In this document: positions 1 to 43,041 of the stretch, in pieces | Layout of the letters: each line of letters opens with the position of its first letter | Numbering within the stretch: the stretch's first letter is position 1 | Source: a virus | Virus record (IMG/VR): IMGVR_UViG_3300024265_000106 | Location: 1-43,041 of that record | Direction: 5' to 3' (one strand) | Length of the DNA: 43,041 nt | The notes under the pieces: generated by a model | Databases searched by the model: none | Told to the model about the DNA's origin: nothing | The model's input: the letters and a program-made list of their open reading frames with translations, nothing else | Position numbers and translations under genes: made by a program

Positions 1-264
1 TGCTTTTCGAGTGGAGGCTTTGGAACAGGGACAACCTCGACTGTTGGGTTTGCTTCAGGCGGTAGCCTCACGGTTCCTCCGGGCTTTCCAAACGATTCGT
101 TTGGAATTGGCGTTTCATCTGGCGAAGAGGTTAATGTTCGCACAGCAACACAACAAAGAAATGGCGGGGACATGTCTGTGTTAGAAGGAAAATTCGATAG
201 GCTAAGTAGCGACATGAGAAACATGGTTCTGGAAATGACCCAGGCGATAGCGGAGAGAGGGTAA
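1..264 (+). CDS. Tail tape measure protein, C-terminal end (rest at right end of window)
   Basis: This is the last part of the tape measure protein whose first 532 codons lie at the right end of the window. The frame is continuous through the shared 126-base repeat. The segment carries the Gly/Ser-rich FASGGSL and VSSGEEV motifs typical of tape measure C-termini, then a short helical tail ending in QAIAERG. The stop codon overlaps the next start as TAATG, so the downstream tail gene is probably translationally coupled. The first seven bases do not match the other copy, so residues 1-3 here are unreliable. Confidence 0.85.
   Translation, partial: CFSSGGFGTGTTSTVGFASGGSLTVPPGFPNDSFGIGVSSGEEVNVRTATQQRNGGDMSVLEGKFDRLSSDMRNMVLEMTQAIAERG
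8..133 (+). repeat. 126-base terminal direct repeat, left copy
   Basis: This stretch is identical to the last 126 bases of the window. Both copies lie inside the tape measure gene and keep its frame, so the repeat is best read as assembler overlap of a circular or circularly permuted genome and not as a physical phage end. Just outside the repeat the two copies differ (TGCTTTT versus GCTTTGC). Confidence 0.9.
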
Positions 265-1877
265 TGGCTGAACTATTCGACTCAATTACATTTGAGATAG
301 ATTTCAACGCCGGATCATGGACGGACGTCACTGATGAAGTAAAAATGAACCCCCAGCCAAGATTCCGGCGCGGGAATTCAGGCAACGGCCCACAGGATAG
401 GGTTGCTAGGATCGGCACAATATTCTTTGCTCTGAAAAATCTGGCTGGAAAATACAGCCCTGGTCACGCAAGCGCGCAAAGCGGGTTCGGTGTTGGTAAC
501 AAAGTCAGGCTGTCTTTCACATTCGAGGGTGAGACATATTATAAAATCCAGGGAAAGATTCCAAAGGGTGGGATAAGACCATTGCCGGGGTCGTTGGGAA
601 AAAGATATACAGAGGTCGATGCACACGATTGGATGAAGCAAGTCACTCAGCACGAACTTAGACTTATGACCCTTGCTCTTAATCAGCGTTCGGATCAAGC
701 TATTGCATTAATTGACGCAAATTTACAGGTCAGCCCAATTGCAACAGATTACAGAATCGGAGCAACTATCTACCCGCGGGTATTCCACACCACAAGAGAT
801 AGGACACCCGCTGCCGCTGAAATAAAAAACATAGTGGTTTCAGAGTTGGGCTATTATTATGTTGTGGGTGACAGGACTGAAGGGGAAACAGTTGTACTAG
901 AATCTAGGTTTACGCGCTCTACGTCCGTAGATCCTGATACGCTACCGATAAGTATAAGTGAATCAGGCAGAAGGCTTTTGGAGGACGGCACTTTCAAACT
1001 GGATGAGGACGGTTCTTTTAGGATATTAAACGAAACACAAGATGCAGTATTTAGCAACAACATGGCAGATATGGACGTGGAAATAGGGGCGAACCTTGCA
1101 AATCTTATCAAATCTGAAAGCAATCCTGTTGAGATCGACGCAGCGGCCACGACAATATTGTTTACGCTGAATGAAGTTATTGAACTCACGGCAGGGCAGA
1201 CACTAAGCGGATACAGAGGCGCGTACATTGACCCAAGCGGCTCTGGTCGCAAGGTTTCTGGGACAGAGATGGTTACGCCCCAGTCGGCTACAGATTACGC
1301 CGCTAATGCACAAGCAGATGGAGGTGGCGCGGATAAAACAGCTCAGCTAACCGTGACGGCAAGTTATGGAACAGAGGCAGTTGAATATGAATTGGTCAAC
1401 GCAGACACAGCATCTATATTCATAACGTTGTTACAGGCAAGAGGGAAAGGAATTTATGATTACCAGAAATTTGAAAGCATTAGAGAGGATACTGACAGTC
1501 AAGCCATACACGGGGTTATCTCATTATCAGTCAACTTTAAATATGAACCGGATGTAACTGTGACGCAATCCTATGGCGACATTGTTCTGTCAGAAACAAC
1601 AGCGGACGATGTAGTCGTTAAGGGAATTCCCTTTCATGCAAATTACGACAGTAAAACAATGTATGGTTTTTTAGTCCTTGAACCAGGCAGTAGATTTACT
1701 TTAGTTGAAGACCACACAGGAGTTAGTCAGGATTTCTTTGTGCAAGGATATGAAGCGACAATAGTAAACAAGAATATGGTTGATTTTACAATATTCCCAA
1801 GGGCGGCGGATCTTCAGGCGTTCTGGGTTTTGGAAACATCAAGGCTAGAATTTGAGACTGGACTAGGAATCGGATAA
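264..1877 (+). CDS. Large tail protein after the tape measure (distal tail/baseplate hub candidate)
   Basis: This 537-residue protein is predicted to be mostly beta-strand, with no signal peptide or membrane span. Its position directly after the tape measure gene, joined by TAATG, is where siphophages encode the distal tail or tail-associated hub protein. The N-terminus (SITFEIDFNAGSWTDVTDEV) resembles the opening of many uncharacterised phage tail proteins that follow tape measures. No catalytic motif was seen. The tail role is inferred mainly from position; the exact component (Dit-like or Tal-like) cannot be decided by eye. Confidence 0.6.
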   Translation: MAELFDSITFEIDFNAGSWTDVTDEVKMNPQPRFRRGNSGNGPQDRVARIGTIFFALKNLAGKYSPGHASAQSGFGVGNKVRLSFTFEGETYYKIQGKIPKGGIRPLPGSLGKRYTEVDAHDWMKQVTQHELRLMTLALNQRSDQAIALIDANLQVSPIATDYRIGATIYPRVFHTTRDRTPAAAEIKNIVVSELGYYYVVGDRTEGETVVLESRFTRSTSVDPDTLPISISESGRRLLEDGTFKLDEDGSFRILNETQDAVFSNNMADMDVEIGANLANLIKSESNPVEIDAAATTILFTLNEVIELTAGQTLSGYRGAYIDPSGSGRKVSGTEMVTPQSATDYAANAQADGGGADKTAQLTVTASYGTEAVEYELVNADTASIFITLLQARGKGIYDYQKFESIREDTDSQAIHGVISLSVNFKYEPDVTVTQSYGDIVLSETTADDVVVKGIPFHANYDSKTMYGFLVLEPGSRFTLVEDHTGVSQDFFVQGYEATIVNKNMVDFTIFPRAADLQAFWVLETSRLEFETGLGIG

Positions 1878-2305
1878 TGGACATAATTAGAAGTCTTTCG
1901 CACGAAAACGAAGCATGTAGAAAACACGGATACAGAAATTGGATACAGAATACAATATTATCGCGCGGGATCGTGCGTCGCCCAGATTGGGAGCATCCGA
2001 AAGGCGAAGTGAAAGCAGCGGTATCAAAAGGCCGTTGGTATGCGAAATGTCCTGGCAAAATCTGTGATGCGAATATGCCCTTGGACGAAAATACGCAAAA
2101 GATGTTTTGCACGAGCTGCTTGAGTGTAGAGAACGACCACAGACCATTCCGCGTTGATTGGGGTGATATAGGAGTATTGAAAGACTTGCTATCAGAACGC
2201 AGGGCGATCAAACAAAGAAACTATCTCCCACATTTTGGAGAGACGTACAAGGATCTTGAGGAAGAAAACAAACTATTAGTAAACGGGATTTATTATGGCG
2301 TTTAG
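1877..2305 (+). CDS. Small tail-region protein with a four-cysteine zinc site
   Basis: This 142-residue protein starts by TAATG overlap with the upstream tail gene, with AGGA upstream as ribosome binding site. A central CPGKIC then CTSC pair looks like a zinc knuckle. The remainder is basic and helical, with a Trp/Tyr-rich stretch. Its place among tail-tip genes suggests a structural or assembly role, but the fold is not recognised. It overlaps the next gene by 11 bases. Confidence 0.6.
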   Translation: MDIIRSLSHENEACRKHGYRNWIQNTILSRGIVRRPDWEHPKGEVKAAVSKGRWYAKCPGKICDANMPLDENTQKMFCTSCLSVENDHRPFRVDWGDIGVLKDLLSERRAIKQRNYLPHFGETYKDLEEENKLLVNGIYYGV

Positions 2306-2924
2306 CACACCTGATACTCAAATAGCTGGCTATGTTGTATTGGCCTCTGACTGGAACGAACTGGTAAATAACTTCATTGCTGTGAATGGTTTCTTTCGGG
2401 TCGATTTGTGGCCTCCCAATCCAGCAGTTGCGTATGCCCCACTAACAGGGGTTACCGCGGCAGGAAGCGAGACAAATGAAAGCTCCGGGGCAGCGGTTGA
2501 CGGAAACAAACCCGTTATTCCGATACTTACATTTAGTGGAACAGCGGATAACTCTAGGCAATGGATAACGCGCTGGCCCCGTGGTTATGGCGTGACTGCG
2601 ACGGTTGTGGGTTCTTATTATATGACAGGCGTGAACTCGGACGACGAGGCTGTATTGAACTTCTATGTCGCGGCAGTCTCAGACACAGACATAACCAGAA
2701 CAGCGAAAGTATACGACACTGCAAATGTACTCACCCTTACGGTCCCAGACGCGGTTGGAACAGAGGATGCATTTAGTCAGGTGTTGACAAATAACGACAG
2801 CGTTGTGAAAGATGACTGGGTCAACTTTGCTATGATGCGAGACGGCGACGCCGGAGGCGACACGGCAAACGTAGGTAACTTGGCATTAACCAGTTTGGCA
2901 ATTAACTTTGCATTGGCAACATAG
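2295..2924 (+). CDS. Tail-tip structural protein of unknown function
   Basis: The protein has 209 residues. It begins with a short helical segment (ASDWNELVNNF) of the type found at the N-terminus of phage tail and fibre proteins, followed by a Gly/Thr/Asp-rich beta domain like those of decoration or receptor-binding proteins. No transmembrane segment or catalytic motif is visible. It follows the zinc-knuckle tail protein and precedes the HEXXH and LamG genes, so a role in the tail tip or host contact is inferred from context. Confidence 0.55.
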   Translation: MAFSTPDTQIAGYVVLASDWNELVNNFIAVNGFFRVDLWPPNPAVAYAPLTGVTAAGSETNESSGAAVDGNKPVIPILTFSGTADNSRQWITRWPRGYGVTATVVGSYYMTGVNSDDEAVLNFYVAAVSDTDITRTAKVYDTANVLTLTVPDAVGTEDAFSQVLTNNDSVVKDDWVNFAMMRDGDAGGDTANVGNLALTSLAINFALAT

Positions 2925-2993
2925 AAACCATGATACTTTGTGTAGTATGTTTTCACACCAAAATCCTTTATAATGGAGTAAAGGAGATAAATT

Positions 2994-3371
2994 ATGATGA
3001 ACCTAATTAGTAGAATCTTGTTTATGCTCACGGCGTTTGTGTCCGGTGGGGATATGGCAGGCCAGGATTATTTTGAAATATGGAACAACAGCGGTGCGCT
3101 AGGACTTCATTTTGAGATTGAGGACTATCACCTAATCTTTGCAACAGATGAAGAAAGCGCCTTGCACGAAGTTGGGCATATTGCTTATGCTCCTTCGTTT
3201 GAGTTCTTTGAGGCGGTCGAATTGTATATCGAGGATTGCGAAGGCGAATTATGTGAGTATGTCCAAAAGCATTTCGAAAACGGAAACTTTGAGGAGATAT
3301 TTGCCGAGCTTTATATGTGGGATATCCTCTATACTATCCCGCAAGAATTTGAGGAGTTTTATGCCCGTTGA
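2994..3371 (+). CDS. Putative zinc metallopeptidase (HEVGH) in the tail-tip cluster
   Basis: This 125-residue protein has the zincin signature HEVGH at residues 58-62 and a plausible third zinc ligand at E105 in EEIFAELY. The spacing is normal for gluzincin-type folds. The first 17 residues are hydrophobic (ILFMLTAFV) and could be a signal or membrane anchor. A strong AAAGGAG precedes the start, and a TATAAT-like element (TTTATAATGG) lies just upstream, so it may have some independent transcription. It overlaps the LamG gene by 11 bases. It could cut a host surface protein during entry or process a tail component. The motif is seen; the activity is inferred. Confidence 0.6.
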   Translation: MMNLISRILFMLTAFVSGGDMAGQDYFEIWNNSGALGLHFEIEDYHLIFATDEESALHEVGHIAYAPSFEFFEAVELYIEDCEGELCEYVQKHFENGNFEEIFAELYMWDILYTIPQEFEEFYAR

Positions 3372-4074
3372 TTTTGATGGAAGCGCAGACATTTTAAACT
3401 TCGCAGACAATGCGATATATGATGACCTGGCTACTAAGTCCATATTCTTAAGAACAACAGTGGACGGTGATGGCTCAGACAACATTAACAGAATGTTGTC
3501 AAAAACGCCCGCGGCAGCGGCTACCGGATGGTCGCTTTCAAGAAACAAGGTCAATGACACCTTCGAGTTTATCCAGACTGCTACGGTTGCAATTGGTCAA
3601 TGGGAAACCACAGCAAGCAGCTCCGTTATTGGTGAGACATATTCAGTTGGTGGTTCAATGGACATCGGAAACATTAACAACGACCCGATAATATACCTGG
3701 ATGGTGTTGCAGATACAAATGAAACGGTAGCGGCTGAAGGTGCTTTTCAAACAGACGCGGGCGATGGGCTTGCGGTTGGGGCAATAGATGGCGGCGCTCC
3801 AGCCGGGTTTTTCAACGGCAAGATATTTGACATCCATATTGCAAACGTCATCTGGACAGCCGCAGAGTTCGCAAGCCTACACGCTTCAAACGCTCCCGGC
3901 CTATGGATGCGTGGGTTAATCTTTTATGCTCCGATGAACGGGGCAGCGGGATTGACCTCTTTTGACACAGCGCCATTGGGAGCGGCCAACAAGGTGATTG
4001 ATATTGTTTCAGGAATTTTAGGAACACCAACCAGCAACCCGCTAGGCGTTGCAGATACGGTATTGGCGGTATAA
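3361..4074 (+). CDS. LamG/concanavalin-like lectin-fold tail protein 1
   Basis: This 237-residue protein starts at the ATG preceded by GAGGAG, inside the end of the HEXXH gene. The reading frame stays open further upstream, but that extension runs antisense in style and lacks a ribosome site. The sequence has hallmarks of LamG-like jelly-roll domains: an opening DFDGSADIL, a central GETYSVGGSMDIG, and FFNGKIFDIHIANVIW near the end. Such domains bind carbohydrates in phage receptor-binding proteins. A second LamG-like gene lies one gene downstream. Confidence 0.6.
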   Translation: MPVDFDGSADILNFADNAIYDDLATKSIFLRTTVDGDGSDNINRMLSKTPAAAATGWSLSRNKVNDTFEFIQTATVAIGQWETTASSSVIGETYSVGGSMDIGNINNDPIIYLDGVADTNETVAAEGAFQTDAGDGLAVGAIDGGAPAGFFNGKIFDIHIANVIWTAAEFASLHASNAPGLWMRGLIFYAPMNGAAGLTSFDTAPLGAANKVIDIVSGILGTPTSNPLGVADTVLAV

Positions 4075-4725
4075 ATGGCAGACAAAAAAACCACCCAGCT
4101 CCCTGAAAACAGCAGCCCTATAGGGACTGACTTAGTTGAAATAGTAGATGATCCGGGCGGATCTGCAGACAGTCAAAAGATAACCCTCACGAATTTCTTT
4201 GAGACAACGCTAATAACCGCGGCGGTTGGGGCGGCTTCTACTGCTGCTGCTGGGAAGGCTGAATACGCAACTGCCGCGGAGATAGATTCGGCAACCGCAA
4301 ACAGAACCATGACCCCTGATCTGTTTGTTGCAAGTAAGCGAAATATTAGGTATTTGGTGTTCTCTTTGGTTGCGCCAAGCGTAGACGCTGCAGCAGACAC
4401 CGACATCGGCGGGGATTTCACTGTCCCGTTTAGCGGAACAATATTACAAGACGATACCCTTCACGATCAGTTAGCGGCGACCACTGACACGGCCGGAACA
4501 ACGGGAACAATGGTGGTTGACATTCACTTGAACGGTACGACCATAATGGCGACGAACAAGTTAGATATACTGTCCACAGAAAAAGGAACACAAACAAACG
4601 GAACCCAGCCAGACCTCACAACCACCGCGATTGCAGCAGGCAATATTCTCACATTTGATATTGATGCAAACCACACAACGGAAGCCTTGGGGCTAAAAGT
4701 CTACATGGCGATAAGGGAGAGTTAA
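4075..4725 (+). CDS. Phage structural protein between the two LamG genes
   Basis: The protein has 216 residues. The N-terminus, with TTQLPENSSPIGTDLVEIVDD, is a type widely seen at the start of phage tail and fibre proteins, where it precedes a short coiled linker. A beta-rich C-terminal domain follows, rich in Thr, Asp and Ala. The start directly abuts the upstream stop and the end overlaps the next gene by TAATG. It probably belongs to the adsorption apparatus together with the flanking lectin-fold proteins. Confidence 0.6.
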   Translation: MADKKTTQLPENSSPIGTDLVEIVDDPGGSADSQKITLTNFFETTLITAAVGAASTAAAGKAEYATAAEIDSATANRTMTPDLFVASKRNIRYLVFSLVAPSVDAAADTDIGGDFTVPFSGTILQDDTLHDQLAATTDTAGTTGTMVVDIHLNGTTIMATNKLDILSTEKGTQTNGTQPDLTTTAIAAGNILTFDIDANHTTEALGLKVYMAIRES

Positions 4726-5441
4726 TGGTTGCAGTAAAGCCTAGTTCAGCAAATTTAATTGGTTGGTGGGATCAAAACGAGGGAAGCGGAAACGCTCTTG
4801 ATTCCCATACGTCAAACCTTACAATGGCAGATAACAACGGCGTTGGCACAGGAGCGGGGGTAGTATTAACGGCACGCGATTATGTTGCGGGAAGTAATGA
4901 GTACTTCTCCCGCGCAAGCGAGGCCGCGTTACAAATGGGGGATATTGATGCGACCTGGGTATTTTGGTTCAACTTTGATGGCGGCGGCTCAAATGAAGTG
5001 CTTATCAACAAAGACGACACAACCGCCAACCGCGAATACGCTATTATCAAAGATGACAGCGACGTACCTGCTATCTTTGTTTTTGATGGCGGCAATACAA
5101 TTAGGGGAGCGGTGGGCTGGTCTGCTGGACTAAACCCTAGCACGTGGTACTTTTGCGCCGCATATCACAGCGCAACAGACAACGAAGTTGGAATAAGTAT
5201 AAATGCTGGCGTGTTTGAAACGGCGGCCACAACGGGGGCGGCAGGGACGACCACAAGGCCGCTGTGGTTCGGGGATAGAGAAGCAGCAAGTATAAATCTT
5301 GATGGGCTTTTAGATGAGATCGCATATTTTAAGGAACAACTCACACTGGGGAATGTTGAATGGCTTTATAATGGTGGTGATGGACGTTCTTATTCGGAGC
5401 TAGTCCCCCCTGATTTTATTCCGGGCATGACTATTTTTTAG
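4725..5441 (+). CDS. LamG/concanavalin-like lectin-fold tail protein 2
   Basis: In this 238-residue protein the Laminin G-type domain covers nearly the whole chain: LIGWWDQNEGSGNALDSH at the start, WVFWFNFDG, STWYFCAAYHS and LDGLLDEIAYF. These are the usual positions of strands in bacterial and phage LamG_3 domains. The translation start is TAATG-coupled to the preceding gene with AAGGGAGAG upstream. The likely role is glycan binding at the tail tip. Confidence 0.7.
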   Translation: MVAVKPSSANLIGWWDQNEGSGNALDSHTSNLTMADNNGVGTGAGVVLTARDYVAGSNEYFSRASEAALQMGDIDATWVFWFNFDGGGSNEVLINKDDTTANREYAIIKDDSDVPAIFVFDGGNTIRGAVGWSAGLNPSTWYFCAAYHSATDNEVGISINAGVFETAATTGAAGTTTRPLWFGDREAASINLDGLLDEIAYFKEQLTLGNVEWLYNGGDGRSYSELVPPDFIPGMTIF

Positions 5442-5469
5442 GAGACAACACGAAAGCACAAGGTGCATT

Positions 5470-6282
5470 ATGGCAGACATAATAAGACAATCAAATCTAC
5501 TCAGGCAGTGGATAAATAATAGATATATAAAATCGTTGATGAACGACCCGTTCAGAAACCTACCGCGCATATCTCGAAGGGCGCATGGCCTGGACTTCTC
5601 AAAGTGGGCCGACGATTGGATATTACCAGAAGAAACTCCCCTGCCGGTGGACTTCGCCATTCAACGATTATCTTACGGGATAACCAAAGACCAAAAGTAC
5701 GACAACCACAGCCAACGAATAAACAAGATTGGGATTCGTGGCGCGTATCATTATTATGAAGATCACGACCACTGGTTAGATCAAGCCGAATTATTCTTAC
5801 GCCTTGCCACAGAGAACCCATATACAAAGTATCACATGCTTTGGTTGGACTTTGAAAGCAATGAATGGGAAAACTATAACTTCAATTACAGATCGAGCGA
5901 AAACTGCCGGAGGATAATTGAATATCTCGCACAGAATTTCGAGGGCAGGGTCGGGATGTATGCCAACGTAAACCAGATCGTCACAGACCTTGATCCTCAC
6001 GGATCTTGGATGCTGGATTGGCCTTTGTGGGTTGCACAGTTGTTCTGGATTGAAAGCCCATTGAAAAGCCCGCGATTGAGAATAGGGAACCATCACGCCA
6101 AGAGATCGGACAGCGCATGGGATATTTTTCAGTACTCATGGTCTGGCGATGCAAAGGCTTATGGGTTTGTTGGGAAGAAAGTAATTGACTTGAACGTAGC
6201 AAACTACACCGTGCCCGAGCTTTATGAGTGGTGCGGGGTTACCTATAAACAAGACAACAATAAAAAGGGAAAGATAAAATGA
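5470..6282 (+). CDS. Endolysin, GH25 muramidase family
   Basis: This 270-residue lysozyme is predicted to cleave the beta-1,4 bond between N-acetylmuramic acid and N-acetylglucosamine at the end of infection. GH25 landmarks are visible in order: GLDFSKW (residues 40-46), DFAIQRLSYG (61-70), GAYHYY (91-96), WLDFE with candidate catalytic D127 and E129, MYAN (163-166), PLWVAQ (185-190), DIFQYS (218-223) and DLNV (240-243). There is no signal peptide, so release probably depends on the holin genes just downstream. A ribosome site (AAGGTG) precedes the start, and the end overlaps the next start as ATGA. Confidence 0.92.
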   Translation: MADIIRQSNLLRQWINNRYIKSLMNDPFRNLPRISRRAHGLDFSKWADDWILPEETPLPVDFAIQRLSYGITKDQKYDNHSQRINKIGIRGAYHYYEDHDHWLDQAELFLRLATENPYTKYHMLWLDFESNEWENYNFNYRSSENCRRIIEYLAQNFEGRVGMYANVNQIVTDLDPHGSWMLDWPLWVAQLFWIESPLKSPRLRIGNHHAKRSDSAWDIFQYSWSGDAKAYGFVGKKVIDLNVANYTVPELYEWCGVTYKQDNNKKGKIK

Positions 6283-6533
6283 ACGCCCAAGACAAAGAGG
6301 ACATCAAAGAGCTAACCCAGGAGTTTAGGGGGTTTGTAAAAGAATGGTACGAAAAGAAAGAGGAAGACGCAGGCTTTCACGCGACGATGAAACTAAAAGT
6401 CAAGGCCATTGACGATCACGAAAAAAGACTAAGGACATTAGAAAAAGCAGAACGCAAAACGATTGTGATCGCCTCTTTGGTTGGCGCTATTGTAACAGGA
6501 GGCGGTGCGCTTATAATTTCTCTGTTGTCGTAA
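6279..6533 (+). CDS. XhlA-like membrane protein of the lysis cassette
   Basis: This 84-residue protein has a charged helical N-terminal half with heptad character (KAIDDHEKRLRTLEKAER) and a single C-terminal membrane span (TIVIASLVGAIVTGGGALII). The arrangement matches haemolysin XhlA-type proteins, which help holins and endolysins lyse Gram-positive cells. It is coupled by ATGA to the endolysin gene. Assignment rests on topology and neighbours. Confidence 0.65.
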   Translation: MNAQDKEDIKELTQEFRGFVKEWYEKKEEDAGFHATMKLKVKAIDDHEKRLRTLEKAERKTIVIASLVGAIVTGGGALIISLLS

Positions 6534-6686
6534 TAATAATTCCATACCTCACCAGGCAGTCTAAGTGTGGCGCATCCTGTATATCGCTCGCAACCGATTA
6601 CGCAAAAGTTGAGGTGAGGTTCAGGTTTATTGTACAGCTTGATTGTATTATGTCAAGTGTTTTATCAACTAGTAAAGGAGTAAGAA
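6534..6686. other. Non-coding gap in the lysis cassette with an 8-bp inverted repeat
   Basis: No open frame with a ribosome site was found here. ACCTCACC at 6546-6553 is complementary to GGTGAGGT at 6613-6620, enclosing 59 nt that could form smaller GC stems. A strong ribosome site AAAGGAG precedes the holin gene. A TGTATTAT element near 6644 could be a -10 box but has no matching -35 box. Confidence 0.4.
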
Positions 6687-7031
6687 ATGGATACAATTGT
6701 TAATTGGTTAACTGACGCAGTAGGTCCCACTGTTGTCTTTTATGGGCTGTTTGGTTTTGCCCTGAAGGAAATTGTGGAGTACACGAAAGCGGCTTCCAGG
6801 GGAGTTTCCGGGAAGATAAAGGTTAGCTGGCTTCATATTGGTGGCTACGGGTCCCTTGCCCTAGCGGCGATCTTAGGTATCGGTGCTGCTTACCAATATG
6901 ATCTTAACGTCTTTCAGCTTTTTGAGACCCTGAAAGAAACCGACCCCGAACTTGCTACGCTGATAACCTCGGCTGTAGGAATTGGGATCGCCCGGTATTG
7001 GAAGGCAAAAGAAAAAGCCACCAAAAAATAA
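6687..7031 (+). CDS. Putative holin
   Basis: This 114-residue membrane protein has hydrophobic stretches near residues 11-28 (VGPTVVFYGLFGFALKEI), 52-68 (GGYGSLALAAILGIGAA) and 90-102, and a lysine-rich cytoplasmic tail (KAKEKATKK). Size, topology and position after the endolysin and the XhlA-like gene fit a phage holin that triggers lysis. It is the last gene of the rightward late transcript and is followed at once by a strong terminator. Confidence 0.7.
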   Translation: MDTIVNWLTDAVGPTVVFYGLFGFALKEIVEYTKAASRGVSGKIKVSWLHIGGYGSLALAAILGIGAAYQYDLNVFQLFETLKETDPELATLITSAVGIGIARYWKAKEKATKK

Positions 7032-7127
7032 TTATCTCCAAAGCATTCTGCCCCTCATTACGAGGGGCAGTTTGTTTATCCAAGAGGGTTGCATCCCGTG
7101 GTGCGCGGCATGGATAAGATCGGCTAT
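7032..7127 (-). CDS. Possible 31-residue protein with an AUA start codon
   Basis: A perfect ribosome site, AAAGGAGG, lies 7 nt upstream of ATA in a frame open for 32 codons. The encoded peptide (ADLIHAAHHGMQPSWINKLP and on) looks protein-like. The only ATG near the ribosome site is in another frame and stops after one codon. Either AUA serves as a rare start, or ATG was mutated or misread. It would be the last gene of the leftward operon and overlaps the opposing late terminator. Confidence 0.35.
   Translation of the reverse strand: MADLIHAAHHGMQPSWINKLPLVMRGRMLWR
7048..7077 (+). terminator. Rho-independent terminator ending the late operon
   Basis: A nine-base-pair stem (CTGCCCCTC/GAGGGGCAG, loop ATTAC) is followed by TTTGTTT. 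It lies 17 bases after the holin stop and marks the meeting point of the rightward late operon and the leftward operon. Confidence 0.9.
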
Positions 7128-7160
7128 GGCATCACCTCCTTTTGAATGCTTCTTTATCTG

Positions 7161-7463
7161 TTATACAAATTGCAAGACCACCCAACCAAAGAGAAGGATA
7201 AACAGAGGTTTTACAAAAGCCACTATGGTAGCATAAATTGCGGCTTCGGTTTTATCTTCATCTTTGTTTCGCCCAGTGTCATTGTTGGCGATTAGGTAAT
7301 TGAGTGTCAAAGAAAGTCCAATTGCATAAGGAACAGACAAACCAGGCAAGCCGAAAAGCGGGACTATAAACCAACCCCACATTATTGACAATGCCCATCC
7401 GCCAAAGACAGAGCCGACAACCATAACAACCCCGATACCTAAACATCCCAAAAAAATAGTCAT
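7161..7463 (-). CDS. Conserved phage membrane protein
   Basis: This 100-residue protein has about three membrane segments: an N-terminal GVVMVVGSVFGGWAL, a middle segment around WFIVPLFGLPGLSVPYAIGL, and a C-terminal LFILLFGWVVL. The Trp-rich FIVPLFGLP-type core recurs in small membrane proteins of many phages whose role is unknown. The ribosome site AAGGAAT precedes the start. It is encoded late in the leftward operon, away from the holin, so a role at the host membrane during early infection is more likely than lysis. Confidence 0.65.
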   Translation of the reverse strand: MTIFLGCLGIGVVMVVGSVFGGWALSIMWGWFIVPLFGLPGLSVPYAIGLSLTLNYLIANNDTGRNKDEDKTEAAIYATIVAFVKPLFILLFGWVVLQFV

Positions 7464-7484
7464 TATTTTAATTCCTTTCTTTCA

Positions 7485-7712
7485 CTAGTTAATAAACATA
7501 TCTCTTGTTAGATTGTGCCGACATATCATTATCTTTTTTCTATTAGGGCGGTGCTTCAATCCTTGCCCTGGCTTGAGGCTGTAAAGCAATTTATTCCAGC
7601 TTCTATTATTGCCTCCGTTGTTGATGTGTGTTTCCTTGAGGGAGAGGCGGCGATCAGGTTCTTTTATGGCCTCTACGACTTTCTTTTTGCGTGGGCGATT
7701 TCGTTTAGCCAT
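7485..7712 (-). CDS. Small basic protein of unknown function
   Basis: A 75-residue, strongly basic protein is read from the ATG that overlaps the upstream stop by eight bases (ATGGCTAA), implying coupled translation. Its ends are rich in Lys/Arg (AKRNRPRKKK and RPNRKKIMICR). The frame remains open for eight more upstream codons, but the overlap favours the internal ATG. No recognised domain; nucleic acid binding is possible from charge alone. Confidence 0.45.
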   Translation of the reverse strand: MAKRNRPRKKKVVEAIKEPDRRLSLKETHINNGGNNRSWNKLLYSLKPGQGLKHRPNRKKIMICRHNLTRDMFIN

Positions 7713-8082
7713 ATAAAAACGGTCTTGCTGCTCCACACTTCAAGCAGTGTGTTATTTGTTCAATTGTTTTATACGTGCGCATTTTCCTGGCTCTTGGGTT
7801 CGGTGAATTGCAATGGATACAAAGCCATTCGTCAACAGCTTGCAGCTCTCTTACCCTGTTTCTAAAATCAGCATGACCCCACGTGCCACCTGAACCTGTG
7901 AGATTTACTTCAATTGATTCTTGCCCGGGCAGATAAACGCTACCGCCAGACAGCACAGATGTGTCCAACAAATCAACGCTTTGAGTAACAGAACCCGCAA
8001 TGGCTTTCATTTCAAATATGACGTCTGACTTCAGCCACTGAAGCACAACATTCAATTCTTGGCCTACTAACTTACTTGCCAT
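7705..8082 (-). CDS. Protein with C-terminal RanBP2-like zinc finger
   Basis: This 125-residue protein has an N-terminal beta-rich part (MKAIAGSVTQSVDLLDTSVL, residues 26-45). Its C-terminal finger has W-x-C-x2-C (WLCIHCNSPN) and C-x2-C (CLKCGAARP), the RanBP2-type layout. AAAGGAGG stands upstream of the start. Such fingers bind RNA or protein. The function is unknown. Confidence 0.65.
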   Translation of the reverse strand: MASKLVGQELNVVLQWLKSDVIFEMKAIAGSVTQSVDLLDTSVLSGGSVYLPGQESIEVNLTGSGGTWGHADFRNRVRELQAVDEWLCIHCNSPNPRARKMRTYKTIEQITHCLKCGAARPFLYG

Positions 8083-8111
8083 TTCTCAGAGCCTCCTTTG
8101 CTCTGTCTCGG

Positions 8112-8363
8112 TTACACATGACACTTTTCTAAATCAACTTTATTTATGGTAAATCTTGTGCCGTCGTGTAGCCCAATAAACCCATTATCTTTTCCGTGAC
8201 CGCAACAGCTTCCACCTGTATATAGCATTGCATCATTTAGGGCTTGCACATAGGGAGCAATACAACGGTCAATTGGTTTCATTGCCCATCGGAATTTTCC
8301 AGTATGGCTTGCTTCGGCTGAAATTGGGACAGCTAGGATTACAGTATCGTTAAAATTACACAT
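8112..8363 (-). CDS. Conserved small phage protein with CCGHGK motif
   Basis: The protein has 83 residues, with an N-terminal half of unknown fold and a conserved-looking core GGSCCGHGK followed by FIGLHDGTRF. A CCGHGK-x-G-x-I-x-L-x-DG pattern recurs in small proteins of many actinobacterial and environmental phages and may bind metal through Cys and His. The ribosome site AAAGGAT lies inside the repeated AAGTGAAAGGAT leader. Function unknown. Confidence 0.65.
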   Translation of the reverse strand: MCNFNDTVILAVPISAEASHTGKFRWAMKPIDRCIAPYVQALNDAMLYTGGSCCGHGKDNGFIGLHDGTRFTINKVDLEKCHV

Positions 8364-8387
8364 TTAGTATCCTTTCACTTGGTTATC

Positions 8388-8561
8388 TCACCAAACAAAA
8401 TCAGGTTTTTTCTTTTCTATGTACTCCATAACAAAATCTGCAATGTCTTCAATTGAACACCTTATAGCAGGGCTACCATCGTTAGGAAAAAAAACGAACG
8501 CTCCGTTTTCCAGGTCTGGCGGTTCAGCTTCTGGTAAGTCTGTTATTTTTCCTTTGAGCAT
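8388..8561 (-). CDS. Small acidic protein of unknown function
   Basis: A 57-residue frame begins at ATG with AAGTGAAAGGAAAGG upstream, the same extended ribosome site as the neighbouring gene. Residues include LKGKITDLPEAEPPDLENGA and a C-terminal helix ending KKKPDFVW. It overlaps the upstream gene by 38 bases on the same strand, which is common in this operon. No domain recognised. Confidence 0.55.
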   Translation of the reverse strand: MLKGKITDLPEAEPPDLENGAFVFFPNDGSPAIRCSIEDIADFVMEYIEKKKPDFVW

Positions 8562-8955
8562 ATTCCTTTCCTTTCACTTGGTTGTCTAATGCTTGTCGCA
8601 ATTCGTCCGCGGTCAGGGTGTTCCACTGTTTCCATTGTTCCTTGCTGGTTGCTTCGATGATTTTGCGGTAGCGGGGGCGGGTGGGCTTGGGCGGCTTGAT
8701 GAGTCTTTCGTAAAGTTTATCTATTGCGGGAATTATATACCTACTTGGTGGTTGTTTGCCAGTGTAAATATTGCGGATGTAAGAGTACGTCCAGGGTTGG
8801 TTTTTCCTGGGGTTATACGGGTTGAGCTTGAGTGCGACTCTTCGGCATGCTTCGGGGTCTGTTCGGCCCTCTAATTGAAAAATGCGAAAAACGAAAAACA
8901 GCCTCTCCACTGATTTTTGTAAATCTAATTTTTTAGAGTTCCTTTCGTTTGTCAT
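8524..8955 (-). CDS. Helical basic protein, possible DNA-binding regulator
   Basis: This 143-residue protein is read from ATG; an in-frame TTG 36 bases upstream is an alternative and neither has a strong ribosome site. The chain is basic and helical. A central segment, QPWTYSYIRNIYTGKQPPSR, has the spacing of a helix-turn-helix recognition helix, and KPPKPTRPRYRK is a basic linker. DNA binding is a guess from composition. An inverted repeat GCCCT/AGGGC lies just upstream at 8976-8996 and might be a control site. Confidence 0.45.
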   Translation of the reverse strand: MTNERNSKKLDLQKSVERLFFVFRIFQLEGRTDPEACRRVALKLNPYNPRKNQPWTYSYIRNIYTGKQPPSRYIIPAIDKLYERLIKPPKPTRPRYRKIIEATSKEQWKQWNTLTADELRQALDNQVKGKEYAQRKNNRLTRS

Positions 8956-9018
8956 TAGCGGTAGATTAGGGTAGAAATGCCCTAGCGTCAAACCAGGGCT
9001 TGTTTTGATACTCGTAAA

Positions 9019-9576
9019 TCAACTTGTTAAGGCCTGCTCTTCCAGGATGTCGTAATACTCAAGTAGTTTTTTTATAAATTTCTTTTTGCTTCCACCTTTC
9101 TTGTTAATTTTTACGTTGCCTTTTGCATATCTGTGAGCGTCCGGTTCGATCTCGGCTTCTCGTAGTTCGCCCAACCACCTTTGCCATTCGGTTCTTTCTG
9201 CCATTTCCGTTTCATACTCCTCATCGTAACACTCAGCACAGAGGAACAAAGACGGCGAATGAATGCGATAAGCAAACGGAAGCATACAGTCTGTACAGGT
9301 TGCCCTCCTGGTTCGTTTATATTTCCGCCTCGATAAGATGTATTGTCTTTTCTGGTCAATATCTTCAAAATGTTTGCTTCCTGCAAGTGCGTTGCAAAAC
9401 ATACATACGGGAACAAGGTTATTGAAGTCGTTGTCATTGTCCCAAGAAAGCGGGACAACATGATCTATACAAGTTGCTATTTGGTCACGGCAATAAAAGC
9501 AAGTCCTCCCGTGCATTTCTATTAAATCGTCCCAATGTTTTCTATAATGGTACGATCTTCTTTTGGTGTCTCTCAT
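9019..9576 (-). CDS. HNH endonuclease with a second zinc ribbon
   Basis: This 185-residue protein is read from the ATG with AGGATT upstream. The HNH core is clear: C26-x2-C29, IDH at 37-39, N52/N53, and C58-x2-C61 followed by N62 and H69. A second zinc ribbon uses C94/C97 and C113/C116, and the C-terminal tail is lysine-rich. The frame continues 44 codons upstream through a stem-loop and promoter, but that extension would start before the predicted transcript start and is rejected. The gene is preceded by its own promoter and structured leader. It may be a mobile homing nuclease or a DNA-processing enzyme. Confidence 0.8.
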   Translation of the reverse strand: MRDTKRRSYHYRKHWDDLIEMHGRTCFYCRDQIATCIDHVVPLSWDNDNDFNNLVPVCMFCNALAGSKHFEDIDQKRQYILSRRKYKRTRRATCTDCMLPFAYRIHSPSLFLCAECYDEEYETEMAERTEWQRWLGELREAEIEPDAHRYAKGNVKINKKGGSKKKFIKKLLEYYDILEEQALTS

Positions 9577-9589
9577 GCTCAATCCTAAA

Positions 9590-9702
9590 GACACAAAAAG
9601 CCTGACACCAATTGCCGCTAAGCTGAGACGGAATCTCGTTGGTGTCAGGCTGCTTATGCCCTTATTAAGTTTTAAAGTAGAAGTTCCGTCAATGCTTAGC
9701 GT
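9590..9702 (-). ncRNA. Structured leader RNA / attenuator ahead of the HNH gene
   Basis: From the predicted transcript start near 9702 the RNA begins CGCUAAGC. A perfect 13-bp stem (AGCCTGACACCAA on the minus strand, 9651-9639, with 9611-9599) encloses 27 nt and is followed by TTTTTG, a terminator signature. The enclosed segment contains a small GAGA/UCUC hairpin and GCUUAGCG (9623-9616), which is exactly complementary to the RNA 5' end (9701-9694). The RNA could be a short terminated transcript or a switchable leader for the HNH gene. Stem and complementarity are seen; function is inferred. Confidence 0.55.
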
Positions 9703-9708
9703 TACCAT

Positions 9709-9717
9709 ATTATACCA
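9709..9717 (-). promoter_or_regulatory. Extended -10 promoter (TGGTATAAT) for the HNH leader
   Basis: The minus strand reads TGGTATAAT, a perfect extended -10 element. No good -35 box is visible at 16-18 bp. The same nine bases occur upstream of the replication gene and of the 93-residue gene at 22.1 kb. Confidence 0.6.
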
Positions 9718-10182
9718 CTACTCACCCGAATCAGCCCGATCTTCCTTTGAGAGAGCGTCAAGTTCTTTTTGTCTGTTGTTTATCAAAGCCTGCAACGAGG
9801 ACAGGTTCGCCCTATCTTTAGATGTGTAATAAGAGTTATCAATCTTTCCTTCCATAACCAATACATTTTCTGCAATCTCCAGTCTTTCTTTGGCAATGTC
9901 TAATTCTATTTTCATTCGCAACTCAAGCCCCTCCCGCAGTCTCTCATTCTCCTGCTCAAGTTTTTCAGCGTACATCACAACCCTTCTGTCAGGGTCGCCC
10001 ATCGGGACTTCTAGCCTGTCCATAAAATCATGTATGTTATCGAGGAGTTTCCCGTATTGTTCCTTCTCCTGTTCAAGTTGTTCGACATGTTCCAGCAACA
10101 AGTTCACACTATACTCAGCACCTCCTGTAGCAGTAATGCTTTTGTATGCTTCTTTGATTTTCTCAATCTCTTTTATGTTCAT
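9718..10182 (-). CDS. Coiled-coil protein of unknown function
   Basis: This 154-residue protein is almost entirely helical, with Glu/Lys heptads (LEQEKEQYGKLLDNIH and AEKLEQENERLREGLELR). The segment IHDFMDRLEVP followed by a coiled coil resembles the IHKDFDTLGVP segment of the coiled-coil gene 0.1 kb upstream in the operon, suggesting paralogy. AGGAAAGG precedes the start. Such proteins are common in phage early accessory cassettes; no enzymatic motif is present. Confidence 0.6.
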   Translation of the reverse strand: MNIKEIEKIKEAYKSITATGGAEYSVNLLLEHVEQLEQEKEQYGKLLDNIHDFMDRLEVPMGDPDRRVVMYAEKLEQENERLREGLELRMKIELDIAKERLEIAENVLVMEGKIDNSYYTSKDRANLSSLQALINNRQKELDALSKEDRADSGE

Positions 10183-10185
10183 TGT

Positions 10186-10317
10186 CTAGCCTTTCCTGCG
10201 TCTCTGTAGAATGTAATCTAGTGCTGTAAAAAAGATTACCATTCCCACAAACACCCAAAAGCACGCGCCAATCATGTCGTTTCTTACGTTTATTGCTGCT
10301 ACTTGTTCTGGTGTCAT
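10186..10317 (-). CDS. Single-span membrane peptide, 43 residues
   Basis: The start is ATGA-coupled to the preceding coiled-coil gene, with AGGTGAAGG as ribosome site. The peptide has an N-terminal soluble segment (TPEQVAAINVRND), one membrane span (GACFWVFVGMVIFFTALDYI) and a basic end (QRRRKG). It has the same length and layout as the membrane peptide at 15.6-15.7 kb. Function unknown. Confidence 0.6.
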   Translation of the reverse strand: MTPEQVAAINVRNDMIGACFWVFVGMVIFFTALDYILQRRRKG

Positions 10318-10622
10318 CCTTCACCTCTCCGTTCTAGTTCTGCTTTTAGTTCAGCTCTTTCAGCTTCATAACTTCCTACAAGAAGATTCAATCTCCCGTG
10401 TAGCGTGCTTTTCGGAACACCAAGAGTATCGAAATCTTTGTGAATACTCTCCACCTCATCCCTTGCTTCATCGAGTTCTTTGTGCAGTTTTTTATTGTCT
10501 TTTGTTTGCACAATAGCAATACCTTCATAGTGAGCTTTCATATTCCTTGCATCTGAGAGGGCGGTTAGAACCACTCCCAAATCCGTGAGGTCAATCATCG
10601 TTGGCAAATTCAACTCACTCAT
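10314..10622 (-). CDS. Coiled-coil protein, paralogue of the neighbouring coiled-coil gene
   Basis: This 102-residue, helical protein contains VESIHKDFDTLGVP and a C-terminal Glu/Arg coiled coil (YEAERAELKAELERR). The IH-x-D/F-x-D-x-L-x-VP element is shared with the 154-residue protein further along the operon. It is coupled by ATGA overlaps at both ends to the flanking genes, so the four genes from 10.9 down to 10.2 kb form one tight translational unit. Confidence 0.6.
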   Translation of the reverse strand: MSELNLPTMIDLTDLGVVLTALSDARNMKAHYEGIAIVQTKDNKKLHKELDEARDEVESIHKDFDTLGVPKSTLHGRLNLLVGSYEAERAELKAELERRGEG

Positions 10623-10918
10623 GTCGCATCCTCTTTTTGTAGGGCTTCTTTTAGTTTGATGAGTAAGTTCTGCAAATCAAACGATTTCTCAACCGTTGCG
10701 ATTGCGTCTGTTTCTCCATAATGATCGCCCCATGTAACATACAGGTCAATAAAATCATGTAGCTCTTGCCCTGCTTTCGTTAGCTCCGCAATCCTCTCAT
10801 CTTTGGCGGTGAGTTCAGCATCAACCCTCTTTCCTGCATCGCTAATTGCGTTCCCGCTTTCATCGTCTAATGACTTCTCAATACACGAAAGTATGTAATT
10901 CAAATCTTTGTTATCCAT
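10619..10918 (-). CDS. Helical coiled-coil protein, 99 residues
   Basis: The protein is acidic and helical. A central coiled coil (DAELTAKDERIAELTKAGQE) is flanked by MDNKDLNYILSCIEKSL and a C-terminal LLIKLKEALQKE. AAGGAGATAA precedes the start. The ELTAKDERIAEL pattern is typical of phage accessory proteins of the Ea22-like kind, but no family can be assigned by eye. It overlaps the next gene by ATGA. Confidence 0.55.
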   Translation of the reverse strand: MDNKDLNYILSCIEKSLDDESGNAISDAGKRVDAELTAKDERIAELTKAGQELHDFIDLYVTWGDHYGETDAIATVEKSFDLQNLLIKLKEALQKEDAT

Positions 10919-10978
10919 ATCACTTATCTCCTTTTTCTTGGGCGTGGTTCATGTTGGTTCCATCATAATTAGATTCTC

Positions 10979-11212
10979 CTAAATGTGTGGGTCGGGCTTG
11001 GCTGAAAAATGAGGGGTTTGCTCAACATCAACCAGATACCTGCTTTCCGTCTTGCCGTCAGAAACATACACATGGATATGTGACGGATAATCTAAATCTG
11101 AATAATTCCAGTCAACCCACTCTGCCGCGGCATCGTCTGCTGTGTGCGCCCCAACCTCACTCCCGCTACTCAGGGCATCTTCGTACTGTGAAACAAACCA
11201 TTTTTTAATCAT
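10979..11212 (-). CDS. Small phage protein, paralogue of the gene at 15.3-15.6 kb
   Basis: The 77 residues run IKKWFVSQYEDAL, TADDAAAEWVDW, DLDYPSHIHVYVSDG and HFSAKPD. The same block order (W-aromatic start, TADDA helix, DxP-x-I-x-V-x-V strand, FSAK end) appears in the 88-residue protein at 15.3-15.6 kb. AAAGGAG lies upstream. The pair probably arose by duplication. No known domain is recognised; the pattern suggests a small alpha/beta fold. Confidence 0.6.
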   Translation of the reverse strand: MIKKWFVSQYEDALSSGSEVGAHTADDAAAEWVDWNYSDLDYPSHIHVYVSDGKTESRYLVDVEQTPHFSAKPDPHI

Positions 11213-11257
11213 CGGTAAATCTCCTTTATTCGGATAAATCTATCTTTATCGGAACAT

Positions 11258-11467
11258 CTACAATCCACGTTTTCCTAGAGCTTCGAGGGCTTTTATCACA
11301 TCAAGCGAAAGCCCCGATGCTTTGTTATCCCTTACAGCCTCTATCACATTCTCCATTAGTTTGTGTTCGGCTTTTGTAATTACTTTCATGGGTTCGCCGC
11401 AATCCCTGCAATCAACGCCGTCTACTTTTATAGTTAAATAATAGTGTACGCATTCCTTGTCGCTCAT
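11258..11467 (-). CDS. Small zinc-binding protein
   Basis: This 69-residue protein has C6-x-H8 early on and C20-x2-C23 in a VDCRDCGEPM turn, a short zinc-ribbon pattern, followed by two helices (KAEHKLMENVIEAVRDN, SLDVIKALEALG). AAGGAG precedes the start. The perfect 18-bp palindrome shared with two other sites lies 33 bases upstream and includes the previous gene's stop codon. Confidence 0.6.
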   Translation of the reverse strand: MSDKECVHYYLTIKVDGVDCRDCGEPMKVITKAEHKLMENVIEAVRDNKASGLSLDVIKALEALGKRGL

Positions 11468-11499
11468 GTCGTCTCCTTCGGGGCGAGTTTCCCGGCTCC

Positions 11500-11517
11500 T
11501 TTAATTTGCAAATTAAA
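11500..11517. promoter_or_regulatory. AT-rich 18-bp palindrome, copy 1 (operator candidate)
   Basis: TTTAATTTGCAAATTAAA is perfectly self-complementary. It lies between two leftward genes, overlapping the stop of one and running into a GGAG sequence upstream of the other. Two further copies are at 14018 and 23296. Confidence 0.6.
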
Positions 11518-11989
11518 CTTTCACCAGTCTCTTTAGAATATAGAAATGCTTATCGTATTCCCTCGGGTTCCGTGTTCCGGGGATCTGCTCTGGCGGTGTG
11601 CGCGATCCTATTGTCAGCGACTTCCCGTCAACCTCTTGGAGTGGGGACAACTTGAACGCGATACCTTGGGCGGTTTTTACTTTGTCTATGTGGTAAAGCC
11701 TCTTGCCTTCCTTTCCTAGAATACGCCCTCTTCTGGTAAGGCCGAATTTGTGGAGGCGCAACACGATCTTATTATTATCGTCGTAGTTGCCTACTTCCAT
11801 GAGTGGTGCATCTTCTCTCATGGTGACATACGGCAGGTTAGGTAGCGGGTCTGGATCTGGCGTTGGTGGTTCTTGTGAGTCAGGGTCTGTGGGCGTCCAT
11901 TCACCACCTATTGCTTCTAATATAACATCGCCCTGATCTAATACCTCATTCAGCTTTTCAAGTAAATCCTCATTCGTTATTTCAGTCAT
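11513..11989 (-). CDS. Protein with acidic N-terminus, Pro/Asp linker and basic C-terminal domain
   Basis: The protein has 158 residues. The N-terminal helix (NEDLLEKLNEVLDQGDVILEA) is joined by a Pro/Asp-rich linker (TPTDPDSQEPPTPDPDP) to a basic beta-rich C-terminal part with KFGLTRRGRILGKEG. AAGGAAT stands upstream. It follows the HNH and methyltransferase genes in the same transcription unit. The function is not recognised. Confidence 0.55.
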   Translation of the reverse strand: MTEITNEDLLEKLNEVLDQGDVILEAIGGEWTPTDPDSQEPPTPDPDPLPNLPYVTMREDAPLMEVGNYDDNNKIVLRLHKFGLTRRGRILGKEGKRLYHIDKVKTAQGIAFKLSPLQEVDGKSLTIGSRTPPEQIPGTRNPREYDKHFYILKRLVKV

Positions 11990-11991
11990 TT

Positions 11992-12360
11992 CTATTCCTT
12001 TTCTTCGTCTAGTTTAGTTGCAATATAATTATAAATCTTGAACATATCATTCGCCTGGAATTTGCGCGGCGGGTGTTCGATCCATTCTAAAAACTCTTTT
12101 CGGTTATGTTCTAAGTGATGATCGATCAGCCATTTCTTTGTGTTCCATTTGTCTGTTTCTTTTGTGATCCTGTTAGCGTTGGCGCAAGCCCGGAGCATGT
12201 TGAGGGGGTTGTTCACAAATTTTGTTATGTCCGGTCTGCTCTTTTTGTTGCTCCTTTTGAAGATGCAATGGTCCCAGTCGGTTCCTGTGTGTTGATGGCC
12301 GTTATTTGTTTTGCAATTTGGAACCTCACAGTTGTGTCTATCTTCTTGGATTGGATTCAT
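11992..12360 (-). CDS. HNH-like endonuclease
   Basis: This 122-residue protein carries an HNH-type metal finger: C11-x4-C16, WDHCIFKR (residues 29-36), NPLNMLRACANAN (51-63). The DH pair and the asparagines match the usual catalytic spacing; the second CxxC pair is incomplete (one C in LRACANAN). It overlaps the methyltransferase gene by ATGA, so nuclease and methylase are co-translated. That suggests either a modification-linked nuclease or a freestanding homing enzyme. Confidence 0.6.
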   Translation of the reverse strand: MNPIQEDRHNCEVPNCKTNNGHQHTGTDWDHCIFKRSNKKSRPDITKFVNNPLNMLRACANANRITKETDKWNTKKWLIDHHLEHNRKEFLEWIEHPPRKFQANDMFKIYNYIATKLDEEKE

Positions 12361-13649
12361 TCCACGCCCTCAAACATTGGCAATCCTTCGAGATTAGTTT
12401 CTGCCTCGATTCCTTTACCCCAATCATCAAGGGCTTTTATTCCGGTCCGTTCTCTGGCAAGTTGTAAATATTCCCAGGACAGATCAAGGGATATTCCGCG
12501 TCTGCCTAATTGATTAGCGACCATTGCGGTTGTACCGGAACCCCCGAATGGGTCTAAAACTGTGGCTGGTACAGGTTCTTCATCGTGGGGGCAGGTGGGT
12601 TTCCATCCCGTTGTGGTTACGTGATTGACTGGACCAAGAAGTATATTTTTCCCATATCTATCATCGCCCCATTTGCCGCCAATTTCTTCCGGTGTTCTGC
12701 CAGCCTTGCCAGATCCCCCCTCAAACGTGGTTTCTTTTTCTGTGATTCGCTCCCATTGATTCCCACACACAGGGCAAACGCCTTTTTCAGATGTCCCCGC
12801 CTTGATGCAAATTTCCGGTATCTCGGGCGGGAAGGTTGCGAAGTGTGCGCCTTTATATGGTTTGGTGGTTATGGTCCAGGTGTCTGATTTGTATTTAATC
12901 TGCGAGGCCTTCCAATCAAGAAATTGGGAAAACTCATCTTCGTCTGTGGTCCAGACTGTGCGTTTGTTGCGTTTGGGATATGTTTTACCATCCGGCCCGT
13001 TTCCAGTATCTATTGACTGGGGGGACATTCCAGGGGCGTATCCTCCTTCTGTGTATATTGATTTTGGGCCTCTTGTTCTTCTTCCCTTAAAGCTTTCTGG
13101 GTCTGTGCTTGTTTCCCTAATCGCATCCGCATCATAATAATACTTTTTATTTTTCGTCAACAGAAAAATATACTCATGTGATTTGGTCGGTCTATCGGTC
13201 ATGCTTTCGGGCATCGGGTTAGGTTTGTGCCATACAATATCGGAGCGAACCCACCAACCCCATTCTTGCAGGGCGATTGCTACACGGTGAGGAACTAGCA
13301 TAAGATCTTTTGGTTTCATTCCTTCTGGTGTTTTTGTTCTTTCTGTTCCCTTTGGTTGAGCTGGGTGTAATTTTGATTGTCCGGGGTCCCTTGTTTTTCT
13401 GTTCCCGCTTGTATAACTATCCCCCAAATTCAACCAGAACGTCCCATCGTCCCTAAGAACACGCCATACTTCAGCGCACCATTTGATTGTGTTATCAATG
13501 TATTCCTGGAGGGTTGGTTCAAGCCCGAGTTGACCGGATATAGAATAATCACGAAGTCCGTAATAAGGAGGACTAGTAATTACACAATGAACCGAATTGT
13601 CAGCAAGCGGAATACTTAGGGCGTTGGAATTTACTAAAGACACCTTCAT
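12357..13649 (-). CDS. DNA methyltransferase (beta class, N4-cytosine or N6-adenine)
   Basis: This 430-residue protein has motif IV TSPPYY at residues 25-30 near the N-terminus and motif I DPFGGSGTT at 366-374 near the C-terminus, the order of beta-class amino-methyltransferases. The first binds the target base and the second S-adenosylmethionine. An inserted zinc-like site (CPVCGNQW and PTCPHDE) lies in between. No partner restriction enzyme is evident apart from the coupled HNH gene. It probably modifies phage DNA to evade host restriction. ATGA overlaps join it to both neighbours. Confidence 0.9.
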   Translation of the reverse strand: MKVSLVNSNALSIPLADNSVHCVITSPPYYGLRDYSISGQLGLEPTLQEYIDNTIKWCAEVWRVLRDDGTFWLNLGDSYTSGNRKTRDPGQSKLHPAQPKGTERTKTPEGMKPKDLMLVPHRVAIALQEWGWWVRSDIVWHKPNPMPESMTDRPTKSHEYIFLLTKNKKYYYDADAIRETSTDPESFKGRRTRGPKSIYTEGGYAPGMSPQSIDTGNGPDGKTYPKRNKRTVWTTDEDEFSQFLDWKASQIKYKSDTWTITTKPYKGAHFATFPPEIPEICIKAGTSEKGVCPVCGNQWERITEKETTFEGGSGKAGRTPEEIGGKWGDDRYGKNILLGPVNHVTTTGWKPTCPHDEEPVPATVLDPFGGSGTTAMVANQLGRRGISLDLSWEYLQLARERTGIKALDDWGKGIEAETNLEGLPMFEGVE

Positions 13650-13828
13650 CCCACCTCCGGCATATCCGGATAATATCTATACAAGTAAATCCTTTGAAGC
13701 TCAGAACGGGGGTGGATCAGTAACAGCTTTAAGTTCTTGCCCGCGGGGTGGCTTTCGGTCTGGGCTTTTTGCGCCCATGCTTTTCCGTCTTTCTTGGGAT
13801 AACTATTTGTTGCTGGGATTTTTCTCAT
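13646..13828 (-). CDS. Small basic protein in the methyltransferase operon
   Basis: This 60-residue basic protein is linked by ATGA overlaps to the zinc-finger gene upstream and the methyltransferase downstream. The coupling at both ends is the main evidence that it is real. The N-terminal RKIPATNSYPKKDGKAWAQK is rich in Lys, and the C-terminal half has IYLYRYYPDMPEVG. No known domain. It might assist the methyltransferase. Confidence 0.55.
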   Translation of the reverse strand: MRKIPATNSYPKKDGKAWAQKAQTESHPAGKNLKLLLIHPRSELQRIYLYRYYPDMPEVG

Positions 13829-13998
13829 CTGATCATCTCTCTTTTTCTAATATACCGCGCTCGGTTTCTTTGGCGTTCGCGCCTTTTCCAACATTCATCG
13901 CTACAATACGCGTGCGCGGGGCTGGTGCGTTTGAAAACAGTGCCGCATTGACGACAATTAGCGGGTTTGAATATTCCAGGGTTAGTTAGCCATTTCAT
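13825..13998 (-). CDS. 57-residue zinc-finger protein
   Basis: The start has AAAGGAG ten bases upstream. The protein contains C15-x2-C18 and C32-x3-C36 (NCRQCGTVF, YCSDECWKR) followed by an Arg-rich tail (RRERQRNRARYIRKR). This is the layout of small phage zinc-finger proteins in which the basic tail contacts nucleic acid. It heads the methyltransferase operon, and the AT-rich palindrome lies 20 bases upstream of its start. Confidence 0.65.
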   Translation of the reverse strand: MKWLTNPGIFKPANCRQCGTVFKRTSPAHAYCSDECWKRRERQRNRARYIRKREMIR

Positions 13999-14017
13999 AA
14001 TCGCTTTACTCCTTTAG

Positions 14018-14035
14018 TTTAATTTGCAAATTAAA
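14018..14035. promoter_or_regulatory. AT-rich 18-bp palindrome, copy 2 (operator candidate)
   Basis: TTTAATTTGCAAATTAAA is identical to the copy at 11500. It sits in the gap upstream of the zinc-finger/methyltransferase operon, before its ribosome site. Confidence 0.65.
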
Positions 14036-14040
14036 TCAAT

Positions 14041-14328
14041 TTAGTCATTGGATTCGTCGTCATCAGACTGGTTTAAGTTATCAGTATAATTCCATTCAAT
14101 TGAAAGCATTATTTCGTCAAGAGGAATACTCCATTTAGACCAATGCTTTCTGGTGTCCTTGAATATAATTGGGTCTTTTGTTGTAGGGCATAATGCCCAC
14201 CAAGTCACTACGTCGCCACCTTTAAATTTCATTGGAACAACAAATTGCTTTACTTTTATTTGTGCGTTGTGGTTTTTGTGACAGCGAGGGCAATCCTTTA
14301 TTTTAAATTTTACCTTTTCCATTCTCAT
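14041..14328 (-). CDS. Small phage protein with zinc-ribbon-like cysteines
   Basis: This 95-residue protein has CPRCHKNH (residues 13-20) and a later ALCPTTKDPI segment, resembling a split zinc ribbon of the type seen in phage proteins with a treble-clef fold. It ends in an acidic tail. AAGGAG lies six bases before the first ATG of a double ATGAGAATG start, favouring the first. It lies between the replication gene and the methyltransferase operon. Confidence 0.55.
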   Translation of the reverse strand: MRMEKVKFKIKDCPRCHKNHNAQIKVKQFVVPMKFKGGDVVTWWALCPTTKDPIIFKDTRKHWSKWSIPLDEIMLSIEWNYTDNLNQSDDDESND

Positions 14329-14341
14329 AATAACTCCTTAC

Positions 14342-15193
14342 TCAATGCTCAATAAAATCTGAATACTCACCTTCGACATACTTCTTCCAGCCATCTTCGG
14401 GGTTTTCCTTTTTAGGCTTTCCTCCCTGAAACTTGTCAAGGATATTTTTGATTCCCCTGGGATTGTATCCCGATCCAATCCAATCCCTCAATACTTGTTT
14501 CCATTTGTTCAATGAAGCCGGACTATCGCCCACTGTATCGACAACGGTTTGTCTAAAGATAATAGGAACGTTCAATCGAATTATATCTTTGTGGGCTTTG
14601 ATAGCTGGATGATCTAAAAGAATATCCCTTTTGCGGGGGGTGGGCTTTGCCCCATTCTTTTCTTCTGTGTGATCTTTTGGGTGATTATTTGGGTGATCTT
14701 CTGTATTTGTATCTGATTCTTTTGGGGGTGCTATCTGATTCTTTCTAGCCCCTGTCTGTTTCTTTTGGGATAGGGTATACGTTATTGATTTGACTTTCGC
14801 CACATTTAGCCCGATGTAAAGGACGTTGTTTATCTCTGTTCCAGCGACAATGATATTTCTAAAATCAAGATCAATGAGTTTCATTTCCTCAAGATGCCTC
14901 AAGGCATCACGAACTTGGTTTTTTGAATATCCGTAATAATCAGCGAATGCCCCGTACGCCCTCTGGAGTTTGTCAGCCCTGAATTTCTTTTTGTGTCCTT
15001 CGGGTACGCCAGTCTTTTCGTCCCGAACCTCGATAGGTCGATACCAAAAACAGATATCGCCTAGCAGCTCAATGGCGATTGAGTAAGGCTTTCCGTTCTC
15101 TCTTTTTATATGTTGATACCAGGACGGCGGGATGATATTTCCAGTGAGATTGAAGTCGATTAGTTTTGTTTTGCCTATATTGTATAGCTTCAT
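14342..15193 (-). CDS. Replication initiator / DnaD-like protein
   Basis: This 283-residue protein has a winged-helix-like N-terminal domain (GAFADYYGYSKNQVRDALRH and EEMKLIDLDFRN, about residues 85-115). A charged, disordered linker with PPKESDTNTEDHPNNHPK follows, then a C-terminal helical domain (WKQVLRDWIGSGYNPRGIKN). This matches phage replisome organisers that bind the origin and load host helicase. No polymerase or helicase gene was found in the genome, so host replication enzymes are probably recruited. The ribosome site GAGG overlaps a region complementary to the leader 5' end. Confidence 0.65.
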   Translation of the reverse strand: MKLYNIGKTKLIDFNLTGNIIPPSWYQHIKRENGKPYSIAIELLGDICFWYRPIEVRDEKTGVPEGHKKKFRADKLQRAYGAFADYYGYSKNQVRDALRHLEEMKLIDLDFRNIIVAGTEINNVLYIGLNVAKVKSITYTLSQKKQTGARKNQIAPPKESDTNTEDHPNNHPKDHTEEKNGAKPTPRKRDILLDHPAIKAHKDIIRLNVPIIFRQTVVDTVGDSPASLNKWKQVLRDWIGSGYNPRGIKNILDKFQGGKPKKENPEDGWKKYVEGEYSDFIEH

Positions 15194-15205
15194 TATTGCC
15201 TCAAC

Positions 15206-15286
15206 AAATCAGAGCAGCCAACGTCCGCCATGTAGGACGCTAACTGCTCTGATTTTTCAATAAGGTAGTATTTTATTAACATGGCA
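15206..15286 (-). ncRNA. Structured leader RNA of the replication gene
   Basis: A perfect 12-bp stem (15255-15244 with 15217-15206) encloses 26 nt that form a second hairpin, CGTCC/GGACG, with loop TACATGGC. The predicted RNA 5' end, GCCAUGU (15285-15279), is exactly complementary to ACAUGGC in this loop (15233-15227). An adjoining 5' segment, UUGCC, can also pair with GGCAA next to the start codon, so the fold could control translation. Complementarity is seen; a switching role is inferred. Confidence 0.55.
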
Positions 15287-15291
15287 ATATG

Positions 15292-15300
15292 ATTATACCA
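15292..15300 (-). promoter_or_regulatory. Extended -10 promoter (TGGTATAAT) for the replication gene
   Basis: The minus strand reads TGGTATAAT. No convincing -35 box is present. Transcription would start near 15286 and give a 5' leader of about 90 nt before the replication gene. Confidence 0.6.
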
Positions 15301-15302
15301 TT

Positions 15303-15569
15303 TTACAGCGATTTGAGAAAGTCGATTTCTATTACGTCGTCGGTTATATCTTTAGCCGAGAACACCGGCAGAGACTCTACGATTACATTAAAGACTTTTT
15401 TGTTCTCTTTGTTTTCATCAAAGACAAAAACATTTATTTCTGTAGGCCAATCAAGGCTTGCGAAACAACGCTCAACGAAAGATTCAGCAGCTTCTTGTGC
15501 GTCGTCGGCTGTGATTTTTTTGTCTTCTTCACTCTCCCAATAATGGGCACGGGCATACCAGGTTTTCAT
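15303..15569 (-). CDS. Small phage protein, paralogue of the gene at 11.0-11.2 kb
   Basis: This 88-residue protein is read from the ATG preceded by AAGGAGAAG; an upstream in-frame TTG would include the ribosome site itself. It shares block order with the 77-residue protein at 11 kb: KTWYARAHYWES, ITADDAQEAAESFVE, SLDWPTEINVFVFDE and LPVFSAKD. It probably adopts a small alpha/beta fold. Function unknown. Confidence 0.6.
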   Translation of the reverse strand: MKTWYARAHYWESEEDKKITADDAQEAAESFVERCFASLDWPTEINVFVFDENKENKKVFNVIVESLPVFSAKDITDDVIEIDFLKSL

Positions 15570-15589
15570 TTCACTTCTCCTTATCAATT

Positions 15590-15721
15590 CTATTTATCTT
15601 CTTGCCCGTTTTTCCAGATAACAAAAGCACTAAACAAACACATTCCAAAGAATAAGAAAGTTAGCATTATTATCCATAGAGTGCGCATGGCTATTATTTG
15701 ATTGTCTATTTGTAGATTCAT
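15590..15721 (-). CDS. Single-span membrane peptide, 43 residues
   Basis: AAAGGAG stands upstream of ATG. The peptide has an N-terminal soluble part (NLQIDNQIIAMRT), one long membrane span (LWIIMLTFLFFGMCLFSAFV) and a charged end (IWKNGQEDK). Length and layout match the membrane peptide at 10.2-10.3 kb, and both are close to copies of the TADDA protein family. Function unknown. Confidence 0.6.
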   Translation of the reverse strand: MNLQIDNQIIAMRTLWIIMLTFLFFGMCLFSAFVIWKNGQEDK

Positions 15722-15732
15722 GCCGCTCCTTT

Positions 15733-16014
15733 CTAGTCCGACAGGCTGGGTTTTATATCTTCAAAAATGTGCCAAACTAATGGCAGGTCAGGCTGTTGAA
15801 TTGTGCCGATGTACTCCAAACCATCAAAAGAATTTATGTAGTGTCCGGAACCCAATACCCTGAATTTCATTGTCGCTCTGGAGTTTCCGGTATCTACAAT
15901 CGCCCAAATACAAGGGGTGTTTCCTTGATACTGTACCGTTAAAATTTTCGCGCTAAACGGCATTTCAATTTCAAAACAATCTTCAATCTCAAAGGGGAAT
16001 TTCCAAATTTCCAT
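15733..16014 (-). CDS. Conserved small phage protein (IWKFPF family)
   Basis: The 93 residues include MEIWKFPFEIED, MPFSAKILTVQYQG, CIWAIVDTG, GSGHYI, YIGTIQQPDLPLVWHIFE. This block pattern is common to a family of about 90-residue phage proteins of unknown role, predicted all-beta. AAGGAATATT stands before the start. It lies directly downstream of a long structured non-coding region in the leftward operon. Confidence 0.7.
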   Translation of the reverse strand: MEIWKFPFEIEDCFEIEMPFSAKILTVQYQGNTPCIWAIVDTGNSRATMKFRVLGSGHYINSFDGLEYIGTIQQPDLPLVWHIFEDIKPSLSD

Positions 16015-16072
16015 AATATTCCTTTTATTTCGTTCTAGTTAGTTAATAACACTCTGGCTTATTATCAACAAC

Positions 16073-16202
16073 TCTATTCAGGGTGTCCAGGTCGCTCGAC
16101 TGGCTTTTCCCCACGGCGTTTTTCAGCACTAGGCAAAAGAGCCGGCATGATTCCTATAACGTGGGGTCTGGCACAATCTACCCTCGATGCACCCTGAATA
16201 GA
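16073..16202. ncRNA. Candidate branched structured RNA of about 130 nt
   Basis: A perfect 13-bp outer stem (TCTATTCAGGGTG with CACCCTGAATAGA) encloses 104 nt. Inside are a hairpin CCAG(G)TC-GCTC-GACTGG (16087-16103) and a seven-bp stem CCCCACG/CGTGGGG (16109-16115 with 16160-16166) closing a further loop. GCCGG (16141) and CTGGC (16168) could add a pseudoknot. No T-run follows on either strand, so it is not a simple terminator. The strand is undecided: it lies in the leftward operon after an HNH gene, but TATTAT at 16060 would put a rightward start at the outer stem. Confidence 0.5.
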
Positions 16203-16220
16203 ATCGTCGATGTTAAGGTT

Positions 16221-16472
16221 CTAGTTCTTGTGTTCTTCCATGTGGCAACTTTGACACAACGGTATAACGTCGGTCAAGTGTTCGCCTCTGTATCCGTTAG
16301 GGTGGTGGTAGCTTTTTGCTTGATCGGGACAGTGGGCGCACTTCAATTCTTTAGCGGGCTTGATTTGTCCAGTGCGGATCAAGTAGCTGATGTGATTGTG
16401 CGCCTGTTTCTTTAGTGGGTGGTTGGTGTAATAGCGTTTTTGTTTTTCGAAGTGGTTAATCGTCGTCGTCAT
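16221..16472 (-). CDS. Small HNH-type zinc protein
   Basis: This 83-residue basic protein ends in an HNH-like finger: C45-x2-C48 (KCAHCPD), YHHPNGYRGEHL (residues 54-65) and C73-x2-C76 (LCQSCHMEEH). The Asp/Asn usual in active HNH sites are shifted, so activity is uncertain. It overlaps the preceding gene by 17 bases and immediately precedes the branched RNA candidate. That pairing could mark a small mobile unit. Confidence 0.65.
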   Translation of the reverse strand: MTTTINHFEKQKRYYTNHPLKKQAHNHISYLIRTGQIKPAKELKCAHCPDQAKSYHHPNGYRGEHLTDVIPLCQSCHMEEHKN

Positions 16473-16650
16473 TTTTTGATTCGCATATTTTAATTAGGTT
16501 ATTTACTATCTCGGTATTTGCTGCACCAAAGGGAGTTGCCAAATTCCATAATGTATAGTTCTCTGTGAAGAAGAGTTTTTGAATGCTTTTGTCGCTAATT
16601 TTATTCTTGCGTAAATATTTTATGATCCTCAACGTTGTTTTCTTATCCAC
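16456..16650 (-). CDS. Small helical protein with GTG start
   Basis: This 64-residue protein starts at GTG overlapping the repressor stop by eight bases (GTGGATAA), with AGAGGA upstream. The N-terminal LRIIKYLRKNKISDKSIQKL is helical and basic and may be a helix-turn-helix-like segment; the C-terminus is acidic (ESKNDDDD). It is co-transcribed between the repressor and the HNH gene. Confidence 0.5.
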   Translation of the reverse strand: MDKKTTLRIIKYLRKNKISDKSIQKLFFTENYTLWNLATPFGAANTEIVNNLIKICESKNDDDD

Positions 16651-16852
16651 TGGATTCCTCTGTCACAATAAACAGATCGTTCGGCTGCTTGCCTGTGGCT
16701 TGCATGACCTTCGCGAGAACCTTTAAGCTGATTGTGCCGACTCCGTTGTAGAGGCGGTTGACCGTGTTCTTGTTTAGGCCGGACAATTCCGAAAAATGAG
16801 TCTGTGTCCCTAGTTCGTCAATTGCTGATTTTACATCTAGTTTTAATTTCAT
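16643..16852 (-). CDS. Cro/CI-family repressor (XRE helix-turn-helix)
   Basis: This 69-residue protein consists of one HTH domain: helix 1 VKSAIDELG, helices 2-3 THFSELSGLNKNTVNRLYNG, then SLKVLAKVMQATGKQPNDLF. This is the compact XRE/HTH_26 form without a C-terminal oligomerisation or cleavage domain. It is the first leftward gene beside the divergent promoters, so it probably controls the switch between the two arms. The predicted transcript starts only about 10 nt before the ATG; GGAGG immediately precedes it. Confidence 0.8.
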   Translation of the reverse strand: MKLKLDVKSAIDELGTQTHFSELSGLNKNTVNRLYNGVGTISLKVLAKVMQATGKQPNDLFIVTEESSG

Positions 16853-16868
16853 TTGTACCTCCACTGAT

Positions 16869-16897
16869 ATGATACAATATAATTATCTCCGTGTCAA
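16869..16897 (-). promoter_or_regulatory. Leftward promoter of the repressor operon
   Basis: On the minus strand a consensus -35 TTGACA (16897-16892) is followed after 17 bp by TATCAT (16874-16869). The transcript would start about 10 nt before the repressor ATG. Confidence 0.75.
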
Positions 16898-16911
16898 TAG
16901 GGAATTGGGTA

Positions 16912-16939
16912 TTGACAGATACCTAGAAATAGGTATAAT
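16912..16939 (+). promoter_or_regulatory. Rightward early promoter, full consensus
   Basis: TTGACA (16912-16917), a 16-bp spacer and TATAAT (16934-16939) match sigma70 consensus exactly. The promoter reads into the rightward early genes. Its -35 box and that of the leftward promoter form an inverted repeat, TGTCAATA/TATTGACA. Confidence 0.9.
16920..16935. promoter_or_regulatory. Operator candidate inside the rightward promoter
   Basis: TACCTA-GAAA-TAGGTA is an inverted repeat that fills the spacer and touches the -10 box. A protein bound here would block RNA polymerase. The adjacent XRE repressor is the obvious candidate. Confidence 0.6.
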
Positions 16940-16973
16940 ATGTATAGACAAACAAACCGCCAAGGAGAAGAAG

Positions 16974-17270
16974 ATGAACAAATCACTAATACCAAACGAT
17001 GAAAGAATTTACAACAGGCCAGACAAAGACGGAAACTATCCGCCGATAGAGGATTTTTTCAACGCCGGAACAGAAGAAACGAAACCAACGAAATACCAAG
17101 GACACGAAGTAAAAATCACAGGATGGATCGGACGCAACGTAATAATAACCCGCAAAGACGGCGGCAAACTCAAAGCAGTATCCGGTTTACGTCATCATTA
17201 TGGAAAGCCTGCGGTTGAGGTTGACACCGTAACAACCAGCCCTCAGAATATCGAGGGTTGGGTTTGCTAA
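16974..17270 (+). CDS. First rightward early gene, unknown function
   Basis: This 98-residue protein is read from the ATG preceded by AAGGAGAAG; the frame stays open upstream through the promoter, so that extension is excluded. The chain has a polar N-terminal part (IPNDERIYNRPDKDGNYPP) and a C-terminal beta segment with VKITGWIGRNVIITRKDGGK. As the first gene after the strong early promoter it may be an early takeover or regulatory protein. No domain recognised. Confidence 0.6.
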   Translation: MNKSLIPNDERIYNRPDKDGNYPPIEDFFNAGTEETKPTKYQGHEVKITGWIGRNVIITRKDGGKLKAVSGLRHHYGKPAVEVDTVTTSPQNIEGWVC

Positions 17271-17293
17271 CTAATTTAGAACAGGAGAATAAG

Positions 17294-17593
17294 ATGGACA
17301 CAGACAAAGCCCTAGATATTTTTATAACCAGGCAATTAGAATTAATGGATGCGCTAGTGGCTCAATCAGAGGCGAAATTCAAGCTAGAGGAATCTAAAAC
17401 CGTTTTGATAATTCAGGGCGTTGAAGGAAAGAATCAATCAGAGCGCGACGCAAGACTAAGGGATTCGCTGGACACTGAATACTTAACGGAACACAAGGCA
17501 AGCATTCAGGTTATCAAGGCAAAAGGATGTATGGCAATTGCAACACACCAGATCGAGATGGCTAAAATCGAAGCACATATCAGACCCGCCTAG
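17294..17593 (+). CDS. Helical early phage protein
   Basis: This 99-residue protein uses the ATG with AGGAG eight bases upstream. It is mostly helical with the block SKTVLIIQGVEGKNQSERDA, a motif that recurs in short phage early proteins of unknown function, and a C-terminal helix ending MAKIEAHIRPA. No membrane span. It is second in the rightward early operon. Confidence 0.6.
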   Translation: MDTDKALDIFITRQLELMDALVAQSEAKFKLEESKTVLIIQGVEGKNQSERDARLRDSLDTEYLTEHKASIQVIKAKGCMAIATHQIEMAKIEAHIRPA

Positions 17594-17618
17594 ATTTAGA
17601 GAATAAGGAGAATGTGAA

Positions 17619-17807
17619 ATGCCAGAAGATAGACCGTTCAACCTATCCCCGTCCGACAGAACAAAAATGAACTACAGAGGAACAGAAGGTGGTTGCGAAG
17701 AATGTAAATTTTGCGCCTTTACATACCACGGGTTTATATGCCAGAAACTAGACAAACCACACATGATAGACTCCGGCATGGTCTGTGATTTCTTTGACCA
17801 AAGGTAA
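17619..17807 (+). CDS. Small zinc-binding protein
   Basis: This 62-residue protein has four or five cysteines (GGCEECKFCAF, FICQKLDKPHMI and MVCDFFD) and one His, enough for one zinc site. This CxxC-x2-C...C...DS/G-x-VCDFF layout is common in short phage proteins. AAGGAG lies upstream. Function unknown. Confidence 0.6.
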   Translation: MPEDRPFNLSPSDRTKMNYRGTEGGCEECKFCAFTYHGFICQKLDKPHMIDSGMVCDFFDQR

Positions 17808-17855
17808 CATGACCCCCGCAATACTTATCGGCTATCAGATCGAAAGGAATAAAGA

Positions 17856-18053
17856 ATGGAAGAACTAAATAAAGTAATAAATTCAGGAAACCAACACCTC
17901 ATTATGAAAACCGCATTGTTAGAGATAGCAAAAGCCGAGGGTGCGTTCAAGAGAAATCCACTCGATCACGCCCGAAGCGTTATAGAGAACATGCACAATA
18001 TTGCCGGAACAGCGTTGTTGGCTATTGGCGAAAAATTCACACCGCTAGAATAG
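17856..18053 (+). CDS. Small helical early protein
   Basis: This 65-residue protein is predicted all-helical (HLIMKTALLEIAKAEGAF, DHARSVIENMHNIAG), with AAAGGAAT upstream. It has no metal site or membrane span and no recognised family. It lies in the run of small rightward early genes spaced by a few bases. Confidence 0.5.
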   Translation: MEELNKVINSGNQHLIMKTALLEIAKAEGAFKRNPLDHARSVIENMHNIAGTALLAIGEKFTPLE

Positions 18054-18061
18054 GAGAATAA

Positions 18062-18268
18062 ATGGAACAAGATAAACTAAAGCAGAGTGACTTTATAATT
18101 ATGAACGCAGACATCCAGAGGGTTATAGAAAAGCTGCCGGAACAAGTAACCCCTATGCACCCAACAACGCTCGGATTTATCAGAGCGAAGGAAAGTCTTG
18201 AGCAGGCACAACTCAATATTACAGAGGCAATGCTTGAATGGGTAGGGAGTGAGAAAAAAGACAAATGA
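18062..18268 (+). CDS. Small helical early protein
   Basis: The protein has 68 residues, starting with AGGAG upstream. It contains HPTTLGFIRAKESLEQAQ and a C-terminal helix with ITEAMLEWVGSEKKDK. It overlaps the next gene by ATGA. No family recognised; possibly a small helical regulator. Confidence 0.5.
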   Translation: MEQDKLKQSDFIIMNADIQRVIEKLPEQVTPMHPTTLGFIRAKESLEQAQLNITEAMLEWVGSEKKDK

Positions 18269-18579
18269 AATTCAAGCAATCCATCTACATCCAGTCAATG
18301 ACCTACCCGCAAGCGCAAAAGAAAACGTTTGATTATCTTTGCTCGACTTGCTGGAGACACCTTGTCGTTTGGGTGCAAAAAGAAAAAGACCAGTACATTG
18401 TACTGTGTGTTGAATGCGATGAAGACACCAAGGGTTTTACCCACAAATCAGAAGTAGAACGCAAAAGAACAGAGGATCACTTCAATGCTCAAGAGGTCAG
18501 GCGGGCATATCCAAGCCTTGACCCAAACACCAAAGAGAAAAAGAGCGCAGAGGACAATATAAAAGAACTAGGATTATAA
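18265..18579 (+). CDS. Early protein with zinc ribbon
   Basis: This 104-residue protein is ATGA-coupled to the previous gene. A zinc ribbon is formed by LCSTCWRHL (residues 25-33) and LCVECDEDTKGF (47-58), separated by a short beta hairpin, as in small treble-clef or rubredoxin-like folds. A charged helical tail follows. The role is unknown; zinc-ribbon proteins of this size often bind nucleic acid or RNA polymerase. Confidence 0.6.
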   Translation: MKFKQSIYIQSMTYPQAQKKTFDYLCSTCWRHLVVWVQKEKDQYIVLCVECDEDTKGFTHKSEVERKRTEDHFNAQEVRRAYPSLDPNTKEKKSAEDNIKELGL

Positions 18580-18589
18580 GGAGATTATT

Positions 18590-19669
18590 ATGCCAATCAA
18601 AGGATTAACAGATCGAGAAATGAAATTCCCAAAGATAGGCGATATCCGCAAAGGTGAGCCGAAAGGTAAAAGCAAGTTTCCCAAAGACCTTGATTATTTC
18701 AGGGTTGAGATTGACGAACTTGAGGTTAGGGCTAAAGAGTTGTTCTTGCAGTATTACGGACCCGAACCAAAGAAGATAGATATATGGCTTCCGTATCGAG
18801 AGATCGAGCGGTGTTGGGATGCGAACTACGAAGCCTATGTCGCCGGGGCCATGATTGCCAGGGCAGACGGAGAAACATATCAATTCCTGAGAGACACCGA
18901 AGGAAATATGATCGTAAAAGACGGTTTGCATGTTGAGACTGAATTACCTGTACCTTTTGTCAAAGGTGAACCATGCGCGTATTATAAAGACGGCAAAGGA
19001 AAGAAGCAGCCGGTGATAGCCAAGATCGTGGGGAGGCTTGAGGTAATTGTTCCGGCGCTTGAGAGAATGGCATCGCTTACAGTCCATACCAATTCGATCC
19101 ACGACGTTATCCAGATCACGGAAAACCTAGAGGCTATCTATTTCATAAACAACGAATCCCTCCAAGACATCGGGATTGAATTGAAGCGAAAGCCCGTAAT
19201 GATTTCTACTCCAGGCGAAGGGGGCAAGAGAGTGAGACGGGAAAAGCATTTGATATTTGTAGAGACTTCGCCAGAGTGGATCCAAAAACAAAAGAATGGA
19301 CGAAAGGATCGGGCGGCATTAAAGGCTCCCCCAGTTGCAGAAATCGAAGCAGACATAACAGCCGAAGGAATAATCGACGGTGTAGAGATCGATCCCCCCG
19401 CAAAGGAACCCAAGCGAAAGAAAAAGGGGACAATCGATAACCCCTGGCCCACAAAAGCAGTTGACCAAGTAATGGAACACTGTCACATAAACGATATCAC
19501 AGAGGCCAACGAGCTACTCAACCAAAGCAGATTTACTATCGGGAAAGCGTCGCCATCAGCTATTGAGAAATTCGCAAAAGCATTTCAAGCCGGCTTAGAT
19601 CAGGGTATGAAGCATGACAAGGCGATTGAATACGCCAAGGCCAACTGGCAGGGAGGGGGGGAGAAATAA
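18590..19669 (+). CDS. Gp3-like protein (phiC31 recombination directionality factor family)
   Basis: The largest early protein, 359 residues. The N-terminal half shows the block pattern of phage Gp3-like proteins: FPKIGDIRKGEPK, DLDYFRV, LFLQYYGPEPKKIDIWLP, YEAYVAGAMIARADGETYQF, CAYYKDGKGKKQ, and VGRLEVIVPALERMASL. The C-terminal third is a lysine-rich linker (KEPKRKKKG) and a helical end. In phiC31 such a protein turns the serine integrase toward excision, but no integrase is present here. Related proteins in lytic phages may act in DNA metabolism. AAGGAG precedes the start. Confidence 0.55.
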   Translation: MPIKGLTDREMKFPKIGDIRKGEPKGKSKFPKDLDYFRVEIDELEVRAKELFLQYYGPEPKKIDIWLPYREIERCWDANYEAYVAGAMIARADGETYQFLRDTEGNMIVKDGLHVETELPVPFVKGEPCAYYKDGKGKKQPVIAKIVGRLEVIVPALERMASLTVHTNSIHDVIQITENLEAIYFINNESLQDIGIELKRKPVMISTPGEGGKRVRREKHLIFVETSPEWIQKQKNGRKDRAALKAPPVAEIEADITAEGIIDGVEIDPPAKEPKRKKKGTIDNPWPTKAVDQVMEHCHINDITEANELLNQSRFTIGKASPSAIEKFAKAFQAGLDQGMKHDKAIEYAKANWQGGGEK

Positions 19670-20241
19670 TGGAATTTACACCTGATAATAAAGAGGTGCA
19701 AGACGTCCCGTTTTTCAAAGACGCAACAGCAAGGGGAGGGTGGGCAGGATACGCCTCTAGAAAATCTACGGAAAAGCTCCAGTCCGAGGTCAAAGAAGCC
19801 ATTAGCCTTTTGGGTGGAACAGTAACCGGATTTATGAAAGGGACTTTCGCGGGAAAACACCCCCGTGATGGGTATCATGTTCATTACATCATGCAATCAC
19901 CTAACGGAATGGTTCAGGGCAAAATGGAAGTAGCCGCCCTGCCTGTTGAAAAGCCTAAACACTTTTACGGCACACGAGCTGAGAAAACCTATAAGAAACA
20001 AAGGGAAGAATCACTAAAGATGGCGCTATTTATGTTGCGCGACTCCCTCAAGGGGATGTGGTATCTGCAGCAGCTTTCACCAGGGTTTGCAGCACTCATG
20101 CCTTTTATGATCGCAAACGAATCGGGCGAAACTATCTCTCAACTATGGAGCAGACAAGACACATTCGCCAATCTTCTCCCCCCCGGTGAGGCAAATTTCG
20201 AAACAGATGTTATAGAGGGTGATTATCAGGAGGCCGAATAA
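19669..20241 (+). CDS. Phage protein of unknown function after the Gp3-like gene
   Basis: This 190-residue protein is TAATG-coupled to the Gp3-like gene, suggesting a joint role. It contains GGWAGYASRKSTEKLQSEVK at the N-terminus, a beta region (DGYHVHYIMQSPNG) and a helical C-terminal part (REESLKMALFMLRDSLKGM). No Walker, nuclease or zinc motif was seen. I do not recognise the family; pairing in early phage operons hints at recombination or replication support. Confidence 0.55.
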   Translation: MEFTPDNKEVQDVPFFKDATARGGWAGYASRKSTEKLQSEVKEAISLLGGTVTGFMKGTFAGKHPRDGYHVHYIMQSPNGMVQGKMEVAALPVEKPKHFYGTRAEKTYKKQREESLKMALFMLRDSLKGMWYLQQLSPGFAALMPFMIANESGETISQLWSRQDTFANLLPPGEANFETDVIEGDYQEAE

Positions 20242-20315
20242 TGTACTGGCTACTAATAGGACTGATAGGTTGCGCCTTGGTTATTCGGGAAGGTAGAGAC
20301 TTTGGAAAGGAGTGA
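20241..20315 (+). CDS. 24-residue hydrophobic peptide
   Basis: AGGAGG stands seven bases upstream and the ATG overlaps the previous stop as TAATG. The peptide MYWLLIGLIGCALVIREGRD has one short membrane segment. The strong ribosome site and coupling favour a real gene despite its length. Its last codons contain the next gene's ribosome site (AAAGGAG). Confidence 0.5.
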   Translation: MYWLLIGLIGCALVIREGRDFGKE

Positions 20316-20318
20316 AGG

Positions 20319-20570
20319 ATGAGAGAACATCCAGTAATAAAAATCGAGGAAGAGCTTAGTGTTGTTAGGGTGTTTCGGGGGCAGACAATAACTATCTATG
20401 CACATCCAAACGAAGAGTTTAGAGAATTAGAGGGTGGTACGCAACTAGAAATCAGAGTACATCCCGACACCGGTGAATTAGAGATATTTGCCAACACACA
20501 CAAACTCAAGATAAAGAATTTTGAGGACTGGTATTCTATTAACCCACATCATATAGAGGACACCCAATGA
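20319..20570 (+). CDS. Small beta-rich early protein
   Basis: This 83-residue, acidic protein is predicted all-beta (ELSVVRVFRGQTITIYAHP and TQLEIRVHPDTGELEIFA), with GGAGTGAAGG upstream. No cysteines. The family is not recognised. Its stop overlaps the next ATG (ATGA) at the start of a broken zinc-ribbon gene. Confidence 0.55.
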   Translation: MREHPVIKIEEELSVVRVFRGQTITIYAHPNEEFRELEGGTQLEIRVHPDTGELEIFANTHKLKIKNFEDWYSINPHHIEDTQ

Positions 20571-20675
20571 AGATCCAAATTCAAAAGCAAACTCACCGAA
20601 AAGCTAGAAGCCCAAGAACTCCCTGCTCATTTATGGATGTGTCCTGAGTGTGGGTATTCCGCGGAAGGTGGATAA
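20567..20675 (+). pseudogene. Frameshifted small zinc-ribbon gene
   Basis: From the coupled ATG the frame reads a 26-residue peptide of poor quality. One base off, the frame encodes KFKSKLTEKLEAQELPAHLW followed by MCPECGYSAEGG, a convincing zinc-ribbon protein, ending two bases before the next gene. That frame has no start codon of its own. A one-base change near the fourth codon would restore a protein of about 36 residues. It is either a decayed gene, a sequencing error or a translational frameshift. Confidence 0.45.
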
Positions 20676-20676
20676 C

Positions 20677-21078
20677 ATGAAATACAACAAAATGAGTAAA
20701 GCTGAGATTGAGCGAGTGTTTGCGGAGGATGTTTTGAATCTTATGTCGGGTGATTTATACCTTGGGCAGCCTGTCTGGTTTGAGGACGACGGACATTTCG
20801 TTTTTACGCAGGATGAGTTCAGCCCCCTCACAGACCTAAATCATGCGATGTTAGGCGTGGAGAAGTTGCTGGGCGATAAAGACTTAACGCTATATTTCAA
20901 GCTGTCTGCAATGGGTTACAGATATGATTTGAAAGAACAAAAGTCGTATTGGAAATACAAAATGATTTTCACAGATGATTATGACGATTTAGCAACTGTC
21001 ATTGCAGACACCCCCGAAGCCGCCATAGTCGAGGCTTGCATTAGAATAGTTAAATCTGATTTATTTGGAGGTGAGTAG
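20677..21078 (+). CDS. Early phage protein resembling ABA-sandwich family
   Basis: This 133-residue protein uses the ATG preceded by GAAGGTGG. It has an acidic middle and ends with an aromatic strand, WKYKMIFTDDYDDLATVIAD, then TPEAAIVEACIRIVKS, a helix. A terminal strand followed by TPxxAI-xx-A is typical of small phage ABA-sandwich proteins of unknown function. Assignment is tentative. Confidence 0.5.
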   Translation: MKYNKMSKAEIERVFAEDVLNLMSGDLYLGQPVWFEDDGHFVFTQDEFSPLTDLNHAMLGVEKLLGDKDLTLYFKLSAMGYRYDLKEQKSYWKYKMIFTDDYDDLATVIADTPEAAIVEACIRIVKSDLFGGE

Positions 21079-21255
21079 ATGGCTAAGAAGATAGTTTTTC
21101 ATAGGTGTGTACATTGTCCTTATGTAGGGTATGATGAAGTTAGGAGAGCGGTCATTTGCAAATTTCCTACTAGACATAGACATAAGCGGATAATCGAAGA
21201 TATGGAATTTATCCCAGATTGGTGTCCCCTAGAAGATGCGGAGGAGCAAACATGA
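21079..21255 (+). CDS. Small zinc-binding protein
   Basis: The 58 residues include CVHCPYVGY (10-18), VICKFP, a His-rich TRHRHKR and DWCPLED at the end: four cysteines in the CxxC...C...DWCPL pattern frequent in short phage proteins. GGAGGTGAG precedes the start, and the stop overlaps the next ATG (ATGA). Confidence 0.6.
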   Translation: MAKKIVFHRCVHCPYVGYDEVRRAVICKFPTRHRHKRIIEDMEFIPDWCPLEDAEEQT

Positions 21256-21470
21256 AATGGATTTCAGTTGATGAGAGGTTGCCGGAGCTTACTGGTAAGT
21301 ATAAGGTCAGGAAAAAACCAACACTAAGAGAACCATTTCCTACGCCACTGATAGCTGTGTTTATTAGAGCAGATGGGGTTGAACGTTGGTGTATTAATAT
21401 AAATAGCACATATTGGGAAATTAGTGGTATCTATGCATGGATGGAAATAACCCCACCAAAGGAGATATAA
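21252..21470 (+). CDS. DUF551-like protein
   Basis: This 72-residue protein opens with MKWISVDERLPELTGKYKVR and ends with YAWMEITPPKE. The WISV-x-E/D-x-LPE opening and W-x-x-PxPP-like end are the diagnostic ends of the DUF551 family, found in many temperate phages near early genes. GGAGGAG precedes the start, inside the previous gene. Function unknown. Confidence 0.65.
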   Translation: MKWISVDERLPELTGKYKVRKKPTLREPFPTPLIAVFIRADGVERWCININSTYWEISGIYAWMEITPPKEI

Positions 21471-21471
21471 T

Positions 21472-21660
21472 ATGAAAAGGTTTGAATGTGTTTATTTTCC
21501 ACCGGATGAAGTAAAGATCGTAAGGTTTGAAGCGACAGCCAGTAGTTTGAGAGGGTTCTGGCAAAGGCTTTATTACGATCTATTCCAAGACAGACCTCAA
21601 ACGGCGATGGCCGTTCAACCAACAACCCAGGGAATTTACACCCTGGAAAGGATAAAATGA
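21472..21660 (+). CDS. Small early protein of unknown function
   Basis: This 62-residue protein has AAAGGAGAT upstream. It contains CVYFPPDEVKIVRFEAT and SLRGFWQRLYYDLFQD, a basic aromatic helix. No known family. The stop overlaps the next start (ATGATG). Confidence 0.5.
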   Translation: MKRFECVYFPPDEVKIVRFEATASSLRGFWQRLYYDLFQDRPQTAMAVQPTTQGIYTLERIK

Positions 21661-21896
21661 TGGAACTATCACCTGATCAATTAGCCGCTGCACAAGCAGT
21701 TGCGCCCTATTTTGGATGGATGGGCATATTTGCCGCCTGGAGAATTTTGGCTCTCGCAAGTGGTCGCACAACTCGAAAGGCTAACCAGAACAGGAAAGAC
21801 GCTGAAGATTGTTTGCGTGAGGCTGGACAATCTTCTATTTCCTTTAGCCAAGTGACCGGAAGCAATAAGGGCGGTCCTCCAGGGAATGACAGTTGA
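21657..21896 (+). CDS. Small protein with hydrophobic helix, unknown function
   Basis: This 79-residue protein is ATGA-coupled to the previous gene. A hydrophobic segment (YFGWMGIFAAWRILALASG) may sit in the membrane, followed by a polar basic tail. It overlaps the next frame by TTGA. Function unknown; the pair with the following membrane protein could form a membrane complex. Confidence 0.45.
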   Translation: MMELSPDQLAAAQAVAPYFGWMGIFAAWRILALASGRTTRKANQNRKDAEDCLREAGQSSISFSQVTGSNKGGPPGNDS

Positions 21897-22063
21897 AAGC
21901 CCCCAACAGGGAGGAGTCAATATCTTCCGATGAAGCCTGGACCATACTTGAAGAACAGGCAAACGCAGACTGGCGGTGGCATGGAATAAAAATGCTTTTG
22001 GTTGGCGTGTTTATCGGTCTGGTTGGGTTGTGTATTGGATTACATGTTGTGTCTTCATCATAG
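21893..22063 (+). CDS. Small membrane protein with TTG start
   Basis: A 56-residue frame starts at TTG overlapping the previous stop (TTGA). It has a soluble acidic part (EEQANADWRWHG) and a clear C-terminal membrane span (MLLVGVFIGLVGLCIGLHVV). No ATG is available before residue 34. The ribosome site is weak (AGGGA), so expression probably relies on coupling. It is the last gene of the rightward early operon. Confidence 0.45.
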   Translation: MKAPNREESISSDEAWTILEEQANADWRWHGIKMLLVGVFIGLVGLCIGLHVVSSS

Positions 22064-22072
22064 TTTCCTACC

Positions 22073-22100
22073 TTGATTTTGTGCGTACATTTGGTATAAT
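22073..22100 (+). promoter_or_regulatory. Promoter of the 93-residue gene cassette
   Basis: TTGATT, 16 bp, then TATAAT with an upstream TGG giving TGGTATAAT. The sequence around and after the -10 box (GGTATAATAT ... AGACAAA) resembles that of the main rightward promoter at 16.93 kb. Confidence 0.75.
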
Positions 22101-22125
22101 ATAGGTACAGACAAAGGAAAACAAA

Positions 22126-22407
22126 ATGAGAAATTATCAAAAACTTACAACCCAGAAAGTAACAAGCGAATTGAGGAAAGCCGGATTAGTTAGCGCAAAG
22201 AGAACCAGAAGAGAAAAACGCTCCGGATACAAAGTAACGAAAATTAACTCCCACGCAGTAGCAGTATCATACAGTGACCACGAAAGCAAAGGAATTGACC
22301 ACACAGAAGAATCAAACAAAATGGAGAAGATTTTAGCCAATGCAGGAATGGCAGTACGGCGACCATACGGAGACAAAACAATCCTTGGCATAGCAAGGAA
22401 AATATAA
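22126..22407 (+). CDS. 93-residue basic protein in its own promoter-terminator cassette
   Basis: The protein is basic with alternating helices and strands: TTQKVTSELRKAGLVSAKRT, GYKVTKINSHAVAVSYSD, MEKILANAGMAVRRP and ILGIARKI. Similar-sized phage proteins with a terminal helix-strand pair of this kind are common and uncharacterised. CAAAGGAAAA precedes the start. It is bounded by a good promoter and a strong terminator, so it is transcribed alone like a phage moron gene. The function is unknown. Confidence 0.6.
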   Translation: MRNYQKLTTQKVTSELRKAGLVSAKRTRREKRSGYKVTKINSHAVAVSYSDHESKGIDHTEESNKMEKILANAGMAVRRPYGDKTILGIARKI

Positions 22408-22408
22408 G

Positions 22409-22431
22409 AAAGCCCCGAAAGGGGTTTTTTT
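22409..22431 (+). terminator. Rho-independent terminator
   Basis: AAGCCCC-GAAA-GGGGTTT forms a stable stem with a GAAA tetraloop, directly followed by a T-run. It closes the single-gene cassette two bases after its stop. Confidence 0.92.
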
Positions 22432-22443
22432 AGTGAATTGAAA

Positions 22444-23064
22444 ATGGATAGAAATAAAGAAATAGCTAGACTGGCACGCGAAGAAGAATTATCGGGGAAA
22501 GAGATTGGGGAAAAGTTTGGCATTACTCCTCAAGCTGTATATAAGGCATTAAAACAGATGGGGATTTCAAAAAGATATGCGGGAAGAAAAAGATACGGGG
22601 CAAGAAATGGCCTAATTAAATCAAGAATAGAAACAAGATACGCATATATTAAAAATAATCCAAAACTCAATAACACACAAATAGCTAAGGAGCTTGGTGT
22701 TTGTTATGGGGCAATATTACAAGATAGAAACAAAATGGGACAAAAATCATTCACTCCCAAAGACTTAACAAGAAACGAATTAAAGAAAATTATTAAAGCA
22801 AATGTAAAGATTGATAGATATACTGATTGTTGGTTGTGGCTTGGGACATTTACAAATGATTACCCAGCTTTCACTGTTTATGTATGCCCCAACGGAAAGG
22901 GAACAAAAAAAGAAAGATATCTCAGGCGTATAATAACAATGCTCTGGAACGGCTACAAACATATAGATTCGCAAATAAAAAATTACTGCGACAATAAAGA
23001 ATGTATATCACCCGAACATTTATATTATTCAGGCCTAAAAAAAACAAAGACGGAGAAATCATGA
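22444..23064 (+). CDS. HNH endonuclease with N-terminal helix-turn-helix repeats
   Basis: This 206-residue protein has two HTH segments, LSGKEIGEKFGITPQAVYKA (about residues 17-36) and LNNTQIAKELGVCYGAILQD (75-94). A C-terminal nuclease domain follows with CWLWLGTF, RRIITMLW, and C-x4-C in NYCDNKECISPEHLYY. The NxxCISPEHL ending is typical of HNH_3/homing-type phage nucleases. The ribosome site is poor and the gene follows a terminator, as expected for an inserted homing gene. It lies beside the terminase genes. Confidence 0.75.
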   Translation: MDRNKEIARLAREEELSGKEIGEKFGITPQAVYKALKQMGISKRYAGRKRYGARNGLIKSRIETRYAYIKNNPKLNNTQIAKELGVCYGAILQDRNKMGQKSFTPKDLTRNELKKIIKANVKIDRYTDCWLWLGTFTNDYPAFTVYVCPNGKGTKKERYLRRIITMLWNGYKHIDSQIKNYCDNKECISPEHLYYSGLKKTKTEKS

Positions 23065-23210
23065 AAAAAGAAAACCGATCAGCGCGTCTGTTTGTTCGCA
23101 TCAAGCCATCAGTGAAAAAGAAACTAATGGAAATGGCGGAAGAGCAGGGAAAGTCTATTGCTGATTTGATTGAGGAGTGGGTAGATAACTTGACATCGCC
23201 CAATCCATAA
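23061..23210 (+). CDS. Ribbon-helix-helix DNA-binding protein
   Basis: A 49-residue protein starts by ATGA overlap with the HNH gene, with GGAG upstream. Layout: basic ribbon strand SARLFVRIKPS, helix VKKKLMEMAEEQG, turn KS, helix IADLIEEWVDNL, the Arc/CopG fold. Such proteins bind palindromes as dimers. A candidate target is the AT-rich palindrome 86 bases downstream. A consensus promoter lies within its last codons. Confidence 0.75.
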   Translation: MKKENRSARLFVRIKPSVKKKLMEMAEEQGKSIADLIEEWVDNLTSPNP

Positions 23211-23217
23211 GTATAAT
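23190..23217 (+). promoter_or_regulatory. Promoter ahead of the late genes
   Basis: TTGACA, 16 bp, TATAAT: full sigma70 consensus within the end of the ribbon-helix-helix gene. A hairpin terminator follows within 50 bases, so the product may be short unless terminator read-through occurs. Confidence 0.8.
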
Positions 23218-23263
23218 AGAATCATCTCCTCCACACCTCCTTGTGAGGATATTAGTGAAGGTA

Positions 23264-23300
23264 AGGGAGCCTCAGGCCACGAGGTTCCTTTGCTTTTAAT
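23264..23300 (+). terminator. Terminator/attenuator between regulator and terminase
   Basis: GGAGCCTC (23266-23273) pairs with GAGGTTCC (23281-23288) around AGGCCAC, extendable by A-U and G-U pairs, followed by a T-rich tail (TTTGCTTTTAATTT). Confidence 0.6.
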
Positions 23301-23311
23301 TTGCAAATTAA
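23296..23311. promoter_or_regulatory. AT-rich palindrome, copy 3 (operator candidate)
   Basis: TTAATTTGCAAATTAA shares the central 16 bases of the copies at 11500 and 14018. It lies between the consensus promoter and a second promoter before the terminase genes. Confidence 0.6.
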
Positions 23312-23321
23312 CGGTGTTTTT

Positions 23322-23350
23322 TTGTGTTGGGGGGTAAAATAGTGTACAAT
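23322..23350 (+). promoter_or_regulatory. Second promoter candidate before the terminase genes
   Basis: TTGTGT, 17 bp, TACAAT. The -10 context, AAAATAGTGTACAATG, closely matches AAAATAGTGTATAATG upstream of the capsid fusion gene, so both may be late promoters of one kind. Confidence 0.5.
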
Positions 23351-23356
23351 GGGAAT

Positions 23357-23421
23357 ATGCAAAGAAAGGAAATTTCAATTAAATGAAGTCGCAAAAAGAG
23401 ACTTGTAATAATATCGCATGA
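23357..23421 (+). CDS. Tandem short leader peptides coupled to the terminase small subunit
   Basis: ATG at 23357 reads MQRKEISIK and stops by ATGA overlap with a second frame at 23383, MKSQKETCNNIA, which in turn stops by ATGA overlap with the terminase gene. GAAAGGA lies before the second start, whereas the terminase start has no ribosome site of its own. Ribosomes finishing the short frame could restart on the terminase gene. The first peptide would be almost leaderless. Confidence 0.4.
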
Positions 23422-23810
23422 AAACCGCAGTTTTTAAGTGGAATGAAAGAAGAAGTAATGCAGCAATATATTTATCTATGGGATATACCGGTAAAGAAAC
23501 TGCAAAGAAAGCGGGAGTGGGAGAAAGAACTATCTATGAATGGAAAAAACACCCAGAATTTTCGGCAGAAGTAGACAGACTAAGCCTTATGACTGATGTA
23601 GCGGGGAGAGCTGAAAGGTTACGAATCGCTAAAAGAATGATAAGAAAGATGAAAAACAAATCAAAGAAGGATCTATTAGAATGGTTAAAATATGCCCAAA
23701 GCGAAACAGACGGGATCAAACTTGACCTTGCCGCCCTCGCTGAAGCTGCCGCACTTATGGCCGACAGCGGATCAGGTGGAACTGGCGAGGATAAGCCAAA
23801 GAAAAGCTAG
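23418..23810 (+). CDS. Terminase small subunit (HTH, phBC6A51-like)
   Basis: This 130-residue protein has an N-terminal helix-turn-helix (YTGKETAKKAGVGERTIYEW, about residues 23-42, then HPEF), the block pattern of phBC6A51-type terminase small subunits. A helical middle and an Ala/Gly-rich C-terminus follow. It recognises phage DNA for packaging. It overlaps the large subunit by about 120 bases. No independent ribosome site is seen, consistent with translation from the coupled leader peptide. Confidence 0.75.
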   Translation: MKTAVFKWNERRSNAAIYLSMGYTGKETAKKAGVGERTIYEWKKHPEFSAEVDRLSLMTDVAGRAERLRIAKRMIRKMKNKSKKDLLEWLKYAQSETDGIKLDLAALAEAAALMADSGSGGTGEDKPKKS

Positions 23811-25299
23811 TCAAGCACATAAAGTCCCTGAGAACTGGCAAGACAGGCTCCCTTTAGTTTATCCAAAAAGCTTTTCGCTGCCGTTTGCTGTGTATCATGA
23901 TGTATTATGGCAATGGCTGGACGAAATAACAAAAGAAATGCCTCCGTCTCTGATTGTGATATGGCCTCGAGGTAGTGGGAAATCCACAGATGCAGAGGTA
24001 GCCGCGATAGAAATGGGCGCATCAAAGAAACGATCATATTGCTGGTACGTGAGAGAGACCCAGGACCAGGCCGACAAATCAGTAGAAAATATTGGCGCAT
24101 TACTTGAAAGCCCGGGAGTAGAAAGATATTACCCGCTGATGTCAGAGAGGGCGCTGGGTAAGTTTGGCAAGCAAAAGGGGTGGAGAAGAAACAGACTTTC
24201 AACCGCGCAGGGATTCACAGTAGATGCGATGGGCCTTGATACCGCTATTCGTGGCGTAAAAGTAGAAGAGACTAGACCTGACTTTATTATCCTTGATGAC
24301 ATAGACGGACGACATGACACCATTGTATCAACCACAAAAAAGCTAGAGATCATAACCCAGAGCATAATACCTGCTGGCGCATCAAACGTTGCTGTACTGG
24401 CTATACAAAATCTTTTGCTGCCCGATGGTGTATTTGCACAATTAGTTGATGGAAGGGCAGAGTTCCTTTTAGACCGAGTGGTATCTGGTCCACACAAAGC
24501 AATTGAGAACCTAACTTATGAACAAGTGGATGGCAAGTTTGTTGTAACAGGAGGGGATCCGACCTGGCCCGAAGGACAGGGAATCGAAACGATCCAGAAA
24601 CAAATAAACCTATGGGGTCTAACGTCGTTCCTGAGAGAAGCACAGCACGAAGTAGAGAAGTCCGGGGGGATGTATGACCACATAGAATTTAGGCATTGTA
24701 CACGGGACGAAGTTCCTGACCTAGTGAGGATTGCGGTATGGGTTGACCCCGCAGTAACAAGTACGGATCAAAGCGACAACATGGGATTACAGGCGGACGG
24801 CATAGCAGCGGATGGGACAATATACCGGCTGTTCTCGTGGGAAGCTATCACCAGCCCAGAGGATGCGATCAAGAGAGCGATTAGGAAAGCTATGGAGCTG
24901 GGTGCGCTACAGGTAGGTATAGAGACAGACCAGGGCGGGGATACCTGGTTGAGTGTGTACGCAAGGGCGCTGGATAGTATCAAAGAAGAAATGAAGCCGT
25001 TGGGTGACGGCAAAGCCGTGCTAGATGAACTGATGGAAGAATACAATAAAATAGTATGGCCCTCATTCAAAGCAGACAAGGCCGGGGCAGGGCATGGTCC
25101 TAAAACACACAGAGGACAACAGATGTTGGCGGACTACGAGGGGGGTACAATTGTTCACGTAACCGGAACACATGCTATACTAGAGAAATCATTATATAGG
25201 TTCCCAAAGAAGCCGTTAGACCTAGCGGATGCCGCTTATTGGTCATGGGCTGATTTGAGGAACAGGTTATCGGCGAGCAGCTTGATTGCTTTTGTTTAA
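23692..25299 (+). CDS. Terminase large subunit
   Basis: This 535-residue packaging motor has an ATPase domain with Walker A WPRGSGKST (91-99) and Walker B FIILDD (198-203). The C-terminal RNaseH-like nuclease uses D352 in VWVDPAV, E411/D413 in GIETDQGG and a late aspartate in DLADAAYWSW. It cuts and pumps DNA into the prohead through the portal. The first ATG lies well inside the small-subunit gene; the next in-frame ATG is too near the Walker A motif, so the early start is kept although its ribosome site is weak. Confidence 0.93.
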   Translation: MPKAKQTGSNLTLPPSLKLPHLWPTADQVELARISQRKASQAHKVPENWQDRLPLVYPKSFSLPFAVYHDVLWQWLDEITKEMPPSLIVIWPRGSGKSTDAEVAAIEMGASKKRSYCWYVRETQDQADKSVENIGALLESPGVERYYPLMSERALGKFGKQKGWRRNRLSTAQGFTVDAMGLDTAIRGVKVEETRPDFIILDDIDGRHDTIVSTTKKLEIITQSIIPAGASNVAVLAIQNLLLPDGVFAQLVDGRAEFLLDRVVSGPHKAIENLTYEQVDGKFVVTGGDPTWPEGQGIETIQKQINLWGLTSFLREAQHEVEKSGGMYDHIEFRHCTRDEVPDLVRIAVWVDPAVTSTDQSDNMGLQADGIAADGTIYRLFSWEAITSPEDAIKRAIRKAMELGALQVGIETDQGGDTWLSVYARALDSIKEEMKPLGDGKAVLDELMEEYNKIVWPSFKADKAGAGHGPKTHRGQQMLADYEGGTIVHVTGTHAILEKSLYRFPKKPLDLADAAYWSWADLRNRLSASSLIAFV

Positions 25300-25316
25300 T
25301 AGTGAAAGGATGAGTT

Positions 25317-25505
25317 GTGATACCAGAACAAGTAATTGAGATAGACATAGACAATAAGTACATAATTGTGTTTGATGATTATCTAAGCGACAAACATAGA
25401 GAAATAATCAAAAACGATATTTCAGAATGGCTAAAAAGAGACGACGCACCATTCTGCATTCTAAGCGGCGGAAAGATTCTAATGATAAAGCGAAAGGATG
25501 AATGA
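25317..25505 (+). CDS. Small acidic protein with GTG start
   Basis: GTG six bases after AAAGGA starts a 62-residue protein with an alternating beta pattern (VIEIDIDNKYIIVFDDY) and a C-terminal hairpin (FCILSGGKILMIKRK). The stop overlaps the next ATG. Unknown function; it lies between terminase and portal. Confidence 0.55.
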   Translation: MIPEQVIEIDIDNKYIIVFDDYLSDKHREIIKNDISEWLKRDDAPFCILSGGKILMIKRKDE

Positions 25506-25819
25506 TGAGGCTTACTGTATTTGTGCCCTGGGGAGTTGCGCCGCGGTGGTGGTTAGGACTGGTGTATGTGGACGGGATACGTGATGGTTGGGTGTGTACA
25601 TTGATTCCATTTAATTTGATTGCGAGAGCAACGAGAGCGTTTTTGTGGTGGGTGAGATACCCAGAGAAATCAACCATTGAAGAAACAATCACACGATTAC
25701 AAAACCGCAACAATGAGTTATCGAGGGAAAACAAAAGAATGAGTGTTTTATTAAGAGAGGCCAGGAACTTGGCTAGAGAAATAACACAAGATATTGAAAC
25801 CTTAGCGAAAGGAAAGTAA
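25502..25819 (+). CDS. Membrane-associated coiled-coil protein
   Basis: This 105-residue protein has an N-terminal hydrophobic, Trp-rich part (VFVPWGVAPRWWLGLVYV and LIPFNLIARATRAFLWWV) followed by a C-terminal coiled coil (ETITRLQNRNNELSRENKRM). AAAGGA lies upstream and the start is ATGA-coupled. It may be an accessory membrane protein carried within the late operon. Confidence 0.5.
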   Translation: MMRLTVFVPWGVAPRWWLGLVYVDGIRDGWVCTLIPFNLIARATRAFLWWVRYPEKSTIEETITRLQNRNNELSRENKRMSVLLREARNLAREITQDIETLAKGK

Positions 25820-25831
25820 CATAAGGAAAAC

Positions 25832-27319
25832 ATGAGCGTATTTGATAGGATACTAAACGGGTTCGGATATTCAAACAGGGCGGAAGTGGAGGAGATGATA
25901 GACGCAGGGATAAAGGCCACGCTTGATAAAGCCCCCGGATGGTTACAGGCCACATCTGAGTTTGAGGCACTGCAGGACGTGAACAATCTGCACACAACAA
26001 GGTCGCAGTTAGATTTGTCTCGTAGGTTGTCGTGGGTTTGGGCAGCCAGAGAGCATGTATCGGGGCAAGTAGCGGGGACACCCTTTCAAGTATTAGAACA
26101 AGATGAAAACGAGGAAAAGAAAAAGATACTCAACCACGAGTTTGAGATATTGCTACAGAAACCCAACCCAACACAAAGCAGGTTTGAGATTCTAACAGAT
26201 ACGTCCTCCAATTATCAGATAGCGGGTAATTCGTTTTGGTGGATGAACAAAGCCAATGAGTTTGCAAAGCCCGATGAGATATTCACCATCCCGCCACACA
26301 TGATCCAGCCTGTACCAGACGGGAAGATGTTCCTTAAAGGATATGCCTATGATCCTGGCGACGGTGTTCCGGTTGCGTTAGAACCCTGGGAGATTGTCCA
26401 CTTCAAGAGGTATAACCCATTCAGTAGATATTGGGGACAGTCCCCAATTGCTGCCCTGGCAGTTATCTCGATCGGTGACATTGCAATGCAGAAACATAAT
26501 ACGGAATTCTTTACGGGACTTGGCGCTAAACTGCCCGGCATGCTGACATTCAAAGACTCTATACCAGATCCGGAATGGGAGGAGATAAAGGCGGACGTAA
26601 AATCAAACTCAGAGAAGCGAAACCTGATGATGCTCCGCAATACCGGGGAAGATGTAAATTGGTTGAAGGTAGGAATGACACAAGCAGAAATGGAATTTAT
26701 TCAAGGTCGAAAGATGAACGAGGAGGAAATTTACAAAGTGCTTGCTCCCGGTTTATTCTCGTGGCTAGAACCCAATAGCACAGAAGCCAACAGCAAGACA
26801 GGCAAAGAAGCATTCGACGAGTTGGCGGTGTGGCCTATCAATCAGGCGATCCAAGAAAAGATCACAATTGAAGTGCTTCCTTTGTATGGGGAAGGACTGC
26901 TTGGTGAATTTGACGACGTGCGCCCTGTTGATAAGGCGATCAAGCTGGCAGAGCAAGCCGCAGCGGAAAAGGTATCAACGATAGATGAAATAAGGAAAAC
27001 ATTCCTGAACCTTGACCCTCTGGAAGATACAGAGTTGGGCGGGCAGATCGTATCTCTGGCAAGCGCAACCAGCCAAGAGACTGAAGATAACCAGGACAGT
27101 TTCTCAGAGGAAGAAGAACCGACACGAGAGGAAGAAGATGAGCAAGTGAAGTTCCGCAGGTACACGAGACGGGGTGGCGACGTTGACGATTTTGTATTCC
27201 GTTATTTGAATGAGAGTCGGCAGAAAGCATTGAAGGCTGAGTTTGAAAGTAATGACAGTAAGAGATTGGATTTGTTAATTAGTATGAGCAAAGTGCTGAA
27301 AGAGAGCGTGAGCGTGTGA
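25832..27319 (+). CDS. Portal protein (HK97 family)
   Basis: This 495-residue protein forms the ring at the capsid vertex through which DNA passes and on which the tail is built. Features of HK97-type portals are visible: WVWAAREHVSGQVAGTPF early, LLQKPNPTQSRFEILTDT, YQIAGNSFWWM, WEIVHFKRYNPFSRYWGQSP, and a helical C-terminal part with acidic EEEEPTREEEDEQ. AAGGAAAAC precedes the start. It lies two genes after the large terminase, the canonical order. Confidence 0.9.
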   Translation: MSVFDRILNGFGYSNRAEVEEMIDAGIKATLDKAPGWLQATSEFEALQDVNNLHTTRSQLDLSRRLSWVWAAREHVSGQVAGTPFQVLEQDENEEKKKILNHEFEILLQKPNPTQSRFEILTDTSSNYQIAGNSFWWMNKANEFAKPDEIFTIPPHMIQPVPDGKMFLKGYAYDPGDGVPVALEPWEIVHFKRYNPFSRYWGQSPIAALAVISIGDIAMQKHNTEFFTGLGAKLPGMLTFKDSIPDPEWEEIKADVKSNSEKRNLMMLRNTGEDVNWLKVGMTQAEMEFIQGRKMNEEEIYKVLAPGLFSWLEPNSTEANSKTGKEAFDELAVWPINQAIQEKITIEVLPLYGEGLLGEFDDVRPVDKAIKLAEQAAAEKVSTIDEIRKTFLNLDPLEDTELGGQIVSLASATSQETEDNQDSFSEEEEPTREEEDEQVKFRRYTRRGGDVDDFVFRYLNESRQKALKAEFESNDSKRLDLLISMSKVLKESVSV

Positions 27320-27471
27320 AGAAATGCGAACATCCAGATTGCGACAATGATGCAAAGTATAGATTGATAGCGTGTGGCACTTTTGTATGCTGGGATCACC
27401 GCAAATGGACAAAAGGCTATACTATCAGAGCAGAAGAATGGAATAAAATGATATTAGAATGGTTGCTATAA
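27316..27471 (+). CDS. Small zinc-binding protein with GTG start
   Basis: GTG overlaps the portal stop (GTGA) and opens a 51-residue frame with CEHPDC (residues 4-9) and C20...C25-W-D-H28, one likely zinc site. A C-terminal helix follows (AEEWNKMILEWLL). This C-x4-C...C...CWDH pattern recurs in small phage proteins. Function unknown. Confidence 0.55.
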   Translation: MKKCEHPDCDNDAKYRLIACGTFVCWDHRKWTKGYTIRAEEWNKMILEWLL

Positions 27472-27528
27472 TTACTCTTATCATAACCATGAAACTTTGG
27501 GGAGTTATCAGCCCTTGCGAAGGATATT

Positions 27529-27681
27529 ATGAAAAAGAAAATCTACTTTGAAAACCCATTTACTAAAAGATGGAAAGCTCACTACATGAAAACTCGTTAT
27601 TGGCTGTTCAGTTACGAGAACAATGATTGCGTGTTCTTTATTAGAATATTGGGACTGGTTTTTGTTATTTACAGAATATGA
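27529..27681 (+). CDS. Small basic protein with hydrophobic C-terminus
   Basis: A 50-residue frame begins with GAAGGA upstream. The N-terminal half is basic and aromatic (KRWKAHYMKTRYWLF); the end is a hydrophobic strand or short membrane segment (CVFFIRILGLVFVIYRI). It is followed by a run of eight C. Unknown function. Confidence 0.45.
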   Translation: MKKKIYFENPFTKRWKAHYMKTRYWLFSYENNDCVFFIRILGLVFVIYRI

Positions 27682-27704
27682 CCCCCCCCGTGAAAGGATA
27701 GAAG

Positions 27705-27884
27705 ATGGATAACGAAAGATGCACAACCGATGCCCCACCTCCGAGAACTGTTGAGATAGAAATCACTGGCTTTGTCAACGCACGCGAAAAGATACAAGAG
27801 CTGATTGACAACGGAACAGCGGAAAAAGTATTTAGGAGAGCGTTAAAGAAATACCTCAGAGGTGATTACACAAGACTCAGATGA
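27705..27884 (+). CDS. Small protein upstream of the Mu-F-like gene
   Basis: A 59-residue frame has GTGAAAGGA upstream and ends by ATGA overlap with the head morphogenesis gene. It contains TVEIEITGFVNAREKIQELI and a basic C-terminal helix (AEKVFRRALKKYLRG). No family recognised; coupling suggests a role with the minor head protein. Confidence 0.5.
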   Translation: MDNERCTTDAPPPRTVEIEITGFVNAREKIQELIDNGTAEKVFRRALKKYLRGDYTRLR

Positions 27885-28732
27885 CCAACGAACTTGAAGC
27901 CATCCGCAAAATAGACGAACTATACGACGACCTTGTAGCAAAAGGCGTTACTATTCCAGACGCATATAAGAGGCGGGACCCAATAGAACCAGGGAGAGAA
28001 CAAAAAGAACTGGCAGAGCTGAAGATCGAGAAGTTAGTCAAACGCCTATTTAAAAAGCAAGAAGCATTAATAAGAGCGTGGATGGATGTTCAATTCTTGG
28101 GGAGGAAACAGGTAATATCCGGTCCCGTAAACCCACCGGAAGACATCCTAGACGACCCTGAGTTCATAGCTATAATTATCGCATTGGTGGTTTTGCTGGC
28201 TAAACAAGGCATAGAAATAACGAATGTAGATGCGGGCGATATTATTGACACGATAGCCATTCAGGGAGTTATAATAGATTGGGCTACTACATTCACAACT
28301 GAGTGGATGAAAACCCTGAACAAAACCACGCTAGACGCACTCCAGAAAGCATTGGAGAAGTTCGCTACCACCCCGGGCATGACAATCCAAGATGTGATTG
28401 ATTTGTTGCCGTTTGACGAAACGAGGGCGCAAATGGTAGCGATCACAGAAGTAACTAATCTTTACGGGCAGGCTGCCCAGCTTGCCGGAGAACAACTCGC
28501 AAGAGATAATCCAGGTGTGCGAGTTATCAAAACATGGTGGACGAACAACGATGCGATAGTTAGGCGATGCCCTGTGTGTTGGCCTTTGCATGGTGTGTCA
28601 GTGAAGATAAAAAGCAAGTTCGTAGACGGAGAAGGAAACAAACAAATAGCCCCCGCAGCCCATCCGCGGGGAAGATGCTGGATTTCGGTTCGGACAGATA
28701 TAACTAAATCAGTGGAGTTGCAAAAGAAATGA
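27881..28732 (+). CDS. Phage head morphogenesis protein (Mu gpF-like minor capsid protein)
   Basis: This 283-residue protein has an N-terminal helical half and a C-terminal domain with the landmarks of Mu F/SPP1 gp7-like proteins: ITEVTNLYGQAAQLAGEQLA, KTWWTNNDAIVRRCPVCWPL, and AAHPRGRCWISV. The CPVC and C of GRCW, with the nearby His residues, probably bind zinc. Such proteins are injected with or bound to the portal and help head assembly. It is ATGA-coupled on both sides. Confidence 0.8.
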   Translation: MTNELEAIRKIDELYDDLVAKGVTIPDAYKRRDPIEPGREQKELAELKIEKLVKRLFKKQEALIRAWMDVQFLGRKQVISGPVNPPEDILDDPEFIAIIIALVVLLAKQGIEITNVDAGDIIDTIAIQGVIIDWATTFTTEWMKTLNKTTLDALQKALEKFATTPGMTIQDVIDLLPFDETRAQMVAITEVTNLYGQAAQLAGEQLARDNPGVRVIKTWWTNNDAIVRRCPVCWPLHGVSVKIKSKFVDGEGNKQIAPAAHPRGRCWISVRTDITKSVELQKK

Positions 28733-28968
28733 AGATACTTGGTTTTCCCGTTGTGGTTGATAACAATGACCCAGAGATAAAAAAAGGCAAACCGATTTTG
28801 TCCTTGTCTATATCAGCAAAAATAAACGTACCCAAAATTAAAATTCCTGTTAATTTATGCGCAATAGCCGAATACGCTAGATGTGACTATCAAGCATCAG
28901 AGGAAAGAACGGAATATTATCTAGAGTCTTTTTCATACCCCAAAATCACCCGCCCCAGGAAGAAATAA
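28729..28968 (+). CDS. Small beta-rich head-region protein
   Basis: A 79-residue, basic, beta-rich protein (KPILSLSISAKINVPKIKIP) is coupled by ATGA to the Mu-F-like gene and by TAATG to the gp10-like gene. Unknown function; a structural role is inferred from position. Confidence 0.5.
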   Translation: MKILGFPVVVDNNDPEIKKGKPILSLSISAKINVPKIKIPVNLCAIAEYARCDYQASEERTEYYLESFSYPKITRPRKK

Positions 28969-29426
28969 TGCCTATCATTGAAATCAAAGTTGAAGGAATA
29001 AAACAGCTGGCCGCCGCATTCAAGAAATTCCCTGTGGTTATCCCCAAGAACATGGCCGCGGCGGGCCTTGAGGTTGCAAACATGATCCTGGATACAACGG
29101 GACTTAGAAGCTACCCACCCGAGACAGCGGCCAACCGCCCACCTACTCCGTATTATCAAAGGGGACTTGGAACAGTACATAAATTTGGCGTGGACGCCAC
29201 ATCCGAGAACTACGGAAAGAAATGGACAATCGAAGCCGAATCGTTTGTAACAAAGATGAAAAACACAGCCAGCTATGCTCCAGACCTGGGCGGAGAGAAT
29301 CAAATCTGGTGGGCTTCCGCGTACGGATGGAAGAAACTATTTAGTACAGCGAAAGCGATGATAGGTGAGGCAGTGAAGATATACGAGGCGTGGGTTGTAA
29401 AGACGATAGAGGAAGTGGGGTTGTGA
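28968..29426 (+). CDS. HK97 gp10-like protein (tail completion / head-tail joining)
   Basis: The protein has 152 residues. The opening IEIKVEGIKQLAAAFKKFP followed by a helix with NMAAAGLEVANMIL resembles HK97 gp10-like proteins, which open with a strand, a helix and a paired AxxxA helix. The rest is beta with a C-terminal helix (EAVKIYEAWVVKTIEEVG). The place is unusual: gp10 genes normally follow the major capsid gene, and a separate tail terminator candidate is encoded at 38.7 kb. Another minor head protein is possible. Confidence 0.5.
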   Translation: MPIIEIKVEGIKQLAAAFKKFPVVIPKNMAAAGLEVANMILDTTGLRSYPPETAANRPPTPYYQRGLGTVHKFGVDATSENYGKKWTIEAESFVTKMKNTASYAPDLGGENQIWWASAYGWKKLFSTAKAMIGEAVKIYEAWVVKTIEEVGL

Positions 29427-29638
29427 AAGTGTCTGAGGAAATTATGATAGAACTTGAAAATGCAGGAAGATTAAGATTGGCGTTGGCATTCTGTGCTTTA
29501 GGTAATGACCCAACAGAACCCAAAGAAACCCCGATGGTATCTTGTAAAGATTGCTTACCTGAAATGAACTGTGAACAACGTTTCGCAGAGGACTTTCCGG
29601 ACGAACCATTAGATATTACAGAAGAACAACCCAAGTGA
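29423..29638 (+). CDS. Small Cys-containing head-region protein
   Basis: A 71-residue frame begins at GTG overlapping the previous stop (GTGA); ATG 21 bases later, after GAGGAA, is an alternative. Helical N-terminal half (IELENAGRLRLALAFCAL) then CKDCLPEMNCEQRF, a three-cysteine cluster. It ends in an acidic tail. Unknown function. Confidence 0.5.
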   Translation: MKVSEEIMIELENAGRLRLALAFCALGNDPTEPKETPMVSCKDCLPEMNCEQRFAEDFPDEPLDITEEQPK

Positions 29639-29648
29639 AAGGATAGAC

Positions 29649-30002
29649 ATGAACAACATTCAAATACCAGGAAACAAAGGCAAGCTAATCAACCCGTATC
29701 CCAAAGAGGAGTACGAACAGCAATTCGGATGCGCTACACTCAACTGCGATTTCGTGTTGACGTTTCAAATCCCACTGATTGTACCGCCCAATACACTTAT
29801 CTTATTTGACAAATCAGATTGGATATGGCGTTGCCCTAAATGCGGGGTATTACAAACAACAGAGCAGGACTTACCGCGGTCTACGCCTCTTGGGAGAATG
29901 GAACTAAAGAAGCAAGGCGGAGAGAACGGGAGCATCGCAAAAAAGAGGAAACGAAAGCCGAAGAAGAAAGAAAGTGACGATGAACAAAATCCTGTGTCCT
30001 GA
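29649..30002 (+). CDS. Zinc-ribbon protein with basic tail
   Basis: This 117-residue protein has FGCATLNCDFV and WRCPKCGVLQ, a split zinc ribbon, with a beta segment between (LTFQIPLIVPPNTLI). The C-terminus is rich in Lys/Arg (AKKRKRKPKKKE). AAGTGAAAGGATAG precedes the start. This is one of three consecutive zinc-binding genes here. It could bind nucleic acid or portal components. Confidence 0.55.
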   Translation: MNNIQIPGNKGKLINPYPKEEYEQQFGCATLNCDFVLTFQIPLIVPPNTLILFDKSDWIWRCPKCGVLQTTEQDLPRSTPLGRMELKKQGGENGSIAKKRKRKPKKKESDDEQNPVS

Positions 30003-30195
30003 TTCAACTTGTGGGGAGCAACAGTTCCCAGAAGTATACGAATGGGTTGATGGAACCCACACAAAAACTTGTCCTTACTGTCTAGGTGAGTTTTCTTACA
30101 AGATCATTGACGGAAAAGCATACCCGTGGGAACCGCCGCAGAATGTAAGGCAAGAGTATAAAGGGACAGGGACGGCGGGAGGTAAGGAAAAGTGA
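29980..30195 (+). CDS. Zinc-ribbon protein
   Basis: This 71-residue protein is read from the ATG in-frame after a GTG; the overlap with the preceding gene is 23 bases. CPDSTCGEQQF and TCPYCLGEF form a zinc ribbon of the C-x4-C...C-x2-C type. The rest is short and polar. The stop overlaps the next start as GTGA. Confidence 0.55.
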   Translation: MNKILCPDSTCGEQQFPEVYEWVDGTHTKTCPYCLGEFSYKIIDGKAYPWEPPQNVRQEYKGTGTAGGKEK

Positions 30196-30362
30196 CCTTC
30201 CCAAGTAACACCAACCTAACCCAAGAACAACGGAAGTATTTTATGTCTCTACGCCAGACGCTCATAATGCAACTGGGCGCTGTGGAGGAGTTGTTAGGAT
30301 TGGAGAGGAGTATTGTGCCTAAACACAAAAAGGAAGATAAACTAGCGGAAGGAACGAAATGA
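30192..30362 (+). CDS. Small helical protein with GTG start
   Basis: A 56-residue frame starts at GTG after GGAGGTAAGG, overlaps the previous stop (GTGA) and ends by ATGA overlap with the HEXXH gene. A helix with LRQTLIMQLGAVEELLGLER covers the middle; the tail is basic. Unknown function. Confidence 0.5.
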   Translation: MTFPSNTNLTQEQRKYFMSLRQTLIMQLGAVEELLGLERSIVPKHKKEDKLAEGTK

Positions 30363-30691
30363 AGCCAGAAAAAGTAAATATTTGTGGAATTGAATACAAA
30401 ATAGAGTACTGTGAAAATGCAGCAGATGTTGATACGCTCAAAAGGCGTACGCTGTGGGGACAGATGGATCACTGGAGAAGCGTGATGACCGTTTACGATA
30501 ACGGGCAATCTGACGGGGAGGTTTTTTCTACAATAATCCATGAGGTTTTGCATGGCATTGAAGAAGCCGTAAACCTAACGTGCTTCAAGGACGATAAAGG
30601 AAAGGAATTAAAAGAATTAGACACTCTTGCAACAGCATTGGCGGATGTGTTAGTCAGAAACGGTTGGTTAAATATGGAAGGAAAAAGATGA
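30359..30691 (+). CDS. Putative metallopeptidase (HEVLH) in the head gene cluster
   Basis: This 110-residue protein has a zincin motif HEVLH at residues 61-65 within STIIHEVLHGIEEA, preceded by a beta region with INICGIEYKI-like strands. Such short HEXXH proteins are widespread in phages and related to the SprT/ImmA-like zincin group. The third ligand may be one of the glutamates in GKELKELDT. It is ATGA-coupled on both sides. Function unknown: head maturation or attack on a host protein are both possible. Confidence 0.6.
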   Translation: MKPEKVNICGIEYKIEYCENAADVDTLKRRTLWGQMDHWRSVMTVYDNGQSDGEVFSTIIHEVLHGIEEAVNLTCFKDDKGKELKELDTLATALADVLVRNGWLNMEGKR

Positions 30692-30912
30692 TAACCGAAA
30701 AAGCAAGTAAACTAAAAGCTGAATACACAAACCTACAAAGGCTGGGTTTGGCTGACAAAGACCTAGTAGAAGAGTCTAACGAGATTTGGGTAGAGCTATT
30801 CAAGAATTGCAATCCGACCATAAATGAATTCAACGAGATAGCCGCCGACATATTGGTTACTACTGACGTATTTTATTATCTAATGAAGGCGGTCGGCCTG
30901 TGGGCTGAGTGA
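30688..30912 (+). CDS. Small helical protein
   Basis: A 74-residue helical protein (KASKLKAEYTNLQRLGLADK, FNEIAADILVTTDVFYYL) is coupled by ATGA to the HEXXH gene. The frame extends 24 bases further upstream but the coupled ATG is preferred. No family recognised. Confidence 0.5.
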   Translation: MITEKASKLKAEYTNLQRLGLADKDLVEESNEIWVELFKNCNPTINEFNEIAADILVTTDVFYYLMKAVGLWAE

Positions 30913-30923
30913 AAGGAAAAAAA

Positions 30924-31208
30924 ATGCCTGAAATTAATAAATGGGGAACGGATTTAAAATTAGGGAAGGCAGAATGTTGGGAGTGCGGATTAGAGTATGG
31001 AATTGAGGGTTGGGTAGAGTGTGTGTTGCCAGACGACGTATGGGAAATAATAAGCCCTAGTTACGAGAAGGGATGCGGCCTTTTGTGTATCGGTTGTATT
31101 GTCGCAAGACTAGAGGATGCGGGGCTAAAGAATACCCCTGTGAAAATATATAATCAATGGATAGATGTCCAAGAAACAAGCACTAAATTTGCACAACCAA
31201 CAAAATAG
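30924..31208 (+). CDS. Zinc-binding protein upstream of the capsid gene
   Basis: This 94-residue protein is read from the ATG with GTGAAAGGA upstream. The two halves of a zinc site are ECWECGLEYG and LLCIGCIVARL, separated by an acidic stretch (WVECVLPDDVWEI). It ends just before the promoter of the capsid fusion gene. Function unknown. Confidence 0.55.
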   Translation: MPEINKWGTDLKLGKAECWECGLEYGIEGWVECVLPDDVWEIISPSYEKGCGLLCIGCIVARLEDAGLKNTPVKIYNQWIDVQETSTKFAQPTK

Positions 31209-31210
31209 TG

Positions 31211-31216
31211 TATAAT
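31211..31216 (+). promoter_or_regulatory. Late promoter -10 element upstream of the capsid fusion gene
   Basis: TATAAT within AAAATAGTGTATAATG, near-identical to the -10 context before the terminase genes. The best -35 (TTTGCA at 17 bp) is weak. Transcripts would begin near 31223. Confidence 0.5.
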
Positions 31217-31222
31217 GAAAAC

Positions 31223-31310
31223 ATAACCAAATAAAAGCCACCGAGTAATCAGCGGCGCATTTTGCCAGATAGTGTAAGACCGTCCGGCGCAAATGCGTCG
31301 CTTTTTGTTT
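31223..31310 (+). ncRNA. Structured leader / attenuator of the capsid fusion gene
   Basis: GCGGCGCATTT (31252-31262) pairs with AAATGCGTCGC (31291-31301), 11 bp with one G-U, enclosing 28 nt and followed by TTTTTGTTT. The 3' half can instead form a tighter hairpin, CGGCGC-AAAT-GCGTCG (31285-31300). Both end at the same T-run, so termination about 10 bases before the capsid start is expected unless it is prevented. It could be a short RNA, a regulated leader or simply the upstream operon's terminator. Confidence 0.6.
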
Positions 31311-31318
31311 AAGGAATT

Positions 31319-33484
31319 ATGAACTCAGTAAAGATGATCCAAATTAAAGCATTGGGGGATTGGGAGATCGAGGTGTTGGGTGTTCCGTTTGGTGGCCCCG
31401 ATAACCGAGACGCCCATGGTGAGTTCTTTGATGCAACCACAGAATTACATTTAGATAAATTCTCCGCCCCGCCCGTAGTTTATTATCATGGCTTTGATGG
31501 GAATAGTCGGGGCGTTTCTGAAATGAAATCGCCCGAATACATCGGAAAAACCATAGGCGTAGAGAAACGACTTGACGGTATATGGTACAGAGTTATTTTA
31601 GACAAAGCGTCGGCGTTTGCCCGCAAGGTATGGGAAGCGGCAAAGCAAGGGGTTGCATTTGCATCAAGCGGGACAATTCCCCATTTGTCAAGGAGAGGCG
31701 AAAACGGACACATTGCGGAATGGGTTGTCGCTGAACTATCACTGGTTGACGGAAACAAAAACGAAAACAGAGAAATGGCAAGCAGGGACGCAGTGGCGCT
31801 CCCTGTGCTTAGATCAATTTATAAACAGGCCGGCATTGGTTGGCCTGACGGATTAGAGGACTTGAGTCAAGAGACTGGCGCACGAGGCGCGGTAGACGAA
31901 AGCGAAAATCCTAAAACCACACAACTACAAAGAACAAAAGGTATGAAAATGAGTAAACAAGAATATTCCGAAGCCGAAATCAAGGCCATGAAAAATGAGG
32001 CCAAGGTTGAGGGTATAGCGGAAAAAGAGGCTGAGATCAAGGAAGCCGAGGAACGCCAGGCAGAACTTGATGCAGCCAAAGCCGAAGGTAAAGCCGAAGC
32101 CGAGAAAGAGGCCGAGGAAGAACTGGAAGCTGAAAAGAAAGCCGCTGAGGAGGCGGAAGAGGCGGAAGGGGAAGAGGAGGACGAGGTTATCAAGAAACGC
32201 AGGCTGCAAGACGTGACTGGCAAAAATGTCAATCATGCGAAGTTTGCCTATACTTGGAAATATGACAACCTTGAACCCGGCGACCACGCCCTTATGAACG
32301 ATATCATAGTGGCTGGCGGAAAACGCCCAACAGAAAACTCAGTTAAGGCATTGGCAATCAAGGTTGTTGAGGACAAAGACCCGGACAGAATGTTTTCAAG
32401 CACAAAGATGGCAATGATGCAAGCCAAGATGCCCATGAAAGCCAATGAACTGAATCAGTCAACCTTGGCTGGATTTGGTGATGAGTGGGTTGGAATATTG
32501 CAAAGCTCAGATCTTTGGCGAAGAATTGTACTTGAGGCCGCGTTGGTTTCACAACTGCCGACAATTGAAGTCCCGCAAGGGTCTGAGTCGGTTAACATCC
32601 CATTGCAAAGCACACCGCCAACATTCTTCAAGGTAGCACAGGCAAGCGCGCAGGATTCCAATCCTGGTCCAATTACCCGGACTGTGACGACCTCCAGAAT
32701 GGCGACCGCTGAAACGACACTACCCGTGACTAAGGTTGGGGCGGCAACCTACTTCACTGGTGAGTTAGTGGAAGATTCTCTAATCCCCTGGGTTGCAGAA
32801 CTCCGCAGCGCAATCGTTACCGAAGGCCAAGAGGTCTTGGAAAGCATGGTAATTGATGGTGACACTGACGAGACAGCATCCACGAACATTAATGACATCG
32901 CCGGAACCCCTGATGGAAATGAGGCTTTCTTGTCGTTCAATGGTTTCCGCAAGTTGGCGTTAGTAACCAATACCGCTAACTCTCGGGACGGTGGAGCAAT
33001 AACAGACACCGACTTCCTTGAGACCGTCAAACTTATGGGTATCGCCGGAAAGAACGCAAAGCAAAAAGATAAAGTTGCTTTCATCCTTGACTTATGGACT
33101 GAGTGGAAAGTTCTTGAGTTAGTGCAAGTAAAGACGAAAGATGTTTTCTCCGCTCCGACCATCGAGAACGGCAGCCTTACAGGAATTTGGGGATACAAAG
33201 TTTTTGGTTCTGCAAATATGCACAGGGCAAACCAGAACGCAACCTTTGGCTTGAAAGCCAACACAGCCGGAAAGACCGACTTGGATACCGCTGGCAACAA
33301 CATCAAGGGTGCTATGCTCGCAGTCCGCTGGGATCAATGGCGGCTTGGTTGGAAGCGCCGGATGACCATCGAAACCGTGCGAGTTCCTTCCGCTGATTCA
33401 ACTGAAATCACTGCATTGATGCGAGTTGGTTTAATCAACCGCGACACCGACGCTTCCGCGATTTCTTACAACCTTTCGGTATAA
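31319..33484 (+). CDS. Prohead protease - scaffold - major capsid protein fusion
   Basis: One 721-residue chain carries three head functions. Residues 1-150 resemble HK97 prohead protease (S78): PPVVYYHGFDG with H57, RVILDKASAFARKVWEAAKQ, and AFASSGTIPH with S116/S117. Residues 213-290 are a Glu/Lys/Ala coiled coil of scaffold type. The remainder (about 370-721) is an HK97-fold capsid protein: WRRIVLEAALVSQLPTIEVP, VTKVGAATYFTGELVEDSL, and RWDQWRLGWKRRMTIETVRV. An internal ATG (residue 211) has AAAAGG seven bases upstream, so scaffold-capsid may also be made separately. The protease would cut itself and the scaffold away during maturation. Confidence 0.85.
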   Translation: MNSVKMIQIKALGDWEIEVLGVPFGGPDNRDAHGEFFDATTELHLDKFSAPPVVYYHGFDGNSRGVSEMKSPEYIGKTIGVEKRLDGIWYRVILDKASAFARKVWEAAKQGVAFASSGTIPHLSRRGENGHIAEWVVAELSLVDGNKNENREMASRDAVALPVLRSIYKQAGIGWPDGLEDLSQETGARGAVDESENPKTTQLQRTKGMKMSKQEYSEAEIKAMKNEAKVEGIAEKEAEIKEAEERQAELDAAKAEGKAEAEKEAEEELEAEKKAAEEAEEAEGEEEDEVIKKRRLQDVTGKNVNHAKFAYTWKYDNLEPGDHALMNDIIVAGGKRPTENSVKALAIKVVEDKDPDRMFSSTKMAMMQAKMPMKANELNQSTLAGFGDEWVGILQSSDLWRRIVLEAALVSQLPTIEVPQGSESVNIPLQSTPPTFFKVAQASAQDSNPGPITRTVTTSRMATAETTLPVTKVGAATYFTGELVEDSLIPWVAELRSAIVTEGQEVLESMVIDGDTDETASTNINDIAGTPDGNEAFLSFNGFRKLALVTNTANSRDGGAITDTDFLETVKLMGIAGKNAKQKDKVAFILDLWTEWKVLELVQVKTKDVFSAPTIENGSLTGIWGYKVFGSANMHRANQNATFGLKANTAGKTDLDTAGNNIKGAMLAVRWDQWRLGWKRRMTIETVRVPSADSTEITALMRVGLINRDTDASAISYNLSV

Positions 33485-33494
33485 GAGGTGCAAC

Positions 33495-34403
33495 ATGACT
33501 TATAACTTAAAAAGTGGTGTAGCAACTCTGTCCGATCTAGCAGATGGCCTTGTGGGAACATTTGGAATCGGCGACGGTAAAGTTTTCTATGTAGACCCTT
33601 CAAACGGGTCGGTGTCCGCTGGCGGAGAAGCCCCGGACGATGCTTTTTCTACAAAACAGGCTGGAATTGACGCCTGTGTTGATGGGCGTGGCGATGTAAT
33701 CATGATCCTGCCTGGGGGCGAGCAAGTAACCGAAACGGTAAACTTCAATAAAACCGGAATCTATGTCAAGGCAGTAACCTACGGCGTCAATCGGTTTGCG
33801 AGCGGCGAGTTGTTCTCAACCTATGCAGCCACATCCTTCACAGATGGGCCGGTCGCAACGGTAACCAAACGTTGCACAATTGAGGGGCTAGGATTTGTCA
33901 GCCGCGATACCGGATCGACATTCTTTAGTGGGGCTGCCATGCTAATTGGTGGGCAAGCAGACGCGACGCCTTTCGGAACCCATATCTTGAATTGTCGTTT
34001 CCCGAAATGGAATCTTTCAAATCGGATTGGGCTTGCAGTAGAGGGATCAAGCGATATCATCATCGAGGATTGCGATTTCGAGGGCGTTGGCACTAACTTT
34101 GCCTCTGGTATTTATGTCCAGGGCGCAACTGCCAACATTACCATTAGAGGGAATGTTTTCCGTGATTGTACACAAGGTATCCAGTTCGGCGCTTTTGCTG
34201 GTGGCGGACCCGATTGTGTAATCGAGAGAAATATTGCTGTTCATGGTTCCCTTTTGTCTGCTCCAAGTGCTGCGGTGGGTGTCATAATTGACAACTACAT
34301 CCCGACTCTGGATGTCGCCAGCGCTTACGGGGGAACTTCTCTAGGTGATCTGGAGACGTTAGGCCTGTGGACTTCCAATAACCACTACTCCGAGACACCA
34401 TAA
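33495..34403 (+). CDS. Right-handed beta-helix protein next to the capsid gene
   Basis: The 302 residues hold repeating turns typical of pectate-lyase-like beta-helices: CTIEGLGFVSR, THILNCRFPKW, SDIIIEDCDFEGVG, ANITIRGNVFRDC, CVIERNIAVHG. Each has the short strand-Asn/Asp-strand rhythm of one coil. No catalytic residues were identified. Following the capsid gene, it may be a head decoration or head-fibre protein rather than a tail spike. GAGGTGC precedes the start. Confidence 0.7.
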   Translation: MTYNLKSGVATLSDLADGLVGTFGIGDGKVFYVDPSNGSVSAGGEAPDDAFSTKQAGIDACVDGRGDVIMILPGGEQVTETVNFNKTGIYVKAVTYGVNRFASGELFSTYAATSFTDGPVATVTKRCTIEGLGFVSRDTGSTFFSGAAMLIGGQADATPFGTHILNCRFPKWNLSNRIGLAVEGSSDIIIEDCDFEGVGTNFASGIYVQGATANITIRGNVFRDCTQGIQFGAFAGGGPDCVIERNIAVHGSLLSAPSAAVGVIIDNYIPTLDVASAYGGTSLGDLETLGLWTSNNHYSETP

Positions 34404-34413
34404 GAGGTGAAAT

Positions 34414-34557
34414 ATGAAATACAAAGTAAACGAAACTGTAAGCGCATTTGGGAAGGTATTTGAAGAGGGGAAAGAATACGACAGCGAAGAACTTCCTGAA
34501 CAGTTTGTTGATGCTTGGCTTGAGACTGACGCCGTAGAAAAGGCCAAGAAAGAATAA
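34414..34557 (+). CDS. Small acidic head-region protein, 47 residues
   Basis: The frame follows AAGAGGTGAAAT. The protein MKYKVNETVSAFGKVFEEG and on is acidic with a Lys tail (VEKAKKE). The pattern of a short strand pair, an acidic middle and a Lys-rich end is similar to the 62-residue gene that follows and the 63-residue gene at 39.1 kb, suggesting related small head-tail proteins. Confidence 0.6.
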   Translation: MKYKVNETVSAFGKVFEEGKEYDSEELPEQFVDAWLETDAVEKAKKE

Positions 34558-34561
34558 TCTA

Positions 34562-34581
34562 AGGGAGGGGAAACCCTCCCT
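34562..34581 (+). terminator. Stable hairpin without T-run
   Basis: AGGGAGGG-GAAA-CCCTCCCT makes an eight-base-pair stem with a GAAA tetraloop. No T-run follows, so it may protect the RNA 3' end or be a processing site rather than a true terminator. Confidence 0.5.
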
Positions 34582-34607
34582 AAACTATAAAGATAGAAAG
34601 GTACAAA

Positions 34608-34796
34608 ATGAAGATCAAGTTTTTACAGGATTACAGGGGAATACTGACTGCTGAAAAGTTTTTTGAGGCCGGTACGGTTCTAAATCTTGATGACGAAGAG
34701 AATCAGGGGATCGATGGCAAAAAGCTGGTTGAAGACGGTAGGGCTCAAAAAGTCGGAGCTGGCAGTAAGTCCAAGAAAGAAGAAGTAAAAGAATAA
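34608..34796 (+). CDS. Small head-tail linker-type protein, 62 residues
   Basis: The protein has an N-terminal KIKFLQDYRGILTAEKFFEAG segment, then LVEDGRAQKVG and a basic tail (SKSKKEE). This KxLxDYRG...F-x-AG...LV-x-DG-x-A layout is common in short phage proteins encoded next to capsid genes. AAAGGTAC lies upstream. It is bounded on both sides by GC hairpins. Confidence 0.65.
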   Translation: MKIKFLQDYRGILTAEKFFEAGTVLNLDDEENQGIDGKKLVEDGRAQKVGAGSKSKKEEVKE

Positions 34797-34803
34797 CTAT
34801 CTA

Positions 34804-34825
34804 GGGGGGAGTAATCCCCCCTTTT
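34804..34825 (+). terminator. Terminator within the head gene cluster
   Basis: GGGGGG-AGTAAT-CCCCCC followed by TTTT. It would lower transcription of the genes beyond, giving more capsid than tail message. Confidence 0.7.
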
Positions 34826-34834
34826 GGAGCAATT

Positions 34835-35218
34835 ATGACGATTAGAGACATTAGATTGATAGGTGAAACAAGCTCGGGTGGTGTCACTATAACATCAACA
34901 GAAGTTGTAAATGGTTTTTTGTATAAGGTGAAGTGGGTCGATGGCGATTTGGTGGATGCTGTAACGGGGGCTTTGTCTGTGGTAGAAACCCCAGAAGGTG
35001 TTGATGAACCATTGCTTACATTATCTAACCCAAACGCTAACGCGGACAAGAACTATTACCCCCGCGATGTAGTGCATTCTGCTACAGGATCGGCTTTAAC
35101 CGGAACCGCAGGTGGGGACAGAATCGAACCCCTTGTGGTTGGTAAATTAGAGCTGGTTATCGCTTCAGGCGGAAACGGAAAAATAGGCGGGTGCGTAGTT
35201 TATATAAGGGAGGGGTGA
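34835..35218 (+). CDS. Head-region protein of unknown function
   Basis: This 127-residue protein is beta-rich at the start (IRLIGETSSGGVTITSTEVV, FLYKVKWVDGDL) and Asp/Gly-rich later, without cysteine pairs or membrane spans. TTTTGGAGC precedes the start. Probably a structural component by position; family not recognised. Confidence 0.5.
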   Translation: MTIRDIRLIGETSSGGVTITSTEVVNGFLYKVKWVDGDLVDAVTGALSVVETPEGVDEPLLTLSNPNANADKNYYPRDVVHSATGSALTGTAGGDRIEPLVVGKLELVIASGGNGKIGGCVVYIREG

Positions 35219-35222
35219 TCAA

Positions 35223-35480
35223 ATGGCAATCAAATCAGATCAAGTACAGGTTGGATCGGAGCGGGTCGCAATTCATCACGCTGATGACGATGGCGCAGAG
35301 ATTCGGATAAGGGTGTCTGATGAGTGCTATATTGGGAACGGCGATGTAACCGTTGATTCCGGATTTCTCATAGAGAAAGATGAGATATTCGAGATGTTCA
35401 TAGGACCGGCTGAGGTTTTGTTTGCTGTTGTAAGCGACCAACCCGTCACACTTTATTATGTAATGTCATTGAATGAGTAA
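35223..35480 (+). CDS. Small beta-sandwich structural protein
   Basis: This 85-residue protein is all-beta by pattern (SERVAIHHADDDGAEIRIRV, IFEMFIGPAEVLFAVVSDQP). GGAGGGGTGA precedes the start. Its size and composition are like those of small phage decoration or head-tail joining proteins, but no family is recognised. Confidence 0.5.
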   Translation: MAIKSDQVQVGSERVAIHHADDDGAEIRIRVSDECYIGNGDVTVDSGFLIEKDEIFEMFIGPAEVLFAVVSDQPVTLYYVMSLNE

Positions 35481-35483
35481 ATA

Positions 35484-36020
35484 ATGCCAGAAGATTTTCA
35501 GATATCAATAACCTCTACAAGAAATAGGCCACCGTTTTTTGTGGTCAGCACCGCGTCTGAGGAAAAAGACGTGTTGTCGATGACCGCCGTTGGTGGGTAT
35601 GCCCTGTACCTACAGAACACATCTGTAACAAAGGTAATTGACATAAAGAAAATAATGGCAAGCGCATCTACCCCAGGTGTGGTTTTACGCTGGACAAAGG
35701 ATGTGCTGCTTGGAGAGGTTGAAAACGCAATCCTCCGGCCCCCCGTAAACATTAGTGGAACAGAGGAAGCCGAGGCCACTTGCTACAAATGGAACGGAAT
35801 CCAAAACGGGATAGTTGGCATTACAGAAGGTGCGAAGGTGGACGCCCAAATTTTAGATATTGGATACACATCGATCATGGTAAACGCTACGCTCGGGAGA
35901 ATGGATAATATCGCACTGCACTTCAAGCACCCTGAAGGCGCGCCCGATATCGGGTGTAGCCTTATTTTTTCTTATCGAGACATAGAGCCAGTTGAACAGG
36001 ATGCGCAAGATGGGCGGTAA
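35484..36020 (+). CDS. Beta-rich virion structural protein
   Basis: This 178-residue protein is mostly beta, starting DFQISITSTRNRPPFFVVST. The chain has many Asn/Thr/Gly turns and a C-terminal FKHPEGAPDIGCSLIFSYRD. No catalytic motif. It lies in the cluster of small structural genes between capsid and head-tail connector genes and overlaps the next frame. Confidence 0.55.
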   Translation: MPEDFQISITSTRNRPPFFVVSTASEEKDVLSMTAVGGYALYLQNTSVTKVIDIKKIMASASTPGVVLRWTKDVLLGEVENAILRPPVNISGTEEAEATCYKWNGIQNGIVGITEGAKVDAQILDIGYTSIMVNATLGRMDNIALHFKHPEGAPDIGCSLIFSYRDIEPVEQDAQDGR

Positions 36021-36492
36021 GACAGAATATCGCAATAAAGAACCACATGTTTCCGAGCAATTTGGTGTAGCCATTTTAGTTGTTAGGAAAGATACAGCCG
36101 AAGCATTGGCGGATGACGGGAAGTATATTCCGTTAATTGTCGATGAGTTTGGGCGATTGCACACAATAACAACGCCTCAGACAGTTGCGAACTCGATCAA
36201 GGCTTCGCCTGTCGGTGATTCAAAGGTAGTGGCATCTTCTGGTACAGCAGTCCCGTTAGTTGCTTCATCTACGGATGCTATTGGATTAATCGTTCAGGCA
36301 AAAATAGACAACACTGGCGCTGTTTATTTTGGCGACAGCAACGTAGACAAATCTACCAGTAAACAGATCGAATTATTGCAATCACAGACATTTACAGTGA
36401 GCGCACCTAGTGGCTACAAGATAGATGTAAATGAACAATATATTGACGCTGATAACAATAATGATGGAGTGAATTTCATTTATTATGCTTAA
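36010..36492 (+). CDS. Virion protein between the capsid and connector genes
   Basis: This 160-residue protein is read from ATGGGC with CAGGA nine bases upstream; ATG nine bases earlier and an upstream TTG are alternatives in the same frame. The sequence is beta-rich with a helix (VAILVVRKDTAEALADDG) near the N-terminus and ends IDADNNNDGVNFIYYA. The C-terminal part resembles short phage domains of the kind that carry SVPLVASSTDAIGLIVQAK-like beta hairpins and cap structural proteins. The function is unknown. Confidence 0.5.
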   Translation: MGGKTEYRNKEPHVSEQFGVAILVVRKDTAEALADDGKYIPLIVDEFGRLHTITTPQTVANSIKASPVGDSKVVASSGTAVPLVASSTDAIGLIVQAKIDNTGAVYFGDSNVDKSTSKQIELLQSQTFTVSAPSGYKIDVNEQYIDADNNNDGVNFIYYA

Positions 36493-38104
36493 CCATAATC
36501 CAGACGGACATTTTCATTTTGTACAATTCTTCCTTGAGCCTAACATTGCCGCGCAAGAAGGTCGTGCAATTTGGAATGACGAAGACGGCACATTAAATAT
36601 TGGTCTAAAGGGTGGTGTAGTCAATCTTCAGGTTGGGCAAGAGATGGTTCTTAGAGGCAAAAATACTTCTGGAATAACAATTGACAATGGTATGGCTGTC
36701 AGAATAAGCGGGGCCTCTGGAAATAAACCAGAGTTTGGATTATCAGAAGCAGATGTTCCAGCAACCGCAGGTTCTATTGGCCTTGCAACTGAGGATATTT
36801 TAAATAATGCAAATGGGTATGTAACAACTTTTGGATTGGTGAGGGATATAGATACTAGCGGTACGCCAGTCAGCGAAACATGGTCTGCCGCGGACAGATT
36901 GTATGTTTCGAATACAGCCGGAAAATTAACAAATGTTGCTCCCTCAAGCACAGAAAGAATTATATTTATTGGTATTGTGCTCATGGCGCATGCTACGGAG
37001 GGCATCATTTGGGTAAACCCAATTAATGTTTCTTATGTGGAAGAACTAAGCGGAAACGATGATGGGAGTGGGAATCCGATATTAGGTATAGACACAACCA
37101 ATAAGCAGGTTAGGGCTAGAAATGATGGGGCTGGCATAATAGCCGCCCTTAATGTCATGAACCTGAGAGCAGCCGAAAATAGCACATGGACAGGCATCAA
37201 ATTTGTTATGAACAATGACGATGGGGAGTTCTCGTATTTTGAGATTCTGACAAGAGCATCCGATGTTACAACCGATACAGAAGATTCAGTAACGTCATTT
37301 AATGCAATGAAAGCAGGCGCGTTGATAGAGGTTTGTAGGATGGGAGCCGCTGGCCTGGTTGTGAACGAATTGGGGTTGAACCAAGATACCAGAATTGAGG
37401 GACAAAGCGATACTGTACTTCTATATATAAGGGCTGATTCTGACAGGGTAGGAATAGGCACAAACACCCCCGATACAAAACTGCACGTAGTTGGCGCAAT
37501 AACCATTGACGAGTTGAGTTCAGACCCAACAAATCCAGTAGAGGGCAGCGCCGTATTCTGGAAGGGCGACGGAACTGGAAGCGGCAATGATGGAGATATG
37601 CTTTACATGGAACAGTCTGGCGGTGTTGTTGAAACCGGAAACCTGAAATGGACAGATTTCACCCCGTCTTCGATTACATTGAACGCAGGTTCAAATACAG
37701 GCGGGACGCCGTCTGATGTTCAGTCTATGTTTAGTGGTGGAACTTATGATATTGACGAAGTGGCCGCTACCCCAGGTTATGATGTTGAATTCGTGTTCTC
37801 TGGGGTTGATAAATTCCCCACTGTGGTTGTTGCTAAATGGGCTTACACTGGTTCTGCAACCCACTTTGTCACAGTAGATATATGGAATTACAACTCGGAG
37901 GATTGGGACACGGTTGAGCAGTTCAATAATGGCGGTGGTTTTTTTGAGGGTTTAAGTGCATATATTCCTCAAGCAAACAGGGATGATTATGTTAGTGGCG
38001 GAGCTGCCAAAGTTAGATTTTTCCATAGGTCTGCTGGTAACCCCGCGCACGACATCAGCATTGATTACGTTGGACTCACCCACTCTTTACAGGGAGTTAT
38101 CTGA
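36485..38104 (+). CDS. Fibre-like protein in the head gene cluster
   Basis: This 539-residue protein begins with a beta domain typical of phage fibre proteins: GQEMVLRGKNTSGITIDNGM, SIGLATEDILNNANGYVTTF, ADRLYVSNTAGKLTNVAPSS and IIFIGIVLMAHATEGIIWVNP. A middle segment with DRVGIGTNTPDTKLHVVG is the repeat-like motif found in trimeric fibres. The C-terminal domain has a jelly-roll-like pattern with aromatic strands. Tail fibres normally lie after the tape measure gene, so this may be a head fibre or collar whisker. Confidence 0.6.
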   Translation: MLNHNPDGHFHFVQFFLEPNIAAQEGRAIWNDEDGTLNIGLKGGVVNLQVGQEMVLRGKNTSGITIDNGMAVRISGASGNKPEFGLSEADVPATAGSIGLATEDILNNANGYVTTFGLVRDIDTSGTPVSETWSAADRLYVSNTAGKLTNVAPSSTERIIFIGIVLMAHATEGIIWVNPINVSYVEELSGNDDGSGNPILGIDTTNKQVRARNDGAGIIAALNVMNLRAAENSTWTGIKFVMNNDDGEFSYFEILTRASDVTTDTEDSVTSFNAMKAGALIEVCRMGAAGLVVNELGLNQDTRIEGQSDTVLLYIRADSDRVGIGTNTPDTKLHVVGAITIDELSSDPTNPVEGSAVFWKGDGTGSGNDGDMLYMEQSGGVVETGNLKWTDFTPSSITLNAGSNTGGTPSDVQSMFSGGTYDIDEVAATPGYDVEFVFSGVDKFPTVVVAKWAYTGSATHFVTVDIWNYNSEDWDTVEQFNNGGGFFEGLSAYIPQANRDDYVSGGAAKVRFFHRSAGNPAHDISIDYVGLTHSLQGVI

Positions 38105-38691
38105 TGGCATTAGACAACGCTTACGACACACTAGAACTTTTCAAGCTGTATGCAAAGATAATCTCAGATGACGACGACAACGAGAATCTAGCCGAGGAAA
38201 CTCTGAATGCCGCCAGCAGATTCATTGACAGGCAGACAGGCCGGACATTCTATGCCAGGACTGATACAAGATCATTTGATGTCCCTAGTGGTAGAGAATT
38301 GCGGGTTGACGACGATTTACTAACGATCACAACACTAACCAATGGCGATGACAGCGTAATCGCGGACACAGAATATATTCTCATTCCTGCTAATGTTGAC
38401 CCAAAATTCGCAATAGTTTTAAAGAGTACGTCAAGCATAATCTGGCAACCAGACAGCAACAGTGGCACAGAGCAGGTCATAAGCGTAGCGGGCACATGGG
38501 GATGGGTTGCGACTGCCCCGCCTGACATAGTAGAGGCTTGTAGATTAATCACAAAAGACTATTTGAGCAAGAGAACAGGTCAGGGCGTTGCGGGAGTTGC
38601 TACCGTCACAGCGGGAGGTATTGTTCTCTCCCCTGGTGGCGTGCCGAAGGCGGCTATGGAAATCATTAATGTTTATAGGACCAAGACATAA
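38104..38691 (+). CDS. Head-tail connector protein (HK97 gp6-like adaptor)
   Basis: This 195-residue protein is TGATG-coupled to the fibre gene. A helical N-terminal part (LFKLYAKIISDDDDNENLAE, TLNAASRFIDRQTGRTFYAR) is followed by a beta region (TEYILIPANVDPKFAIVLKS) and GTWGWVATAPPDIVEACRLI. This is the layout of phage gp6-like adaptor proteins that bind under the portal and start the neck. The next gene is a tail terminator candidate. Confidence 0.7.
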   Translation: MALDNAYDTLELFKLYAKIISDDDDNENLAEETLNAASRFIDRQTGRTFYARTDTRSFDVPSGRELRVDDDLLTITTLTNGDDSVIADTEYILIPANVDPKFAIVLKSTSSIIWQPDSNSGTEQVISVAGTWGWVATAPPDIVEACRLITKDYLSKRTGQGVAGVATVTAGGIVLSPGGVPKAAMEIINVYRTKT

Positions 38692-39146
38692 TGGGATTAC
38701 AAATTGTGGCCGTATGCAATAGCATCGCAGCCCTAACTGTCGTAGGCGTGACATTTAAAGATATTGACGAAATCCCAGAAGACGCAAACGCTATGGATGT
38801 GCCGATGATAATTCCAAAGCCAGATGGGTTTATAACTGGTTTTGGGTATGGTAGAAAAAGCCTAGGACCTGGGACTACTGCGGCCATAGATATAACTTAT
38901 ATATTAACTTATCGCCTCCTTCATTCAGAGGGCGGCGAAGGCATGAGCGGAATATTTTCGACTTATTCGGACATGGTTGTAAAAGCGGCTGCATTCTTAG
39001 ATGCGGTCATAGCCAACGACACCATCACAGGTGCAATAAATATTGAACCAGTATCTATACCGATATTTGAGCCAGTAACAGACCCACTTGGTAGATGGTT
39101 CCACGGTTGCGATATCGGAATAGAAGTAACGGAGTTTGTAAACTAA
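38691..39146 (+). CDS. Tail terminator / tail completion protein candidate
   Basis: This 151-residue alpha/beta protein follows the connector gene by overlap (TAATG), the position where siphophages encode the protein that caps the tail tube and joins it to the head. Visible parts are YILTYRLLHSEGGEGMSGIF, a helix with YSDMVVKAAAFLDAVIA, and a late strand GRWFHGCDIGIEVTEFV. The fold fits tail terminator proteins but the family is not certain. Confidence 0.6.
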   Translation: MGLQIVAVCNSIAALTVVGVTFKDIDEIPEDANAMDVPMIIPKPDGFITGFGYGRKSLGPGTTAAIDITYILTYRLLHSEGGEGMSGIFSTYSDMVVKAAAFLDAVIANDTITGAINIEPVSIPIFEPVTDPLGRWFHGCDIGIEVTEFVN

Positions 39147-39337
39147 TGAAAAGACACAGAGCAATACAAAAAATTATGAAAGGCGACAGGGCGATAATGC
39201 CAGGTGAATTTATTGACGATGAATTTAGCGATAAAGAAATTCAAGGTTATGTCAAATCGGGTCACGCTGCTGTGAAAATCACGGCGGAGAAAAAGCCCAA
39301 GAAATCAAAGAAGGTGAAAGATGTCGAGAACTCATAA
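39146..39337 (+). CDS. Small basic head-tail linker-type protein, 63 residues
   Basis: The start is TAATG-coupled to the tail terminator candidate. It has the same layout as the 62-residue gene at 34.6 kb: basic start (MKRHRAIQKIMKGDRAIMPG), acidic middle (EFIDDEFSDKEI) and a Lys-rich tail (TAEKKPKKSKKVK). It overlaps the tail tube gene by 17 bases. Confidence 0.55.
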   Translation: MKRHRAIQKIMKGDRAIMPGEFIDDEFSDKEIQGYVKSGHAAVKITAEKKPKKSKKVKDVENS

Positions 39338-40088
39338 AAAGAACTGGCGCGTATACACGGACGGGAACGATTTGTCTAGTCACGCGATGGGTATTGGCCC
39401 CTTGACGCACACCGCAGAACCCGCGGGTGAAACAGCATTAACAGACGCTCTAAATGGATTCTTTCCAGGAGTCAATACAGTTTCCGTTGGGACGCTGAAT
39501 ACCATCCTTGACAACACGGCCGTAACAGGATCGCATATTGTGTTGGAAGGCGGCACGGGAACCAAAAGGGTCGTGTCAGTTGCGGTTGGGTTAACATCCG
39601 CCCCTGTCTCTGGTGATCCGTGTTTTGCTGGGGAATTCGAGCAATTAACCTATTTGGGCGTTGGCGACCCAATGGTAACTGCTTCGATAGACTTCAATCA
39701 CTCTGTCAGGGCTGCAAGTTTGCTCTACGCTAAACCGTGGGGAAATATCATCCATGCTAAAGGCGCAGAAACAGGAGCGAACTCTGGAGAAAGCGATCAC
39801 GAGCATGTGGACGGGCAAACAACGCTGGGGGGGTTCATGGTCTGGCAGTTGTTCAGCGCAGACGGGACCGGAACAGTCACAATGTCAATTGAAGATGACG
39901 CAGCAACAGACGGGGCTTATTCGTCCCTTGTTTCTTCTGGAGCGATAGACGCAGCCACTGACCCGGTCGCTGGAGTGGTTGCGCTTGGAACCGCAGTAAC
40001 AGTAGAAGCATTTACACGCTGGCAGATTGCGTTCGGCGGCAACACAACCACAGCAACATTTTTTCTTAGCTTCCATAGAGGAATCTAA
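39321..40088 (+). CDS. Major tail protein candidate 1 (tube-like)
   Basis: This 255-residue protein is beta-rich and Gly/Thr/Ala-rich, with FPGVNTVSVGTLNTILDNTA, FEQLTYLGVGDPMVTASIDF and a C-terminal FTRWQIAFGGNTTTATFFLS. The position between the tail terminator and the chaperone genes and the absence of other motifs fit the major tail (tube) protein. AAGGTGAAAG precedes the start. A second, smaller tube-like gene follows. Confidence 0.6.
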   Translation: MSRTHKKNWRVYTDGNDLSSHAMGIGPLTHTAEPAGETALTDALNGFFPGVNTVSVGTLNTILDNTAVTGSHIVLEGGTGTKRVVSVAVGLTSAPVSGDPCFAGEFEQLTYLGVGDPMVTASIDFNHSVRAASLLYAKPWGNIIHAKGAETGANSGESDHEHVDGQTTLGGFMVWQLFSADGTGTVTMSIEDDAATDGAYSSLVSSGAIDAATDPVAGVVALGTAVTVEAFTRWQIAFGGNTTTATFFLSFHRGI

Positions 40089-40103
40089 AAGGAGTAATAA
40101 AGT

Positions 40104-40601
40104 ATGTCAACAGGAAGAACTTCAGGAAAGTTTATCAAGGTACAGATCGATGATGTAAACGGAACCGTGCGAGATGTTCCCGTAGCAACAATCAGTGGGA
40201 TTGGTGTTACGGCGGACGTAGTTGATTTGACGGCGCTCCAGGACGCACTCACGGGTGGGTTGACAGGAGTGCCAACGTTCGAATCTCCCATTACCGGCCC
40301 GTTTGATACCAGAGCAGCAGTGAGCGCATCTGGTACAGGCGCAGCTCCGGCATTGTCTGGGTCGCATACCGTATTAGAACCGATCAATAATGGATCTACC
40401 CCACTAACGCTTGGTATCTATATCGGCATTCAGGCAAATTGGACGACCGGTGGTGATCCTGTTTTCGGGATTACCTCATCTGCAACGGCAGGCGTTTTGC
40501 TGCGGGATTACACCGTCAGCGATGACGGCATGTATTCTGCTACGATCTATATGTTCCCCGGATCGACTGCTGTAGATTGGGCCACATCCGCATTTACATA
40601 A
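40104..40601 (+). CDS. Major tail protein candidate 2 (tube-like)
   Basis: This 165-residue protein has an opening typical of major tail proteins (FIKVQIDDVNGTVRDVPVAT, VVDLTALQDAL) and a beta-rich Gly/Thr-rich remainder (TTGGDPVFGITSSATAGVLL). AAAGGAG lies well placed upstream. This one or the preceding gene would be the actual tube subunit; the other may be a tail decoration or adaptor. Confidence 0.6.
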   Translation: MSTGRTSGKFIKVQIDDVNGTVRDVPVATISGIGVTADVVDLTALQDALTGGLTGVPTFESPITGPFDTRAAVSASGTGAAPALSGSHTVLEPINNGSTPLTLGIYIGIQANWTTGGDPVFGITSSATAGVLLRDYTVSDDGMYSATIYMFPGSTAVDWATSAFT

Positions 40602-40605
40602 ACTA

Positions 40606-40621
40606 GTGAAAGGTTTTTCAC
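40606..40621 (+). promoter_or_regulatory. Hairpin over the tail chaperone ribosome site
   Basis: GTGAAA-GGTT-TTTCAC can fold so that the AAAGG ribosome site is partly paired, ending one base before the start codon. It could reduce translation of the chaperone relative to the tube gene. Confidence 0.45.
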
Positions 40622-40622
40622 A

Positions 40623-41159
40623 ATGGGTAAGAAAATTACCTCGAAGATCAAGGGATGGGAAGGGACTGTCACGATTGCAGATCCCCTTTTCCTTCCCCAA
40701 GTATTAGCATTAAGGAAGACGCAGAGAGAATCACAAGCGTTGTATGGCAAACATATCTTTTTGTCAGCAAAAAAGAAAGCAAAACACAAGATCGGCGACA
40801 TAATCGTAATGGCTTTTGACGAAAAAGCCGACGAGTGGCTACCTGCAAAGAAAAACAACAAAGACGCGTTCAATGCAGAGATCATCGGTATTGAAGAAGA
40901 AGACGGACAAACAACGCTTGAGCTGATAAACAAAGACAACGAGCCAGTCTTTGATGAAACCATAATGATCCGACTTCCCGCGGCGCTGGCATGTATAGAG
41001 GACTGGAACATAAAAGGCAGAACCCAACCTACAGTAGAAACGTATCCGATGGCAGGAACAGACTCGGAATACGGGCATTCGGTTGAGTTTTTCGCACTAC
41101 TTTACGGCGAGGTATGGGCATTGTTCAAGCGCGTAGAAGAAGACCCCCCGGAAGCATAG
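40623..41159 (+). CDS. Tail assembly chaperone (G-like)
   Basis: This 178-residue protein lies between the tube genes and the tape measure gene, the normal place of tail assembly chaperones. It has a basic N-terminal part (GKKITSKIKGWEGTVTIADP), an acidic middle (IGIEEEDGQTTLELINKDNE), and a helix near the end (FFALLYGEVWALFKRVEED). It ends at TAG shortly after a slippery CCCCCCG, where some ribosomes are expected to shift to -1 and read on to make a longer fusion chaperone. Confidence 0.8.
   Translation: MGKKITSKIKGWEGTVTIADPLFLPQVLALRKTQRESQALYGKHIFLSAKKKAKHKIGDIIVMAFDEKADEWLPAKKNNKDAFNAEIIGIEEEDGQTTLELINKDNEPVFDETIMIRLPAALACIEDWNIKGRTQPTVETYPMAGTDSEYGHSVEFFALLYGEVWALFKRVEEDPPEA
41144..41150 (+). 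promoter_or_regulatory. -1 frameshift slippery site CCCCCCG
   Basis: In the chaperone frame the heptamer reads C-CCC-CCG, the canonical X-XXY-YYZ form. The stop TAG lies nine bases later. A short stem, CATAG/CTATG, downstream might stimulate slipping. Confidence 0.8.
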
Positions 41160-41452
41160 CCGCCCATAGTTACGCCTACGCTATGAGCGACGGAAGAATG
41201 CCAGAGGAAATAGAACTATCGAATTCCTTTAAAAGATTCGGAGCATTTACGGTATTAGGTAGACCTATGAGCGCACTAGAAATAAAAAGAATTTCGTTAG
41301 CCGAAAGGGTTGTAAACACTTGCGTTGAGCGCGGAGGTGATTTAAATGCCGCTGTATGGATGCAATCAAACCCAGAGAAGGCCGAGTTTTTTAATTGGGC
41401 AATGATGCAGGCCCTCGATATGGGGCTTATAAAGGAACCTGTAGATGCCTGA
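41150..41452 (+). CDS. Tail assembly chaperone extension (T-like, by -1 frameshift)
   Basis: After slippage the -1 frame adds 100 residues (GSIAAHSYAYAMSDGRMPEE and on), making a fused product of about 276 residues. The extension contains FGAFTVLGRPMSALEIKRIS and a helical end with FFNWAMMQALDMG. This G/GT arrangement is conserved in long-tailed phages; the pair wraps the tape measure until the tube polymerises. The frame also contains an internal ATG, but no ribosome site precedes it. It overlaps the tape measure gene by eight bases. Confidence 0.8.
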   Translation, partial: GSIAAHSYAYAMSDGRMPEEIELSNSFKRFGAFTVLGRPMSALEIKRISLAERVVNTCVERGGDLNAAVWMQSNPEKAEFFNWAMMQALDMGLIKEPVDA

Positions 41453-43041
41453 TATTATTGTCACCCTGAAACTAACAGATGAATTAACAAAAGGGATGGA
41501 GAAGGCCACCGCCTCAACCAAAGAGTTTGAAAAAACCCTAGAAGTTACTGAGGAATCGGCCAAAACACTCATTAAGCAATTTGCGGACTTGGGCGTTAAT
41601 ACAGACGAGATGTCTAATGAGTTTCTCGCCCTTAACCCTGAAGTGAAAAAATCCATAGCATTATTGGACAAGTTGGGCGTAACATCAGGAAAATCGGCCA
41701 AAGGCATAAAGGAATTTGAAAGAAAAGAAAAGGAAGCCGAAAAACAAAGCAAGAAACTCAAAACTCAATTAAAGGGGCTAGTCAAAGGTTTTCTTGGGAT
41801 CAGTGGGGCGCTCGTGGCTGGCAGGGCATTGGCTAATTTCGCAAAAGACGCATTGGCGGCGGCTGATGCAGCAGGCAAATTGCCACCCATTTTTGATGAG
41901 GCAGAAAAAACAAGCCAAAGACTAAAAGAAGCCGCTGGAGAACAGTTGGCTGGAGGACTTGAAAAATCCAAACATGCTTTTGTTGCGCTGGCAGAGCCTA
42001 CCATAAAGAATTTAGAATTATCAAACAGGTTGACTGACGCGCGCAGGAAAGGATTAATCACGGAAATAGAATTCAACCGCATGAGAACAGCACAAAAAGG
42101 TGGTCAAGAAGCAAGTTTACGAATATCCAGAGCGCTTCTAATATTAGAGCAGCAACATAATCAAGTGGCATTAACTGGAAATGAAATACTGGCTCAAAGG
42201 GTGGCTGAAGTAGAGAGGCTCGAAGCATTAAGGTTCGCAAGCGTCGCCGAAGCCGGGATCACCGTGACGACTGCCGACGAGATTGCCGAGAGAGTTCAGG
42301 CAGAATTAGAAGCACTGAGACAAAAACAAACACTTTTGGAAAGCATCACCTCGCTTGAAGCAAGAGCAGGAAGAGCAGGCGACATCCCTGCCACCCGCCC
42401 CCTTGACGCGAACCTGAGGGCGCTTGGCCCAGCGGGGGTCACGCCGATAAGCGGGGACGCCTTTGGGGTTCAGAGCGATTTGTCCGCCCAGGTTGGCGGG
42501 GCGATAGACCAACTCCAGTTATACGAACAGGGGCAACTAGAAGTTCAAGATACTTATGATCTAATTGTCATGGCGTATAAAGACGGGCTGTTGTCAATAG
42601 AGGCCACAGAAAGGGAAATGACGAAGGTAGCGGTTCAATCGACCAGAAACTCATTGGCTGCGGGAGATTTCAATACCGAGCAGCAGGCGGCGATTGCTTT
42701 GGCGGGGGACCTGGGAATTACAATGGGGGAAGCACTTGAGATGATTAGAAACATGGATACCGCTGCGGAAGGGCTGCCAACTGGCATTGCAGATGCCGGC
42801 GAGGCGGTTGACGAACTACAACTTAGCCTAGATAAACTAACGAGGACCCCTTACAGGGTGAATATAGCAGTCAATATTCTGGGTTTGCCCGGGGGCATTA
42901 CTTTGCCTGCTTTGCCGAGTGGAGGCTTTGGAACAGGGACAACCTCGACTGTTGGGTTTGCTTCAGGCGGTAGCCTCACGGTTCCTCCGGGCTTTCCAAA
43001 CGATTCGTTTGGAATTGGCGTTTCATCTGGCGAAGAGGTTA
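41445..43041 (+). CDS. Tail tape measure protein (N-terminal 532 codons; ends at left edge)
   Basis: With the 43 codons at the left end of the window the full protein has 575 residues, short for the family; at about 0.15 nm per residue the tail would be near 85 nm. The chain is helical with coiled-coil runs (KEFEKTLEVTEESAKTLI, KEFERKEKEAEKQSKKLK). A hydrophobic stretch (GLVKGFLGISGALVAGRAL, residues 111-129) and a Gly/Ser-rich end complete it. It sets tail length and may help DNA entry. The start overlaps the chaperone extension as ATGCCTGA. Confidence 0.85.
   Translation, partial: MPDIIVTLKLTDELTKGMEKATASTKEFEKTLEVTEESAKTLIKQFADLGVNTDEMSNEFLALNPEVKKSIALLDKLGVTSGKSAKGIKEFERKEKEAEKQSKKLKTQLKGLVKGFLGISGALVAGRALANFAKDALAAADAAGKLPPIFDEAEKTSQRLKEAAGEQLAGGLEKSKHAFVALAEPTIKNLELSNRLTDARRKGLITEIEFNRMRTAQKGGQEASLRISRALLILEQQHNQVALTGNEILAQRVAEVERLEALRFASVAEAGITVTTADEIAERVQAELEALRQKQTLLESITSLEARAGRAGDIPATRPLDANLRALGPAGVTPISGDAFGVQSDLSAQVGGAIDQLQLYEQGQLEVQDTYDLIVMAYKDGLLSIEATEREMTKVAVQSTRNSLAAGDFNTEQQAAIALAGDLGITMGEALEMIRNMDTAAEGLPTGIADAGEAVDELQLSLDKLTRTPYRVNIAVNILGLPGGITLPALPSGGFGTGTTSTVGFASGGSLTVPPGFPNDSFGIGVSSGEEV
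42916..43041 (+). repeat. 126-base terminal direct repeat, right copy
   Basis: Identical to positions 8-133 and in the same frame of the tape measure gene. It allows the contig to be closed into a circle of 42,915 bases. Confidence 0.9.

Follow-up and report, generated by a model that had tools for sequence, protein, structure and literature searches.

The window comprises the complete 43,041 bases of an IMG/VR virus record and carries on its minus strand a gene for a DnaD-like replication initiation protein. The leader of this gene (15194-15300) lies between it and a small gene of unknown function, which ends at 15303. A second leader with the same promoter box stands in front of an HNH endonuclease gene, and the features of both are collected in Table 1. 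In the following, A is the segment with which the RNA is predicted to begin, A' is its complement in the hairpin loop, and B and B' are the two arms of the stem. Transcription start sites are predicted ones (+1), which were read off from the -10 elements.

Table 1. Features of the two leaders in the window and of the genes behind them
Feature	Position	Strand	Remark
Extended -10 element TGGTATAAT	15292..15300	-	DnaD leader
Weak -35-like TTCTCA	15319-15314	-	16-nt spacer to the -10 element of the DnaD leader
Segment A, GCCAUGU (GCCATGT in DNA)	15279..15285	-	predicted RNA 5' end; partner of the hairpin loop
B, 5' arm of outer stem, AAAUCAGAGCAG	15244..15255	-	DnaD leader
Outer stem AAATCAGAGCAG / CTGCTCTGATTT	15255-15244 / 15217-15206	-	12 bp, perfect
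Inner stem UUAGCGUCC / GGACGUUGG	15243-15235 / 15226-15218 (span 15218..15243)	-	9 pairs, 3 G.U
Hairpin loop UACAUGGC	15234-15227	-	8 nt; DnaD leader
A', ACAUGGC in the loop	15227..15233	-	exact complement of A
B', 3' arm CUGCUCUGAUUU	15206..15217	-	followed by weak U tract AUUUGUUG
GGCAAUA beside the start codon	15194..15200	-	complement of UAUUGCC (15289-15283); chance-level
DnaD-like replication initiation protein, 283 aa	14342..15193	-	phrog_270, E 1e-11; 37-40% identity to phage DnaD-like proteins
TGGTATAAT of the HNH leader	9709..9717	-	same promoter box as in the DnaD leader
A segments of the HNH leader, CGCUAAGC (9701-9694) and GACGGAA (9690-9684)	9684..9701	-	
Hairpin of the HNH leader	9599..9651	-	13-bp stem (9651-9639/9611-9599), 27-nt loop, U tract after; terminator-like
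A' segments in the HNH loop, UUCCGUC and GCUUAGCG	9633-9627, 9623-9616	-	
HNH endonuclease gene	9019..9576	-	ATG at 9576-9574; PF01844, E 2e-5; phrog HNH and endonuclease VII families

The two leaders of the window

For the DnaD leader, an earlier note had described the promoter box, a 5'-terminal GCCAUGU, a perfect 12-bp outer stem and an ACAUGGC loop. We located all of them as described, on the minus strand, and the exact complementarity of GCCAUGU to the loop of the inner hairpin was confirmed (15285-15279 with 15233-15227). The first base of GCCAUGU lies 7 below the -10 element, approximately at the expected +1, and the segment matches 7 of the 8 loop bases. The inner and outer stems are continuous (15255-15206), giving 21 pairs, 3 of which are G.U, and none of 200 shuffles reached the stability of this fold (z = -8.5). 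Because the three G.U pairs turn into A.C mismatches in the RNA of the opposite strand, it is the minus-strand RNA, from the strand of the gene, which makes the better hairpin. As for the pairing between A and the loop, dinucleotide-shuffled 5' segments gave a 7-nt match 1040 times in 50000 at a segment length of 20 nt and 373 times in 50000 at 36 nt, and 40 of 5000 shuffles were as good when the 5' end was compared with the whole 26-nt inner region. Taken singly, the 7-bp match in this leader is moderately unlikely by chance (p ~0.01).

The HNH leader (9717-9574, minus strand) has the same layout with other letters. Its first two dozen or so nucleotides pair with the 27-nt loop in 8 + 7 + 3 bp, the U tract UUUUUGUGU ends the hairpin, and the HNH gene comes next. 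In a promoter-anchored scan of 513 kb of contigs, it turned out that the DnaD and HNH leaders were the top two sites; TGGTATAAT occurs a third time in the window (22092), where no leader of this kind is present.

Several other features were seen in the window. Its ends are identical over 126 bp (8-133 and 42916-43041), which indicates a circular or terminally redundant genome. The palindrome TTTAATTTGCAAATTAAA is found at 11500-11517, 14018-14035 and 23295-23312 (twice exactly, once with one change); these may be operator sites of a phage regulator. Besides, an imperfect 28-nt inverted repeat (16058-16085 / 16190-16217) encloses 104 bases in an intergenic position.

Ten leaders in five phage contigs

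The order promoter, A, B, A', B' and gene is present at ten leaders in five phage contigs and is rare elsewhere: two of the leaders are in the window, four in G016, one in G017, one in G028 (L085) and two in G025. All of them have, in this order, a promoter, A at the 5' end, the first stem arm (B), a loop containing A' and the second arm (B'); in many a U tract comes next, and a Shine-Dalgarno (SD) sequence and the start codon complete the series. The five phages are loosely related, with DnaD, primase and methylase in common, and blastn detected no sequence shared between the leaders. The A:A' helix has 7-18 bp, and A starts 4-10 nt past the -10 element, approximately at the predicted +1, in seven leaders. 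A stable hairpin exists in all ten, and a run of at least five U follows it in six; the U tract is weak in the DnaD, G016b and G017 leaders and absent in the TnpB leader. The three linkers measure 4-67 nt (L1), 0-46 nt (L2) and 1-21 nt (L3).

The leaders were reached by different routes. G016a (L086) was found among collected DnaD homologues; there, TTGACA/TGGTATAAT comes immediately behind the gene before it, the hairpin measures about 30 bp, T6 is present, and the loop pairs with upstream segments in two stretches (11-12 bp and at least 8 bp). Scans for the A-B-A'-B' order yielded the other three G016 leaders, the one of G017 and the one of L085, and G025a (L203) was located by searching the tail motif TTTTTGTTTCTAGGA. 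Most matches of this motif were chance or ordinary terminators, L203 being the one genuine new case. For example, near 2447 of L153 and near 1929 of L229 (minus), a terminator tail is fused to the SD sequence (TTTTTGTTTCTAGGA) directly before a gene, without 5'-end pairing. At L085 minus 2931, a high score for upstream-loop pairing comes without promoter context and was taken as chance.

Genes behind the leaders code for DnaD (window and G016a), HNH proteins (window, G017 and L085, the Pfam match of the last falling below the curated cut-off), a primase-like protein (G016c) and TnpB (G025b), and two are unknown genes. The G025a leader heads an operon which contains a 49% identical relative of the primase-like gene of G016c. 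With 18 bp, the TnpB (IS605 OrfB) gene of G025 (L268:18768-20000) has the most extensive 5'-end:loop pairing among the ten.

To what extent this exceeds chance was judged mainly by the least biased test, in which the exact pattern TTGACA-N13..15-TGGTANNAT was searched and the promoters of L086 and L203, the route to those contigs, were left out. The pattern has 4 matches in G016, 3 in G025 and 0 in the six other records searched. Four of the five promoters which had not been used for discovery of the family (G016b, G016c, G016d and G025b) show the A-B-A'-B' order, and the fifth (G025 20662) runs straight into a gene without it. The dinucleotide-shuffled 5' segments which paired with the loop as well as the real one numbered 0, 292, 0 and 0 respectively, each of 5000. 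With 1207 looser promoters in 2.2 Mb, we got 13 matches against 8 in shuffles, a total near the shuffle level; scores above the shuffle maximum of 49 occurred almost only in the five phages, and in the exceptions, L031 (61.5) and L204 (51.0), the distance from the -10 element down to A is 41 and 119 nt. When 398 genomes were scanned for a promoter combined with a U tract, a single site came up, and its A-B-A'-B' score is at chance level. Since most of the ten instances were found partly via complementarity, a product of p-values over the family would be an unfair probability. It is the recurrence at ten leaders which makes the 5'-end:loop pairing convincing, unlike the DnaD leader taken singly, and recurrence with unrelated sequences argues for selection on structure. 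The suggestion of such selection, which had been drawn from two unrelated genes, is supported by the ten leaders of five phages.

A search in relatives, one of the checks proposed at the outset, found the same order at other leaders but no homologue close enough for covariation. In DNA and protein searches of phages and viral contigs, the leader, the DnaD gene and the HNH gene had no relatives near enough; none of the ten leaders has a close homologue among the sequences searched, and the gene relatives in cultured phages are too distant for leader comparison. The same A and A' letters follow TATAAT in six viral contigs, none of which has the hairpin. In G017, the nearest relative of the DnaD gene that was found lacks a leader of this kind, so the element appears to have been gained and lost. 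In a short search of the open-access literature, no description of a leader with 5'-end:hairpin-loop pairing was found, and the design is apparently a repeated RNA architecture undescribed so far. Searches for structured RNAs depend on related sequences; this element keeps only its pairing order and its place after a promoter, so sequence-based searches would miss it, and it was found by searching for the arrangement.

Folding order and the proposed switch

To follow the folding, minimum free energy (MFE) structures were computed stepwise. In all eight leaders tested, A:A' formed earlier than B:B' and stayed in the MFE fold from the emergence of A' until B' was nearly complete, after which B:B' replaced it. 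We also compared the two pairings at the termination point, with the U tract in the polymerase (14-nt footprint), setting the A:A' state against the portion of B:B' already out; the two were treated as separate, pseudoknot-free states. A:A' was lower in energy in nine of the ten leaders. The exception is the DnaD leader (B:B' -17.6 vs A:A' -13.3 kcal/mol), in which the two are about equal at a 16-nt footprint. At full length, B:B' was lower in all ten. In these computations A:A' precedes the presumed terminator hairpin and competes with it, as is expected of an attenuator.

Since A:A' comes first, B:B' later, and A:A' is favoured at the termination point in nine of ten leaders, we propose the 5' end as an antiterminator acting on its own hairpin. 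Co-transcriptional antitermination by the 5' end over an attenuator hairpin is the best explanation, in our estimate slightly short of an even chance, and the element probably decides whether transcription runs into the gene. RNA polymerase would initiate at a promoter of the TGGTATAAT type, and the first 7-18 nt (A) would bind A' as soon as the loop emerges. The A:A' helix would enclose arm B and hinder B:B' while the polymerase crosses the hairpin base and the U tract, so that transcription would tend to go on into the gene. If A were unavailable or the polymerase paused, B:B' would form in time and transcription would stop before the gene; once the polymerase has passed, B:B' would be the more stable fold. 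What the computations show is the arrangement at ten leaders, its scarcity elsewhere and the sequence of folding; the transcription starts, termination, antitermination and the control of A are what we infer here. Any such effect is predicted to be the weakest of the ten in the DnaD leader, given its 7-bp A and weak U tract. Speaking against the switch are the TnpB leader with its missing U tract, the weak U tracts of three others (the DnaD leader among them), the advantage of B:B' at the termination point of the DnaD leader, and the G017 relative of DnaD which lacks the element.

We tentatively suggest, going one step further and with less confidence, that this may be a sequence-independent phage RNA device, in which a transcript's own 5' end serves as antiterminator on the loop of an attenuator hairpin. 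With a private code in each copy, replication, HNH and TnpB genes might be set separately, with no protein factor and no cross-talk. If the mechanism is true, it means a protein-free setting of replication and nuclease gene expression.

The main rival is a static pseudoknot, in which A:A' and B:B' exist together and the 5' end, tucked in the loop, shields the mRNA from 5'-end-dependent decay and gives a fixed structure near the ribosome site. It takes this rank because the linkers mostly leave room for both helices and because no U tract is necessary, so that the TnpB leader, which has none, and the DnaD leader are covered; the position of A, which in most leaders coincides with the predicted +1 or adjoins it, also agrees with this reading. 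However, the 4-nt linker of G016a cannot span the long stem for an 11-bp A helix, and stability alone does not account for the U tract that follows B' immediately in six leaders, and we regard the static form as somewhat unlikely. Ranked next, and unlikely, is action in trans as self-antisense, comparable to P4 CI and P1 C4, by which abortive or terminated leader RNAs would bind the A or A' segment of newly made transcripts, so that expression would fall or rise with increasing template number. A lies at +1 within the length range of abortive RNAs, terminated leaders would contain both A and A', and in the 5 kb of P4 that were searched, no region scores higher for A-B-A'-B' than the leader region. 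A precedent is the reported relief of a T7 terminator by abortive RNAs (Lee et al. 2010, as cited in PMC11347151). Against this, intramolecular pairing of A with A' should outpace pairing in trans, there is no known processed RNA, and the leaders match neither C4 nor any other Rfam family. Whether abortive RNAs matter naturally is a question for which these leaders offer a concrete place.

The earlier note had also proposed that UUGCC could pair with GGCAA beside the DnaD start codon, giving two exclusive states which set replication protein output. The complementarity exists and extends to 7 bp (15289-15283 with 15200-15194), and it is part of the predicted MFE fold, but it is at chance level (p = 0.33). 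The two exclusive states are not supported: the other nine leaders have no significant counterpart, and SD accessibility is not consistently changed, which leaves such a translational switch improbable. Pairing of the 5' end with the ribosome binding site (RBS) was significant in none of the ten leaders, and between the A and B states SD accessibility showed no consistent difference across them, the SD sequence being inside B' only in G017. A leader that masks the SD sequence was rejected, both tests being against it. As the competition in the computed folding is between the 5'-end:loop helix and the hairpin itself, it points to attenuation or antitermination rather than start-codon masking. 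A DNA-level element, i.e. a regulator site or an extruded cruciform for which RNA pairing is irrelevant, could draw on A and A' being inverted repeats in DNA as well. We hold it to be very improbable, considering that the leaders have no sequence in common and a fixed place after the promoter, that departures from Watson-Crick pairing on the transcribed strand are 15 G.U vs 1 A.C (the detector favoured G.U), and that the DnaD hairpin has three G.U pairs. The least probable reading is chance, namely a terminator-like hairpin whose loop fortuitously matches the 5' end. The p of ~0.01 for the DnaD leader by itself would leave room for it, but ten leaders in five contigs, and 0 of 5000 shuffles at three promoters chosen regardless of pairing, make chance very unlikely for the family as a whole.

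Comparison with known leader RNAs

In 2010, Lee, Nguyen and Kang reportedly found that in T7 the first transcribed bases are complementary to a terminator hairpin and are able to block termination. The phage leaders here likewise have an initial transcribed sequence complementary to a hairpin; in T7, however, T7 polymerase is involved and the RNA acts in trans on an arm of a distant terminator, whereas here the RNA start is matched by a hairpin loop of its own leader.

Replication genes of plasmids offer other parallels. The attenuators of pT181 repC and its relatives also combine a replication-initiator leader with an upstream pairing that competes with an intrinsic terminator. In pT181, the arm of the terminator is bound by an antisense RNA which is transcribed from the other strand; no opposite-strand promoter was established for the phage leaders. 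In the rep pseudoknot of ColIb-P9 and IncB, a hairpin loop in a replication-gene leader is bound to a distant segment as well, but that segment lies further down, at the ribosome site, and the pairing activates translation. The put RNA of HK022 consists of two adjacent hairpins with conserved sequence and causes persistent antitermination; it resembles the proposed device as an RNA at the start of a phage transcript which suppresses termination, and differs in having no 5'-end pairing to a terminator loop.

Rfam models at gathering level had no match in the window or at the other leaders. The best permissive matches (microRNA and plastid models) were far below cut-offs and were discarded as noise, and so was RAGATH-7 (13 bits against a cut-off of 112). 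With no sequence shared in blastn and no Rfam match, the leaders do not have the conserved ligand-binding core of a riboswitch. Pairing of a 5' end inside a second helix recalls the HDV-like ribozymes, which we set aside on the sequences, since a P3-like hairpin is missing from the DnaD leader and the length of A:A' ranges over 7-18 bp. Contig G016, the phage with four leaders, contains a match to int-alpA RNA (RF02996; L131:16409-16474).

The immunity RNAs CI of P4 and C4 of P1/P7 are processed antisense RNAs which act in trans on one operon. Upstream segments complementary to the loop of a downstream hairpin in the same phage leader are common to them and to the design described here, as would be premature termination, and all ten leaders have such a segment. 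In contrast, several unrelated copies per phage are present here with no Rfam match, and the C4 model (RF01695) had no match on the two window leaders even at permissive level. The P4 leader region itself (L273 ~1930-2070; ~8430-8570 of the P4 record, minus) has the same A-B-A'-B' order, which is reminiscent of the known seqA/seqB pairing of P4, and it overlaps an annotated coding sequence.
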